Below are positions 1 through 64,000 of a stretch of 64,000 nt of DNA, one piece after another; position 1 is the first letter of the stretch, and every line of letters starts with the position of its first letter. Source of the DNA: Catellatospora methionotrophica (lineage in GTDB: Bacteria > Actinomycetota > Actinomycetes > Mycobacteriales > Micromonosporaceae); assembly GCF_011297335.1 (NCBI RefSeq), contig NZ_JAAOTJ010000019.1, forward strand, positions 1 to 64,000. The letters run 5' to 3'. Under the pieces are notes generated by a model. That model saw only the letters and a list, made by a program, of their open reading frames with translations. It searched no databases and was not told where the DNA came from. The translations under genes were made by a program, and so were the position numbers.

Positions 1-81
1 CGAAAGGCCTTTCCGCTCGACTTGCATGTGTTAAGCACGCCGCCAGCGTTCGTCCTGAGCCAGGATCAAACTCTCCAAAAA
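1..81 (-). rRNA. rrs: 16S ribosomal RNA, 5' end (partial)
   Basis: Read on the minus strand the segment begins with GGAGAGTTTGATCCTGGCTC and continues with the bacterial 16S sequence through the GCTTAACACATGCAAGTCGA region, so this is the first ~80 nt of a small-subunit rRNA gene that runs off the left edge of the window. The exact mature 5' end cannot be fixed by eye. A promoter, a boxA-like element and leader hairpins lie upstream, as expected for an rrn operon. Confidence 0.97.
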
Positions 82-198
82 GAATTCAAAAACCCGGCAA
101 AAAACAAACCCGACATAAATGTCCAGATTGTTTAATACCAAAGTAACCATCCCAAAGGATGGCCAATAAATTGGCACTTGGCTTAAATAGCGCCCTGT

Positions 199-211
199 TG
201 AGTTCTCAAAG
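199..211 (-). promoter_or_regulatory. boxA-like rrn antitermination element
   Basis: The minus-strand sequence TTCTTTGAGAACTCAACAG covering this position matches the conserved leader element found before actinobacterial 16S genes, where NusB/NusE bind to allow antitermination. nusB is encoded in this same window (53937-54374). Confidence 0.65.
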
Positions 212-270
212 AACAAGCACACACCGCGCCGTTCCAGGTCTCCCTGGCCCGTCTCCGGGGCAACTCATCC

Positions 271-299
271 AGCTTACCCATCCGGTCGTTCCGTGTCAA
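271..299 (-). promoter_or_regulatory. rrn promoter
   Basis: Minus strand TTGACA (294-299), exactly 17 nt of spacer, then TAAGCT (271-276), reading toward the 16S gene about 190 nt away. This is the best consensus-like promoter seen in the window and fits a primary-sigma rRNA promoter. Confidence 0.75.
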
Positions 300-575
300 A
301 TCCGAATTTTCGGATCTGGCCGGTTCGTCCGTTTGGACACCTCGAACACGCTGAACCGCTGAGGTCCGAACGAGGATCGAGGAGAACCAGCGACCCGGCC
401 GACGGCTTCCTCCGAGAAGATTCTCGGCGAGCTCATCCGCCCGGCTCGTCACCGGCTCGGTAACCATACCCGGTTGGTTTCGGCCGATCAAATCGGCCCC
501 ACCCGGTGCGCTCCGGCCTCTTTGCTCCGACCTTCTGGTCTCGGCTGTTTTGTCCGTTCCGCGCTGGCAGAGAGA

Positions 576-605
576 ACATTACGCGGGACGCGCCGCCGCC
601 CGCAA
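576..605 (-). promoter_or_regulatory. possible distal rrn promoter
   Basis: On the minus strand TTGCGG (600-605) and TAATGT (576-581) are separated by 18 nt, an acceptable primary-sigma arrangement reading toward the 16S gene. The -35 box lies in the loop of the inverted repeat at 583-625. rrn operons often have tandem promoters. Support is only hexamer similarity. Confidence 0.35.
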
Positions 606-625
606 ATCGGGGGGACGCGTCCCGC
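583..625 (-). terminator. inverted repeat downstream of tyrS
   Basis: GCGGGACGCG (583-592) and CGCGTCCCGC (616-625) are exact 10-bp complements with a 23-nt loop, starting 20 nt past the tyrS stop codon. There is no T-run, as is usual in high-GC actinobacteria. A terminator is the simplest reading; an operator next to the distal rrn promoter is possible. Confidence 0.5.
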
Positions 626-645
626 GTCACATCATGGTCAACTGC

Positions 646-1905
646 CTATTTCAGCAGCTCAGCGCCCGCGATGGTCTTCTTTCCACGGCGCAGCACCAGG
701 TACTTGCCGTGCAGCAGCAGGTCCGCGGACACCGGTGCGTCGGCATCGGTGACGCGCTCGTTGTTGACGTACGCCCCGCCCTCGGTGACGGCGCGCCGCG
801 CCTCGCCGAGGCTGGCCGCCAGGCCGGACTCCTTGAACAGCACCGCCACGCTCGGCAGCTCGTCGACCTCGACCAGGCCGGCCTCGGCCAGCGCCGAACG
901 CAGCGTCGACGGGGCGAGGTCGGTCAGCGCACCACGGCCGAACAGCGCCTGCGAAGCCGTGATGACCTGCTCGCACTCGTCCTTGCCGTGCAGCAGCGTG
1001 GTCAGCTCCTCAGCCAGCGCCTTCTGCCCGGCCCGCGCGAACGGGCGCTCGGCGGTCTCCCGCGCCAGCTCCTCGATCTCGGCGCGGGTGCGGAAGCTGA
1101 ACACCTTGAGGTAGTTCACGATGTCGGCGTCAGCGGCGTTGAACCAGAACTGGTAGAACGCGTACGCGCTGGTCATGCTCGGGTCCATCCAGACCGACAT
1201 GCCCTCGGCGCTCTTGCCGAACTTGGTGCCGTCGGCGCGCGTGATCAGCGGGGTGGTGAACGCGTGCACACCGCGTACGCCCTTGCGCCGGTTGAAGTCG
1301 ATCCCGGCGATGATGTTGCCCCACTGGTCCGAGCCGCCGTGCTGCAGCGTCACGCCGTAGCGCTCGTGCAGCTGGTGGAAGTCGTGCGACTGCAGGATCT
1401 GGTACGCGAACTCGGTGAAGCTGATGCCGCTCTCCAGCCGGGCCTTGACCACCTCGCGGGCCAGCATCTGGTTCACCGGGAAATGCTTGCCGACGTCGCG
1501 CAGGAACTCGATCGCCGACAGCGGCGAGGTCCAGTCCAGGTTGTTGACCATGCGGGCCGCGTGGGCGCCCTCGAACGCGAAGAACGGCTCGACCTGCCGC
1601 CGGATCTTGTCGACCCAGCCGGCGACGGTCTCCTCCGAGTTCAGCGAGCGCTCGCCCTCGGCCTTGGGGTCGCCGATCAGGCCGGTCGCGCCGCCCACGA
1701 GCAGCACCGGAATGTTCCCCGCCTGCTGGAGCCGGCGCGCGGTGAGCACCTGCACCAGGTTGCCGACCTGGAGGCTGGGCGCGGTCGGGTCGAACCCGAC
1801 ATAGAACGTCACCGGCCCCTCAGCCAGGTGCTTGCGCAGCTCGTCCAGGTCGGTGGAGTCCTGCAGCAGGCCACGCCACTGCAGATCATCGAGGATGTCG
1901 GTCAC
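646..1905 (-). CDS. tyrS: Tyrosyl-tRNA synthetase
   Basis: TyrRS charges tRNA-Tyr with tyrosine in the cytoplasm. The 419-residue product shows the bacterial TyrS pattern: YVGFDPTAPSLQVGNL near residue 34 (HIGH-type signature, here SLQVGN), GGATGLIGDP, QHGGSDQWGNI, the KFGKSAEG form of the KMSKS loop, and a C-terminal S4-like RNA-binding domain (GGAYVNNERV). The frame stays open far upstream, but the family N-terminus (MTDILDDLQWRG) begins at a GTG, chosen as start although no clear ribosome binding site precedes it. It lies between the rrn promoter and a divergent baeRF-like gene. Confidence 0.96.
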   Translation of the reverse strand: MTDILDDLQWRGLLQDSTDLDELRKHLAEGPVTFYVGFDPTAPSLQVGNLVQVLTARRLQQAGNIPVLLVGGATGLIGDPKAEGERSLNSEETVAGWVDKIRRQVEPFFAFEGAHAARMVNNLDWTSPLSAIEFLRDVGKHFPVNQMLAREVVKARLESGISFTEFAYQILQSHDFHQLHERYGVTLQHGGSDQWGNIIAGIDFNRRKGVRGVHAFTTPLITRADGTKFGKSAEGMSVWMDPSMTSAYAFYQFWFNAADADIVNYLKVFSFRTRAEIEELARETAERPFARAGQKALAEELTTLLHGKDECEQVITASQALFGRGALTDLAPSTLRSALAEAGLVEVDELPSVAVLFKESGLAASLGEARRAVTEGGAYVNNERVTDADAPVSADLLLHGKYLVLRRGKKTIAGAELLK

Positions 1906-2031
1906 GCCGTCGATTGTCGCGCATCGGGCTGACCGGCCGACAACCGGTTTGCCCGCCGCCGGGCCTTCGCGCTCGGCGAACATGGCACGATCGCGTGGTT
2001 GCGGCGCATGGCGGGCGGGCATAGCGCGGTC

Positions 2032-2709
2032 ATGGAACTGTCGTTTCTTCGCGCCATGTATGACATCCCCGGTCCGTGGGCGTCGCTGTACATCGACGGG
2101 ACCGACCACACCGAGGCGACCGCCGCAGCACTGAAGCTGCGCTGGCGGGCCGCCCGGGAGACGCTGCTGGAAGAGGGCATCGACGAGCCGACGCTGCTGG
2201 CACTGGAGGGCGCGCTCGCCCAGTACCAGCGGCCGCGCGAGCGGCACGGTCTGGCGGTGTTCGCCGCGCAGGGCCGGGTGCACTACTCGGAGGCGATGCC
2301 GGAGCCGCTGTGCACCGACAGCGCCGAGATGGCGCCGCTGCCGCACGTGACGCCGCTGCTGGCCAAGCGTGACGGCGAGCCGCTGCCGGACAGTGCCGCC
2401 GAGCCCGCCGCGTGCGGTGTCGCCGACACCCTGGCCGCGTTCGAGAACCGGCAGGTCGAGGCGTTGCTGCTGGATCCGTCGGTGCTGGCCAAGGCGCGGG
2501 TCTGGATCGGTGACTCCCCCGCCGACCTGTCGGCGAGCGAGGAGCGGCTGCGGCAGCTGGGGGCGTCCCGCGCCCATCCGGTACGGGCCGAGGACGCGCT
2601 GGTCCGCGCCGCCGTCCTCAGTGACGCCGAGCTGATCATCGTCAACGCCAGCGAGGTCCAGCTCGACGAGGGCGTGGGTGCGGTCCTCCGCTCCGACCCG
2701 GCGGCGTGA
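2032..2709 (+). CDS. Shortened Rv2629/baeRF-type (Vms1/eRF1-like) protein
   Basis: The 225-residue product resembles two separate parts of the mycobacterial Rv2629-type family (bacterial archaeo-eukaryotic release factor-like). Residues 1-112 match its N-terminal part (PGPWASLYIDGT, then a charged helix and a beta-rich end PHVTPLL). Residues 128-225 match its C-terminal part (ALLLDPSVL, WIGDSPADLSAS, RAEDALVRAAVLSDAELIIV, EGVGAVLRSDP). The middle domain of the usual ~370-residue protein is missing, with no frameshift seen. Rv2629-like proteins are linked to dormancy and translation, but the biochemical role is unsettled. Start chosen at the ATG opening the conserved N-terminus; an upstream TTG is possible. 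Divergent from tyrS. Confidence 0.65.
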   Translation: MELSFLRAMYDIPGPWASLYIDGTDHTEATAAALKLRWRAARETLLEEGIDEPTLLALEGALAQYQRPRERHGLAVFAAQGRVHYSEAMPEPLCTDSAEMAPLPHVTPLLAKRDGEPLPDSAAEPAACGVADTLAAFENRQVEALLLDPSVLAKARVWIGDSPADLSASEERLRQLGASRAHPVRAEDALVRAAVLSDAELIIVNASEVQLDEGVGAVLRSDPAA

Positions 2710-2738
2710 TCCACCCAACGCGCGCACTCCACTCCTTG

Positions 2739-2803
2739 ATAGACGCTGGCCTATGACATCGACTGGAAGAAGATCGAACTCGATGTCATAGGCCAGCGTC
2801 TAT
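2739..2803. repeat. Family A hairpin repeat, copy 1
   Basis: Two exact 24-bp complementary arms (2739-2762 and 2780-2803) flank a 17-nt loop that ends in GATCGAAC. The outer arm is ATAGACGCTGGCCTAT. It lies between convergent genes (end 2709, plus; end 2837, minus), 33 nt past the DNA glycosylase stop, so it could act as a bidirectional terminator. Sister copies are at 20615, 23673 and 37959. Confidence 0.9.
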
Positions 2804-2836
2804 GCAAAACCGGGTGCGGAAGCACCCGCCAACCGG

Positions 2837-3508
2837 CTACGGCGTGCGGGGCGGGGCGGTCCCGGCCCGGCGGCGGGGCGTATGGCGGCGATACGGGCTC
2901 ACCGACGGGTCCCCGTCGACCCAGAAGCGCCAGGGCCGGTCGTGTGCGGCCGCGACGCCCACGCGCGGGCCGGATCTGATCGACTCCGGCGCGACCGGCA
3001 CGGTCGCCGGGAACAGCCGCGCCGGGCCGGTCCCGTCCAGCAGCGAGGTGCGGTTGGCCGTCCCGTCGATGCCCAGCGCGACGGACAGCCGGGCCGGTCC
3101 CCGTCCCAGCTCGCGGTCGGCGACGGGCCCCCGCCGCGACCGGGCCAGCTCCGCTCCCCCGATCACTCTGCCCGCGCGCAGCAGCACCGCGGCCGCCTCG
3201 CCCTCGTGCCCCGCCGTCACGTTCATGCACCAGTGCATGCCGAACACGAAGTACACGTACAGCACCCCGGCCGGGCCGAACATCACCGAGCTGCGCGGGG
3301 TGGGGCCGTTGTGGGTGTGCGAGGCGGGATCCTCACCGACTCCGGCGTACGCCTCGACCTCGGTGATCCTGACCCGTACGCCGTTGGCTTCGAGTTCCCA
3401 GCCGAGCAGGCCACGCGCGGTGTCGGTGATCCGGGAGGCGGGGGCGTCGAGCAGCGAGTAGTCCACGCCACCAGGAAACTCCGCCGTGTGCCCGTTGGCA
3501 AAATCCAT
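2837..3508 (-). CDS. 3-methyladenine DNA glycosylase, AAG/Mpg family
   Basis: Base-excision repair enzyme that removes alkylated purines from DNA. The 223-residue sequence has the AAG family signature: ITEVEAYAGVGEDPASHTHNGPTPR near residue 50 (catalytic Glu in the TEVEAY segment), the FGPAGVLYVYFVFGMHWCMNV core, AAAVLLRAGRVIGG, and LGRGPARLSVALGID near the C-terminus. Start is the ATG before DFANGH; an ATG 24 nt upstream would add eight residues, and neither has a clear ribosome binding site. Divergent from the unknown gene at 3539, and separated from the convergent gene at its 3' side by a family A hairpin. Confidence 0.92.
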   Translation of the reverse strand: MDFANGHTAEFPGGVDYSLLDAPASRITDTARGLLGWELEANGVRVRITEVEAYAGVGEDPASHTHNGPTPRSSVMFGPAGVLYVYFVFGMHWCMNVTAGHEGEAAAVLLRAGRVIGGAELARSRRGPVADRELGRGPARLSVALGIDGTANRTSLLDGTGPARLFPATVPVAPESIRSGPRVGVAAAHDRPWRFWVDGDPSVSPYRRHTPRRRAGTAPPRTP

Positions 3509-3538
3509 GCTGTCGTACCCGTCGGGGACCATCGGCGG

Positions 3539-4450
3539 ATGTCGACTGTCTTCACGCGGGGCGAGCGGTTCGTGTTCGAGCAGGGACGGCCGCTGGACCG
3601 GGCCCGGCTGCGGTTCCACTTCGCGTCCGGCCCGGCGCGGGCGGTGCTCGACGAGCTGGCGGCCTACCAGAACGACGACGGCGGCTTCGGCCACGCCCTG
3701 GAGCCTGACCTGCGTACCCCCGTGTCGTCGGCGGTGGCGACGTGGTGCGCGGCCACGGTGCTGCACGAGGTCGGCGCGGGCGCCGGTGAGCCGCTGGTCC
3801 GCCGGATGGTCGGCTACCTGCTGGACACGTACGACGCAGCCGGGCATCGGTGGTGGATCGTGCCGCCGCAGACCGAGGACGCGCCACGGGCCCCGTGGTG
3901 GGCGTACGCGGACATCGGCGCCACCTTCGGCGGGTGTCTGCTCAATCCGACGGCGGGCCTGGCCGGGGCGCTGTGGGAGTACCAGGAGCTGGTTCCGCGC
4001 GCGATGCTGGCCGCGCTGACCGAGGCGGTGCTGGGCAGGCTCGAAGCGGGGGCCGAGAGCACGCTGGATCGCGGTGACCTGACCGCGGCGGAGTTGTTCG
4101 TCCAGGCCGGGAAGCTGCCGGACGGTGCGCGGCTGCGGGCGGTCACCGCGCTGCGGCGGGCCGCGGCGAGGCTCGTCGAGAACCGGCCGCAGGCGTGGAC
4201 GGAGTATCTGCTGCAACCGCTGGACGTGGCGCATACGCCGGATTCGCCGCTGTCTTCCGCCGTGGACCAGTCCTCGATCGCGGCCAACCTCGACTACCTG
4301 GTCGGGCTGCAATTGCCGGACGGCTCGTGGCCGCTCACCTGGAACTGGTCCGAGGTCGACGCCGACGCCTGGCGACTCGCCGAACGCGAAGCCAAGGGCA
4401 TCGTCGCCGTGGACCGCTTGCTCACCCTGCGCGCCTACGGCCGCCGCTGA
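3539..4450 (+). CDS. Unknown protein with prenyltransferase/squalene-cyclase-like helical repeats
   Basis: A 303-residue soluble protein without signal peptide or membrane segment. The phrases AAYQNDDGGFGHALEPDLR near residue 42 and GLQLPDGSWPLTWNW near residue 262 look like the QxxDGGF/W repeats of alpha/alpha-barrel prenyltransferase and squalene-cyclase folds, but the catalytic DxDD-type motif of cyclases is not evident, so no reaction is assigned. Proteins of this type are common single genes in actinobacteria. It begins 30 bp from the divergent DNA glycosylase and ends 58 nt before a family B hairpin shared with argH. Confidence 0.7.
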   Translation: MSTVFTRGERFVFEQGRPLDRARLRFHFASGPARAVLDELAAYQNDDGGFGHALEPDLRTPVSSAVATWCAATVLHEVGAGAGEPLVRRMVGYLLDTYDAAGHRWWIVPPQTEDAPRAPWWAYADIGATFGGCLLNPTAGLAGALWEYQELVPRAMLAALTEAVLGRLEAGAESTLDRGDLTAAELFVQAGKLPDGARLRAVTALRRAAARLVENRPQAWTEYLLQPLDVAHTPDSPLSSAVDQSSIAANLDYLVGLQLPDGSWPLTWNWSEVDADAWRLAEREAKGIVAVDRLLTLRAYGRR

Positions 4451-4508
4451 CCGCCGCCGTCCCGCGCCGCGTCAGGGCGGGGCCGGGCCCGAGCGGCCCG
4501 CCGGTGAT

Positions 4509-4569
4509 GATCGGCGTTTCGTGCCATGATCTGCGTTCTGACCGCAGACCATGGCACGAAACAGTGATC
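4509..4569. repeat. Family B hairpin repeat, copy 1
   Basis: 27-nt arms at 4509-4535 and 4543-4569 with a 7-nt loop. The pairing has four mismatches, mostly near the outer ends. The arm reads GATCGGCGTTTCGTGCC followed by ATGATCTGCG. Situated between two convergent genes (the unknown gene at 3539-4450 and argH), where a bidirectional terminator would be expected. Other copies are at 15008, 25151 and 26233. Confidence 0.85.
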
Positions 4570-4588
4570 TTGAAAGCCGCCGCTCGCG

Positions 4589-6001
4589 TCAGTGGGGGAC
4601 GACGGACTCTTCGGCCCAGGCGTGCCAGGTCTTGAGCTGGTCGAGGACCGAGGCGAGCTGGTCGGCGACGGGGCCGGGGCCGGTGGTGCCGGGGGTGGTG
4701 CGGGCGGCCAGGGCGGACTTGACGGTGAGCACGTCGCGGACCGACGGGTCCAGGTGCTCGCTGACGGTGGTGAGGTCGGTGTCGCTCACCTCGTGCAGCT
4801 CGCATTCGCGCACCGAGCACAGGGCCACCAGCTGGCCGGTGATCTCGTGCGCGTCGCGGAACGGCACGCCCTTGCGGACCAGCCAGTCCGCCACCTCGGT
4901 GGCCAGCGAGAAGCCGACGGGCGCGGACGCGGCGAGCCGGTCGACCCGTACCGTCATGGTGGAGATCATTCCGGCGAGCGCGGGCAGCACGAGGGTGAGC
5001 GTGTCGAGCGCGTCGAAGACGGGCTCCTTGTCCTCCTGCATGTCCCGGTCGTACGTCAGCGGCAGGCCCTTGAGCATGGTCAGCACGTTGACCAGCCCGC
5101 CGATGAGGCGACCTGCCTTGCCGCGGGCCAGCTCGGCGATGTCGGCGTTCTTCTTCTGCGGCATGATCGACGAGCCGGTGGCGAAGGCGTCGTCGAGCTC
5201 GACCCAGCCGAACTCGTACGACGTCCACAGCACCACCTCCTCGCCCAGGCGGGACAGGTGCACCCCGAGCAGCGCGGTGACGAACAGGAACTCGGCGACG
5301 AAGTCACGGTCGCTGACGGCGTCCATGGAGTTGGCGAACGAGGTCTTGAAGCCCAGCTCCTTGGAGACCGCGCCGGGGTCCAGCGGCAGGCCGGAACCGG
5401 CCAGCGCGCCCGCGCCGAGCGGGCTGACCGAGGTGCGCTCGTCCCAGTCGCGCAGCCGGTCCAGGTCGCGCAGCAGGGGCTGCACGTGGGCCAGCAGCCA
5501 GTGCCCGAAGGTGACCGGCTGGGCGTGCTGCACGTGGGTCATGCCCGGGGCGGGGGTGTCGACGTGTCGCGCGGCCTGCTCGGTGAGCGCGTCGGCCAGT
5601 TCGGTGATGCGCCCGGCCAGGTCACGGGCGTGGTCACGCAGGTAGAGGCGCAGGTCGGTGGCGACCTGGTCGTTGCGGGAACGCCCGGCGCGCAGCTTGC
5701 CGCCGAGCGCGCCGAGGCGCTCCAGCAGCCCGCGTTCGAGCGCGGTGTGCACGTCCTCGTCCTCGATGGTGGGCCGGAACGTTCCGGTCGCCACGGCGGC
5801 ATCGAGGTCGTCGATCGCGGCGAGCATCCTGCCCAGCTCGTCCGGGTCGAGCAACCCCGCCGCCGCCAGGACACGGGCGTGCGCGCGCGACCCCGCGAGG
5901 TCGTACGGCGCGAGCCGCCAGTCGAAGTGCACGCTGACCGACAGCCGTGCCAGCGCCTCGGCGGGTCCGTCCGCGAACCGCCCTCCCCAGAGCCGGGTCA
6001 T
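4589..6001 (-). CDS. argH: Argininosuccinate lyase
   Basis: Last step of arginine synthesis: cleaves argininosuccinate to arginine and fumarate. The 470-residue product shows the fumarase/aspartase superfamily signature GSSIMPQKKNAD near residue 280 with its catalytic serine, an N-terminal LWGGRFADGPAE, the ALERGLLERLG helix region, GKLRAGRSRNDQVATD, and MTHVQHAQPVTFGHWL. The ATG start follows the strong ribosome binding site AGGAAGGA. It is the last gene of the arginine cluster, 126 nt after argR, with a GC hairpin (6020-6037) just before its ribosome binding site. argG, often placed before argH, is not here. Confidence 0.97.
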   Translation of the reverse strand: MTRLWGGRFADGPAEALARLSVSVHFDWRLAPYDLAGSRAHARVLAAAGLLDPDELGRMLAAIDDLDAAVATGTFRPTIEDEDVHTALERGLLERLGALGGKLRAGRSRNDQVATDLRLYLRDHARDLAGRITELADALTEQAARHVDTPAPGMTHVQHAQPVTFGHWLLAHVQPLLRDLDRLRDWDERTSVSPLGAGALAGSGLPLDPGAVSKELGFKTSFANSMDAVSDRDFVAEFLFVTALLGVHLSRLGEEVVLWTSYEFGWVELDDAFATGSSIMPQKKNADIAELARGKAGRLIGGLVNVLTMLKGLPLTYDRDMQEDKEPVFDALDTLTLVLPALAGMISTMTVRVDRLAASAPVGFSLATEVADWLVRKGVPFRDAHEITGQLVALCSVRECELHEVSDTDLTTVSEHLDPSVRDVLTVKSALAARTTPGTTGPGPVADQLASVLDQLKTWHAWAEESVVPH

Positions 6002-6127
6002 TGCTGGTCCTTCCTGTCTGGCCGCGTGATCGCGGCCGGTGGTTCGGGCGGGTCGAGCACGGCCCCAGGGTGGGGGCACACCGTCGAACACGTCCACAAG
6101 TTCATGATCGACGAGGTGGGGGCCGGG

Positions 6128-9795
<3,668 letters not shown>

Positions 9796-9799
<4 letters not shown>

Positions 9800-10953
9800 G
9801 AGGAATAGGCCGAGTTCTCGTGGACGTACGCGTGGGACAGGTCGTTGGTCCACACCGTGGCGCTGTGGTCGCCGGCGTTGAGGTCCACGGTGATCCGCAC
9901 CTCGACCCCGGACAGGTCCACCTTGCTGCGGTCCTCGGCCGCCGCGCCCGCCCGGCAGATCCACACGTCGTTGATGGCGACGTCCAGCTCGTCGGAGGAG
10001 AAGACGGCATCGGTGCAGCCGACCGCGGCCAGGATCCGGCCCCAGTTGGGGTCCTTGCCGAACAGCGCGGTCTTGACCAGGTTGTTGCGGGCGATCTCGC
10101 GGCCCACGATCACCGCGTCGTCCTCGGAGTCGGCGTTGACCACCTCGATCGCGATCTGCTTGGTGTGCCCCTCGGCGTCGGCCAGCAACTGCTGGGCCAG
10201 GTCCTGGCAGGCCCGGGTGACCGCGGCGGTCAGCTCCTCCTGCGTCGGCTCGACGCCGGACGCGCCGGAGGCCAGCAGCAGCACCGTGTCGTTGGTCGAC
10301 ATGCAGCCGTCGGAGTCCAGCCGGTCGAACGTCAGGCGGCAGGCCTCCCGCAGCGCCTCGTCGAGGGCGTCGCCACCGGCCATCGCGTCGGTGGTGAGCA
10401 CGCACAGCATCGTGGCCAGCGACGGGGCCAGCATGCCCGCGCCCTTGGCCATGCCGCCGACCGTCCAGCCGTCACCGCTGTCCACCTCGACGACCTTGGC
10501 CCGGGTGTCGGTGGTCATGATGGCCTCCGCCGCGGCGAAGCCGCCCGCCTTGGCCAACGCCTTGGTCGCGCCGTCGACGCCCGCCAGCAGCTTGGGCATC
10601 GGCAGCCGCTCGCCGATCAGCCCGGTCGAGCAGACCGCGACCTGGCCCGCGCCCATGCCGCCCAGCCGGGAGGCGACGTACTCGGCGGTGGAGTGGGTGT
10701 CCTGGAAACCGCCCGGACCGGTGCAGGCGTTCGCGCCGCCGGAGTTGAGCACCACGACCTTGACCGCGCGGCCCTTGAGGACCTGCTGCGACCAGAGCAC
10801 CGGGGCTGCCTTGACCCGGTTGGCGGTGAACACGCCCGCGGCGGTGGCGTCGGGGCCGTCGTTGACGACCAGCGCCACATCGAGCGCGCCGCCGCTCTTC
10901 AACCCGGCGGCGACACCCGCGGCCCGGAAGCCCTTGGGAGAGGTCACGGTCAC
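9796..10953 (-). CDS. argJ: Bifunctional ornithine acetyltransferase / N-acetylglutamate synthase
   Basis: ArgJ recycles the acetyl group from N-acetylornithine to glutamate, and bifunctional forms can also use acetyl-CoA. The 385-residue protein has the self-cleavage region [18 protein letters not shown] near residue 185, where the family splits before the Thr of ATML, and the C-terminal [16 protein letters not shown] segment. Start is the GTG of VTVTSPKGF, preceded by the ribosome binding site AAAGGG; longer upstream frames are not like the family. Separated from argC by 55 nt, coupled to argB by ATGA. Confidence 0.96.
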
Positions 10954-11008
10954 TGTGCTGCCCTTTCGTTCACGACTGCGGGACTCCGCTCCGCTACGTT
11001 CCTCGCGC

Positions 11009-12022
11009 TCACGGTGCGACCCCGAAGACGGACAGGCCGGAGGTCTCCGGCAGGTCGAACATGATGTTGGCGCACTGCACGGCCTGCGCCGCCGCGCCCT
11101 TGCCGAGGTTGTCGATCGCGCTGACCACGATGATCCGGCCGCTGTCGACATCCACGGTGGCCTGCAGGTGTGCCGAAGCCGAACCCAGGGTGGCGGCGGT
11201 GTGCGGCCACGCGCCCTCGGGCAGCACGTGTACCAGCGGCTCGTCGCCGTAGGCCTCGGCGAGCACCGCGCGCACCACACCGGAGGTGATGTCGCAGTTG
11301 GTGGGCTTGGCGGTGACGGTGGCCAGGATGCCCCGCGGCATCGGCGCGAGCACCGGCGTGAACGACAGGCTCGTAGCGCCGGTGGCCTGCTTGATCTCCG
11401 GCACGTGCTGGTGCGCGCCCACCTTGTACGGGCTGAGGTCGCCCATGACCTCGCTGCCCAGCAGGTGGAGTTTGGCGGACTTGCCCGCGCCGGAGGTGCC
11501 GGAGGCGGCGACCACGACCACATCCTTCGGCTCGGCGAGGCCGCTGTGCAGCAGCGGCGCGAGCGCGAGGATCGTGGCGACGGCGTAGCAGCCGGTCGCG
11601 GCGACCCGGGACGAGCCCGCGATCAGTTCCCGCTGACCGGGCAGCTCGGGCAGGCCGTAGGTCCACGCCCCGGCGTGCTCGCCGCCGTAGTAGCGGGTCC
11701 AGGCGGCGGCGTCGTGCAGCCGGTGGTCCGCGCCCAGGTCCACGACCTTGGCCCCGGCGGGCAGGCTCGCTGCCACGGCCCCGGACTCGCCGTGCGGCAG
11801 GGCCAGGAAGACCAGGTCCGCGTCGGCGAAGACCTCGGGCGTAGTCTCGGTCAGGGTCAGGTCGAGCCCGGTCAGGTGCGGGTGCACCGCGGCCACGGGT
11901 TTGCCCGCCTGGCTGTGTGCGGTGGCGGCGACGAGTTCGAACTCGGGGTGCGCGGCGATCAGGCGCAGCAGTTCACCGCCCGCATATCCGCTGGCCCCGG
12001 CAACGCCGATCCGGATTCCCAT
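11009..12022 (-). CDS. argC: N-acetyl-gamma-glutamyl-phosphate reductase
   Basis: NADPH-dependent reduction of N-acetylglutamyl phosphate to the semialdehyde. The 337-residue product begins with the Rossmann motif VAGASGYAGGELLRL, has the catalytic cysteine in VAATGCYAVATILAL near residue 147, and the conserved GAHQHVPEI and LAPMPRGILATV segments. The ATG is preceded by GGAGGTG. It is the first gene of the arginine operon, with a promoter and ARG-box-like palindrome directly upstream. Confidence 0.97.
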   Translation of the reverse strand: MGIRIGVAGASGYAGGELLRLIAAHPEFELVAATAHSQAGKPVAAVHPHLTGLDLTLTETTPEVFADADLVFLALPHGESGAVAASLPAGAKVVDLGADHRLHDAAAWTRYYGGEHAGAWTYGLPELPGQRELIAGSSRVAATGCYAVATILALAPLLHSGLAEPKDVVVVAASGTSGAGKSAKLHLLGSEVMGDLSPYKVGAHQHVPEIKQATGATSLSFTPVLAPMPRGILATVTAKPTNCDITSGVVRAVLAEAYGDEPLVHVLPEGAWPHTAATLGSASAHLQATVDVDSGRIIVVSAIDNLGKGAAAQAVQCANIMFDLPETSGLSVFGVAP

Positions 12023-12050
12023 ACCCACCTCCGCATAAACATTCGCCATG

Positions 12051-12079
12051 AGCATACGACCCGGTGCATGTTCATGCAA
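12051..12079 (-). promoter_or_regulatory. argC promoter overlapped by an ARG-box-like operator
   Basis: Minus strand TTGCAT (12074-12079), 17-nt spacer and TATGCT (12051-12056) make a good promoter for the arg operon. The palindrome TGCATgaacATGCA (12065-12078) overlaps its -35 box and fits the ArgR/AhrC ARG-box consensus (TGCAT-N4-ATGCA). A weaker half-matching site, GAATGTTTATGC, lies at about 12033-12044 close to the start codon. Repressor binding would block RNA polymerase directly. Confidence 0.7.
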
Positions 12080-12091
12080 ATGAGGTACGCG

Positions 12092-12343
12092 TCACTCATC
12101 CGGGAAACCGGTCACCATCTCGTAGAACCGGGTGCAGGCGACGGCCTCGGCGGGCAGGACCTCGCGCACGTCGTACACCCCGCGCTCGTAGTAGCCGAGC
12201 TCCCAGCCACCCCCGGCCGGGCGCAGGAACCAGAAGTCGGTGGGGATCGGCACGTGCTCGTGCACGCCCGGCACCTGGAAGGACTCCGGCGGCTGACCCG
12301 CTTCGAGCAGCGCGGTGACGAGCACGTGCCGATCCGGGATCAC
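12092..12343 (-). CDS. Small acidic protein downstream of the TNT toxin; candidate immunity protein
   Basis: An 83-residue protein, acidic and without lysine, ending in TRFYEMVTGFPDE. It has no signal peptide and no family I recognise. Its GTG start overlaps the stop of the secreted TNT-domain gene by 4 bp (GTGA), so the two are translationally coupled. A small cytoplasmic acidic protein directly after a secreted NAD-glycohydrolase-type toxin is the classic place for an immunity factor; this is inference from position and composition only. A simple accessory or C-terminal remnant cannot be excluded. Confidence 0.55.
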   Translation of the reverse strand: MIPDRHVLVTALLEAGQPPESFQVPGVHEHVPIPTDFWFLRPAGGGWELGYYERGVYDVREVLPAEAVACTRFYEMVTGFPDE

Positions 12344-13020
12344 CCCCGCACCGCCGGAAGTTCCTCGACCAGGTAGCCGTTGGTCAGCAGCCACGTCACG
12401 CTGAGCTGCGTGCCCGCCTCGGGCAGGTAACCGGGCATCAGCTTGTACTGCATACCCAGGCCCGGCTGGCCGAACCAGGGCGCGGTCATGCCCGCGTCCA
12501 CGGTGAACGCCTTGGCCACGCAGTACACGTGGTAGTTGGCCTGCGGGGCGTCCTGCGGGGTGTTCAGGTTCTGCGGCGGCAGCGCCCGGTCGGCGTACGG
12601 CGTGCGCACCGGGGCCAGGAACGAGCCGCCCGCGAAGCCGAACCGGTCGAGCCGCGCCCCGACGGTCAGCTGCAGCGGGTTGCGGTCGACCATGTCGCCG
12701 TGGGTCATGAAGCCGTCGTTGGGCGGGTAGACCCAGTTGGCCCCGTCGCGGAACTGCGCGACGAAGTCGGCCTCGGTCAGCGTGCCGAAGCGCTGGTAGC
12801 CGTGCAGCAGCGGGCCGACCACGCCCGAGCGGGGCAGCGGCTTCGGGCCCAGTTCCGGCTGGGCCGGGTCGTAGAACCGCTGGGTCGCCGGGGCGACGGC
12901 GGGAGTGCCGGGACGGCATTCGCCGCGGCCGTAGCCGAGGGCGGCGGACGCGTCGGCGGCCGGGGCGAGCGGGACGAGCAGCGCCGCGGCGACCGTGGCG
13001 AGCAGGATACGGATTTTCAC
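12340..13020 (-). CDS. Secreted TNT-domain protein (NAD+ glycohydrolase-type toxin)
   Basis: The 226-residue product starts with a Sec signal peptide (MKIRILLATVAAALLVPLAP, cleavage likely after ADA-SAA around residue 26). From residue 90 on it matches the tuberculosis necrotizing toxin (TNT) domain: WVYPPNDGF, GARLDRFGFAGGSFLAP, RALPPQNLN, YHVYCVAKAFTVDAG, APWFGQPGLGMQY and a terminal WLLTNGYLVEEL. In the M. tuberculosis toxin this domain hydrolyses NAD+, with an Arg, a His and a late Gln in the pocket; the Arg of LDRFG and the Gln of GMQY are visible here. GTG start. The next gene overlaps by 4 bp and may encode the antidote. Confidence 0.8.
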   Translation of the reverse strand: MKIRILLATVAAALLVPLAPAADASAALGYGRGECRPGTPAVAPATQRFYDPAQPELGPKPLPRSGVVGPLLHGYQRFGTLTEADFVAQFRDGANWVYPPNDGFMTHGDMVDRNPLQLTVGARLDRFGFAGGSFLAPVRTPYADRALPPQNLNTPQDAPQANYHVYCVAKAFTVDAGMTAPWFGQPGLGMQYKLMPGYLPEAGTQLSVTWLLTNGYLVEELPAVRG

Positions 13021-13026
13021 AAAACC

Positions 13027-13062
13027 CCCGTTAGTGAAGCAATAGGCATGATCACTAACGGG
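13027..13062. promoter_or_regulatory. 11-bp inverted repeat before the TNT gene
   Basis: CCCGTTAGTGA (13027-13037) and TCACTAACGGG (13052-13062) are exact complements 14 nt apart, ending 7 nt from the TNT gene start and covering its poly-G ribosome binding site. It could be an operator for the divergent ArsR regulator or an RNA hairpin that hides the ribosome binding site. Confidence 0.6.
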
Positions 13063-13091
13063 CGTACGGGCCACGGGGTTGCTGTCCCGGC

Positions 13092-13142
13092 ACTCCCCAA
13101 GAAACGTTTGGTGGTCTACACTCCCCAACATGTCTTTGGGAG
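13092..13142 (+). promoter_or_regulatory. Candidate promoter/operator of the ArsR-MFS pair
   Basis: The nonamer ACTCCCCAA occurs twice, 28 bp apart (13092-13100 and 13120-13128), and its near-complement CTTTGGGAG follows at 13135-13143. A palindromic AAACGTTT core lies between the copies. TACACT (13117-13122) sits 7 nt before the ATG, typical of a leaderless -10 box. Autoregulation by the ArsR protein is likely. Confidence 0.5.
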
Positions 13143-13720
13143 ATGAGCCCGATCCGGCGCCGTCCGGCCGCACCGTCACCGGGGACCTGCGCTCCCTAGC
13201 CCACCCGATCCGGCTGCGCATCCTGTCCCTGCTCACCGGAGCGGAGATGAGCGCCGCCGAGATCGCCCGCGAACTCGCCATCACCCACGCCAACGCCAGC
13301 TACCACCTGCGCCTGCTGCTCGGCAGCGGCTCGATCGTGGTCGCCGGGCAGGAGAAGATCCGCGGCGGGCAGGCCAAGCGCTACCGGTACGACGTCAACC
13401 AGGCGTTCACACCCCGCGCCGACCAGGACCACCCGCACCCCGACGACGTCCAGATCATCTACGCCGCGCTGGCCGCCGAACTCCAGCGCCGCGCCCGCGA
13501 GATCGTCACCGGCCCCGCGTCCGTCGGCACCCTCACCGACGCCGAACTCTGGGTCGACCTCGACGAATGGAAGCAGATCCGCGACCGCGTCGCCCAGGCC
13601 AGCGAGCACCTGCACCGCATCGCCCAGCGCCCGCACAGCCCCGGCACGGTACGGGTCAGCGCCTCCATCGCCCTGTTCCGCATGCGCGACGCCACACCCA
13701 CCCCCGAGGAGCAGCCGTGA
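13130..13720 (+). CDS. ArsR-family winged-helix transcriptional regulator
   Basis: The 196-residue protein has an ArsR-type winged helix at residues 17-80 (LAHPIRLRILSLLTGAEMSAAEIARELAITHANASYHLRLL), followed by a helical C-terminal half. No cysteine pair for metal sensing is present, so it is probably not a metal sensor. Its stop overlaps the start of an MFS transporter (GTGA), a common arrangement in which the regulator controls an exporter. The start ATG lies 7 nt after a -10-like TACACT, so the mRNA may be leaderless. The TNT gene is divergent across 109 bp. Confidence 0.88.
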   Translation: MSLGDEPDPAPSGRTVTGDLRSLAHPIRLRILSLLTGAEMSAAEIARELAITHANASYHLRLLLGSGSIVVAGQEKIRGGQAKRYRYDVNQAFTPRADQDHPHPDDVQIIYAALAAELQRRAREIVTGPASVGTLTDAELWVDLDEWKQIRDRVAQASEHLHRIAQRPHSPGTVRVSASIALFRMRDATPTPEEQP

Positions 13721-14979
13721 GCACCTTCCGCGACTCGCTGGCGCCGCTGCGCCACAAGCCCTACCGCCACCTGGTCACCGGACGGGTGATCAGCCTGCTC
13801 GGCAACTCCGTCGCGCCCATCGCGCTGGCCTTCGCCGTGCTCGACCTGACCGACTCCCCCGTAGCGCTCGGCCTGGTCGTCGGTGCCCGGTCACTGACCA
13901 ACGTGCTGTTCGTACTGTTCGGCGGCGTGCTCGCCGACCGGCTCCCCCGGCACCTGGTCATGGTCGGCTCCAGCATGCTGGCCGCCCTGACCCAGGCCGC
14001 CGTCGCCGCCCTCGTGCTCACCGGCACCGCGACGGTCCCGCTGCTCATCGGCCTGAGCGCGATCAACGGCGTGGTCAGCGCACTCGCCATGCCCGCGACC
14101 GCGGCCCTGCTGCCGCAGACCGTGCCCGCAGACCAGCTCACCCCCGCCAACGCCCTCAACCGGCTCGGCGGCAACACCGCCATGATCGGGGGCGCGGCGC
14201 TGGGCGGCATCCTCGTCGCCGCCGTCGGCCCCGGCTGGGGCCTGGCCGCCGACGCCGCGACGTTCGCGCTCGGCGGGCTCGCGTTCGCGCTGGTCCGGGT
14301 GCCCGAGGTGCGCGACCGCACGGCCCCGCGCGAGAGCACCCTGCACGAGCTGCGCGTCGGCTGGACCGAGTTCGCCTCGCGCAGCTGGGTATGGACCATC
14401 GTGCTGGCCTTCATGTTCATCAACGCGGCCAACTCCGGCGCGATGGGCGTACTCGGGCCCACCATCGCCGACCGGACCATCGAACGCTCCGGCTGGGGCA
14501 TCGTGCTCGCCGTGCAGACCGCCGGAATGGTCGCCGGGGCCGTGCTCGCGCTGCGGCTGCGGGTGCGGCGGCCACTGCTGGTCGGGTGCGTGGCGATGTT
14601 CGGCTACGCGCTGCCGACGGTGGCACTGGCCGCGTCGCCGACACTGCCGGTGCTGGTGGTCAGCGGCTTCCTGGCCGGGGTCGCCGCCGAGCAGTTCGCC
14701 ATCGCCTGGGACTCGTCCCTGCAACGGCACGTGCCCGCCGACCGCCTCGCCCGCGTGTACTCCTACGACATACTCGGCTCGTTCCTGGCCATCCCCGTCG
14801 GCCAGGTCCTCGCCGGACCGCTCGACAGCTGGATCGGCACCGAGAACGCCCTGCTCTGCGCCGCCGCCCTGATGACCCTCTCCGTCACCGGCATGCTCGC
14901 CAACCACAGCGTCCGCCACCTACGCGCCGACACCCCCGTCAAGTCATCCAGCCCCGTCCCCGAACCCGCCGCCGCCTGA
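13717..14979 (+). CDS. MFS transporter (drug-efflux type)
   Basis: A 420-residue membrane protein with about twelve hydrophobic segments, beginning LVTGRVISLLGNSVAPIALAFAVLD. The loop LFGGVLADRLPRH after the second/third helix is the family motif A region, and LAGVAAEQFAIAWDSSLQRHVP matches the MFS_3/enterobactin-exporter-like group. The likely job is efflux of a small molecule; the substrate cannot be deduced. Translationally coupled to the ArsR regulator upstream (4-bp overlap). A family B hairpin lies 29 nt downstream. Confidence 0.88.
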   Translation: MSTFRDSLAPLRHKPYRHLVTGRVISLLGNSVAPIALAFAVLDLTDSPVALGLVVGARSLTNVLFVLFGGVLADRLPRHLVMVGSSMLAALTQAAVAALVLTGTATVPLLIGLSAINGVVSALAMPATAALLPQTVPADQLTPANALNRLGGNTAMIGGAALGGILVAAVGPGWGLAADAATFALGGLAFALVRVPEVRDRTAPRESTLHELRVGWTEFASRSWVWTIVLAFMFINAANSGAMGVLGPTIADRTIERSGWGIVLAVQTAGMVAGAVLALRLRVRRPLLVGCVAMFGYALPTVALAASPTLPVLVVSGFLAGVAAEQFAIAWDSSLQRHVPADRLARVYSYDILGSFLAIPVGQVLAGPLDSWIGTENALLCAAALMTLSVTGMLANHSVRHLRADTPVKSSSPVPEPAAA

Positions 14980-15007
14980 GCCACCACCACCGCCACCGCC
15001 TGAGCCG

Positions 15008-15072
15008 AAGATCGCTGTTTCGGGTCAGAACCTCTGGTTAGACCCGAGGTTCTGACCCGAAACAGCGATCTT
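15008..15072. repeat. Family B hairpin repeat, copy 2
   Basis: Exact 27-bp complementary arms (15008-15034 and 15046-15072) with an 11-nt loop. The outer arm is AAGATCGCTGTTTCGGGTC, shared with the copy at 26233, while the inner arm AGAACCTC differs yet stays paired. Between convergent genes (MFS transporter and RibD-like protein). Confidence 0.92.
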
Positions 15073-15158
15073 GCTTGGCGCGAACCGCGTGGCTAGACCG
15101 GCGCGGCGCGGCTTGGCGCTAGTGGAGCGGGGGGCGGGCGGTCAGCGGGGGCCGGTGG

Positions 15159-15872
15159 TCAGGGGGTGCGGGTGTGGCGGAGGTAGAGGTGGGTGCCGTC
15201 GGTGAGGACGTGGGCGGGGTGCAGGCGGTGAGGGGATGTCGGGGGGCCGGAGACGATGCGGACGGAGCCGGGGCCGGCGAGGGTGGGGCTGACGGTGAGG
15301 CAGAGTTCGTCGACGAGGTCGGCGGCGAGCAGGCTGCCGAGCAGGTGGGGGCCGCCCTCGCAGAGGATCTGGGTGAGGCCGCGGGTGGCCAGTTCGGCGA
15401 CCATGACCGCCGGGTCGACCGAGGAGTCGCCGCAGTCGATCACTTCGGCGGCCTCGGGGAAGTCGTGCGGGGCGGCGGCGTGCGTGATGACGATCGGGCG
15501 CGCGGGCGGGTCGGCGAAGAACTTCGCGGGTACGTCGCCGCCGCGGGTCACCACGGCGAAGCGCGGGTGCGGGGTGAGCCCGTTCGCGACCCGCCAGGCC
15601 TGGGCGTCGGCGTCGATCAGGGTCGCGCCGTACCCCTCGACCCTGATCGTGCCCGCGCCGACCACGACCACGTCGGCCTGCATCCGCAGCCGCTTCATCA
15701 GGTCCTGGTCGGCGGGCCCGCCCAGCGAGCCGGAGCGGCCCTCCAGGGTGGCCGCCCCGTCCAGCGACGTGATCATGTTGACCCGTAGCAGCGGGGAGTC
15801 GGTACGCGGATAGGCGGCGAGCAGGTCGGAGTCCGGCAGCTCACCGGCGGGATCGGGCGACAGCCTGCGCAT
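15159..15872 (-). CDS. RibD C-terminal-domain (dihydrofolate-reductase-like) protein
   Basis: A 237-residue stand-alone pyrimidine-reductase-like domain: LRVNMITSLDGAATLEGRSGSLGG near residue 30, QADVVVVGAGTIRVEGYGA, and LCEGGPHLLGSLLAADLVDELCLTVSP near residue 170. In RibD this fold reduces the ribose ring of the riboflavin precursor with NADPH; stand-alone actinobacterial versions have uncertain substrates. The true ribD is at 29728-30816. It starts 9 nt after folP, so it probably belongs to the pheS-pheT-folP unit. Confidence 0.85.
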   Translation of the reverse strand: MRRLSPDPAGELPDSDLLAAYPRTDSPLLRVNMITSLDGAATLEGRSGSLGGPADQDLMKRLRMQADVVVVGAGTIRVEGYGATLIDADAQAWRVANGLTPHPRFAVVTRGGDVPAKFFADPPARPIVITHAAAPHDFPEAAEVIDCGDSSVDPAVMVAELATRGLTQILCEGGPHLLGSLLAADLVDELCLTVSPTLAGPGSVRIVSGPPTSPHRLHPAHVLTDGTHLYLRHTRTP

Positions 15873-15881
15873 ACGCTGACC

Positions 15882-16772
15882 TCACATGTTGTGGACGGTG
15901 TAGGCCGGTTGCCGCCAGCCCAGGATCGCCTCGGTCATGCGGACGGCGTCGACGGACTCGCGCACGTTGTGCATGCGTACGATCCGGGCCCCGAGCATGA
16001 TCGCGGCCACCGCGGCGGCGAGGCTGCCGGACAGGCGCTCGCCCTGCGGGCGGTTCAGGGTCTCGCCGATGAAGTCCTTGTTGGACACCGCGGCCAGCAT
16101 CGGGTAGCCGACCGCGGCGATCTCGGGCAGCCGCCGGGTCAGTTCCAGGGTGTGGAACGTGTTCTTGTTCAGGTCGTGGCCCGGGTCGATGACGATCTGC
16201 TCCGGGCGTACGCCCCGCTCCAGTGCCACCGCGACCCGCGACCGCAGGAAGTCCGCGATCTCGGCCGCCACGTCGGCGTACTGCGGGCGCGGGAAGTGGG
16301 TGCGCGGCCTGGCCCGGCTGTGCGTGACGATGAGCTGGGTGTGCGGGCGGGCGGCGACCAGGTCGGCCAGCGCCGGGTCGTGCAGGCCGGTGGTGTCGTT
16401 GACGACGTGCGCGCCCGCGTCCAGGCAGGCCTGGGCCACGTCGGCGCGGAACGTGTCCACGCTGATCACCAGGTGCGGGTGCCGCTCGACGGTGGCCTGC
16501 ACCACCGGCAGCACCCGCGCCAGCTCGACGTCGGCGTGGACCTCGCCGCCCTCGGGGGAGAACTTGACCCCGCCGATGTCGATCCAGTCCGCGCCCGCGG
16601 CGGCCGCGGCATCCACTGCCGCGACCGCCGCGTCGAGCGCGTACGTGGCCCCCTTGTCGTAGAACGAGTCCGGGGTCCGGTTCACCACCGCCATCACCGC
16701 GACCTGACGGTCGAAGTCGAACTCGCGTCCGGCGATGACCCGCCTGGCGGCGGCGATGTCGGGGACGAACAT
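15882..16772 (-). CDS. Dihydropteroate synthase family protein, FolP2-like
   Basis: TIM-barrel protein of 296 residues. It carries MAVVNRTPDSFYDKG at residues 27-41, WIDIGGVKFSPEG, LVISVDTFRADVAQACLDAGAHVVND, IVIDPGHDLNKNT and ARIVRMHNVRESVDAVRM. True DHPS has NVTPDSFSDGG; the NRTPDSFYDKG form is typical of mycobacterial FolP2, which is reported to lack DHPS activity and lies near glucosyl-phosphoglycerate synthase. So a second-paralogue role is more likely than folate synthesis; this is from family knowledge. The ATG overlaps the pheT stop by one base (TGATG). Confidence 0.8.
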   Translation of the reverse strand: MFVPDIAAARRVIAGREFDFDRQVAVMAVVNRTPDSFYDKGATYALDAAVAAVDAAAAAGADWIDIGGVKFSPEGGEVHADVELARVLPVVQATVERHPHLVISVDTFRADVAQACLDAGAHVVNDTTGLHDPALADLVAARPHTQLIVTHSRARPRTHFPRPQYADVAAEIADFLRSRVAVALERGVRPEQIVIDPGHDLNKNTFHTLELTRRLPEIAAVGYPMLAAVSNKDFIGETLNRPQGERLSGSLAAAVAAIMLGARIVRMHNVRESVDAVRMTEAILGWRQPAYTVHNM

Positions 16773-19252
16773 CAGGCGCCGCGCAGGACCGCGCCGAAGC
16801 GCTGCGCCGTGACGGCCACCGCCGCGTCCCGGGCCGCGACCGCCTCCTCGACGGTCAGCGTCCGGTCCGGCGCACGGAACGTCAGCTTGTACGCCAGCGA
16901 GCGCTGACCGGCCCCGAGCTGCTCGGACGTGTACACGTCGAACAGCCGCACCGACTCCAGCAGCTGCCCCGCGCCCTCGGCCAGCGCCGCCTCGACCTGC
17001 GCCGCGGGCACCTCCGACGGCAGCACCAGCGCCACGTCGATGAGCGCGGGCGGGAACGTCGAGAACACCGGCGGCGGCGTCGGCTTGGGCAGCGGCACCG
17101 CGTCCAGGTTCAGCTCCATCGCGCAGGTGCGCTTGGGCAGGTCCAGCGCGGCGCAGACGGCCGGGTGCAGCTCGCCCGCGTACCCGACGACGGCGCCGTC
17201 GACCGAGATCGCGGCGCACCGCCCCGGGTGCCAGGGCGCCTGCTGTACGGCCGCGACGCCGATCGACGCGTCCGGCACGGCCGCAGCGGCCAGCACCTCG
17301 CGCGCGGCCTGCACCGCGTCCGACCAGGACGCCGCGCGGCCGGGACCCCACCAGCCGGAGCGCTCGAACTCCCCGGCCAGCACGACGGCCACGTGCCACG
17401 GCTGCACCGGGACGGAGGCGTTGGCCTTCTCCCACAGCGCCGGGTCGGGACGGCCCGCCACACCCATCACCGGGGGCACCCCGGCCGACAGGTCCGGCAG
17501 GAAGACCAGGCCCTGCTCGAACAGCGCGACGTCGCGCTGCCCGCGGCCGACGTTGCGCTTGAGCGCGGTCAGCAGCGGCGGCAGCAGGCTCGTCCGCATC
17601 AGCGGTTCCTCGTCGGACAGCGGGTTGGCCAGCCGCACCGCGTCCGTCGGCAGCCCCAGGGTGACCAACGCACTCGGCGACACGAACGGGTACGACAGCA
17701 CCTCGACGTAGCCGTGCTCGGCCAGCGCCCGGCCCACCGAGCGCTTGCGGCGCTGCGACGGGGTCAGGCCCTGGCCGGGCGGGGCGATCGGCAGCACGCT
17801 GGGCACGTTCTCGAAGCCGTCCAGCCGGACGATCTCCTCGACGAGGTCCGCGGGCTGGCGCAGGTCGGGCCGCCAGGACGGGGTGATCACGTCGACCCGG
17901 TCGTCGTACACCGCCGCGTCGCAGCCGACCTCGGTGAGCAGGTCACCGATCCGGTCGACGGAGTAGTCCACGCCGATCAGCCGGCGGGGCTCGGTCGCCG
18001 CCATCGAGATCATGGTCGGGTCGCCGGGGTGGTTCAGGTCGAGGACCTCCTCGCCCGCCGTGCCGCCGCCGTGCTCGACCAGCAACTGGACGGCACGCTC
18101 GATCGCGACCAGGCACAGCTGCCGGTCGACGCCGCGCTCCCAGCGCTTGGCGGCCTCGCTGAACAGCTTGTGCCGCCGCGCCGTGCGCCCGACCATCGTC
18201 GGATCCCAGTGCGCCGCCTCGAACAACACGTTCGTAGTGCCGTCGACGACCTCCGAGGTCTGCCCGCCCATGACGGCGGCCAGCGAGATCGGACCGGTGT
18301 CGTCGCAGATCACCATGTCCTCGGCGGACAGCACGCGGGCCTGCCCGTCCAGGGTGGTGAGCTTCTCCCCCTCGGTCGCGCGGCGCACCACGAGCCCGCC
18401 GGTGATCCGGTCGGCGTCGAAGGCGTGCATCGGCTGGCCGAGTTCGAGCATCACGTAGTTGGTGATGTCGATGGCCAGGCCCAGCGTACGCACTCCGGCG
18501 GTGAGCAGCCGCTTGGCCATCCAGTCCGGGGTCGGCGCGGACGGGTCGATCCCGCGCACCAGCCGGGCGGCGAACCGGTCGCAGCCCTGGATGTCCTGGA
18601 CGGTCACCGGCCACGCCGGAGCCGCGGTGCCCGCCGGGGCGGGCACGAGACCGGGATCGGTGAACCGCGCCTTGAACGCGTGCCCCAGCTCGCGGGCCAG
18701 ACCACGCACCGACATCTGGTATCCGCGGTCGGGCGTAACCGTGACGTGCACCTCGATGTCGTCCAGGCCGACCACGGCGCGCGCGTCGTCGCCCGGCTGC
18801 GCGGTCACCGACTCGGGCAGCACGATGATGCCGTCGTGGTCGCCGGACAGGCCCAGCTCCGCCGCGGAGCAGATCATGCCGTGCGAGTTGCGGCCGTACG
18901 TCTTGCGCGCGCCGATGGCGAAGCCGCCGGGCAGCACGCCGCCGGGCAGGATCACCACGACACGGTCGCCCTCGGCGAAGTTGCGGGCCCCGCAGACGAT
19001 CTCCTGCGGCGCGCCGGTGCCGTTGGCCTGGCCGACGTCCACGGTGCAGAACCGGATCGGCTTCTTGAACTCGGTCAGCTCCTCGATGGTCAGCACCTTG
19101 CCGACCACCAGTGAGCCCTGCACCGAGTGGCGCTGGTCGGCGATCTCCTCGACCTCGATGCCGAGGTCGTTCAGCGCGACGTCGAGATCGGACTCGGTGA
19201 GGTCGGCGGGCAGCTCGACATGCTCACGCAGCCATGACAGTCCAACCTTCAT
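16772..19252 (-). CDS. pheT: Phenylalanyl-tRNA synthetase beta subunit
   Basis: Partner of PheS in the alpha2-beta2 PheRS. The 826-residue product contains, in order, an N-terminal OB/tRNA-binding domain (residues 40-160, VGKVLTIEEL and EIVCGARNFAEGD), the B3/4 editing domain (AIDITNYVMLELGQPMHAFDAD near residue 255), B5, the inactive class-II-like core and the C-terminal ferredoxin-like anticodon-binding domain ending SLAYKLTFRAPDRTLTVEE. Length is normal for the family. It starts 2 nt after pheS. Confidence 0.97.
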   Translation of the reverse strand: MKVGLSWLREHVELPADLTESDLDVALNDLGIEVEEIADQRHSVQGSLVVGKVLTIEELTEFKKPIRFCTVDVGQANGTGAPQEIVCGARNFAEGDRVVVILPGGVLPGGFAIGARKTYGRNSHGMICSAAELGLSGDHDGIIVLPESVTAQPGDDARAVVGLDDIEVHVTVTPDRGYQMSVRGLARELGHAFKARFTDPGLVPAPAGTAAPAWPVTVQDIQGCDRFAARLVRGIDPSAPTPDWMAKRLLTAGVRTLGLAIDITNYVMLELGQPMHAFDADRITGGLVVRRATEGEKLTTLDGQARVLSAEDMVICDDTGPISLAAVMGGQTSEVVDGTTNVLFEAAHWDPTMVGRTARRHKLFSEAAKRWERGVDRQLCLVAIERAVQLLVEHGGGTAGEEVLDLNHPGDPTMISMAATEPRRLIGVDYSVDRIGDLLTEVGCDAAVYDDRVDVITPSWRPDLRQPADLVEEIVRLDGFENVPSVLPIAPPGQGLTPSQRRKRSVGRALAEHGYVEVLSYPFVSPSALVTLGLPTDAVRLANPLSDEEPLMRTSLLPPLLTALKRNVGRGQRDVALFEQGLVFLPDLSAGVPPVMGVAGRPDPALWEKANASVPVQPWHVAVVLAGEFERSGWWGPGRAASWSDAVQAAREVLAAAAVPDASIGVAAVQQAPWHPGRCAAISVDGAVVGYAGELHPAVCAALDLPKRTCAMELNLDAVPLPKPTPPPVFSTFPPALIDVALVLPSEVPAAQVEAALAEGAGQLLESVRLFDVYTSEQLGAGQRSLAYKLTFRAPDRTLTVEEAVAARDAAVAVTAQRFGAVLRGA

Positions 19253-19254
19253 GG

Positions 19255-20370
<1,116 letters not shown>

Positions 20371-20433
20371 TCAGTCTAGGCATAGGCCCAGGACGGGCAC
20401 GCGCGGCTTCGCCGCCGCCCACCGGTGCGACCT

Positions 20434-20522
20434 GAGAGGAAGAGCTGAGCGCAGTCAGTTCCGCCGCCCGCCACCGGCGGGCTGACTAAAGGAACGGCGC
20501 ACCATGACAGTTCTTCCCTCTC
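20434..20522 (-). promoter_or_regulatory. Structured leader upstream of pheST
   Basis: On the minus strand GAGAGGGAAGA (20522-20512) can pair with TCTTCCTCTC (20443-20434), closing an 89-nt region. Inside lies a GC hairpin CCCGCC/GGCGGG (20467-20472 with 20476-20481) and two crossing 5-bp helices (GTTCC 20495-20491 with GGAAC 20462-20458; GTCAG 20486-20482 with CTGAC 20458-20454). The 5' arm contains the ribosome binding site of a 16-codon leader frame. No T-box signature was found. Confidence 0.45.
20455..20505 (-). CDS. Possible 16-residue pheST leader peptide
   Basis: A short frame encodes MVRRSFSQPAGGGRRN. GGGAAG lies 7 nt before its ATG, a good ribosome binding site. It has only one Phe codon, so classical Phe-codon attenuation would be weak, but leader peptides before aminoacyl-tRNA synthetase genes are known in actinobacteria. 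The reading frame ends inside the structured leader, so ribosome position could decide which helices form. This is a proposal from position, ribosome binding site and structure only. Confidence 0.4.
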   Translation of the reverse strand: MVRRSFSQPAGGGRRN

Positions 20523-20614
20523 GACAGGTTCTCGCCCCGGAGCATACCGCCCCACCCGCCCGCCCCGCGCCCCCGTTCCACGGGTCACGTCCCGCGCCAC
20601 ACGCACTCCACTTT

Positions 20615-20681
20615 CATAGACGCTGGCCTATCACATCGATTATTTGCAGATCAAACTCGATGTAATAGGCCAGCGTCTATG
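20615..20681. repeat. Family A hairpin repeat, copy 2
   Basis: 25-nt arms (20615-20639 and 20657-20681), one mismatch, and a 17-nt loop ending GATCAAAC. It lies 53 nt past the stop of the TrmH-family gene and before the pheS leader, in a tandem minus-strand setting that suits a terminator isolating the pheST unit. Confidence 0.9.
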
Positions 20682-20734
20682 AAAAACGGGGCGGGTCGAG
20701 GCGGAGCGAGACGGGGTGGGGCGGCTGCGGCGCC

Positions 20735-21547
20735 TCAGGGGCGCTGCGCGCGGGCGGAGGCGTAGAGGCAGACGGCGGCGGCCGCAGCGAGGTTGAGGCT
20801 CTCGGCGCGGCCGTGGATGGGGACGCGGACCGCGGCGTCGGCGGCGTCGCGCAGGTCGTCGGGCAGGCCGTGCGCCTCGGAGCCGAACAGCCACGCGGTC
20901 GGCCGGGCCAGCGAGCCGTCGTCGGCGAGATCGTCGAGGTCGGTCGCGCCGTAGCCGGAGGTGGCCAGCGTGCGCAGACCCGCCTCGCGCAGGGCGGCCA
21001 GGGTCGCGGCGGCGTCGGGGGCGCGTACCACGTCCAGGTGGAACAGGCTGCCGGCGGAAGCGCGTACACACTTGGGGTTGAAGGGGTCCACGGCGTCGCC
21101 GGCGAAGATCACGGCGGTGGCGCCCGCGGCGTCGGCGGTGCGCAGCACCGTTCCGGCGTTGCCGGGGTCGCGGATCTCGACGGCGACCGCGACGAGCCGG
21201 GGCGCGCGGGCCAGGGCAGCGTCGAGGGGCACGTCGAGCAGGTCGCAGACGGCGATGACGCCCTGCGGGGTGACCGTGTCGGCGAGTGTGGCCATGGCCT
21301 CGTCGGTGACCACGGAGAGGTTCGCGCCGCGCAGCAGGGTGCGGTGCCGGGCCTGGCCGTCCTCGGTCACGAAGATCTCGCGTACCGCACCGGCTTCCAG
21401 CGCTTCCCTGACCGCCTGCGGGCCCTCGGCCAGGAAGCGGCCGGCCTTCTCGCGGTCGCGGCGGCGGTGGAGCTTGACAGCGGCAACGACCCGGGGAGTC
21501 CGCTGCGTGAACAGCGGGTCCCCGGGTCGATGGAAGTGCTGCGTCAC
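20735..21547 (-). CDS. TrmH/SpoU-family RNA methyltransferase
   Basis: SPOUT-class ribose 2'-O-methyltransferase of 270 residues. An N-terminal L30-like substrate-binding domain (residues 20-95, KAGRFLAEGPQAVREAL) is followed by the knotted catalytic domain with motif 1 VEIRDPGNAGTVLRTADAAG near residue 125, motif 2 AWLFGSEAHGLPDDL and motif 3 VRVPIHGRAESLNLAAAAAV. The rRNA target cannot be told; TsnR/RlmB-like 23S methylation is usual for this genomic position next to rplT. GTG start 8 nt after the rplT stop. Confidence 0.92.
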   Translation of the reverse strand: MTQHFHRPGDPLFTQRTPRVVAAVKLHRRRDREKAGRFLAEGPQAVREALEAGAVREIFVTEDGQARHRTLLRGANLSVVTDEAMATLADTVTPQGVIAVCDLLDVPLDAALARAPRLVAVAVEIRDPGNAGTVLRTADAAGATAVIFAGDAVDPFNPKCVRASAGSLFHLDVVRAPDAAATLAALREAGLRTLATSGYGATDLDDLADDGSLARPTAWLFGSEAHGLPDDLRDAADAAVRVPIHGRAESLNLAAAAAVCLYASARAQRP

Positions 21548-21555
21548 CGACGGAC

Positions 21556-21927
21556 TCAGGCGGCCTGAGCCTCGGCGACGGCCTTCTTGGCCACCGCGAC
21601 GATGCCGGCGAACGCGGCCTCGTCGTTGACGGCCAGGTCGGCCAGGATCTTGCGGTCCACCTCGACACCGGCGAGCTTGAGGCCCTGGATGAGGCGGTTG
21701 TACGTCATGCCGTTGGCACGAGCGCCCGCGTTGATGCGGGTGATCCACAGCTGCCGGAAGTCGCCCTTGCGGTCCTTGCGGTCCCGGTAGGCGTACTGCA
21801 TCGAGTGGAGGATCTGCTCCTTCGCCTTGCGGTACAGGCGGGAGCGCTGGCCGCGGTAACCGCTGGCGGCCTCGAGCAGTGTCCGGCGCTTCTTCTGGGC
21901 GTTGACCGCCCGCTTGACGCGTGCCAT
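21556..21927 (-). CDS. rplT: 50S ribosomal protein L20
   Basis: The 123-residue L20 begins [19 protein letters not shown] and carries the conserved [25 protein letters not shown] and [16 protein letters not shown] segments. L20 binds domain I of 23S rRNA early in 50S assembly and in some bacteria represses its own infC-rpmI-rplT operon. It is the third gene of that operon, 40 nt after rpmI. Confidence 0.98.
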
Positions 21928-21967
21928 ATCAGCTTCTCCTTAAAGGTTTCCGTCTAAAAGGCGCGCG

Positions 21968-22162
21968 TCAGCGGCCGAGCATCTTCTTGATGCGCTTCTC
22001 GTCGGCCTTGGCCACCGGGACCGTGCCGCTGAGGCTACGGGTCTCCTTGGAGGACTTGACCTCCAGGCGGTGGCGCAGACCGGTCTGCTCGCGCATGATC
22101 TTGCCAGAGCCGGTCACCTTGACCCGCTTGGCCATGCCGCTGTGCTTCTTCATCTTCGGCAT
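21968..22162 (-). CDS. rpmI: 50S ribosomal protein L35
   Basis: A 64-residue, very basic protein, [20 protein letters not shown] at the N-terminus and [13 protein letters not shown] at the end, the full L35 pattern. The ATG follows a GGGGAG ribosome binding site at 8 nt. It lies between infC and rplT in the standard order. Confidence 0.98.
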
Positions 22163-22235
22163 AGGAAGTTCTCCCCTGTTGCAGAATCTCGCCGCACAGC
22201 GGGGGCTGTGCGGCAGGTGCCCAAATCGAGCGTCG

Positions 22236-22829
22236 TCAGGCCTGCGCCGAGGGCTCGGCCAGGACCTCCTCGGCCTCCGCACCGGTTCCCTCGTCGCCCT
22301 TGCGGCCGGCGAGCTTCACGCTGCGGTGCGGCGCGAGCACCATGATCATGTTTCGCCCGTCCTGCTTCGCCGACGACTCGACGAAACCGACCTCCGCGAC
22401 CTCTTCCTCCAGCTTGCGCAGGAGGCGGAAGCCCAGCTCCGGGCGGCTCTGCTCGCGACCGCGGAACATGATCGTCACCTTGACTTTGTCCCCGGCCTTG
22501 AGGAACCGCACGACGTGACCCTTCTTGGTCTCGTAGTCGTGCGAGTCGATCTTCGGCCGGAGCTTCATCTCCTTGATGACCGTCTGCTGCTGGTTACGCC
22601 GGGCTTCCCTGGCCTTGAGCGCGCTCTCGTACTTGAACTTGCCGAAGTCCATGAGCTTGCAGACCGGCGGGCGTGCCATGGGCGCAACCTCGACCAGATC
22701 CAGATCGACATCGGCGGCCAACTGCAGGGCGCGCTCCAGCGGGACGATGCCCACCTGCTCGCCCTCGGGGCCGACCAGCCGGACCTCACGTGCCCTGATC
22801 TGATCGTTGATGCGTGGCTCGACGCTGAT
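22236..22829 (-). CDS. infC: Translation initiation factor IF-3 (ATC start)
   Basis: IF3 keeps ribosomal subunits apart and checks the start codon. The 197-residue product has the N-domain ([27 protein letters not shown]), the linker with [21 protein letters not shown], and the C-domain ([40 protein letters not shown]). The only codon placed correctly after the strong GGGAGG ribosome binding site is ATC at 22827-22829. Non-canonical infC starts (ATT in E. coli) are known and give autoregulation, because IF3 rejects its own start. A C-terminal acidic tail of ~20 residues follows the core. Confidence 0.93.
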
Positions 22830-22901
22830 GTGGCCTCCCTCAATCGTGTTCCGCACCGCCGTATGCGCGGCGATGCGCTTGGCGTCTGACCGAAAGCAGA
22901 A

Positions 22902-22924
22902 GGCCCAGGCAGATAGCCTGGGCC
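22902..22924 (-). promoter_or_regulatory. Hairpin in the infC leader (possible attenuator)
   Basis: GGCCCAGGC (22902-22910) and GCCTGGGCC (22916-22924) pair exactly over a 5-nt loop. Reading toward infC it is followed by TTCTGCTTT, so it looks like a weak intrinsic terminator ~75 nt before the start codon. Attenuation of infC operons by leader structures is established in other bacteria; here it is inferred. Confidence 0.5.
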
Positions 22925-23108
22925 CGCTCGACCGGTCTGGGTGCACGCCAAGTGCACGACCCGAGATCAGGACACGAAAGTCCTTCATCAGGTGACCGGA
23001 CCCGAACCGCTCAAGGCGATCGGGTGGGAGCAGGCGCTCCGCTTGCCTCCGGAGTGCCGGACCACGCTCAAGGCATGATCACGGGCAACCGGAAAGGTCG
23101 ACTGGCAA

Positions 23109-23114
23109 AGATTA
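23109..23114 (-). promoter_or_regulatory. Possible infC promoter -10 box
   Basis: TAATCT on the minus strand, with a poor -35 (GCGGAC) 17 nt upstream. It would give a leader of about 270 nt that contains the hairpin at 22902-22924, consistent with leader-mediated control of infC-rpmI-rplT. Confidence 0.4.
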
Positions 23115-23161
23115 CCACAACCCGGGATTGCGTCCGCCGGGCGGTGACGGTATGGCTCAGC

Positions 23162-23620
23162 TCACGCGGCCGCGGGCTGCTCTTCCCGGGCCGCCGCGCG
23201 CAGCGCCCGCATCGCCTGGACGGCCTGCACGGCGTACTCCTTGTCGACCCGCTGCACGGCCAGCACCGAGACGGCGTCGTCGTTCTCCAGCTCCAGGCTC
23301 ATCCAGGGCTGGTTGCGCTCGAAGGTGATCGCGCGCACCGCACCCCAGGGCAGCTCGTACCCGCCGAGGATGTTGCGGACCCGCACGCCGTCGGCGTCGG
23401 CCTCGACCCGCGGCCGGGCCACGGCCATGATGCCCAGGGCGAAGACCACACCCAGACCGATCATGGCGTACTGGTCACCCTTGCGGAAAACCCCTTCGCC
23501 CACCTCGGTCAACGCGGTCCCGATCACGGCGAACAGCACCACGACCACCACCGCGGCCACGATGCACACCGTCCGGGTGCGCTGGGGCCGAAAACTGAAC
23601 CGCTGTCCCTCACTACTCAC
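23162..23620 (-). CDS. Membrane protein with bacterial PH-like domain
   Basis: A 152-residue protein. Two adjacent hydrophobic helices (CIVAAVVVVVLFAVIGTAL near residue 20 and YAMIGLGVVFALGIMAVA near residue 53) are followed by a PH-like beta domain (VEADADGVRVRNILGGYELPWGAVRAITFERNQPWMSLEL), the pattern of actinobacterial PH-domain membrane proteins found beside hisG. Function is unknown. The GTG start gives MSSEGQRFSFRPQR; a start 15 codons upstream is possible. Confidence 0.78.
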   Translation of the reverse strand: MSSEGQRFSFRPQRTRTVCIVAAVVVVVLFAVIGTALTEVGEGVFRKGDQYAMIGLGVVFALGIMAVARPRVEADADGVRVRNILGGYELPWGAVRAITFERNQPWMSLELENDDAVSVLAVQRVDKEYAVQAVQAMRALRAAAREEQPAAA

Positions 23621-23672
23621 CCGCCCGAGTCTGCCACGCGCCCGGTGACCGGGTGTCACCGCCACGGCCTTC

Positions 23673-23739
23673 CATAGACGCTGGCCTATGACATCGACTT
23701 TTTCGCGATCGAACTCGACGTCATAGGCCAGCGTCTATG
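23673..23739. repeat. Family A hairpin repeat, copy 3
   Basis: 25-nt arms (23673-23697 and 23715-23739) with one mismatch and a 17-nt loop ending CGATCGAAC. It lies 69 nt past the hisG stop, between hisG and the PH-domain gene, both minus strand. Confidence 0.9.
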
Positions 23740-23808
23740 CGGGGACGGGGCGAGGGCCGGCGCTCCCCGGACCGCGGATGTCGGCCGCGGTCCGGGCGCG
23801 ATCCGGGG

Positions 23809-24654
23809 TTACAGGCGGCAGGCGTGGATGTCGGTGACCAGGATGGCGCGGGCGCCGAGGTCGTACAGCTCGTCCATGATCCGGTGCACCTCGGTGCGCA
23901 TGACCATCGCCTGTACGGCGACCCAGCCCTCGCGGTGCAGCGGCGACACCGTCGGCGACTCGATGCCCGGGGTGAGCGCCACCGCGCCCTCCAGCCGGTC
24001 GGCGCGCACGTCATAGGCGAGCATCACGTACCGCCGGGCCACCAGCACGCCCTGCAGCCGCCGCAGCAGCTGGTTGACCGCGCCGTTGCGCTCGCCCTCG
24101 GGGCGGCCGACCAGCACCGCCTCGGAGACCAGGATCGGCTCGCCGACCGGGACCAGCCCGGCCTGGCGCAGCGTGCCGCCGGTGGCGACGACGTCGGCGA
24201 TCACGTCGGCGACGCCCAGGCGCACCGCGTTCTCCACCGCGCCGTCGAGCCGTACGACGTCGGCCTTGATCTCGTGGTCGGCCAGGAAACGCTCGACGAC
24301 GCCCGGGTAGGCGGTGGCGATCCGGCGACCGGCGAGGTCGGGCACGTCCCGGACGGTCTCCGGCGGCGCGGCGAACCGGAACGTGGCCGGGGCGAACCCC
24401 AGCGGCAGCAGCTCGCTGACCGGGGCGCCGGAGTCGACCAGCAGGTCCTGTCCGGTGATGCCCAGGTCGAGGTCGCCGGAGCCGACGTACACCGCGATGT
24501 CACGCGGGCGCAGGTAGAAGAACTCGACCCCGTTGTCGGCGTCGACGCACACCAGGTCGCGGTCGTCGCCGCGCTGGCGGTATCCGGCCTCGCGCAGCAT
24601 GTCGGAGGCGGGTTTGGACAGGGTGCCCTTGTTGGGCACGGCAATGCGAAGCAT
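23809..24654 (-). CDS. hisG: ATP phosphoribosyltransferase, long form
   Basis: First and feedback-controlled step of histidine synthesis: joins ATP and PRPP. The 281-residue product has RIAVPNKGTLSKPASDMLREAGY at the N-terminus, the DADNGVEFFYLRPRDIAVYVGSGDLDLGITG core, the PRPP loop region DVIADVVATGGTLRQAGL near residue 175, and a C-terminal ACT-like regulatory domain (LTPGIESPTVSPL), so it is the long, HisZ-independent form. It follows hisE after 109 nt holding an inverted repeat. Confidence 0.97.
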   Translation of the reverse strand: MLRIAVPNKGTLSKPASDMLREAGYRQRGDDRDLVCVDADNGVEFFYLRPRDIAVYVGSGDLDLGITGQDLLVDSGAPVSELLPLGFAPATFRFAAPPETVRDVPDLAGRRIATAYPGVVERFLADHEIKADVVRLDGAVENAVRLGVADVIADVVATGGTLRQAGLVPVGEPILVSEAVLVGRPEGERNGAVNQLLRRLQGVLVARRYVMLAYDVRADRLEGAVALTPGIESPTVSPLHREGWVAVQAMVMRTEVHRIMDELYDLGARAILVTDIHACRL

Positions 24655-24684
24655 CTCTTGACTCGTCTCTGTGATCAAGGCTAG

Positions 24685-24741
24685 TTGATCATGAGAGCCG
24701 AGCGCGGCTCACCGTCGAGTCGCGCCGTGGTTCATGATCAA
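24685..24741. repeat. Inverted repeat between hisE and hisG
   Basis: TTGATCATGA (24685-24694) and TCATGATCAA (24732-24741) are exact complements separated by 37 nt. It is located after hisE and before hisG on the minus strand. A related TTCATGATCGAC string occurs upstream of argR at 6101. It may attenuate transcription into hisG or be a remnant of another dispersed element. Confidence 0.6.
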
Positions 24742-24763
24742 CCCGGAGGGAACCGGGGCGGGA

Positions 24764-25027
24764 TCACAGATGTCGGTAGACGTCCTTGAGGGTGAGGTTG
24801 GAGGCGAGCATCAGCACCTGGGTCTGGTAGAGGAGCTGGGAGATTTCCTCCGCGGCCCGCTCGGGGCCCTCATGCTCGGCGGCCATCCAGGACTCCGCCG
24901 CTTCCTCGACCACCTTCTTGCCGACCGCGTGCACCCCGGCGGTGACCGCCTTGACGGTGCCGGAGGCCGGGTCACCCGCGGCCACCTTGGCCTGCAGCTC
25001 CTCGAACAGCTCCTCGAACGTCTTCAC
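24764..25027 (-). CDS. hisE: Phosphoribosyl-ATP pyrophosphatase
   Basis: Second step of histidine synthesis: hydrolyses phosphoribosyl-ATP to phosphoribosyl-AMP and pyrophosphate. The 87-residue all-alpha NTP-pyrophosphatase fold shows [31 protein letters not shown], with the Glu residues that bind magnesium. GTG start before [10 protein letters not shown]. In this window it is cut off from ribH by two inserted genes (25248-27242). Confidence 0.96.
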
Positions 25028-25150
25028 GGCTTCATTCTGCCCGACCCCACCCGTCCCACCCGCACCGCCCGCCCGCACGGCACATGCTGGGACGATCCGC
25101 CGCCCCGCCCGGTCGCTCACGGGCCGGGTCGGCTCACCGGCCCGATCCAA

Positions 25151-25211
25151 GATCGCTGTCTGGTGTCGAAAGCTGCGGTTCGACCCCACCCTTCGACACA
25201 GGACAGCGATC
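25151..25211. repeat. Family B hairpin repeat, copy 3 (divergent)
   Basis: Arms GATCGCTGTCTGGTGTCGAA (25151 on) and TTCGACACAGGACAGCGATC (ending 25211) pair with one or two mismatches over an ~18-nt loop. Unlike the other copies it lies between divergent genes (hisE minus, oxidoreductase plus), so it is not placed as a terminator. Confidence 0.82.
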
Positions 25212-25247
25212 ATGGAATCGCCCCGGCGGTGCGGAGGACGGGGAATC

Positions 25248-26204
25248 ATGGCAGGTATGGGTGAACGGATGGTGGCCATCAGCCAGGACAGCTTCGGTGG
25301 GCCCGAGGTGCTCCAGCTCGTGGAGGTCGACCGGCCCTCCCCTGGGCCGACCGAGGTGCTGGTGCGGGTACGCGCGGCCGGGGTGAATCCGGTGGACTGG
25401 AAGGTGCGTACGCGCGGCGGCGCGGTCGGCGATCCGCCGTTCACGGTGGGCTGGGACGTGTCCGGCGAGGTCGTGGAGATCGGCGCCGGGGTGACCCGGT
25501 TCGCGGTCGGCGACGAGGTGTTCGGCATGCCGCGCTTCCCGCAGGCCGCGGGCGCGTACGCGCAGTACGTCACCTCGCCGTCGCGGCACCTGGCCCGCAA
25601 GCCCGCCGGACTCGACCATGTGCACGCCGCGGCGCTGCCGCTGGCCTCGCTGACGGCCTGGCAGGCACTGATCGACACGGCCCAGCTCGCCGAGGGGCAG
25701 CGGGTGCTGGTGCACGCCGCCGCGGGTGGGGTCGGGCACATCGCGGTGCAGGTCGCCAAGGCCCGGGGCGCGTACGTGCTGGGCACGGCCCGCGCTGCCA
25801 AGCACGGCCTGCTGCGCGAACTGGGCGTGGACGAGCCGATCGACTACACGGCGTACGACTTCGTGCAGGTCGCGCAGGACGTCGACGTGGTGCTGGACAC
25901 GGTCGGCGGCGACTACGAGGACCGCTCGCTGCACACGCTGCGCCCCGGCGGCATCCTCGTCGGCATCCTCAACGCGGGCAGCGCCGCCGAGACCGCCCGA
26001 AAAGCACAGGCCCTGGGCGTACGCGGCACCGGCATGCTCGTCGAGCCCGACCACACCGGACTGGAGGAGGTCGCCGCACTGGTCGACGCGGGCCACCTGC
26101 GTCCCCTGGTCGCCGCGACGTTCCCGCTCGCCGAGGCGGCACGGGCGCACGAGCTGGGCGAGACCGGCCAGACCTCCGGCAAGATCGTCCTGACCGTCGA
26201 CTGA
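25248..26204 (+). CDS. Quinone-oxidoreductase-like NADP-dependent alcohol dehydrogenase (MDR family)
   Basis: A 318-residue medium-chain dehydrogenase/reductase. The GroES-like N-terminal domain ([47 protein letters not shown]) is followed by a Rossmann domain with [23 protein letters not shown] near residue 160. Zinc ligands are absent, as in QOR-type enzymes that reduce quinones or enones with NADPH; the substrate is unknown. Start at the ATG after GGAGGACG; a later ATG gives MVAISQ. The gene is flanked on both sides by family B hairpins and sits inside the otherwise conserved ribH-hisE interval. Confidence 0.88.
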
Positions 26205-26232
26205 GCGGACCCGCATCGCGGCCCTCCCGTCG

Positions 26233-26295
26233 AGATCGCTGTTTCGGGTCATGATCTGCGGTTGAACGCCAGATCATGACCCGAAACGGCGATCT
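26233..26295. repeat. Family B hairpin repeat, copy 4
   Basis: 26-nt arms (26233-26258 and 26270-26295), one mismatch, 11-nt loop. The outer arm AGATCGCTGTTTCGGGTC matches copy 2; the inner arm ATGATCTG matches copy 1. It sits between convergent genes (oxidoreductase and GerMN lipoprotein). Confidence 0.92.
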
Positions 26296-26333
26296 TCAGT
26301 GCGGCGGCGGAACAGGAGCCGCGCGCCGGTCCA

Positions 26334-27242
26334 TCACTTGACCGTGACGGTGTGGTTGTCGACGAACATCTTCGCGCCGTCGTTCTCCGAGATGTCGAAG
26401 ACCTCGATCACGTACGTGCCGGCCGGCAGCGACAGCCTCAGCTTCGCCTCGCCCTGGGCCGGGCCGCCCGCGTCGAGGGTGACGAAGCCCTCGCGGACCA
26501 CCGTGGTCCCCCGCCGGACCTCGTAGTTCATGGTCGCCTCGAAGACCATGCCCGCCACGTGCAGGGTGAAGTCCTTGGGCACCGTCGCGCCCTCCTGCGG
26601 GTCGATCAGCCACACCGGCAGCAGCGTGCCCGACGCCGACGCGCGCCGCAGCGGGTCCCTGGTGCCGACGTGGCCCCACAGCTCGTCGACGGGCTTGCCG
26701 TCGAGGTGGATGCGCACCTTGGGTTTGCCGCTGACCGCCGTCGCGGTCCACACCAGCTGCTGCACCGCCTGATGGGCGGCGAACGAGCCCGCGTCGCCGT
26801 TGATCCGCGCCCCGGCCAGGTCGACGGTCACGGTGTCCCCGGAGACGGTGACGCCGCGCACCCGGGCGCTGGCGGGCCACATGCTGGAGTAGTCGGGGTC
26901 GTACGCGGTGCGGCCGTCGAGCATCTCGGCGACCGCGGCCTTGACCTTCGCCGCGACCGAGCCGTCGCCGGTGGACAGCCGGTGGAACTCGCGGACCAGT
27001 TTCGGCTCACCGCGGTCGTTGGCCAGGTAGTAGACGGCCAGCGCGCCGGCCGTGTTCGCGGGCGGGGCGGGTTCGGTGGTGGAGCCCGGTGCGCCGGGGG
27101 TGGGTGCGGTGGTGCCCGGCGCGGCCGAGGCCGACGGCGCCGCTGACCCCGTGGGGTCCGGTGAGGGTGTGGCGGGGGTGCACGCGGCCGACAGCGCGAC
27201 GAGCGCGACCGGCAGCAGCACACGGAACCTCAGCGCAGACAT
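26334..27242 (-). CDS. Lipoprotein with GerMN and Gmad2 domains
   Basis: A 302-residue exported lipoprotein: signal peptide MSALRFRVLLPVALVALSAA with lipobox LSAAC (Cys 21), then a ~45-residue Ala/Pro/Ser/Thr linker, a GerMN domain (residues 65-185: AVYYLANDRGEPKLVREFHRL, VSGDTVTVDLAG, AVQQLVWTATAV) and a Gmad2 Ig-like domain (residues 205-302: VWLIDPQEGATVPKDFTLHVAG and a final TYVIEVFDIS). The same architecture occurs in actinobacterial cell-surface proteins such as LpqB relatives. A cell-envelope role is likely; the ligand is unknown. Confidence 0.85.
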   Translation of the reverse strand: MSALRFRVLLPVALVALSAACTPATPSPDPTGSAAPSASAAPGTTAPTPGAPGSTTEPAPPANTAGALAVYYLANDRGEPKLVREFHRLSTGDGSVAAKVKAAVAEMLDGRTAYDPDYSSMWPASARVRGVTVSGDTVTVDLAGARINGDAGSFAAHQAVQQLVWTATAVSGKPKVRIHLDGKPVDELWGHVGTRDPLRRASASGTLLPVWLIDPQEGATVPKDFTLHVAGMVFEATMNYEVRRGTTVVREGFVTLDAGGPAQGEAKLRLSLPAGTYVIEVFDISENDGAKMFVDNHTVTVK

Positions 27243-27297
27243 ACCTCAGGTGTACGTCCACCCGTCAACCCTCGCCACCCACCGAACAGGCGAAGGA

Positions 27298-27351
27298 CGA
27301 AGGAAGGGCACCTTCCTAACGGACGTCCGTTAGGAAGGTGCCCTTCCTTCG
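27298..27351. repeat. Family C: perfect 54-bp palindrome without loop
   Basis: 27298-27324 and 27325-27351 are exact complements with no spacer; the arm contains AAGGAAGGGCACCTTCCTAA. Each arm itself contains a small inner inverted repeat (GGAAGG/CCTTCC), so cross-shaped forms are possible. It begins 26 nt past the ribH stop, so it is placed as its terminator. Related pieces occur inside bioA (44579-44690). Confidence 0.93.
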
Positions 27352-27376
27352 GTCAGGTCAGCGCGCTTCAGTCAGG

Positions 27377-27850
27377 TCAGCGCGCGAGGGCGCGCAGGGT
27401 CACGGCGGCGTCGAGGGCCGCCAGGACCGCGCCCCAGCCCTTGTCCTCACTGGACTCCGGCAGCCCGGCCCGGTCGCGGGCCTGCTCCAGCGTGTCCACC
27501 GTGAGCACGCCGTGCGCGACCGGGGTGGACTCGTCCAGCGCGATGCGGGTCAGGCCCTCGGTGACCGAGGAGCTGACGTACTCGAAGTGGGCCGTCTCGC
27601 CACGGATGACCACGCCGAGGGCGACCACCGCGTCGTGGCGGCGGGCCAGCGCCTGCGCCACCACGGGCAGCTCGACCGAGCCCGCCACGTGGGCGACCTG
27701 CACGTCGGCCACACCGCACGCCTTGGCCGCGGCCTGCGCCCGATCGAGCATCTGCTCCACCAGGTCGGCGTGCCAGCGGGTGGCGACGATGCCCAGGCTG
27801 AGCCCGGTCGCGTCCACGGTCGATGAAACGGGGGCGCCGTGACCGGCCAT
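27377..27850 (-). CDS. ribH: 6,7-dimethyl-8-ribityllumazine synthase
   Basis: Penultimate step of riboflavin synthesis, condensing the pyrimidine product with dihydroxybutanone phosphate. The 157-residue product has LSLGIVATRWHADLVEQML, AHVAGSVELPVVAQALA, ALGVVIRGETAHFEYVSSSV with the catalytic His, and a C-terminal KGWGAVLAALD. The ATG overlaps the ribBA stop by one base. It is the last gene of ribD-ribE-ribBA-ribH. Confidence 0.97.
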   Translation of the reverse strand: MAGHGAPVSSTVDATGLSLGIVATRWHADLVEQMLDRAQAAAKACGVADVQVAHVAGSVELPVVAQALARRHDAVVALGVVIRGETAHFEYVSSSVTEGLTRIALDESTPVAHGVLTVDTLEQARDRAGLPESSEDKGWGAVLAALDAAVTLRALAR

Positions 27851-29082
27851 CAGCTCAGCCCTTCCAGGTCGTCCAGCCCGGACAGGTCCAGGTCGTGGCC
27901 CATCCGGTCGCGCTTGGTGCGCAGGTAGCGCAGGTTCTCCGGGTGCGGGCGGATCGGCAGCGACTCGCGGCCGGTCACCTGCAGGCCGTACCCCTCCAGC
28001 CCGGCGCGCTTGGCCGGGTTGTTGGTGAGCAGCCGCATGGTGCGCACACCCAGGTCGTAGAGGATCTGCGCGCCGGTGCCGTAGTCACGGGCGTCGGCGG
28101 GCAGACCCAGGTCGAGGTTCGCGTCGACGGTGTCCCGCCCGGCGTCCTGGAGCTGGTATGCCTGCAGCTTGTGCAGCAGGCCGATGCCACGGCCCTCGTG
28201 CCCGCGCACGTACAGCACCACGCCGCGGCCCTCCTCGGCCACCTTGCGCAGCGCAGCCTGCAGCTGTGGGCCGCAGTCGCAGCGCACCGAGCCGAACACG
28301 TCGCCGGTCAGGCACTCCGAGTGCACCCGGACCAGCACGTCCTGGCCGTCGCCGACCTCGCCGTAGACCAGCGCCACGTGCTCGGCGTTGTCGTGCGTGG
28401 CGTGGTAGCCGACGGCGGTGAAGTCGCCGTACTCGGTGGGCAGGCGGGCCTCGACGACCCGGCTGACCAGCTGCTCGGTACGGCGGCGGTACGCGATCAG
28501 GTCGGCGATGCTGATCAGCACCAGCTCGTGCTCGGCGGCGAAGCGCTGCAGGTCGGGCAGGCGCATCATGGTGCCGTCGTCGTTGACCATCTCGCACATC
28601 GCGGCGGCCGGGTGCAGGCCCGCGAGCTGGGCGAGGTCGACGCCGGACTCGGTGTGCCCGGGGCGGCGCAGCACCCCGCCGGTCTTGGCGCGCAGCGGCA
28701 CCACGTGGCCGGGCCGGGCCAGGTCGGTGGGCTTGGTCGCGGCCTGGCCGAGCAGCCGCAGCGTACGGGCGCGGTCGGCGGCCGAGATGCCGGTGGACAC
28801 ACCCTCCCGGGCGTCGACGGTCACGCAGTACGCGGTGCCGCGGCGGTCCTGGTTGGTGTAGTACATCGGCGGGAGTTCGAGGCGGTCGGCCTCCTCCTCG
28901 GTGATCGCCACGCAGATGTAGCCCGAGGTGTAGCGCACGGTGAAGGCGACCAGCTCCGGCGTGGCCAGCTCGGCCGCGAAGATCAGATCGCCCTCGTTCT
29001 CGCGGTCCTCGTCGTCGACCACGATGACCGGTTTACCGGCCTTGATGGCCGCGATGGCGTCCTCGATCGTGTTGAGTACCAT
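27850..29082 (-). CDS. ribBA: Bifunctional DHBP synthase / GTP cyclohydrolase II
   Basis: Supplies both branches of riboflavin synthesis. Residues 1-205 are the RibB part ([44 protein letters not shown]). The RibA part follows ([22 protein letters not shown] with the zinc cysteines; [37 protein letters not shown]). 410 residues from the ATG with GGGGAG upstream; a GTG two codons earlier overlaps the ribE stop by 4 bp and is an equally possible start. Confidence 0.96.
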
Positions 29083-29084
29083 GT

Positions 29085-29687
29085 TCACTCTGCTCCCCGC
29101 TGCGCTGCGACCAGCTTCTCGACATACTTGGCGATCACGTCGACCTCCAGGTTCACCAGCGCACCGGGCTGCTTGCGGCCGAGCGTGGTGAGCTCCAGCG
29201 TGGTCGGGATCAGGCTCACCGTGAAGGACTCGTCGTCGACCGCGACCACGGTCAGCGAGATGCCGTCCACGGTGATCGACCCCTTCTCCACGATGTACCG
29301 CGACATGCCCTCCGGGAGCAGGATCCGGACATCTTCCCAGCCGCCGCCGGGCTTCTTGGAGGCGATCGTGCCCACGCCGTCGACGTGGCCCTGCACGATG
29401 TGCCCGCCCAGCCGGGTCGCGGCGGTGACCGCGCGCTCCAGGTTCACCCGCTCGCCAGGGGCGAGGGAACCGAGCGAGCTGCGGTCGAACGTCTCCTTCA
29501 TGACCTCGGTCTCGAAGGTGTCGCCCGTGGTGGAGATGACGGTCAGGCAGACCCCGTTGACGGCGATCGAGTCCCCGTGCTTGGCGTCGGTGACGACGAC
29601 CGGGCCGCGTACGGTGACCTTGGCCCCGTCGCCCTCCCAGGCCAGGCTCACAATCTCGCCGAGCTCTTCCACGATGCCGGTGAACAC
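29085..29687 (-). CDS. ribE: Riboflavin synthase alpha chain
   Basis: Dismutates two lumazines into riboflavin. The 200-residue sequence has the two tandem lumazine-binding halves: [12 protein letters not shown] with [12 protein letters not shown] and [16 protein letters not shown], and [15 protein letters not shown] with [13 protein letters not shown] and [18 protein letters not shown] start after GAGGAGGAA. It lies 40 nt after ribD. Some nomenclatures call it ribC. Confidence 0.96.
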
Positions 29688-29727
29688 TGGTTCCTCCTCG
29701 CGTGCCGGCGACTGGCGTCCGGCCGTG

Positions 29728-30816
29728 TCACAAAGTGCCGCTGTCCGCGCTCGCGCGCGGCCGTGCGGTCAGGCGCAGATCAGGCCCAACCCGGTCAACA
29801 TCTAGCACCTCGAGGTCGATGGCGTCCGTGATGGTCGTCACCCCCGCACCTACGAGCGCGGCCGGGCCGTCCCCGAGCAGTTTCGGCGCGACGTACGAGA
29901 TGATCAAGTCTACGAGGCCCGCGGCCAGGAACGCTCCGGCCAGCCGGGGGCCGCCTTCGAGCAGCACGCTGCGGATGCCGCGGTGGTGCAGTTCACTGAG
30001 CACGGCGCGTAGGTCCACCCTGCCCTCTTCGTCCCCGCCGAGCAGGGCCGTGGTGGCGATCAGCGTCGGCGCGGCGCCGTCGCGCACCCGGGCGCCCGCG
30101 GGCGTACGCCCGTCCGAGTCGATCACCACGCGCAGCGGCTGCCGGATGGCCAGGCTGCCGGTACGCAGGTCACGGGTGGTCAGGCGGGGGTCGTCGGCGA
30201 GCACGGTGCCCACCCCGACCATGATCGCGTCGACGGTGCCGCGCAGCCGGTGCACGTCCATCCGGGCCGCCTCGGAGGTGATCCACATGCTGGTGCCGTC
30301 GGCGGCCGCGGAGCGCCCGTCGAGGGTGGAGGCGGTCTTCCAGATCACGAACGGCCGTCCCCGGCGCACGGAGGTCAGCCAGGCGATGTTGCCGTCCTCG
30401 GCCTCGGCGGTGCGTACGCCGGTCAGCACCTCGATCCCGGCGTCACGCAGGGTCTGCTCGCCGCCCGCCGCCAGCGGGTTGGGGTCGTCCACGGCGATCA
30501 CGACGCGGGACACGCCCGCGCGGATCAGCGCCTGCACGCACGGGCCGGTGCGGCCGGTGTGGTTGCACGGCTCCAGGGTCACCACGGCGGTGCCGCCGCG
30601 GGCCTTCTCACCGGCCTGGGCCAGGGCCACGATCTCGGCGTGCGGGCCGCCCGCGTACGCGTGGAAGCCCTCGCCGACCACGTGCCCGGCGGCGTCCAGC
30701 AGCACGCAGCCGACGACCGGGTTCGGGCTGGTCGTGCCCAGTCCGCGCGCGGCCAGCTCGATCGCCCGAGCCATCGCCTTGTCCTCGGCCGGGCTGACCG
30801 CGGGTAGCTGACCCAT
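29728..30816 (-). CDS. ribD: Bifunctional riboflavin deaminase/reductase
   Basis: Deaminates then reduces the pyrimidine intermediate of riboflavin. Residues 10-150 form the cytidine-deaminase-like domain with zinc ligands in PHAEIVAL and VTLEPCNHTGRTGPC. Residues 155-350 form the reductase domain (FVIWKTASTLDGRSAAADG, DAIMVGVGTVLADDP, VLLEGGPRLAGAFLAAGLVD). 362 residues from an ATG preceded by AGGAGG. First gene of the riboflavin operon; no FMN riboswitch was recognised upstream. Confidence 0.96.
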   Translation of the reverse strand: MGQLPAVSPAEDKAMARAIELAARGLGTTSPNPVVGCVLLDAAGHVVGEGFHAYAGGPHAEIVALAQAGEKARGGTAVVTLEPCNHTGRTGPCVQALIRAGVSRVVIAVDDPNPLAAGGEQTLRDAGIEVLTGVRTAEAEDGNIAWLTSVRRGRPFVIWKTASTLDGRSAAADGTSMWITSEAARMDVHRLRGTVDAIMVGVGTVLADDPRLTTRDLRTGSLAIRQPLRVVIDSDGRTPAGARVRDGAAPTLIATTALLGGDEEGRVDLRAVLSELHHRGIRSVLLEGGPRLAGAFLAAGLVDLIISYVAPKLLGDGPAALVGAGVTTITDAIDLEVLDVDRVGPDLRLTARPRASADSGTL

Positions 30817-30911
30817 CCGCCCATCCTCCTGCGCTGTCGTGCTCGCCGCATCCGCGGTATTGCGCGATGTCGTCCTGGGTCTCGCCGCGGACGGCACCGC
30901 TCGGCTGCGCC

Positions 30912-30932
30912 GTCAGGCAGGGTGTGCCTGAC
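30912..30932 (-). terminator. Hairpin after the REC-GGDEF gene
   Basis: GTCAGGCA (30912-30919) and TGCCTGAC (30925-30932) pair exactly over a 5-nt loop, 15 nt past the stop codon of the upstream gene at 30948. It separates that gene from ribD. Confidence 0.6.
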
Positions 30933-30947
30933 CGGCACGCCAGTGTG

Positions 30948-32033
30948 TCACGCGTGCGGGCCGGTTTCGGCGGCGGTGTCGCTCTCTGTGACGCGCTGCT
31001 GGGGCAGGGCGGGCGGCTGGTCCTCGGCGGGCCGCCGCCGGGGCAGCGGGCCGAACGGGTCCTGGACGGATTGCGGGCGGTCCGAGCGCTGGTCCAGGGC
31101 CACGTAGTTGCCCTTGTACTTCTTCGCCGCCGCCTTCATCTCCGACGCCACCGCGACGACCTCGCCCGGGTGGCCGAAGACCCGGCTGGTGGACAGCGCC
31201 ACCCCGACGGACAGTGTGACCAGGTTGACCTCGAACACGATGCCGCGCCGGTCGACCACCTCCAGGTAGCCGCGGGAGGAGTCGATCGGGTCGTACAGCG
31301 CGTCCGAGGCCCGCTGGAAGTCGTAGATCGCGTAGCTGGTGATCTCCTGCACCTGCGACGGGTGGCAGACCACCACGAAGTCGTCGCCGCCGACGTGGCC
31401 CAGGAAGGCCGGGGGCAGGCCCACCGACACCGTGGCCCGGCGCATCGAACGGGCCAGCGCACTGATGAACTGGTCACCGCGGCCGAAACCGTACACGTCG
31501 TTGACGCTCTTGAACCGGTCGATGTCGACGTAGCAGACGGCGTAGTCGTCGCCCGCCTTCAGCCGGTCGGCGATCTCGCGCAGGATGCGGGTGTTGCCGG
31601 CCAGGCCGGTCAGCGGGGACACCTCCCGCGCCTCCTGGTTGCGGCGCAGCGTGGCACGCACCCGGGCGATCAGCTCGGAGGTGTCGAACGGCTTGACGAT
31701 GTAGTCGTCCGCGCCCGCGGCAAGGCCGGCGACCTTGTCGGAGGTGAGCGCCTTGGCGGTGAGCACGATGATCGGCAGCGCGGTGACCATCGGGTCGGCG
31801 CGCAGCCGCCGGGTCAGCTCCAGGCCGTCCATCTCGGGCATCATCAGGTCGACCAGGGCCAGGTCGGGCCTGCGGTCCTCGAGCAGCGCCAGCGCCTCCG
31901 GGCCGCTGTGCGCGGTCATCACGTCGAACCCGTGCAGACGCAGGTTGACCTCGACCACGCGCACGATGTCCGGGTCGTCGTCGACGACCAGGATCACCTC
32001 GGCCTGACCGGCTGCCTGCGGCTCGGTGGTCAA
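30948..32033 (-). CDS. Response regulator with GGDEF domain (REC-GGDEF)
   Basis: A 361-residue soluble signalling protein. The receiver domain (residues 13-130) has the acidic pocket VVDDDPD, phospho-acceptor Asp62 in [13 protein letters not shown] and Lys114 in YIVKPF. The GGDEF domain (residues 139-320) has [27 protein letters not shown] and the signature GGDDF at 215-219, a mild variant of GGDEF that may still be active. Such proteins make cyclic di-GMP when phosphorylated. A proline-rich tail follows. The TTG start overlaps the rpe stop (TTGA), which supports it. Confidence 0.9.
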
Positions 32034-32737
32034 ACTGTCCTGCCCCCACTGTCCGATGTGGTCTGACGAACGCGGGACGCCTCCGCCAGAGCACGCAGTT
32101 TACGACAGGCCCGCGCGGGATCGTCGGCTCCGTACACCGCGGTTCCGGCCACGAACGCGTCCGCCCCCGCCGCGGCGGCGGCCTCGATGGTGTCGTCGGC
32201 GATGCCGCCGTCGACCTCGATGCGGATGTCCAGGTGACCGGCGTTGGCGTGCCGCCGCGCGGTCCGCACCTTGGCCAGCATCTCGGGCATGAAGGCCTGC
32301 CCGCCGAAGCCCGCCTTGATGGTCATCACCAGCAGGGTGTCGAAGTGCGGCAGCAGTTCCAGGTACGGCTCGATCGGGGTGTCCCGGTCCACCGCGAGCC
32401 CGGCCAGCGTCCCGGCCGCGCGCAGGTCCTTGGCCAGCGCCACCGGGTCGTCGCAGGCCTCCGCGTGGAACGTCACGTTGTACGCGCCGAGCTGCGCGTA
32501 CGCCGGAGCCCAGCGTTTCGGGTCCTCGATCATCAGGTGGCAGTCGAACGGGATGCCGGTGGCCCGGCGCAGGCTGGCGACCACGGGCGGGCCGATGGTC
32601 AGGTTCGGCACGAAGTGGTTGTCCATCACGTCGACGTGCAGCCAGTCCGCCGCGCCCTCCACCGCGTGCGCCGCGGCGGCGAGATTCGCGAAGTCGGCGG
32701 CGAGGATGCTGGGGGCGATGATGATGTCGGGCGTCAC
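32030..32737 (-). CDS. rpe: Ribulose-phosphate 3-epimerase
   Basis: Interconverts ribulose-5-phosphate and xylulose-5-phosphate in the pentose phosphate pathway. The 235-residue TIM barrel shows [31 protein letters not shown] with metal ligands, [28 protein letters not shown] and [16 protein letters not shown] start. It feeds ribose-5-phosphate and the riboflavin precursor ribulose-5-phosphate, and lies between rsmB and the REC-GGDEF gene, with which it overlaps. Confidence 0.96.
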
Positions 32738-32781
32738 ACGATCAGCTTACGGAGCGTGAAGCGCGATTCGCTCGCCGCGTC

Positions 32782-32810
32782 CCCCTCCCGCCGTCGGACG
32801 ACGGGAGGGG
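32782..32810 (-). terminator. GC-rich terminator after rsmB
   Basis: CCCCTCCCG (32782-32790) and CGGGAGGGG (32802-32810) pair exactly, with extra pairing in the loop, 12 nt past the rsmB stop and ~45 nt before the rpe start. Confidence 0.7.
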
Positions 32811-32822
32811 AAATCAGGTCGT

Positions 32823-34280
32823 TCAGGCGTTGCGGCGCAGCAGGGCCAGGAACATGGCGTCGGTGCCGTGCCGGTGCGGCCACAACTGCACCGTCGGCCC
32901 GTCGCCGAGTCCGGGCATACCGGACGGCAGGGACTGCCGGGCGTCGACGAACGCGACGTCCATTCCGGATCGGCGCACCGCCTCGGTGACGCTGACCTGG
33001 GTCTCCACCAGGTGCGGCGAGCAGGTCACGTACGCCACCAGCCCGCCGGGCCGCACCGCGCGCAGCGCCGCGGTGATCAGCTCGCGCTGCAGCTTGGTCA
33101 GCGGGGGCAGATCCGAGGGCTGCCGCCGCCAGCGCGACTCCGGCCGCCGCCGCAGCGAACCCAGGCCGGTGCACGGCGCGTCGACCAGCACCCGGTCGAA
33201 CCCGCCCTCCGGCAGGTCACGGTCCGCGCCGACGCTGCGCCCGTCGGTGCAGACGACGGTCGCGGGCAGGCCGCGCACCGCGTTGGCGACCATGTTCGCC
33301 CGGTGCTCGGTGATCTCGACCGCGGTCAGGTGCGCGCCGCGCTGGGCGGCCAGCGCCGCCAGCAGGCCCGCCTTGCCACCCGGACCGGCGCACAGGTCGA
33401 GCCAGCGCTCGTCGCGGCCGTCCAGCGCGGTGTCGATCAGCGCGCTGGCGACCAGCTGGCTGCCCTCGTCCTGCACGTGCGCCCGGCCGGTCTTGATCTC
33501 GACCAGCTCACCCGGCGAACCGCCGCCGAGGTAGACCGCGTACGGGGAGAACGCGCCGGGCTGCCCGCCGACCTCCTCGGCGAGCTCGATCGCGTCGGCG
33601 CGGCCGGGCCGGGCGCACAGGTGCACCTCGGGCCGGTCGTTGTCGGCGTGCAGGAGCTGGGCGGTCTCGGTGAGATCGCCGCCGAGCGCCTCGCGGAACG
33701 CCCGTACGATCCATTCCGGATGGTTCTCGGTGACCGCGAGGTGGCCGACCGGGTTCTCCTGCTCGGACGGTGCCACCTGGGCCAGCCAGGAGTCCAGGTC
33801 GCGCTCGGCGATGCGGCGCATGACCGCGTTGGCGAAGCCCGCCGCGCCCGGCGCGACCGCGTGCACCAGGTCGACCGTGGAGGCGACGGCGGCGTGCGCG
33901 GGCACCCGCGTGTGCAGCACCTGGTACGCCCCCAGGCGCAGCGCGTCCCGCGCAGGCGGGTCGATGCGGGTGATGTCGCGGTCCGCGGCCGCTGCGATGA
34001 TCATGTCGAGGGTGCCCCGGGCGCGCAGCGTGCCGTAGGTCAGCTCGGTCGCGAACGCCGCGTCCCGGCCGAACAGGCCCGCCTCACGCAGCAGCCCCGG
34101 CAGCACCAGGTTCGCGTACGCGTCGTCGCGGTGCACCGCCAGCAGCGCCTGGTACGCCGCCATCCGGGACGGGTCGTGCGCGGGCCGCCCGGCCCGTGGA
34201 CCGCGCCCGCCCCGGGCGTCGCGGTCGTGCTGGCGCGGCTTTGCCGCACCGGAGCTGCTGCCCCCGCGGAACGATGTCAC
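32823..34280 (-). CDS. rsmB: 16S rRNA (cytosine-5)-methyltransferase RsmB family
   Basis: Methylates C967-type positions of 16S rRNA using SAM. The 485-residue product has a basic ~35-residue N-terminus, a NusB-like RNA-binding domain (residues 36-170, [23 protein letters not shown]), and the Fmu/NOL1 catalytic domain with [18 protein letters not shown] (SAM binding), [20 protein letters not shown] and [12 protein letters not shown], containing both catalytic cysteines. GTG start overlapping the fmt stop (GTGA). Confidence 0.94.
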
Positions 34281-35203
34281 GAAAAACTGTCCTCACCCTC
34301 GACACGGACCCCACGGGCCCAGTCCACCGCCGACATGGGCTTCTTGCCCGCGGCACGTACCTCACCCAGCTCCACCGGCGTGGTGGCGGTGCCCACCAGC
34401 ACCCGGCGCTTCTCGACCAGCAGATCGCCCGGCTTGAGCGCGGGCCCGTCGGCCACCGGCAGCACCGGTCCGAGCTTGACCCGCTCCCCCCGGAACGTCG
34501 TCCACGCACCCGGTCCGGGCGTGGTCGCGCGCACCCGCCGGTCCACCGCGAACGCGGGGGAATCCCAGCGCACCTCGGCGTCCTCGACCGTGATCTTCGG
34601 AGCCAGCGTGATGCCGTCGACCGGCTGCGCCACGGCGCGCGCCGCGCCCGCGCCGATCGCGTCGAGCACCGTCACCAGCAGGCCCGCGCCGTCCACGGCC
34701 AGCCGCTCCAGCAGGTCGCCGGAGGTGTCGCGGGGACGGATCGTCTCGGTCAGCGTGCCGAACACCGGCCCGGTGTCCAGGCCCGCCTCCAGCTGGAACA
34801 CCGCCGCGCCGGTGAACTCGTCGCCGTGCCAGACCGCGTGCTGCACCGGGGCCGCGCCACGCCACGCGGGCAGCAGCGAGAAGTGCAGATTGACCCAGCC
34901 GTGTACGGGGATGTCCAGCGCGACCGGCGGCACCAGCGCGCCGTACGCGACGACCGGCACGCAGTCGGGGGCCAGTTCGCGCAGCCGGTCCAGGAACTCG
35001 GGCTCACGCGGCCGGGCCGGGGTGAGCACCTCGATGCCGCGCTCGTCGGCCCACGCGGCCACGGGCGAGCGCACCATGCGCCGCCCCCGGCCCGAGGGCG
35101 CGTCGGGGCGGGTGACCACGGCCAGCAGCTCGTGGCCGGACTTCTCGATGGCGTCCAGGGACGGCAGCGCCACCTCGGGTGTGCCGGCGAAGACCAGGCG
35201 CAC
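34277..35203 (-). CDS. fmt: Methionyl-tRNA formyltransferase
   Basis: Formylates the initiator Met-tRNA. The 308-residue protein has [19 protein letters not shown], the catalytic segment [30 protein letters not shown] (SLLPxWRGAAP signature near residue 110), and an OB-fold C-domain ([15 protein letters not shown]). GTG start. It lies 3 nt after def, its functional partner (deformylation after translation). Confidence 0.97.
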
Positions 35204-35206
35204 GGG

Positions 35207-35764
35207 CTACCTCCCCAGGCCGAACGGGCTCGGCGCGGCGTGCGGGGAGACCTTGACGACGGTGCGCGTCGGGTCGTACCACTCTGCCCGGCGGATGTCG
35301 CGCAGCGCGGTCTTGCGCGACGCCATGTCGAGGCGGTCGATGAAGATGACGCCGTCGAGGTGGTCGGTCTCGTGCTGGATGCAGCGCGACATCAGGCCGG
35401 TGCCGACGATCTGCAGCGGGTCGCCGGACTCGTTGAAGCCCTTGGCGATCACGTTCTTGCGGCGCTTGGTGTCGTAGTACAGCCCCGGCACGGACAGGCA
35501 ACCCTCGTCGCCGTCCATCTCCTCCTCGTCGGGGAAGTGCAGCACCGGGTTGACCAGGTGGCCGACGACGTCGTCCACGTCGAAACTGAACACCCGCAGC
35601 CCGACGCCGATCTGCGGCGCGGCCAGTCCCACGCCTCCGGCGTCGCGCATGGTCTCGGTCAGGTCGCGCACGAGGCCGCGCAGTTCCTTGTCGAAGGTGA
35701 CCACCTCGTCGGCGGCGGTGCGCAGCACCGGATCCCCGAAGAGTCGGATGGGCTGGACGGTCAC
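35207..35764 (-). CDS. def: Peptide deformylase
   Basis: Removes the N-formyl group from new proteins. All three family motifs are visible in the 185-residue product: GGVGLAAPQIG near residue 43, EGCLSVPG near residue 87 with the metal-binding Cys, and CIQHETDHLDGVIF near residue 128 with the HExxH histidines. GTG start, GAGGAG ribosome binding site upstream. First gene of the def-fmt-rsmB unit. Confidence 0.97.
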   Translation of the reverse strand: MTVQPIRLFGDPVLRTAADEVVTFDKELRGLVRDLTETMRDAGGVGLAAPQIGVGLRVFSFDVDDVVGHLVNPVLHFPDEEEMDGDEGCLSVPGLYYDTKRRKNVIAKGFNESGDPLQIVGTGLMSRCIQHETDHLDGVIFIDRLDMASRKTALRDIRRAEWYDPTRTVVKVSPHAAPSPFGLGR

Positions 35765-35927
35765 AGGGGTCGTCTCCTCGAATACGAAGGGCAGTGCTGA
35801 TCAGTCTACGGAGTGCCCCGTGCCCGCCTGCACGATCGGTCGCGCGCCGAGGGCTTTGTCCTGTTCTCGACGCCGCACATCACACCTCACGCCGATCACC
35901 CGGATGCCGCCCCGTGCGCCGGGAGGG

Positions 35928-37892
35928 TCAGAGCTCGTGCGGGTCGAGCTGGATCCGTACGGGGTGGGGGGCTTTGCGCAGGCTGCGGACGCCGGCGGCG
36001 TCGTGCAGGGCCTTGGCCAGGGCCAGGCCCCCGGCGCGGCCGGTGCGCAGCAGCATGCGCTCCTCGTCCTCGCCGACCGGCAGCGGCCCGAGCACCTGTA
36101 CGCCCTCCGGCAGGGCGATCAGGTTCAGCAGCTCGTCGACCGCCGCCGCCTGGCCGGTCAGCGAGGCCAGCCGCGCGGCGGGCGGGAAGCCCAGCTCGCG
36201 CCGCTCCCGCAGCTCCCGCTCGGCCAGCCAGGCGGGATCCCAGCGCACCAGGGCCTGCACCGTGGCCAGGCCGCTGTCGGCCACCACGACGACCTTGCCG
36301 CCCCGACCCGCCGGGCGGGCCAGCGCCGCCGCGTTGAACCAGCGCCGGGCCGCCTCCTCGGTCGCCCGCAGATCGGCCCGGGTCAGCAGCGCCCAGGCGT
36401 CCAGCAGCAGCACCGCGCCGTAACCGCCCTCGGCCACCGGCTCCGCGCCCGGCGTGGCCAGCACCAGCGCCGCCTCGGCGGGCACCGTGGCCAGCACCGC
36501 GTCGCGCCCCGACGTCCGCACCGGCACACCGGGCAGCGCCCGGCCCAGCTCCTCTGCCGTACGCCGCACGCCCGTCACCGCGGCCCGCAGCCGCCGCCCG
36601 CCACACGCCGGGCAGGCCCACCCCGCCGCGGGCCGGGCGCACCAGCGGCACGTGGCCACGCCGGCGGCACTGCCCAGCGCCAGCGGACCGGCGCAGTGCG
36701 CGCAGCGGGCCCGCTCGCGGCACTCCTGGCAGGAGACCGCCGGCACGTACCCCCGCCGGGGCACCTGCACCAGCACCGGCGCACCGGCGGCCAGCGCGTC
36801 GCGGGCCGCCAGCCACGCGGCGCTGGGCAGCCGGGCCGACGCCGCCGCCGGGTCCCGCGCCAGCTGGTTGTCGTCGGCGGGCAGCACCACGGGCGCGTAC
36901 CGGCGCAACTGGTCACGGTTCGCCGCGATCTCCTTCGCCCACCCCGTCGACAGCAGCAGCTGCGCCTCGGCGGTCCGCGCGAACCCGCCCACCAGCACCG
37001 CCGCGTCCTGCTGCTGCGCGCGGGTGAGCAGCACCTGCCGCGTGTGCGGATACGGCGAACGCGGCTCGGCGTGCAGGTCGTCGCCGTCGTCCCAGATCGC
37101 CACCAGCCCCAGGTCCGCCACGGGCGCCAGCGCGGCCGACCGGGTCCCGACGACGGCCGCCACCTGGCCGCGCCGGGCCCGCAGGAAGCGGCGGTAGCGT
37201 TCGGTGGGCCCCAGCGCCGCCGACAGCGCCACGTGCCGGTCCGGCCCGAGCAGCGCGAGCAGCGCGGTGTCCAGACGGTCCAGGTCACGCGCGTCGGCCA
37301 CCACGACCACCGCGCCCCGGCCCGCGTGCAGCGTCGCGGCGACGGCCTCGGCGATCCGGTCCGGCCACTGCTCCCCCGGCAGCGCCGACCACACGGCCCG
37401 CGGCGCGCGGCCCTCGCCCAGCGCCCGCAGGAACGCCTCCCCCGCCGGGTAACGCTGCCAGCCCTCGTGCGGCGGCTCGGCCACCCGGCCCTGCGGCACG
37501 GGCAGCGCCGGTTCGGCCTCGACCTTCGCCTGCCGGGGCGGCACCGCCAGGCGCAGCACGTCGGCGAGGCTGCCCGCGTACCGGTCGGCGACCTCGCGGG
37601 CCGCGCGCAGCACCTGCGGGTCGAGCACCGGCTCGGGCGAGACGACCTTCTCCAGCCACGACAGCCGCCCCTCGTGCGCGGTGTCCTCGACCCGGTCCAG
37701 CAGCCACCCGTCGACGAGCTGCCCACTGAACCGCACCTTCACCCGTGTCCCCGGCCACGCCTTGACGTCGAGGTCGGACGGCACCCGGTAGTCGAACGTC
37801 CGGTCCAGGTGCGGCAGCGGCACGTCCACGCACACCCGCGCGACGGGCAGGCGCTCAGCCGGCTCACGGTCACGTCTCGGGCGCACAGTCAC
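35928..37892 (-). CDS. priA: Primosomal protein N' (PriA), degenerate actinobacterial type
   Basis: Replication-restart protein. The 654-residue product keeps the DNA-binding N-domain (VCVDVPLPHLDRTFDYRVP; GTRVKVRFSG) and the zinc-binding cysteines CQECRERARCAHC, CRWC and CPAC at about residues 386-425. The Walker A lysine loop is absent and the DExH box is degraded (IWDDGDDLH), so helicase activity is unlikely; this loss is typical of actinobacterial PriA. A family A hairpin separates it from metK. Confidence 0.92.
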   Translation of the reverse strand: MTVRPRRDREPAERLPVARVCVDVPLPHLDRTFDYRVPSDLDVKAWPGTRVKVRFSGQLVDGWLLDRVEDTAHEGRLSWLEKVVSPEPVLDPQVLRAAREVADRYAGSLADVLRLAVPPRQAKVEAEPALPVPQGRVAEPPHEGWQRYPAGEAFLRALGEGRAPRAVWSALPGEQWPDRIAEAVAATLHAGRGAVVVVADARDLDRLDTALLALLGPDRHVALSAALGPTERYRRFLRARRGQVAAVVGTRSAALAPVADLGLVAIWDDGDDLHAEPRSPYPHTRQVLLTRAQQQDAAVLVGGFARTAEAQLLLSTGWAKEIAANRDQLRRYAPVVLPADDNQLARDPAAASARLPSAAWLAARDALAAGAPVLVQVPRRGYVPAVSCQECRERARCAHCAGPLALGSAAGVATCRWCARPAAGWACPACGGRRLRAAVTGVRRTAEELGRALPGVPVRTSGRDAVLATVPAEAALVLATPGAEPVAEGGYGAVLLLDAWALLTRADLRATEEAARRWFNAAALARPAGRGGKVVVVADSGLATVQALVRWDPAWLAERELRERRELGFPPAARLASLTGQAAAVDELLNLIALPEGVQVLGPLPVGEDEERMLLRTGRAGGLALAKALHDAAGVRSLRKAPHPVRIQLDPHEL

Positions 37893-37958
37893 CAGGAAGT
37901 CCTACCAGACCCCTCCGACTCCCCCGGCCACCTCCCCCGTCCCACGCCGCCCCCTAAA

Positions 37959-38023
37959 ATAGACGCTGGCCTATTACATCGAGAATTTGTAGATCAAACT
38001 CGATGTAATAGGCCAGCGTCTAT
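37959..38023. repeat. Family A hairpin repeat, copy 4
   Basis: Exact 24-bp arms (37959-37982 and 38000-38023) and a 17-nt loop ending AGATCAAAC. It lies 78 nt past the metK stop and before priA, both minus strand. Compared with copy 1, an inner G-C pair is replaced by a T-A pair, a compensatory change. Confidence 0.92.
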
Positions 38024-38101
38024 GGAAAGTGGGACGCGGAGCGCCCTGCCGGTGTCGCGTGACGCCACCGGTAGGGGCGGGTCGGTCACCGGCGGGGTGG
38101 G

Positions 38102-39292
38102 TCAGCTGACGGCGGACTTGAGGTCGGCGACGCGGTCGGTGCGCTCCCAGGTCAGGTCCGGCAGCTCGCGGCCGAAGTGGCCGTAGGCGGCGGTCTGCTG
38201 GTAGATCGGGCGCAGCAGGTCCAGGTCGCGAATGATCGCGGCGGGACGCAGGTCGAAGACCTCGCCGATGGCGCGCTCGATGCGCTCGACCGACACCGTC
38301 TCGGTGCCGAACGTCTCCACGAACAGGCTGACCGGCTTGGCCTTGCCGATGGCGTACGCCACCTGGACCTCGCAGCGCTCGGCGAGCCCGGCCGCGACGA
38401 CGTTCTTGGCGACCCAGCGCATCGCGTACGCCGCCGAACGGTCGACCTTCGACGGGTCCTTGCCGGAGAACGCGCCGCCGCCGTGGCGGGCGTAGCCGCC
38501 GTACGTGTCGACGATGATCTTGCGGCCGGTGAGGCCAGCGTCGCCCATCGGGCCGCCGATCTCGAAGCGGCCGGTCGGGTTGACCAGCAGCCGGTAGCCC
38601 TCGGTGTCCAGGCCCAGGCCGTCGAGCTCCGGCGCGATGACGTGCTCGCGCACGTCGGGCGTGAGCAGCGACTCCAGCGAGATGTCGGGCGCGTGCTGCG
38701 AGGACACGACGACCGTGTTCAGGCGCACCGGCTTGAAGCCGTCGTACTCGATGGTGACCTGGGTCTTGCCGTCGGGGCGCAGGTACGGGATCGCGCCGTC
38801 CTTGCGGGCGGCGGTGAGGCGGCGGGCCAGCCGGTGCGCGAGCGCGATCGGCAGCGGCATCAGCTCGGGGGTCTCCGAGCAGGCGAAGCCGAACATCATG
38901 CCCTGGTCGCCCGCGCCCTGCGCGTCGAGGGTGTCGGCGCCCTCACCGGAGCGCTGCTCCAGCGCGCTGTCGACGCCCTGGGCGATGTCGGGCGACTGCG
39001 AGCCGATCGACACGCTCACGCCGCAGGACGCGCCGTCGAAGCCCTTCTTGGAGGAGTCGTAGCCGATGCCGAGGATCGTGTCGCGCACGATGGTCGGGAT
39101 GTCGGCGTACGCCTGGGTGGTCACCTCGCCGGCGACGTGCACCTGACCGGTGGTGATCAGCGTCTCTACGGCGACGCGGCTGCGCGGGTCCTGGGCGAGC
39201 AGCGCGTCCAGGATGCCGTCGCTGATCTGGTCAGCGATCTTGTCCGGGTGACCCTCGGTGACCGACTCCGAGGTGAACAGGCGACGTGCCAC
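38102..39292 (-). CDS. metK: S-adenosylmethionine synthase
   Basis: Makes SAM from methionine and ATP. The 396-residue protein has [20 protein letters not shown] at the N-terminus, [47 protein letters not shown] and the glycine-rich [23 protein letters not shown] start 6 nt after GGAGAAA. SAM serves the methyltransferases RsmB and the TrmH-family protein, and BioA uses SAM as amino donor. A -10-like TAGACT lies at 39359-39364; no SAM riboswitch was recognised. Confidence 0.97.
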
Positions 39293-39425
39293 TCGATTTC
39301 TCCAATACAGCGCTTGATGACGATGGATGGACCGTAAGGCCATCGGCGTCCTGGCGAAAGTCTAGTTCCCTACAACGCCCCGGCGACGCAAGCCCTGCCC
39401 GAGAGTCCGCAGGACGGGACGGTGG

Positions 39426-40619
39426 TCACAGCAGCGCGACGACCTGGTCCCAGACCGCGTCGGCGAGATCGTCCTTGCTGCGGGCGGGCAGTTCGCGCGA
39501 CGAGCCGTCCGCGCCGAGCACGACCGCCTCGTTGTGGTCGGCCCCGAAGACCTTGTCCACGCCGACCTCGTTGACCACGATCAGGTCGGCGCGTTTGCGG
39601 ACCAGTTTGCCCCGGGCGTGTTCGAGCGCGTCGTGCGTCTCGGCGGCGAAGGCCACCAACACCTGGCCGGGGCGCTTGGCCGCGCCGAGTTCGGCCGCGA
39701 TGTCCGGGTTCGTGGTCAGCTCGATGACCGGGGCGCTCCCGCCGTCGGTCTTCTTGATCTTCTGGTCGGCGTACACGGCAGGGCGGAAGTCGGCCGGGGC
39801 CGCCGCCATGATCACGGCGTCGGCCTCCTCGGCCGCGCCGATCACCGCGTCGCGCAGTTCGGCCGTGGTGCCCACCCGCACCAGGTCCACCCCGGCGGGC
39901 GTGGGCAGGGAGACGTTAGCGGCCACCAGCGTCACCCTGGCGCCGCGGGCGACGGCGGTGCGCGCGAACGCGTACCCCTGCTTGCCGGACGAGCGGTTGC
40001 CCAGGAAGCGCACCGGGTCCAGCGGTTCGCGGGTGCCTCCCGCGGTGACCACGACGTGGCGTCCGGCGAGGTCGGCGCGCGGCGCGACGCCGCGCGCCAG
40101 CACCCGCAGGGCGACCTCGAAGAGCTGCGCCGGGTCGGGTAGCCGGCCCTTGCCGGTGTCCTTGCCGGTGAGCCGGCCGACGGCGGGCTCGACGACCAGC
40201 GCGCCGCGGCGGCGCAGGGTGGCGACGTTGTCGGCGGTGGCCGGGTGCTCCCACATCTCGGTGTGCATCGCCGGGGCGAACACCACCGGGCAGCGCGCGG
40301 TGAGCAGCGTATTGGTGAGCAGGTCGTCGGCCATGCCGTGGGCGGCCTTGGCCAGCAGGTCGGCCGTGGCGGGCACGACGAGCACCAGGTCGGCGCTCTG
40401 CCCGAGCTTGACGTGCGGCACCTGTGGCACGTCGGACCAGACCTCGGTCGCGGCCGGCTGGCCGGACAGCGCCTCCCACGTCGGCGCGCCGACGAAGCGC
40501 AGCGCGGACGCGGTCGGCACCACGCGCACCGTGTGACCGGACTCGGTGAGCAGGCGCAGCAGCTCGCACGCCTTGTAGGCGGCGATGCCGCCGCCTACAC
40601 CCAGGACGACGCGAGCCAC
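39426..40619 (-). CDS. coaBC: Bifunctional phosphopantothenoylcysteine decarboxylase/synthetase
   Basis: Two steps of coenzyme A synthesis. The CoaC flavoprotein half (residues 1-185) shows VVLGVGGGIAAYKACELLR, SADLVLVVPATADLLAKAAHGMADDLLTN and PVVFAPAMHTEMW. The CoaB half shows VVVTAGGTREPLDPVRFLGNRSSGKQGYAFA and VIMAAAPADFRP. GTG start giving MARVVLGV. It is 7 nt after rpoZ in a gmk-rpoZ-coaBC-metK series. Confidence 0.96.
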   Translation of the reverse strand: MARVVLGVGGGIAAYKACELLRLLTESGHTVRVVPTASALRFVGAPTWEALSGQPAATEVWSDVPQVPHVKLGQSADLVLVVPATADLLAKAAHGMADDLLTNTLLTARCPVVFAPAMHTEMWEHPATADNVATLRRRGALVVEPAVGRLTGKDTGKGRLPDPAQLFEVALRVLARGVAPRADLAGRHVVVTAGGTREPLDPVRFLGNRSSGKQGYAFARTAVARGARVTLVAANVSLPTPAGVDLVRVGTTAELRDAVIGAAEEADAVIMAAAPADFRPAVYADQKIKKTDGGSAPVIELTTNPDIAAELGAAKRPGQVLVAFAAETHDALEHARGKLVRKRADLIVVNEVGVDKVFGADHNEAVVLGADGSSRELPARSKDDLADAVWDQVVALL

Positions 40620-40626
40620 GTCAGGC

Positions 40627-40893
40627 TCAGGCCTCGTTGGTCGGCTCAGCGGTGAGCAGCCCGGCGTTGATCTCCCGCATGGAGATCGACAGGGCCTTCT
40701 CCTGCGGCGTGGTCTCGACCAGCGGGCCGACGTACTCCAGCAGGCCCTCGCCGAGCTGGCTGTAGTAGGCGTTGATCTGCCGCGCACGCTTGGCCGCGAA
40801 GATCACCAGCGAGTACTTCGACGACGTCTTGTCGAGCAGCTCGTCGATGGGCGGGTTGGTGATGCCTTCGGGGTGGGCGACGGTTCCAGCCAC
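40627..40893 (-). CDS. rpoZ: RNA polymerase omega subunit
   Basis: Helps assemble RNA polymerase by binding beta-prime. The 88-residue product has [35 protein letters not shown], the conserved omega core, followed by [21 protein letters not shown] typical of actinobacteria. GTG start after AAGGA. Located between gmk and coaBC in the usual order. Confidence 0.97.
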
Positions 40894-40925
40894 GTGTCAA
40901 TCCTTGTCTAAGAGAGTGCCGGGCG

Positions 40926-41540
40926 CTAAACGCGCGGTCGTGCAGCAGCGAGCGCCGGCGAACCGAGCAATCCTACCAACTCGTCCGCGGCGCGCTCGAG
41001 GTAGTCGTTCACGACGGTCACGTCGAACTCGGACTCGGCGGCCAGTTCCTCGTCGGCGTGGGCCAGCCGGCGGCGGATGGTCTCCGGGCTCTCGGTGCCC
41101 CGACCGACGAGCCGGCGGCGCAGCTCCTCGCGGCTGGGCGGGGCGAGGAACACGAGCTGGGCGTCCGGCCAGGTCTCGCGGACCTGGCGGGCACCCTGGA
41201 GGTCGATCTTCAGCAGGGCCGGGATGCCGGCGGCGATCCGGCCCTCGACCGCGGCACGCGGTGTGCCGTAGAGGTTGCCGGCGAACTCGGCCCACTCCAG
41301 CAGCATGCCGGTGTCGGCCAGTCGCTCGAACTCGGTGCGGTTGACGAACGTGTAGTGCTTGCCGTCGATCTCGTAGTCCCGCTTCTTGCGCGTGGTGACC
41401 GAGACGGAAAGCCATACCCAGGGAGAACGCTTGCGGATGACCTCGATGACGGCGTCCTTGCCGACACCTGAGGGACCGGAGAGCACGGTAAGGCGGGCGG
41501 GCGCGGCCACTCTGGCGGCGAGCGGTACGTCGTCTTCCAT
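40926..41540 (-). CDS. gmk: Guanylate kinase
   Basis: Phosphorylates GMP to GDP. The 204-residue protein has the P-loop [19 protein letters not shown] near residue 20, the GMP-binding [22 protein letters not shown] and [12 protein letters not shown] segments, and [31 protein letters not shown] start; a TTG two codons upstream is possible. Downstream rpoZ follows after 32 nt. Confidence 0.97.
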
Positions 41541-41864
41541 TCTCAAGTTCTACCCAATCGGGGAGCGGTGGTGGCAGCCGGGCCCCTGTTTGAGCAGTAC
41601 GTCACCAGGAGCTGACAGGGGGTTCCGGCCCGGATGGGGTCTTCCTGCCCGCATAAACGAACCAGCGGCGCTGTCGACTCGACAGCGCCGCTGGGCGACG
41701 ATCTGCGCAACGGCCCGCTCACCCGATGGTGTGAGCGTCACTCACGCCAGGCTGGTGGCCCGTTGCGGTGGGCAGGCGGTGGAGCCTCGGCACACCGCTG
41801 CCCGTTCGCCGCGGACGGGGCGTCCGTCCGCGACGAGGTTGTTCCGCTGACGAGGTTCGTCGGC
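41541..41864. other. Gap between gmk and mihF
   Basis: 324 bases with no convincing gene. It contains the strong hairpin at 41662-41694, which ends mihF transcripts, and must hold the gmk promoter, though no clear hexamer pair was found. Confidence 0.6.
41662..41694 (-). terminator. Terminator downstream of mihF
   Basis: CCAGCGGCGCTGTCGA (41662-41677) pairs with TCGACAGCGCCGCTGG (41679-41694), a 15-16 bp stem with almost no loop. Reading on the minus strand it is followed by TTCGTTTA, a short T-rich run, so it resembles an intrinsic terminator for mihF. Confidence 0.75.
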
Positions 41865-42179
41865 TCAGGCCGCGAACTCGGCCAGCAGCGCCTTGCGCTG
41901 CTGGTCGCCCAGCCCGCGCAGGCGGCGCGAGTCGGCGATCTTCAGCTTCTCCATGATCTGCGTGGCCCGGATCTTGCCGATGCCGGGGAGCGCCTGCAGC
42001 ACGGCCGAAACCTTGAGCTTGCCGACGACATCGTCGCCCTCGGCGCGGTCAAGCACGGCGGCCAGGGTGGTCTTGCCCTGCTTGAGCTGCTCCTTGAGCT
42101 CAGCCCGAGCCTTGCGGACCTCCGCGGCCTTCTCCAGCGCGGCAGCGCGCTGCTCTGGGGTCAGTGACGGGAGCGGCAC
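41865..42179 (-). CDS. mihF: Actinobacterial integration host factor (mIHF)
   Basis: Nucleoid-associated DNA-binding protein of actinobacteria that bends DNA and supports chromosome organisation. The 104-residue product is MPLPSLTPEQRAAALEKAAE at the N-terminus, a long charged helix, then the helix-turn-helix-like LPGIGKIRATQIMEKLKIADSRRLRGLG, the family hallmark. GTG start with GAGGAG upstream. Flanked by pyrF and gmk as in other actinobacteria. Confidence 0.96.
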   Translation of the reverse strand: MPLPSLTPEQRAAALEKAAEVRKARAELKEQLKQGKTTLAAVLDRAEGDDVVGKLKVSAVLQALPGIGKIRATQIMEKLKIADSRRLRGLGDQQRKALLAEFAA

Positions 42180-42391
42180 CAGTTCTCCTCAGGTCCTCTT
42201 GGTCACGCCGACGGGATCGCCGGCGTGTGGTGCGTCGGGTTCCCCACCTGAGTCGGTGGCTAACCTTCGGCACCCGTTGCTGGTGACAACCCGCGTGACT
42301 GGTGGGCCACGCGAGCAGATCAGCCCAGCGCGGGGAAACCTAGCGGTCGACGGCGTTTTCGGCAACGTCACCGCGCATGATCACGGAAAGG

Positions 42392-43237
42392 TCACGACCG
42401 GCCCGGACGTCCCCATGCGTCCCGGCAGGCATCGAGAGTCCGAGATGCCGCGTCCCGCAGCGACTGCACGTCGGGGCCCGCACCGAGCACCTCGCGCGAC
42501 GACGAGGGCAGCACCGCGCCGAGGTTCCCGGCGAAGATCCGCCGAAGATCGTCTGGCGTCCCGCCCTGCGCGCCGAGCCCCGGAACGAGGAACGGCCCGT
42601 TCACCTGGGAGAGGTCGTGACCGGTCTCGCCGATGGTCGCCCCGACCACCAGTCCGAGGCTGCCGAGCGGCTCGACACCCTTGTTGAGCTGGGAAATCTC
42701 GTCGATGATCGTCTGCGCGACGGTACGGCCGTCGATACCCCGAGCGTGTTGCACGGCCGGACCCTCCGGGTTGGACGTGAGAGCCAGAACGAAGACGCCC
42801 CCGCCGTGCTCAGCCGCCATGTCGAACATCGGCGACAGCGATCCCAGACCCAGAAACGGACTCGCGGTGATCGCATCTACATACATGGGTCTCGATGGGT
42901 TCAGATATGCGTCGGCATAGGCGGCGGCGGTGGAGCCGATGTCGCCGCGTTTCACATCGAGGAGCACAAGGGTTCCGGCCTGCCTAAACTGTCGGATAGT
43001 TGACTCAAGAATCTCCACCCCACGGGACCCGAATCGCTCGAAAAAGGCCGACTGCGGCTTGACGACAGCGACCCTCCCGGCCAGCGCGTCGACCGTCGTC
43101 TGGCAGAACGAGGCCACCCCTTCCGCGTCGTCGGACAGGCCCCAAGCCCGCAGCAGCGAGCTGTGCGGGTCGATCCCGACACACAGCGGACCGAGCTCGT
43201 CGACCGCCCGCGCGAAACGCGCACCGAACGACTCCAT
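42392..43237 (-). CDS. pyrF: Orotidine 5'-phosphate decarboxylase (type 2)
   Basis: Final step of UMP synthesis. The 281-residue protein has LCVGIDPHSSLLRAWGL, VAVVKPQSAFFERFGSRG and the active-site LVLLDVKRGDIGSTAAAYADAYL with the Asp-Lys-Asp network, plus VPGLGAQGGTPDDL at the phosphate site; this is the longer actinobacterial/type-2 form. ATG 6 nt after AGGAGA. It follows bioA by 74 nt. Confidence 0.96.
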   Translation of the reverse strand: MESFGARFARAVDELGPLCVGIDPHSSLLRAWGLSDDAEGVASFCQTTVDALAGRVAVVKPQSAFFERFGSRGVEILESTIRQFRQAGTLVLLDVKRGDIGSTAAAYADAYLNPSRPMYVDAITASPFLGLGSLSPMFDMAAEHGGGVFVLALTSNPEGPAVQHARGIDGRTVAQTIIDEISQLNKGVEPLGSLGLVVGATIGETGHDLSQVNGPFLVPGLGAQGGTPDDLRRIFAGNLGAVLPSSSREVLGAGPDVQSLRDAASRTLDACRDAWGRPGRS

Positions 43238-43311
43238 GACATCTCTCCTCACACTCGGGTGTGCGCGCCGCGCCGGTACGGTCGCGTCCGGCGACCGTCC
43301 CGGCGGGCGCG

Positions 43312-44706
43312 TCAGGACGAACAGGCAGCAGCGGCCGCGTACATCGCCTTCGTGATGGCCGACACATCCTCATCGGAGCTGACGAACGGCGGCATCGTGT
43401 AGATCAGATCGCGGAACGGGCGCAGCCACACGCCGTGTCCCACCGCGGCGGCCGTGGCGGCCGCCATGTCAACGTCGTGGTCGAGCTGCACCACGCCGAT
43501 CGCGCCCAGCACCCGCACGTCGGCCACGCCCGGCAGCTCGCGCACCGGGGCCAGGCCCGCGCGCAGTCCGGACTCGATCCGGCGCACGTTCGCCCGCCAG
43601 TCACCCGACAGCAGCAGCTCGATGCTGGCGTTGGCGACCGCACAGGCCAGCGGGTTGCCCATGAACGTCGGCCCGTGCGCGAGCACCGGCACCGCGCCCT
43701 GCGAGATGCCCCGAGCCACCTCGGCCGTACACAGTGCCGCGGCCAGTGTCAGATATCCGCCGGTCAGCGCCTTGCCCACGCACATCACATCGGGTGTCAC
43801 CCCGGCGTGGTCCGCGGCGAACAACTCCCCGGTGCGCCCGAAGCCGGTAGCGATCTCGTCGAACACCAGCAGCACGTCGAACTCGTCGCACAGGTCCCGC
43901 AGCGCGCGCAGGTAACGCGGGTCGTGGAAGCGCATCCCGCCCGCGCCCTGCACCACCGGCTCGACGATGACCGCGGCCAGCTCGTGCGCGTGCGCCGCGA
44001 GCGCGTCCTTGAGCACGGTCACATAGGACTCGTCGTAGCCGGACGGGGGCGTGTCCACGAACACCTGCCGGGGGAGCACGTCGCCCCACAGGGAGTGCAT
44101 GCCGCCCTCGGGGTCGCACACGCTCATCGGCTGCCACGTGTCACCGTGGTAGCCGCCGCGCCACGTCGCCAGCCGCCGCTTGGCCGGGCGGCCCCGCGAC
44201 ACCTGGTACTGCAGACACATCTTGACCGCGACCTCGACGCTGACCGAACCGGAGTCGGCCAGGAACACGTGCTCCAGCCCGGCCGGGGTGATGTCGACCA
44301 GCGTCTTGGCCAGCCGCACCGCCGGTTCGTGGGTGAGCCCGCCGAACATGACGTGACTCATCCGCCCGAGCTGGTCGGCGACGGCGGCGTCGAGCACCGG
44401 GTGCCGGTAGCCGTGGATCGCCGCCCACCAGCTGGACATGCCGTCGATCAGCTCGCGCCCGTCGGCCAGGCGCAGCCGGACCCCTTGCGCGCTCCGCACC
44501 ACGAGCGGCTCGGCTCGCCCCGGCATCGGCCCGTACGGGTGCCACACGTGCGCCCGGTCGAGTTCCACCAGTTCAGCGAAAGGAAGGGCACCTTCACCAC
44601 GGTCTGCCACGTGCGCCCGGTCGAGTTCCACCAGTTCAGCGAAAGGAAGGGCACCTTCACCACGGTCTGCGTGGCGGAAGGTGCCCTTCTCGACCTCGTC
44701 GGTCAC
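43312..44706 (-). CDS. bioA: Adenosylmethionine-8-amino-7-oxononanoate aminotransferase with duplicated N-terminus
   Basis: Biotin synthesis enzyme that uses SAM as amino donor. The core shows [94 protein letters not shown] with the PLP lysine, and [22 protein letters not shown]. The 464-residue form is extended: residues 13-33 and 34-54 are two identical 21-residue copies containing [17 protein letters not shown], from a 63-bp tandem duplication. The GTG start overlaps the pyrD stop (GTGA). No other biotin gene is nearby, and it interrupts the pyrD-pyrF pair. Confidence 0.93.
44545..44670 (-). repeat. 63-bp exact tandem duplication inside bioA, with family C arms
   Basis: Copy 1 is 44545-44607 and copy 2 is 44608-44670, identical base for base. 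Each contains GGAAGGGCACCTTC (44582-44595 and 44645-44658), and its complement GAAGGTGCCCTTC follows at 44677-44689, so either copy can form a hairpin. The motif is the core of the family C palindrome at 27298. The period is 21 codons, so the frame is kept. Confidence 0.95.
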
Positions 44707-45742
44707 CGTGTGGCCTCCGGGGCCCGCCGCGCGGCGGCGTGCACCAGCGCCGGGCCGTGGTAGATGAATCCGGTGTAGAGCTGCACCAGGCTCGCGCCCG
44801 CGTCGAACATCCGGGCCGCGTCGTCGGCGCTCATCAGGCCGCCCACGCCGACGATCGGCAGGCGGCCGTTCGTCTCGCCGTGCACGAACGACACCACCTT
44901 GTGCGCCCGCTCGGTCAGCGGCGCGCCGGACAGCCCGCCCGCCTGCGCCGCCGTAGCCTGGTCGGCCGGGGCGACGCCGTCGCGGCTGAGCGTCGTGTTC
45001 GTCGCGATCAGACCGGCCACCCCGCGTGCCAGGCACACTTCCAGCAGCTCGGCGATGGCGTGTTCGGTCAGGTCGGGTGCGATCTTCACGAGCACCGGCC
45101 TGCCGCCTGCGGCGTCCGACTTCCCCGGGATCAGCGCGGCGAGGATCGCGTCCAGCTGGTCGCGGTCCTGCAGGCTGCGCAGGCCCGGCGTGTTGGGCGA
45201 GGACACGTTGACCGCGAAGTAGTCGCCGTGGGACCGCAGCGCGTCGTATGACGCCCGGTAGTCCGCTACGGCCTCCTCCAGCGGGGTCACCTTGGACTTG
45301 CCCAGCGAGATGCCCAGCGGCACGCCCAGCGGGCCGAGCGCCGCCAGCCGGGAGGCCAGCGCGTGCGCGCCCTCGTTGTTGAAGCCCATCCGGTTGACGA
45401 TCGCCCCGCTGTCAGGCAGCCGGAACAGGCGCGGCCGGTCGTTGCCCGGCTGCGCCAGCGCGGTCACCGTGCCGACCTCGACGAAGCCGAACCCGAGCGC
45501 GGGCCACGCGCGCAGCGCGACCCCGTTCTTGTCCATGCCCGCCGCCAGCCCGACCGCGTTCGGGAAGCGCACCCCGAACACGTCCACCGGCCGGTCCACC
45601 GCGTACCGCCGCTTGAGCAGGTTCAGCACGGCGGGCTGGCGGGAGATCCCGGCCAGCCGCCGCAGCGTCCACTCGTGCGCGTGCTCGGCGTCGCCGCCCC
45701 CGATCCGGAACAACCGGGGGCGGACGACCTTCTCGAACAGGG

Positions 45743-45746
<4 letters not shown>
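44703..45746 (-). CDS. pyrD: Dihydroorotate dehydrogenase (quinone), class 2
   Basis: Membrane-associated flavoenzyme that oxidises dihydroorotate to orotate and passes electrons to quinone. The 347-residue product has the class-2 N-terminal helix extension ([20 protein letters not shown]), [52 protein letters not shown] with the catalytic Ser, and [32 protein letters not shown] start overlapping the carB stop, and its own stop overlaps bioA. Confidence 0.96.
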
Positions 45747-49099
<3,353 letters not shown>

Positions 49100-49100
49100 C

Positions 49101-50237
49101 TCACTTGCCTCCGTTGAGTCGCGCACGGGCCATGCCGGGCCGTTCCACGAGTTCGGCGAACCGGTCGAACAGGTAGTCGGCGTCGTGCGGCCCCGCTGCC
49201 GCCTCCGGGTGGTACTGCACGGTGAAGGCGGGCACGTCCAGCGCGCGCAGGCCCTCCACCACGTTGTCGTTAAGGCACACGTGCGAGACCTCGACCCTGC
49301 CGAACGCCGTGTCGGCCACGCCGTCGCGCGGCGCGTCGACGGCGAAGCCGTGGTTGTGCGAGGTGACCTCGACCTTGCCGGTGGTGCGGTCCATCACCGG
49401 CTGGTTGATGCCCCGGTGTCCATAACCCAGCTTGTACGTGCCGAAGCCGAGCGCGCGGCCCAGGATCTGGCTGCCGAAGCAGATGCCGAACAGCGGCATG
49501 CTCCGCTTCATGACCTCCTGCGCCAGCGTCACCGCGTGGTCGGCGGTGGCCGGGTCGCCGGGGCCGGGCGAGAAGAACACCGCGTCCGCGCCGACCGACA
49601 GCAGGTCGCCCAGCGTCGAGTTGGCGGGCAGTACATGCGTCATCACCCCGCGCGCGGCCAGCCGCCGGGGCACGTTGCGCTTGATGCCCAGGTCCAGGGC
49701 CGCGACGGTGAAGCGGTGCTCGCCGACAGCGTCGACGGTGTACGCCTCCGGGGTGGAGACCTGCAGGGACAGGTCCGCGCCGGTCATCTGCGGCTGCTCC
49801 AGCACCCGGGCCAGCAGCGCCTGCGGGTCGGTCTCGACGCTGGACACACCGACCCGCATCGCGCCGCGCTCGCGCAGGTGGCGGGTCAGCGCGCGGGTGT
49901 CGACGCCGCTGATGCCGACCACGCCGAAGCGCTCCAGCCGGGTGCCCAGGTCCTCCGTCGAGCGCCAGTTCGACGGCGTACGGGCCGGGTCGCGCACGAC
50001 GTAGCCCGCGACCCAGATCCGGTCGGACTCGTCGTCCTCGTCGTTGACGCCGGTGTTGCCGATGTGCGGCGCGGTCTGCACCACGACCTGGCGGTGGTAC
50101 GACGGGTCGGTGAGGGTCTCCTGGTAACCGGTCATGCCGGTGGTGAAGACCGCCTCGCCGAAGGTCTCGCCGACCGCCCCGTAGGCCTCGCCCCGGAACG
50201 TGCGGCCGTCCTCCAGGACCAAGATTGCTTCGGTCAC
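49101..50237 (-). CDS. carA: Carbamoyl-phosphate synthase small subunit
   Basis: Glutaminase subunit that supplies ammonia to CarB. The 378-residue product has [34 protein letters not shown], and the class-I amidotransferase triad segments [17 protein letters not shown] (Cys) and [15 protein letters not shown] (His-Pro-Glu). GTG start overlapping the pyrC stop by 4 bp. Confidence 0.97.
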
Positions 50238-51559
50238 TTCTGAACCTTTCCGTCGAGCACCGTCGGGACGCCCCGCAGGAAGGTGGCGACGATCCGGCCG
50301 GGCACGGTCATCCCGGCGTACGGCGTGTTGTGGCTGAGACTGGCCAGCCCGGTCGGGTCGACGCTCCACCGCACCGTGGGGTCGACCAGGGTCAGGTTCG
50401 CGGGCGCGCCCGCGGTCAGCGCGTTGCCGTGCCCGTCCAGGCCCGCGATGCGGGCGGGGGCGTACGACATGCGCTCGGCGATGAGCGGCCAGTCCTCACC
50501 CAGCACGTCGAGCACGATCGGCAGCGCGGTCTCCAGGCCGAGCATGCCGGGGCGGGCGTACGCCCACTCGCACTCCTTGTCCTCCGCGGCGTGCGGGGCG
50601 TGGTCGGTGGCCACGATGTCGATGGTGCCGTCGCGCAGGCCCGCGCGCAGCGCCTCGACGTCGGCGTCGGTGCGCAGCGGCGGGTTCACCTTGTAGACGG
50701 GATCGTAGGACTCCGCCTTGGCGTGGGTGAGCAGCAGGTGGTGCGGGGTGACCTCGGCGGTGACGCGTACGCCCCGGGCCTTGGCCATCCGGATGATCTC
50801 GACGCTGCCCGCGGTGGACACGTGGCAGACGTGCAGGCGCGCGCCCACGTGCCCGGCCAGCAGCACGTCCCGCGCGATGATCGACTCCTCGGCGACGGCG
50901 GGCCAGCCGGTCAGGCCCAGCCGGGCCGACACGTCGCCCTCGTGCATCTGCGCGCCCTGGGTGAGCCGGGGCTCCTCGGCGTGCTGGGCGATGACGCCGT
51001 CGAACGCCTTGACGTACTCCAGCGCGCGGCGCATCAGCCGCGGGTCGGCCACGCAGAAGCCGTCGTCGGAGAAGACCCGCACCCGCGCGGCCGAGTCGGC
51101 CATCGCGCCCAGCTCGGCCAGGCGCTCCCCGGCCAGCCCGACGGTGACCGCGCCGATCGGCTGCACGTCGACCAGCCCGGCCTCCTGGCCCAGCCGGTAC
51201 ACCTGCTCGACCACGCCGGCGGTGTCGGCGACCGGCGAGGTGTTCGCCATCGCGCAGACCGCCGTGTAGCCGCCCAGCGCGGCGGCCCGCGAGCCGGTGT
51301 GGACCGTCTCGGCGTCCTCGCGGCCGGGCTCGCGCAGGTGGGTGTGCAGGTCGACCAGGCCGGGCAGGGCCACCAGGCCGGTGCCGTCGACGACCTCCGC
51401 ACCCTCGGCGGAAAGGCCCGCGCCGATCTCGGCGATCACGCCGTCGCGCAGCAGCAGGTCGGTCGGCTCGCCGCCCAGCACGCGGGCGTTGCGGATCAGG
51501 ATGTCGGGCACGGGTGTCCTCCGGACGGTCATCGGGCTGCTGGCGGGAGGCTGCGTCAT
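50234..51559 (-). CDS. pyrC: Dihydroorotase
   Basis: Cyclises carbamoyl aspartate to dihydroorotate. The 441-residue type-I amidohydrolase shows [22 protein letters not shown] with the HxH metal ligands near residue 72, [37 protein letters not shown] and [15 protein letters not shown]. The first ~18 residues before [13 protein letters not shown] are extra; an internal ATG or later start is possible. The ATG overlaps the pyrB stop (ATGA). Confidence 0.97.
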
Positions 51560-52464
51560 CGCGCGCCCCCGAGCAGGAGATACAGGCAGGCCATGCGCAC
51601 CGAGACGCCGTTGGTGACCTGCTCGACGATGGTGGAGCGGGGCGAGTCGGCCACCTCGGGCGTGATCTCCATGCCGCGGTTCATCGGGCCGGGGTGCATG
51701 ACGATCGCGTGCGCGGGCATCCGGCGCAGCCGCGCCCCGTCGAGGCCGTAGCGGCGCGAGTACTCCCGCGCCGAGGGGAAGTAGGAGTCGGTCATCCGCT
51801 CCTTCTGCACCCGCAGCATCATCACGACGTCGGCCTGCGGCAGCACCGCGTCGAGGTCGTAGGCGACCTGGACCGAGGCGTTGAGGTCGGTGGGCACCAG
51901 CGTCGGCGGGCCGACCAGGGTCACCTTCGCGCCCAGGGTGTTGAGCAGCAGCACGTTGGAGCGGGCCACCCGGCTGTGCAGCACGTCGCCGACGATCACC
52001 ACGTGCAGGCCGTCGATCCGGCCCATCCGGGAGCGGATCGTGTACGCGTCCAGCAGCGCCTGGGTCGGGTGCTCGTGGGTGCCGTCCCCGGCGTTGAGCA
52101 CGCTGCCGGTGACCCAGTCGGCCAGCCGGTGCGGCGCGCCGGAGGCGGGGTGGCGGATGACGACCGCGTCGGCGCCCATGGCCTGCAGCGTCCAGGCGGT
52201 GTCCTTGAGGCTCTCGCCCTTCTCGACGCTGGAGCCCTTGGCCGAGAAGTTGATCACGTCGGCGCTCAGCCGCTTCGCGGCGGCCTCGAACGAGATCCGG
52301 GTCCGGGTGGAGTCCTCGTAGAAGAGGTTCACCACGGTGCGCCCGCGCAGGGTGGGCAGCTTCTTGATCTCCCGGCCCGACACGCTGGCCATCTCGGTGG
52401 CGATGTCGAGGATCTCGGTCGCCGTGGCCGCGTCCAGGTCGGCCGTCGACAGCAGGTGCTTCAT
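51556..52464 (-). CDS. pyrB: Aspartate carbamoyltransferase catalytic subunit
   Basis: Joins carbamoyl phosphate and aspartate. The 302-residue product has [19 protein letters not shown] with the STRTR phosphate loop near residue 53, [32 protein letters not shown] with HPTQ, and [12 protein letters not shown]. No pyrI regulatory subunit is present. ATG overlaps the pyrR stop (ATGA). Confidence 0.98.
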
Positions 52465-53069
52465 CGGGTGCCGCCCTTCACACCGGTGGCCAGGACCACC
52501 TCGTCGTTCCCGTCGATCTCCACCAGCTTCACCTTGACCTGCTCGGACAGGGCGGTGGGGATGTTCTTGCCGACGTAGTCGGCGCGGATCGGCAGCTGCC
52601 GGTGTCCCCGGTCGACCAGCACGGCCAGTTGCACGGCCGCGGGGCGGCCGAGGTCGGACAGGGCGTCCAGGGCGGCCCGGATGGTGCGGCCGGAGAAGAG
52701 CACGTCGTCGACGAGGATGACCTTGCGGCCGTCGACGCCGCCCGCGGGCTCCTCGGTGCGCCCGACCGCGCGTACGGAGCTGCTGCGCAGGTCGTCGCGG
52801 TAGAGCGTGATGTCGAGGATGCCGACCGGCACCTGTACGCCCTCGAAGGCGTGGATGCGCTCGGCGAGGCGGCGGGCGATCGGGACGCCACGGGTGGCGA
52901 TGCCCATCAGCACCACGTCACGGGCCCCGGAGGTCTTCTCGAGGATCTGGTGCGCGATGCGGTCCAGCACGCGGGAGACGTCCGCGGCGGAGATGACGAT
53001 CTTCGTGGGAGCCGGCCCGGCCGGCTGCTGCACTGGAGCGTTCGACTCGTCGGTCGTTGGGCGCGCCAA
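52461..53069 (-). CDS. pyrR: PyrR bifunctional regulator / uracil phosphoribosyltransferase
   Basis: RNA-binding attenuator or translational repressor of pyr genes with weak UPRTase activity. The 202-residue protein has [32 protein letters not shown] and the PRPP loop [22 protein letters not shown] near residue 130. The start is a TTG, fixed by AGGAGGT five bases upstream; it gives [12 protein letters not shown]. First gene of the pyrimidine operon and divergent from bldD. Confidence 0.95.
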
Positions 53070-53379
53070 GGCAGACCTCCTTCCCCGCCTCACCGGACGG
53101 GTCGTTAAAGGATGTCAAGGTCATGATCGCCGCCGTCGCCGGCCGCCATCTGATCAGTAAACTTAGCAGCGTGACAGCGGCCTATACGCACGGGGGTGAG
53201 TCAATCCGCAGGTCATACCGTTGACACTGGCGGATCAGTTCAGTTGATCAAGCTACTCGGATGAGGTTGTCTCAACTTGTGGTCAACGAGCACTTGACCG
53301 CGTGTCGTCTGCGCCGTACCGTCACGCTGCGTAGCGATCGTCGGGGAACCCGCCCCGGCATATAGCTGGGAGTGTCGGA
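53070..53379. other. Divergent regulatory region between pyrR and bldD
   Basis: 310 bases, locally AT-richer, without a supported gene. It must hold the promoters of pyrR and bldD. TTGACA at 53221-53226 (plus) is a possible bldD -35 but no good -10 follows. TCAC-N5-GTAG at 53322-53334 differs by one base from the BldD-box half-site pattern TNAC-N5-GTNA, so autoregulation is possible. Confidence 0.5.
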
Positions 53380-53868
53380 ATGCCGTCTGATTACGCCAAG
53401 TCCCTCGGTGCGCGACTGCGCTCCATCCGCCAGCAGCAGGGCCTGTCCCTGCAGGGCGTGGAGGAGAAGTCGAACGGGCGTTGGAAGGCTGTCGTCGTCG
53501 GCTCGTACGAGCGCGGCGACCGTGCTGTCACGGTGTCCCGGCTGGCCGAGCTGGCCGACTTCTACCGCGTGCCCGTCGGCGAGCTCCTGCCCGACGGCCC
53601 GGCCCCGCGCCAGGAGGCGACGAGCAAGATCGTCCTCGACCTGGAGCGCCTGTACGACGGTGCCAAGGAGGACCTGGCCTCGGTCGCCCGCTACGCGCGC
53701 GCCATCCAGCAGCAGCGCGGCGACTACAACGGCCGGGTGCTCTCCATCCGGGCCGTCGACCTGCAGGCGCTCGCGGTGTTCTACGACTGCACCCCCACCG
53801 AGCTGATCGAGCGGCTGGCCGACCACGGTGTGCTGGTTGCCGACCCGCGCGCGTTCTTCGCGAGCTGA
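53380..53868 (+). CDS. bldD: Developmental regulator BldD
   Basis: Master repressor of sporulation genes in sporulating actinobacteria; c-di-GMP bridges two BldD copies so that they dimerise on DNA. The 162-residue product has an N-terminal helix-turn-helix (KSLGARLRSIRQQQGLSLQGVEEKS; VVVGSYERGDRAVTVSRLAELADFY) and the C-terminal domain with the c-di-GMP motif RxD-x8-RxxD at residues 113-127 (RGD, then RAVD). ATG preceded by GGGAG. Position between nusB and pyrR is conserved in actinobacteria. Confidence 0.95.
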   Translation: MPSDYAKSLGARLRSIRQQQGLSLQGVEEKSNGRWKAVVVGSYERGDRAVTVSRLAELADFYRVPVGELLPDGPAPRQEATSKIVLDLERLYDGAKEDLASVARYARAIQQQRGDYNGRVLSIRAVDLQALAVFYDCTPTELIERLADHGVLVADPRAFFAS

Positions 53869-53881
53869 CACTCTCGCGTAC

Positions 53882-53929
53882 CACGAAAGCGGCCTTTCAC
53901 CCCGGCAGGGGCGAAAGGCCGCTTTCGTG
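53882..53929. terminator. Bidirectional terminator between bldD and nusB
   Basis: CACGAAAGCGGCCTTTC (53882-53898) pairs exactly with GAAAGGCCGCTTTCGTG (53913-53929), with an inner CCCC/GGGG stem. It lies between convergent bldD and nusB and serves both directions. It is not a member of repeat families A-C. Confidence 0.85.
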
Positions 53930-53936
53930 TTGACCC

Positions 53937-54374
53937 TCAGTGGCGCGGGGCGTAGTCCGCGATACGGCCGAGCAGGCCGTTGAGGAAGCGCGGCGAATCG
54001 TCGGTCGACAGCTCCTTGGCCAGCTCGACGGCCTCGGTGATGGCCACCGGGTCGTCGATCTCGGGCACGTAGAGCAGCTCGAAGACCGCGATCCGGGCCA
54101 GGTTGCGGTCGACCACCGGCATCCGGTCGATCGTCCAGCCCTCGGCGAAGGTGGCGATCGTCTCGTCGATGTTGTCCAGGTGCTCGTTGACGCCCTCGGC
54201 CAGCGAGACCGCGTACGGCAGGTGCTCCGGGCGCGGCAGTTCCATGCGCTCCAGGTATGCCGCCAGCACGGTGCGCACCGGCAGGTCGCGCAGATCCGCC
54301 TCGTAAAGCACGTCGAGTGCCCGCTTGCGCGCCTTGCGGCGGGCGGGCGACTGCGACTTGGGTCCCTCAGCCAC
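53937..54374 (-). CDS. nusB: Transcription antitermination protein NusB
   Basis: Binds boxA RNA with ribosomal protein S10 to allow rrn antitermination. The 145-residue all-helical protein has RRKARKRALDVLYEADLRDLP at the N-terminus and RMPVVDRNLARIAVFELLY, VAITEAVELAKELSTDDSPRFLNGLL at the end. GTG start after GGAGGA. It follows efp by 30 nt. Confidence 0.97.
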   Translation of the reverse strand: MAEGPKSQSPARRKARKRALDVLYEADLRDLPVRTVLAAYLERMELPRPEHLPYAVSLAEGVNEHLDNIDETIATFAEGWTIDRMPVVDRNLARIAVFELLYVPEIDDPVAITEAVELAKELSTDDSPRFLNGLLGRIADYAPRH

Positions 54375-54404
54375 GAGCAGTCCTCCGGACGGGCGCGAAG
54401 CCCA

Positions 54405-54962
54405 TCAGGACCGGCCCAGGTAACGGCCGTCGCGGGTGTCGACCTTGATCTTCTCGCCGTTGGTGATGAACAGCGGCACCTGCACGGTCGCACCGGTCTC
54501 GATGGTGGCCGGCTTGGTGCCGCCGGTCGAGCGGTCGCCCTGCAGGCCCGGCTCGGTGTAGGTGATCGTGACCATCACGCTGGTCGGCAGCTCGACGTAC
54601 AGCGGCACGCCATCGTGCTGGGCGACGGTGACCTCGGCCTCGGGCAGGAGGTAGTTCACGTTGTCGCCGACCGTCACGCCGCTGACGTGGATCTGCTCGT
54701 AGGTGTCCAGGTCCATGAAGACGAAGTCCTCGCCGTCGGCGTACAGGTACTGCATGGTGCGCTTGTCGACGTTCGCGGTCTCGACCTTGGTGCCGGCGTT
54801 GAACGTCTTGTCGACGACCTTGCCCGTGAGCACGTGCTTGAGGGTCGTGCGCACGAAGGCCGGACCCTTGCCGGGCTTCACGTGCTGGAACTCGACGACG
54901 GCCCAGAGCTCCTTGTCGAGGTTGAGCACCATGCCGTTCTTGAGGTCGTTCGTGCTAGCCAC
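54405..54962 (-). CDS. efp: Elongation factor P, PGKGP-loop type
   Basis: Rescues ribosomes stalled at polyproline. The 185-residue protein has the KOW-like N-domain with [19 protein letters not shown], an OB domain ([18 protein letters not shown]) and a second OB domain ending [19 protein letters not shown]. The tip loop is PGKGP with Lys32; EF-Ps of this actinobacterial subgroup are known to work without lysine modification. GTG start with GGGAG upstream. Confidence 0.97.
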
Positions 54963-55145
54963 AGCCAGGCTCCCGTACATGATCAGATACTTGACAAAGA
55001 ACAGACCTGACTACTTTACCGGCCCGTGATCTGCCCCCGGCCGCGCGGGTGGGCGGGGACACGGTGTGACGATGACCCGTCGCGGACACCCGTCCCGAGC
55101 GGCCGCGCTAGCCGCGCGAGCCGGTTGCTTGCTAGCCTCGCCGCC

Positions 55146-55814
55146 GTGCGGGTGCTGGTCGTGGAGGATGACCCTGAGGTGCGCGGGGTGGTCGTGACCG
55201 CCCTGCGCTCGGTCGGGTTCGCCGTCGACCAGGCCGCCGACTGGAGCCAGGCCGACGTCAGCATGAGCGTCAACGACTACGACTGCCTGGTCCTGGACCG
55301 CATCCTGCCCGAGGGCGACTCCGCCGGCCAGCTCCGCCGCCGCCGCGAGGCCGGTCTCGGCGTACCCGCCCTCATGCTCACCGCCCTCGACGACGTCACC
55401 GACCGCGTGGCCGGTTTCGAGGCCGGCGCCGACGACTACGTCGTCAAACCCTTCGTAGCCGCCGAACTGGTCCTGCGCGTACGCGCCCTCTGCCGCCGCC
55501 GCGGCACCATGCTCCCGCCGGTGATGCGCGCGGGCGACGTGGAGGTCGACACCGCCCGCCGCGAGGTACGCCGCGACGGCATCCTGCTCACCCTCACCCC
55601 GAAGGAGTTCTCCGTCCTGGAGATGCTCCTGGTCCGCCGCCCCGCCGTGGTGACCCGCGCCGACCTGTTCGAGCACTGCTGGGACGAGCAGGCCGACCCC
55701 ACGTCCAACGTCGTGGACGTGGTCGTCGGCCAGCTCCGGCGCAAGCTCGGCGACCCGCCCGTGATCACCACCGTGCGCGGCACCGGCTACCGCGTCGATC
55801 TGGCCGGGCGCTGA
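55146..55814 (+). CDS. OmpR/PhoB-family response regulator
   Basis: A 222-residue two-component regulator. Receiver domain residues 1-118: VLVVEDDPEV, phospho-acceptor Asp51 in DCLVLDRILPEG, DDYVVKPF. Winged-helix effector domain residues 128-222: LTLTPKEFSVLEMLLVRRPAVVTRADLFEHCWDE and VVVGQLRRKLGDPPVITTVRGTGYRV. The GTG starts 7 nt after a -10-like TAGCCT, so it may be leaderless. The partner kinase begins 25 nt downstream. Its targets may be the adjacent lipoprotein genes. Confidence 0.93.
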   Translation: MRVLVVEDDPEVRGVVVTALRSVGFAVDQAADWSQADVSMSVNDYDCLVLDRILPEGDSAGQLRRRREAGLGVPALMLTALDDVTDRVAGFEAGADDYVVKPFVAAELVLRVRALCRRRGTMLPPVMRAGDVEVDTARREVRRDGILLTLTPKEFSVLEMLLVRRPAVVTRADLFEHCWDEQADPTSNVVDVVVGQLRRKLGDPPVITTVRGTGYRVDLAGR

Positions 55815-55839
55815 TGAGCAGGCGGGGCGCGGTGGCGCG

Positions 55840-57111
55840 ATGAGGCGGCAGACGCGGCAGCTGCAGACCGCCGAGCGGCTGGCGGGGCTGCGGATGCGGC
55901 TGACGGCGCTGCTGCTGGCGCTCAACATCATCGGGCTGGCGGGCATGGGCGCGGTGGCACTGGTCGTCGACGAGCGCCAGCGGGCCGAGGCCGTCAACGC
56001 CGACCTGCACCGCACCGCGGGCACCGCGGTCGCGCTGCTCTACTACGACTCCGGCGCCCTGCTGCTGGACAAGCTCTACGACAACGCCATCGCGCAGGGG
56101 TCGACCGCGGTCTACGTGTACGAGGCCGATCGGGCCGACGTCACGCTGGTGTTCGCGCACCCGGCGCGGCTGTCCGTGATCGCGCCGCCGACACTGCTCG
56201 GACCCGCGCGCGAGGTGCGCGCCGTCGGCGACGAGCTGACCGAGGCGGTCCGCGACGAGCGGTCCGAGGTCGTACACCTGCTCGCGGTGCCGTTCCGGCA
56301 CGCCGACACCGGCTCGATCGCGGGCACCGTGGTCGCGGTCGCCGACCCCGGACCCGGACAGGCCGCCCACCGGCGGCTCGCGCTCGCGCTCATCGTCGGC
56401 GGCACCGCGTTCACGGTGATGACCTGCCTGGGCGGCTACCTGCTGGCCCGGCGGGGCACCCAGCCCATCGCCGACGCGCTCACCCAGCAGGAGCGCTTCG
56501 TCGCCGACGCGGCACACGAGCTGCGCACCCCGCTGACGGTGATCCGCGCGGTCTCGGAGTCGGCGCTGGGCCTGCCCGACCGGCAGCCCGACGCGCTGCG
56601 CCGGGTCATCGCGGCCACCGACCGGCTGACCGACGCCGTCGCCGCGCTGCTCACCCGCGCCCGCCTGGTCGCCGGGCTGCGCCACCTGGAGCGTCAGCGC
56701 TTCCGGCTGGACCAGCTCGCCGAGGAGGTGCTCGCCGACACGGTCCAGCCGCCGCACACCGCGACGGCGTACACCCGCCCGGCCGTCGCCCTCGGCGACC
56801 CGACACTGGTCCGCATCGCCCTGCGCAACCTGATCCACAACGCGGTGCAGCACGGCCGCGACGGCGAGTCCCCCGCCACCATCACGCTGACCGTCGTGCC
56901 CGGCGCGGTCACCGTCCGCGACGCGGGCCCCGGCCCCGGCGCCGACCTGCCCGCCGACACCGCCGAGCGCTTCCGCCCCGGCTCCCCCAACGGCACCGGC
57001 CTCGGCCTGGCCATCGCCCACTGGGTAGCCGACCTGCACGACGGCTCCCTCACCCTGCGCCCCGCCGAAGGCGGCGGCACCGAAGCCACCCTCACCCTCC
57101 CCGCCCCCTGA
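55840..57111 (+). CDS. Sensor histidine kinase
   Basis: A 423-residue membrane kinase. Transmembrane helix 1 is at about residues 20-43 and helix 2 at about 178-200, with a ~135-residue extracytoplasmic sensor between them. The cytoplasmic part has the H box DAAHELRTPLTVIRAV, N box LRNLIHNAVQHG and G box GTGLGLAI. The D box (VRDAGPGPGADLP) is slightly unusual and there is no clear HAMP linker. Pairs with the preceding regulator; the signal is unknown. Confidence 0.92.
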   Translation: MRRQTRQLQTAERLAGLRMRLTALLLALNIIGLAGMGAVALVVDERQRAEAVNADLHRTAGTAVALLYYDSGALLLDKLYDNAIAQGSTAVYVYEADRADVTLVFAHPARLSVIAPPTLLGPAREVRAVGDELTEAVRDERSEVVHLLAVPFRHADTGSIAGTVVAVADPGPGQAAHRRLALALIVGGTAFTVMTCLGGYLLARRGTQPIADALTQQERFVADAAHELRTPLTVIRAVSESALGLPDRQPDALRRVIAATDRLTDAVAALLTRARLVAGLRHLERQRFRLDQLAEEVLADTVQPPHTATAYTRPAVALGDPTLVRIALRNLIHNAVQHGRDGESPATITLTVVPGAVTVRDAGPGPGADLPADTAERFRPGSPNGTGLGLAIAHWVADLHDGSLTLRPAEGGGTEATLTLPAP

Positions 57112-57125
57112 CCGGCGGCGCGGGG

Positions 57126-57644
57126 TCAGGCGGGGCTGGGGCCGGCGCGGGTGCCGATGGGGGTGACGGCGTACCAGTGGCCGTCCTGGCCGTGGCCGTT
57201 GGCGTCGCCGGGCATGCGGTCACCGGCGTACCCGTAGAGGGGCCAGCCGGCCAGGGTGAGCTGCTGGGTGCCGTCGGGGCGGGTCATCGTGCCGATGAGC
57301 TGGCGGTCGATGCCCTCGACCCGGATCGGGTCGGCGGCGGGGACGGGCAGCCAGGCCTGGGTGCAGGAGCCGGTGCAGGCCGAACGCGGCGGGTGGTTGC
57401 CGTCGAGCTCGCTGCGGTAGAGGACGTAACCCTGCGCGTCGATCACTATCCAGCCGAGCGTGTCCGAGCTGATGCCGAACAGCGCGGGCTGCAGCCCGGA
57501 GGGGCGGCCCGGGGCGGGCGGCAGGGAGGGCCGCACGGTCGCCTGGCCGTCGCCGCAGCCACCCAGTAGGGTCGCGACCAGCACAAACACGGCCGCCATC
57601 CGCCTACGGGCGGCCGACCGCGCCGTTTCCACCGGGTTACTCAT
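57126..57644 (-). CDS. Lipoprotein of the COG4315 'secreted repeat' family
   Basis: A 172-residue exported protein: signal peptide with lipobox LLGGC (Cys near residue 30), then repeats of the family in which GWIVIDAQGYVLYRSELDG, CTGSCTQAWLPV and LAGWPLYGYAGDRMPGDANGHGQDGHWYAVTP are hallmarks. These are cell-surface lipoproteins of unknown role, often co-located with two-component systems. It converges with the kinase gene (14 nt between the two stops) and is divergent from the binding protein at 57703. Confidence 0.88.
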   Translation of the reverse strand: MSNPVETARSAARRRMAAVFVLVATLLGGCGDGQATVRPSLPPAPGRPSGLQPALFGISSDTLGWIVIDAQGYVLYRSELDGNHPPRSACTGSCTQAWLPVPAADPIRVEGIDRQLIGTMTRPDGTQQLTLAGWPLYGYAGDRMPGDANGHGQDGHWYAVTPIGTRAGPSPA

Positions 57645-57702
57645 GCAATCCTCACGCTCATCCGGGCAGGATAGGCGCACCCTACGTCGAGGAGGTCGGC
57701 TG

Positions 57703-58857
57703 TTGCGAGGGCCGCACGCACGGCTTACGGCGGCGCTGGTGCTGCTCGCACTGGCCGCGCCCGTGTCCGGCTGCGACGCGACACCCGAATCCGCCTCCCC
57801 CGCGACGCCGGTCTGCGGCCTGAAGATCGCCGTCATCGGCCCGCTCAGCGGGGCGTCGGCCGACCTGGGCACCAACATCAGGTCCGGCGCGGCGCTGGCC
57901 GTCGAGCAGTACAACGTGCGGCATCCCGGCTGCCCGGTGGCGCTGCAGGACTTCGACTCGCAGAGCGATCCCAAGCAGGCCACCGCGCTGGCCCAGCAGA
58001 TCGTGGCCGACCCCGCGATCCTGGGCGTGGTCGGCCCCGCCTTCTCCGGCGAGTCCGCCGCCGCGCTGCCGCTGTTCGACCAGGGCCGGGTCACCATCAT
58101 CAGCCCGTCGGCGACCCGCACCAACCTCAGCCAGCGGGGCTGGTCCACGTTCCACCGGCTGCTCGGCAACGACGCGGCGCAGGGACCGGCTGCCGCCCGC
58201 TACATCAACACGGTGCTGCGCGCCAGCAAGGCGTTCGTCATCGACGACACCGGGGCGTACGGCCGCGGCCTGGCCGACGAGGTCGCCGAGACCCTGTCGG
58301 GCAAGGTGGTGCAGCGCGCCGCCGTGCCGCCGCGGCAGGTCGACTTCTCCTCGGTGGTCAGCCAGATCCGTTCCGCCGGGGCCGACGTCGTCTTCTACGG
58401 TGGCTACTACTCCAGCGCCGGGGCCCTGCTCAAGGCGATGCGCGACGCGGGGCTGCGGGCCACGTTCGTGGGTGGCGACGGGGTCAAGGACCCCGGCTTC
58501 GTCCGCGCCGCCGGGGTGCGGGCCGCCGAGGGAGCCGTCATCACCTGCGCGTGCCTGCCCCCGGAGCGGGCCTCACGAGACTTCCCGGTGCACTACCGCG
58601 CCGGGTTCGGCAAGGACGCCGGAACATACAGCGCCGAGGCGTACGACGCCGCGTCGATCTTCCTGGCCGGTTTCGAAGCCGGTCGCACCACCCGCCGCGA
58701 CATGGAGGCCTTCGTCGACGCGTACGCCCACGACGGCGTCACGGGCCGGCTGCAGTTCACCCCACAGGGTGAGCTCGTGGACTCCGCCATCGTGGTGTGG
58801 GCCTACCGCGTGACCGACGGCGCCGTCGTCGCCGCCGGCGAGATCCCCCGCACCTGA
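57703..58857 (+). CDS. ABC-type branched-chain amino acid-like substrate-binding lipoprotein
   Basis: A 384-residue LivJ/LivK-like periplasmic-binding protein type I fold: lipoprotein signal (ALVLLALAAPVSGCDATPE), then LKIAVIGPLSGASADLGTNIRSGAALAVEQYN, IVADPAILGVVGPAFSGESAAALPLF, VFYGGYYSSAGALLKAMRD and YSAEAYDAASIFLAGFE. The start is a TTG six bases after GGAGGT, which places the signal peptide correctly. No permease or ATPase gene is adjacent, so it may be an orphan binding protein or a sensor partner of the neighbouring kinase. Confidence 0.88.
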   Translation: MRGPHARLTAALVLLALAAPVSGCDATPESASPATPVCGLKIAVIGPLSGASADLGTNIRSGAALAVEQYNVRHPGCPVALQDFDSQSDPKQATALAQQIVADPAILGVVGPAFSGESAAALPLFDQGRVTIISPSATRTNLSQRGWSTFHRLLGNDAAQGPAAARYINTVLRASKAFVIDDTGAYGRGLADEVAETLSGKVVQRAAVPPRQVDFSSVVSQIRSAGADVVFYGGYYSSAGALLKAMRDAGLRATFVGGDGVKDPGFVRAAGVRAAEGAVITCACLPPERASRDFPVHYRAGFGKDAGTYSAEAYDAASIFLAGFEAGRTTRRDMEAFVDAYAHDGVTGRLQFTPQGELVDSAIVVWAYRVTDGAVVAAGEIPRT

Positions 58858-58879
58858 CCGCCTGAGAGGAGCCCGTCCC

Positions 58880-59515
58880 ATGTCAGCGACCCTGCTCACG
58901 GACCTCCCCCCGCTCGCCGCCGCCGCGACCACGCTCGCGGACGCGTCCCGGGCCGAGATGGCCCCGCTTGACCGCGCCCTGTCACAAGCCCCGCTGGGCG
59001 CGTTCCCCCTGCTGGAGGCGGCTTTCGGCTGGCAGGAGCTGCGGCCGTCCGGCTGGCACCGCCCCGCGGCGGCCACCGCCATCGCGCAGACCTCCTCCCC
59101 CGCCGCCGCTGCCCGGCTGGCCAGCCTGCTATCCACCCTGACCTGGGCGAACGTCGTCCGTACCGAGCGCGAGGGACTGCGGGTGGAGGTGTCGGCGGGC
59201 GCGTACAACCGGATCACCCGCGCGCTGACCGGAGCCTGGCGCAGCCGCACCCAGCTGCTGTCCGCGCCGGAGTCGCGCCAGGCCGCCCTGGGCGTGTGGC
59301 GTATGGCGATGCTGACCGGCGGCGTCGACGCCCACGCCGGCCAGCTCACGGTGCGGGCCAGCTCGCCCGCCGCCGCCCAGACCCTGGTCGCCGCGGCGGC
59401 CCGCCTGAACATGCCCGCGATCGCCGACCGCCCCCGCGAGGGCGGCCACCCGGTCCGCCTGACCGGCCGCGCCCAGGTCTACCAACTCCTCACCGAAGCC
59501 ACCGGCCAGCGCTGA
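58880..59515 (+). CDS. Protein of unknown function
   Basis: A 211-residue soluble, Ala-rich protein that I do not recognise. The segment from about residue 130 (RQAALGVWRMAMLTGGVDAH, then QLTVRASSPAAAQTLVAAAARLNMPA and HPVRLTGRAQVYQLLTEAT) faintly recalls the LAGLIDADG-like half-domain of WhiA, but the similarity is by eye only. It follows the binding protein by 22 nt on the same strand with GAGAGGAG before the ATG, so it is probably translated and co-transcribed. Confidence 0.6.
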   Translation: MSATLLTDLPPLAAAATTLADASRAEMAPLDRALSQAPLGAFPLLEAAFGWQELRPSGWHRPAAATAIAQTSSPAAAARLASLLSTLTWANVVRTEREGLRVEVSAGAYNRITRALTGAWRSRTQLLSAPESRQAALGVWRMAMLTGGVDAHAGQLTVRASSPAAAQTLVAAAARLNMPAIADRPREGGHPVRLTGRAQVYQLLTEATGQR

Positions 59516-59537
59516 GCACAGCCGCGAGGCTGCCCGG

Positions 59538-59972
59538 TCAGTCGGTGACGCGGTGGAAGAGGTGTTCCAGGGCCAGGCGGTAGCCGTCCACACCCAGCCC
59601 GGCGATCACGCCGGTGGCCACGGCGGAGATCACCGAGTGGTGGCGGAACTCCTCGCGGGTGTGGATGTTGGAGATGTGGACCTCGATCAGGGGCCCGTCG
59701 AGCATCGCGCACGCGTCGCGTACGGCGTAGGAGTAGTGGCTCCACGCGCCAGGGTTGAGGACCACGGCGGCATGCTCGTCGGCGGCCTGGTGCAGCCAGC
59801 CGACCAGCTCGCCTTCGAGGTCGGTCTGGCGGCACTCGACGTCGAGGCCGAGCAGCGCGCCGGTCTTCTCGCACAGCTCGACGAGCGTGGCGTAGCTGGT
59901 GACGCCGTACACGTCGACCTGGCGGGTGCCGAGCCGGCCGAGGTTGACGCCGTTGAGCACGTACACCTTCAT
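59538..59972 (-). CDS. aroQ: 3-dehydroquinate dehydratase, type II
   Basis: Third step of the shikimate pathway. The 144-residue product has [21 protein letters not shown], the catalytic region [16 protein letters not shown] with Tyr/His, and [21 protein letters not shown]. In most type II enzymes the flexible loop reads NPGGLTHTSVA or similar; here it is [11 protein letters not shown]. It follows aroB by 11 nt in the order aroC-aroK-aroB-aroQ. Confidence 0.95.
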
Positions 59973-59983
59973 GACGGTCTCCT

Positions 59984-61060
59984 TCAGGAGGCGATGTCCC
60001 GGTAGGCCTGCGCGAGCAGCGCCTCGTCGTCGATCGGCACCGTGACGGGCCGGGCGATGCCGTCCAGCAGCACGAACCGCAGGGCGCGGCCGCGGGCCTT
60101 CTTGTCCACCGACATGGTGGCGCGCAGGTCGTCCCAGGCGTCGGCGGGATAGGACACCGGCAGGTCCAGCGAGCGCAGGATCGCGGCGTGGCGGTCGGCG
60201 GCGGCGGCGTCGAGGCGGCCGGTGAGCACGCCCAGGCGGGCCGCGTACACCAGTCCGACGCTGACGGCGTGCCCGTGCGACCAGCGGTAGGCCTCCCGGC
60301 GCTCGATCGCGTGGCCGAGCGTGTGGCCGTAGTTGAGGATCTCGCGCAGCCCGGACTCGCGCAGGTCCTCGCCGACGACGTGCGCCTTCACAGCGATCTT
60401 GCGTTCGATCAGCTCGCGCAGCACCGGCCCGGCCGGGTCGACGGCCGCCCGGGGGTCGGCCTCGATCAGGTCGAGGATCACCGGGTCGGCGATGAAGCCG
60501 CCCTTGACCACCTCGGCCATCCCGGCCAGCAGCTGCGCGGCCGGCAGGGTGGCCAGCGCCTCGGTGGCGCAGAGCACCCCGGCGGGCGGGTAGAACGCGC
60601 CGACCAGGTTCTTGCCCGCGGCGGTGTTCACCCCGGTCTTGCCGCCGACGGCCGCGTCGACCATGCCGTTGATGCTGGTCGACACCGGCACCCAGCGCAC
60701 GCCGCGCAGCCAGCACGCGGCGACGAAACCGGCCAGGTCGGTGACCGCGCCGCCGCCGACGCCGACCACGACGTCGTTGCGCGTGAACGAGGCCTTGCCG
60801 AGGGCGTCCCAGCAGCGCTCGGCGACGCCGATCGTCTTACCGGCCTCGGCGTCGGGCACCTCGATCATCACGGGCTGCACACCGCCGTCGACCAGAAACG
60901 CGGCGGCCTGCTCGGCGTACGCGCGCACCGGCGGCGCGTACAGCACGGCGGCCCGATCCGCGCCCTTGACCAGGGCGGGCAGCTCGGCGAGCACGCCGGG
61001 GCCGACGAACACGTCGTACGGCTGCTCGCCGCCGACCGGGATGCGCGTCAGCTCCGGCAT
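59984..61060 (-). CDS. aroB: 3-dehydroquinate synthase
   Basis: Second step of the shikimate pathway, zinc- and NAD-dependent. The 358-residue product has [55 protein letters not shown]-like [15 protein letters not shown], and the metal-ligand segments [25 protein letters not shown] and [15 protein letters not shown]. Adjacent to aroK with one base between stop and start. Confidence 0.96.
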
Positions 61061-61061
61061 G

Positions 61062-61568
61062 TCAGTCCTTCAGCAGCTCGGCGAGTTCGGCGGTGATCTC
61101 CTCCGGGGTGCGCCCGTCGGTGACCACGGTGTGCACGGCGACCTCCTGGTACAGCGGCCGCCGCTGGTCGAGCAGGAAGCGCAGGGTGGCGCGGGGGTTG
61201 AAGTTCAGCAGCGGCCGTCCCTGGCCCAGCCCGACCCGCGACGCCGCGTCGGACAGCTCGACGCTGAGGTAGACCACGGTGTGCCCGGCCAGCAGCGCCC
61301 GGTTGGCCTCGGCCAGCACCGCGCCGCCGCCCAGCGCCAGCACACCGGAGTGCTCGGCGAGCGCCGCCGCGACGGCCGCGGTCTCCATGGCCCGGAAGCG
61401 TTCCTCGCCCTCGTCGATGAAGATCTCCGAGATGGGTTTGCCCGCGGTCGCCTCCACGTCGGCGTCGGTGTCGCGGAACGACACCCCGTACGCCTGGGCC
61501 AGCAACCGCCCGACGGTGGACTTGCCCGCCCCGGGCGCCCCGACCAGGACGCACAACGGCTTGCTCAC
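61062..61568 (-). CDS. aroK: Shikimate kinase
   Basis: Phosphorylates shikimate. The 168-residue P-loop kinase has [18 protein letters not shown] at the N-terminus, [18 protein letters not shown] with the shikimate-binding Asp, [18 protein letters not shown], and the LID arginines in GQGRPLLNF. The phosphate loop reads GAPGAGKST rather than the usual GxMGxGKST. GTG start, 43 nt after aroC. Confidence 0.95.
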
Positions 61569-61611
61569 GGTGTTCCCCTCCCCCGGTCCACGGTGCGGAC
61601 CCGGCGGTCTC

Positions 61612-62790
61612 TCAGCGGATCAGCAGGTTGTCCAGGTAACCGGCGACGTTGCGGCGGATCTCGGCGACCGAGTCCCCGCCGAACTTCTCCGTGGCGGCCT
61701 CGGCCAGCACCAGGGCCATCATCGCCTCGGCGACGACCGCGGCGGCGGGCACGGCGCACACGTCGGAGCGCTGGTTGATGGCGGTGGCGACCTCGCCGGT
61801 GAGCACGTCCACGGTGGACAGCGCCCGGTTGAGCGACGAGATCGGCTTCATCGCGGCACGCACCCGCAGCGGCTCGCCCGAGGTGATGCCGCCCTCCAGG
61901 CCACCGGCCCGGTCGGTGATCCGCTTCACGCCGTCGGGCGTCGGCACGATCTCGTCGTGGGCCACCGAGCCGCGTGAGCGGGCCTGGGTGAACGCGTCGC
62001 CGATCTCCACGCCCTTGATGGCCTGGATGGACATGAGCGCGGTCGCGATGCGGGCGTCGAGCTTGCGGTCCCACTGGGTGTGCGTGCCCAGGCCCGGCGG
62101 CACGCCGTAGACCAGCACCTCGACGATGCCGCCGAGGGTGTCGGCGTCGCGTTTGGCCGCGTCGACCTCGGCGACCATGCGCTCGCTGGCCTGCGGGTCC
62201 AGGCAGCGCAGCGGGTCGGCGTCGATGCGCTCGGTGTCGCCGGGCACCGGCACCAGGCCGGACTTGGCGACCACGGAGCCGAGTTCCACCACGTGGGACA
62301 ACACGTCCATGCCGAGCGCCTGCTTGATCAGGGCCTTGGCGACGGTGCCGACGGCGACGCGGGCCGCGGTCTCGCGGGCGCTGGCGCGCTCCAGGATCGG
62401 GCGGGCGTCGTCGTGGCCGTACTTCTGCATGCCTGCCAGGTCGGCGTGGCCGGGGCGGGGGCGGGTCAGCGGGGCGTTGCGGGCCTGGGCGGCCAGCAGG
62501 TCGGGGTCGACCGGGTCGGCCGACATCACGGTCTGCCACTTGGGCCACTCGGAGTTGCCGACCTGGATCGCGACCGGGCTGCCCAGGGTGCGCCCGTGGC
62601 GTACGCCGCCGAGGATCGTCACCACGTCGCGCTCGAAGGCCATCCGCGCGCCGCGGCCGTAGCCGAGCCGACGCCGGGCCAGCTCGTGGCCGATCTCGTC
62701 ACTGGTGATCTCGATACCGGCGGGCACGCCGTCGAGCACGGCGACCAGCGCCTGCCCGTGCGACTCCCCTGCGGTCAGCCAACGCAACAC
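61612..62790 (-). CDS. aroC: Chorismate synthase
   Basis: Final shikimate-pathway step, FMN-dependent. The 392-residue product shows [78 protein letters not shown], and [14 protein letters not shown]-like [17 protein letters not shown] at the end. Start is the GTG of [12 protein letters not shown]; a GTG two codons upstream is possible. First of the aroC-K-B-Q operon. Confidence 0.96.
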
Positions 62791-62899
62791 GATCACCAGT
62801 CTGTCACGGCGCACCGGGCGGACGCCCGGCACGCCCCGCCGGTGTCACCAGACGGGACGCAGCTCACGTGAGCTGCGTCCCGGCCGTCCCACGCTCCGG

Positions 62900-64000
62900 T
62901 CACTTGAGTTTGATCGTGACCGGTTCGCTGCGGTCGCTGCCGACGCGGGCCACGATCTCGTACGGCCCGACCGCGGGCGAGGGCCCGGCGGGCACCCGGC
63001 GGCCCTTTTTCACACACGTGTTGCTGGTCTTGCCGTTCCAGGTCACCTGGTACGTGCGCGACTGCCCCGGCCCGAACTTGACCACCTGGTTGCCGTGCAG
63101 CGGGCCGCAGTCGTCCGACGACCACACCTTCTCGCCGTCGCGCAGCAGCTGAAGTTCCTGCAGGTCGGCCCCGACGTCACGGGTACACGAGCGCTTGGAG
63201 GTGTTCTGCACCTTCAGCGTGATGGTCAGCGGGCTCTTGCGGGCCACGGTCGTCTTGGCGGGCGCGGCGGTGACCTTCAGCTCGCCGTCGGTGCACAGCT
63301 TCTTGTCCACGCCGCTGGTCTTGGGCGCGGCCCCGGCCTGCTCGGCGTAGCGCACCCGGTAGATCTTCGACTTGGCCGCGTACGGGCCGTCCTTGACGTC
63401 GTCGGGGTACAGCGCGCTGAAGTAGAGCCCGTCCGCGCCCGCGGCCAGCCCGGCGACCGTGGACTTGCCGTTGCCGTTGTACTCGATCAGCGTCTTGGGC
63501 CCGGTGGCCTTGCCCTTGTCGTCGAAGGCGAACATGACGATGCGCTTGCCGCGCACCTGCGGGCCGGAGGCGTAGGTGGGGCCGCTCTCGGAGATGTAGG
63601 CGTTGCCGTACACCTCCTTCGGGAAGCCCGCGCCCTGCCCGCCCTCCTCCTGCACGAAGGTGATGCCGACCGGGGCGTGCGCGACGGTCCAGTTGTAGAG
63701 CGCCTTGTTCTTCATCGCGCTGTCGCCGACGTACCAGCCGAAGTCGGTGCCCCGGGTGACGCGGGCGAACCGGTCCATCGACGGGCCGTTCTCCACCGAG
63801 TAGTGCTGCCCGTCGGCGGCCCGCCACGCGCCGCCGAACGGGTTGCGGAAGCCCAGGGCGTAGATGTAGTCCTTGGCCTTGATCCCGTCCTTGGCGTCGT
63901 AGAACGGGTTGTCCTCCGGCGCGCTGCCGTCCAGGTTGACCCGCAGCACCTTGCCCCGGAAGGAGTTCTTGTCCTTGGCCGTCTTCGGCTCGAACGCGTC
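62900..64000 (-). CDS. PQQ-dependent sugar dehydrogenase-like (GSDH) secreted protein, 3' part
   Basis: The coding frame runs from the stop codon at 62900 past the right window edge, so the N-terminus is missing. The visible ~366 residues start inside a glucose/sorbosone dehydrogenase-type beta-propeller (RGKVLRVNLDGSAPEDNPFY, YIYALGFRNPFGGAWR, DFGWYVGDSAM, YGNAYISESGPTYASGPQ), followed by a C-terminal Ig-like domain with four cysteines (KKLCTDGELKV, TSKRSCTRDVG, SSDDCGPLHGN, TSNTCVKKG), likely disulfide-bonded and extracellular. Whether PQQ binds cannot be told from this part. Confidence 0.85.
   Translation of the reverse strand, partial: DAFEPKTAKDKNSFRGKVLRVNLDGSAPEDNPFYDAKDGIKAKDYIYALGFRNPFGGAWRAADGQHYSVENGPSMDRFARVTRGTDFGWYVGDSAMKNKALYNWTVAHAPVGITFVQEEGGQGAGFPKEVYGNAYISESGPTYASGPQVRGKRIVMFAFDDKGKATGPKTLIEYNGNGKSTVAGLAAGADGLYFSALYPDDVKDGPYAAKSKIYRVRYAEQAGAAPKTSGVDKKLCTDGELKVTAAPAKTTVARKSPLTITLKVQNTSKRSCTRDVGADLQELQLLRDGEKVWSSDDCGPLHGNQVVKFGPGQSRTYQVTWNGKTSNTCVKKGRRVPAGPSPAVGPYEIVARVGSDRSEPVTIKLK

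Follow-up and report, generated by a model that had tools for sequence, protein, structure and literature searches.

A palindromic repeat family of Catellatospora, probably translated at the start of BioA and partly duplicated there in one species

The 5' end of bioA from Catellatospora methionotrophica carried a palindromic repeat and an exact 63-bp tandem duplication, and the best explanation found here, with a probability of roughly three quarters, is that residues 7-20 of BioA are encoded by an old repeat, part of which was afterwards duplicated only in this species. This repeat, a palindrome of 42 nt (14 codons) that is present in many copies and mostly lies a few bases past stop codons, is located 14 nt after the stop of pyrD and, with the bioA start on that stop, would have been translated in BioA since before the radiation of the genus. 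Slippage or a template switch, with one end at the hairpin loop, would then have duplicated 63 bp in this species only; composed of the right half of the hairpin and the next codons, these 63 bp would have lengthened by 21 residues the tolerant N-terminal stretch that precedes the conserved enzyme. The palindrome probably represents a new family of a known kind, the palindromic repeats some of whose copies encode protein, known from Rickettsia.

The pyrD-bioA locus and its tandem duplication

The window, i.e. the whole analysed stretch of 64,000 nt, contained pyrD and bioA as neighbors, the TGA of the former and the GTG of the latter overlapping by four nt. The features considered here were as follows.

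43312..44706, minus strand: bioA, 464 aa if the GTG at 44706-44704 is the start; NCBIfam bioA TIGR00508, 560.5 bits against a cut-off of 405
44703..45743, minus strand: pyrD, quinone-dependent dihydroorotate dehydrogenase, immediately 5' of bioA; NCBIfam TIGR01036 (364 bits) and NF003652 (465 bits)
44714..44718, minus strand: GGAGG, Shine-Dalgarno-like, 7 nt 5' of the bioA GTG (direct reading of the sequence)
44647..44688, minus strand: 42-nt palindromic element, encoding BioA residues 7-20 in frame if that GTG is used; orthologous in 11/11 genus genomes
44677..44689, minus strand: left arm of the hairpin, single copy, GAAGGGCACCTTC in mRNA sense
44646..44658, minus strand: right arm of the hairpin, within the start-proximal 63-bp unit
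44583..44595, minus strand: extra right arm, product of the duplication
44608..44670, minus strand: 63-bp unit, start-proximal copy, with its outer edge one base before the hairpin loop
44545..44607, minus strand: 63-bp unit, start-distal copy, whose last codons encode the conserved BioA stretch LDRAHV
27303..27346, no strand assigned: second member of the palindrome family in the window, between two minus-strand genes; counterparts at the matching place in G010 and G006

Core GAAGGGCACCTTC was found on the plus strand at 44583-44595 and 44646-44658, and its complement at 44677-44689. With up to two mismatches, the window displayed six core sites against 1.29 expected, a number that none of 100 shuffles reached. 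As bioA would start on the pyrD stop, the hairpin located there would read as BioA residues 7-20. The spacing between the GTG and the conserved core of the enzyme was 48 codons, holding the complete 42-nt hairpin and most of the duplication. A 65-nt stretch with the full element folded at -36.7 kcal/mol (z -5.3). At gathering thresholds, Rfam returned nothing in the window beyond one 16S rRNA fragment; positions 1-81, at the end of the contig, fell within the 5' end of a minus-strand 16S rRNA gene.

The two 63-nt copies (44545-44607 and 44608-44670) were 100 % identical, and their array obtained a Tandem Repeats Finder score of 252, the next best of 17 rows for the window being 71. Their translation gave two identical 21-residue blocks, in frame and ahead of the conserved WHPYGP. 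The original prediction had described precisely such an exact duplication, in register and preceding the BioA homology, with a core in each block and the complementary core closer to the start; all of this was recovered. Each unit began one base ahead of the hairpin loop and ended with the codon preceding WHPYGP, combining the right half of the hairpin (from the loop) with the start of bioA proper. Since the unit begins at the loop, the right arm was repeated and the left arm was not; with the left arm present once, the duplication gave one hairpin and a spare right arm, not two hairpins. One breakpoint lay at the loop, which suggests that the hairpin may have promoted the slippage behind the duplication. 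Reading of the sequence revealed no microhomology at the edges of the duplication, and the repeat could not be shifted by a base either way.

The duplication was present in one of the 11 genus genomes, all ten congeners (one genome per species) displaying a single copy. G010, the closest of the five congeners compared, was 92.4 % identical over 63.5 kb. If the duplication were as old as the split from G010, about five differences between its copies would be expected; none was observed, so that it most likely postdates this split. Exact identity had originally been taken to imply either a recent event or active copy-number change. The recent event was retained, while active change found no support among genomes that represent one strain per species. 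The 21 additional residues fell into a BioA segment that varies in length across the genus and lay ahead of most of the positions found invariant when 17 BioA sequences were aligned, the first of these being D50 and H53 in the second block. Taken alone, the 63-bp duplication is a modest event of a common type.

Sequence, spread and position of the repeat family

Copies were gathered with a relaxed pattern of two AAGGNNNCCTT arms, an inner C and G and 5-30 nt in between, which allows lengths of 29-54 nt. It matched 106 places in the 8.39-Mb genome and none in the reversed control. The strict arms AAGGGCACCTTC...GAAGGTGCCCTT occupied 85 places in the same genome, 39-201 places in nine congeners and a single place in the tenth (G009); elsewhere in the family Micromonosporaceae, they were found once each in three of the other 189 genomes sampled. 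With relaxed arms, G009 contained 183 copies, which among the matches listed were mostly of the GGGCCC/GGGACC type; nearly all of its approximately 50 copies among these matches had another core type. The ureF copy of this genome (L238) had changed with the genome type (GGGTCCC), and its bioA copy (L019) kept the GGGCACC type, as if homogenisation had reached only one of these two coding copies. Several other genera of the family harbored tens to more than 100 copies, at least one match being present in 52 of 121 genomes. At the level of the order, a slightly narrower pattern matched 22 of 150 genomes, which belonged to this family, to family f15 and, once, to family f16. A partial literature search (titles and abstract starts) recognised no published description of this family.

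Of the 106 copies, 67 were examined, consisting of 50 listed places (contigs C1-C21) and 17 BLAST hits on later contigs; two fetched loci (L180 and L185) were set aside, as the pattern matched no element in them. Eroded copies escape exact patterns: those in bioA of G004 and G009 and in ureF of G010 were recognised by alignment or by sequence, and the bioA copy of G006, missed by the pattern script, was placed by coordinates and included in the alignment. Measured between the outer arm ends, 51 of the 67 copies were exactly 42 nt long (range 29-45). Their arms were nearly fixed and their inner 18 nt variable, 50 of the 51 interiors of 42-nt copies being distinct; the interiors folded better than half-swapped interiors (1/200 swaps as good). 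The median minimum free energy of the 67 elements was -29.6 kcal/mol.

Most copies were located close to stop codons. The facing stop codon lay within 22 nt for 46 of 65 sampled copies (median 13), and 32 of 35 copies between tandem genes were closer to the upstream stop than to the downstream start (p = 4e-7). Of 64 copies, 27 lay in convergent and 2 in divergent gaps, the corresponding numbers among 132 background gaps (>=42 nt) being 17 and 35. This background, drawn from the window, from 76 kb of G010 and from the remaining gaps in the fetched loci, is partly redundant and, as it derives in part from one syntenic region in two species, not fully independent. Genes around the 67 copies were called with a simple codon-usage gene finder; in the window it trimmed bioA and overlooked pyrF, so that starts are rough and stop codons firmer. 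The 3' flanks of 65 copies gave the consensus C C T T/A A/C C/G, devoid of a U-run. The placement of the copies is that of a 3'-end hairpin or terminator, from which we infer that the hairpin would normally act as an RNA 3'-end or terminator structure. As a terminator, it may partly uncouple bioA from pyrD.

The counterparts of element 27303-27346 in G010 and G006 differed from it at paired positions on both sides of the stem, an indication of selection on pairing; no pattern match was seen at this place in G003, G009 and G007. G007 carried an element of its own after a gene (L226:6510-6551, corresponding to about position 38063 of the window), the window and four other syntenic genomes being without a relaxed-pattern match there. 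This G007-only element is probably a case of turnover of copies between species.

In-frame copies in ureF, scpB and bioA

At least three of the 67 sampled copies lay in frame within genes, namely in ureF, in scpB and, if the overlapping start is used, in bioA. The ureF element (Pfam UreF; L162:1698-1739, G000:C12:201147-201188) was located mid-gene and was read in a frame different from that of bioA. Ten of the 11 species carried it in frame, G010 with eroded arms; it was missing in G008 and in both outgroups aligned (G011 and G013). The scpB element (Pfam SMC_ScpB; L059:1501-1542, G000:C2:24312-24353) was located near the N-terminus and was in frame in eight of 11 species, being absent from G004, G008 and G009. 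In all 11 species, M[TS]D.ESL.QQAA.WVPPWAR preceded its place and the ScpB domain followed, and with conserved sequence on both sides this copy is surely translated, as judged from the alignment. The right arm core of the scpB element was oriented like the left arm core, and the centre of the stem was unpaired. Where the element was lacking, both ureF and scpB displayed variable linkers.

The in-frame copies of ureF and scpB indicate that coding copies are real in the genus. As 51 of the 67 copies consist of exactly 42 nt, i.e. whole codons, events in frame would disrupt less. In the bioA tree, the three species free of the scpB element grouped together (support 1.0), the remaining eight forming the second clade (0.977). 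Presence was consequently nested: bioA in all species, ureF in both clades minus one species, and scpB in one clade. The distribution of the ureF element would reflect either a single gain followed by a loss, or repeated gains. An ABC permease copy (L049), considered as a second case similar to bioA, was rejected, an SD-like GAGGAGG and a TTG start being found after the hairpin.

The bioA hairpin was in frame in all 11 genus genomes, with one copy each and an extra right half in C. methionotrophica, and in none of 19 loci from other genera, 16 of them within the family. Different palindromes were noticed in the pyrD-bioA spacer of two other genera (G018 and G016; loci L032 and L035). The bioA palindrome is thus as old as the genus, the duplication alone being recent. 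The original prediction, in which a dispersed palindrome had become bioA coding sequence, gained from the in-frame copies of ureF and scpB and from the ten congeners, all of which carried the bioA element in frame where an absence had been named as the finding that would count against it; its entry, however, dates back to the genus and formed no part of the recent event.

In an alignment of the 11 bioA hairpins, 129 of the 130 cells of the arms were paired. Of the four arm pairs that varied, three changed only to G-U (in mRNA sense) and the fourth was broken in one species; the inner stem was broken in G008, G004 and G009. Covariation among these hairpins (10 distinct) did not exceed that of shuffles, 95 of 500 of which reached it. 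Third-position bias over the first 22 bioA codons of eight species was not clear (variability 6, 4, 7).

Alternative explanations and known systems

The exact start of bioA is the weakest link of the preferred reading. At 14 nt past the pyrD stop, the bioA copy occupies a position typical of the family and can therefore be regarded equally well as a 3' hairpin of pyrD and as an insertion in bioA. That it might be the former only, with BioA starting after it, a coincidental GTG and a duplication partly in untranslated spacer, is unlikely, even though this canonical spacing would suit such an arrangement. Among 21 tandem spacers no longer than 260 nt, that of bioA counted in, nine had an open frame through the hairpin, and openness was consequently rejected as proof of translation. 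Later in-frame start candidates were available in eight of the 11 species, and in G007 and G001 a GAGAGG/GGGAGG followed by an in-frame GTG/TTG lay downstream of the hairpin. For REPs, whose intragenic copies are described as biased to gene ends in many species, it has been cautioned that most of those in N-terminal coding regions are perhaps extragenic owing to misannotated N-termini (PMC3733652). On the other hand, G005, G008 and G009 displayed no other in-frame ATG, GTG or TTG ahead of the bioA core. The start at offset -4 from the pyrD stop was the sole in-frame start common to all 11 genus genomes and recurred in six of 14 outgroup genera with pyrD adjacent. Moreover, distances from GTG to core (28, 30, 31 and 35 codons, and 49 with the duplication) differed by whole codons throughout, and the same element is translated in ureF and scpB. 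We infer from this that the GTG on the pyrD stop would be the start actually used.

Insertion of a mobile REP or MITE into bioA, moved by a tyrosine transposase, is rather doubtful. It would account for a copy number that is high and differs among species, for the turnover of element positions in the syntenic 64 kb, and for presence or absence in scpB and ureF. Yet among 134 flanks of 12 nt the tetranucleotides GTAG and CGTC occurred twice and once, respectively, and 64 of the 67 copies were without flanking direct repeats of the kind left by MITEs (3-9 nt, symmetric offsets 0-7), matches of 3 nt being found in three. REPs of the GTAG type are associated with a RAYT transposase gene; none of the three Y1_Tnp genes of the genome had an element within its 3.4-kb locus, leaving a transposase link for the palindrome unsupported. 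There is little probability that the arms of a gene-end hairpin family are made uniform genome-wide, coding copies included, and that the pyrD-bioA copy serves both as RNA attenuator and as BioA N-terminus, with tuning by the 63-bp copy number; the ureF copies of G009 and G004 did display core types common in their own genomes. An assembly artefact seems very improbable: the assembly is a draft of 56 contigs and only one of 11 genomes displayed the duplication, but the frame was kept, and an array of 126 bp is shorter than common read lengths and of a type that assemblers tend to collapse, not to expand. Hardly to be expected, finally, is a contingency switch in which BioA synthesis is tuned by the number of 63-bp units or by which of the two right arms pairs with the left one. 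The single left arm, which starts 18 nt away from the first nucleotide of the start codon, has two identical right arms that can compete for it. Minimum-energy and centroid folds of the whole region nonetheless paired the left arm with the near right arm, the duplication was confined to one genome, and an extra arm within 200 nt was rare (2 of 67 elements, that of bioA included). The originally suggested influence of alternative hairpins on BioA translation was thereby left unsupported, the minimum-energy fold keeping the ordinary hairpin.

Among known systems, Rickettsia palindromic elements (RPEs) are palindromic repeats described as lying in frame within genes (PMC2229807, PMC10969869, PMC2635572). 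The family resembles them as a dispersed palindrome located between genes and also fused in frame, seemingly tolerated, within unrelated genes (PMC2229807, PMC10969869). In-frame copies were found here in three unrelated protein genes (ureF in 10/11, scpB in 8/11 and, if the overlapping start is used, bioA in 11/11 species). RPEs are, however, described as 105-146 bp long against 42 nt here, and the present family belongs to actinobacteria, its intergenic copies hug stop codons and one coding copy is partly duplicated. Rickettsia provides the best-known cases of palindromic repeats lying in frame within unrelated housekeeping genes; here such repeats were encountered in actinobacteria with large genomes. 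The nested distribution, widest for bioA, then ureF, then scpB, would allow one to test directly how a non-coding repeat turns into protein and whether selection keeps the hairpin or the peptide; an ordinary genus-wide comparison is enough for this.

Inverted-repeat DNA uptake sequences of Neisseria and Haemophilus, located at terminators, are fixed short sequences that occur as inverted pairs at gene ends. The palindrome family is likewise based on one fixed short sequence in inverted pairs at gene ends, but its arms are 12-13 nt long, its inner stem is variable and no link to DNA uptake is known. GTAG/CGTC REPs are described as short stem-loops situated mostly 3' of coding regions, between convergent and unidirectional genes, with some intragenic (PMC3733652); the family shared this location mainly downstream of coding regions (46/65 within 22 nt of a stop, convergent excess) and differed in the end tetranucleotides. 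U-poor hairpin 3' ends have been reported in Streptomyces clavuligerus, and such U-poor ('I-shaped') intrinsic terminators of GC-rich bacteria resemble the family in being stable hairpins right past the stop without a U-run (PMC8269248). Of the usual traits of intrinsic terminators, the elements thus displayed the stable hairpin shortly after the stop and lacked the U-run; they further differ from the U-poor kind in that one nearly fixed arm sequence is found at about 100 sites per genome, and their terminator role is putative. In one further place (L164:2422-2463), an element overlapped the 3' end of a called gene and seemed to supply its last codons and stop.
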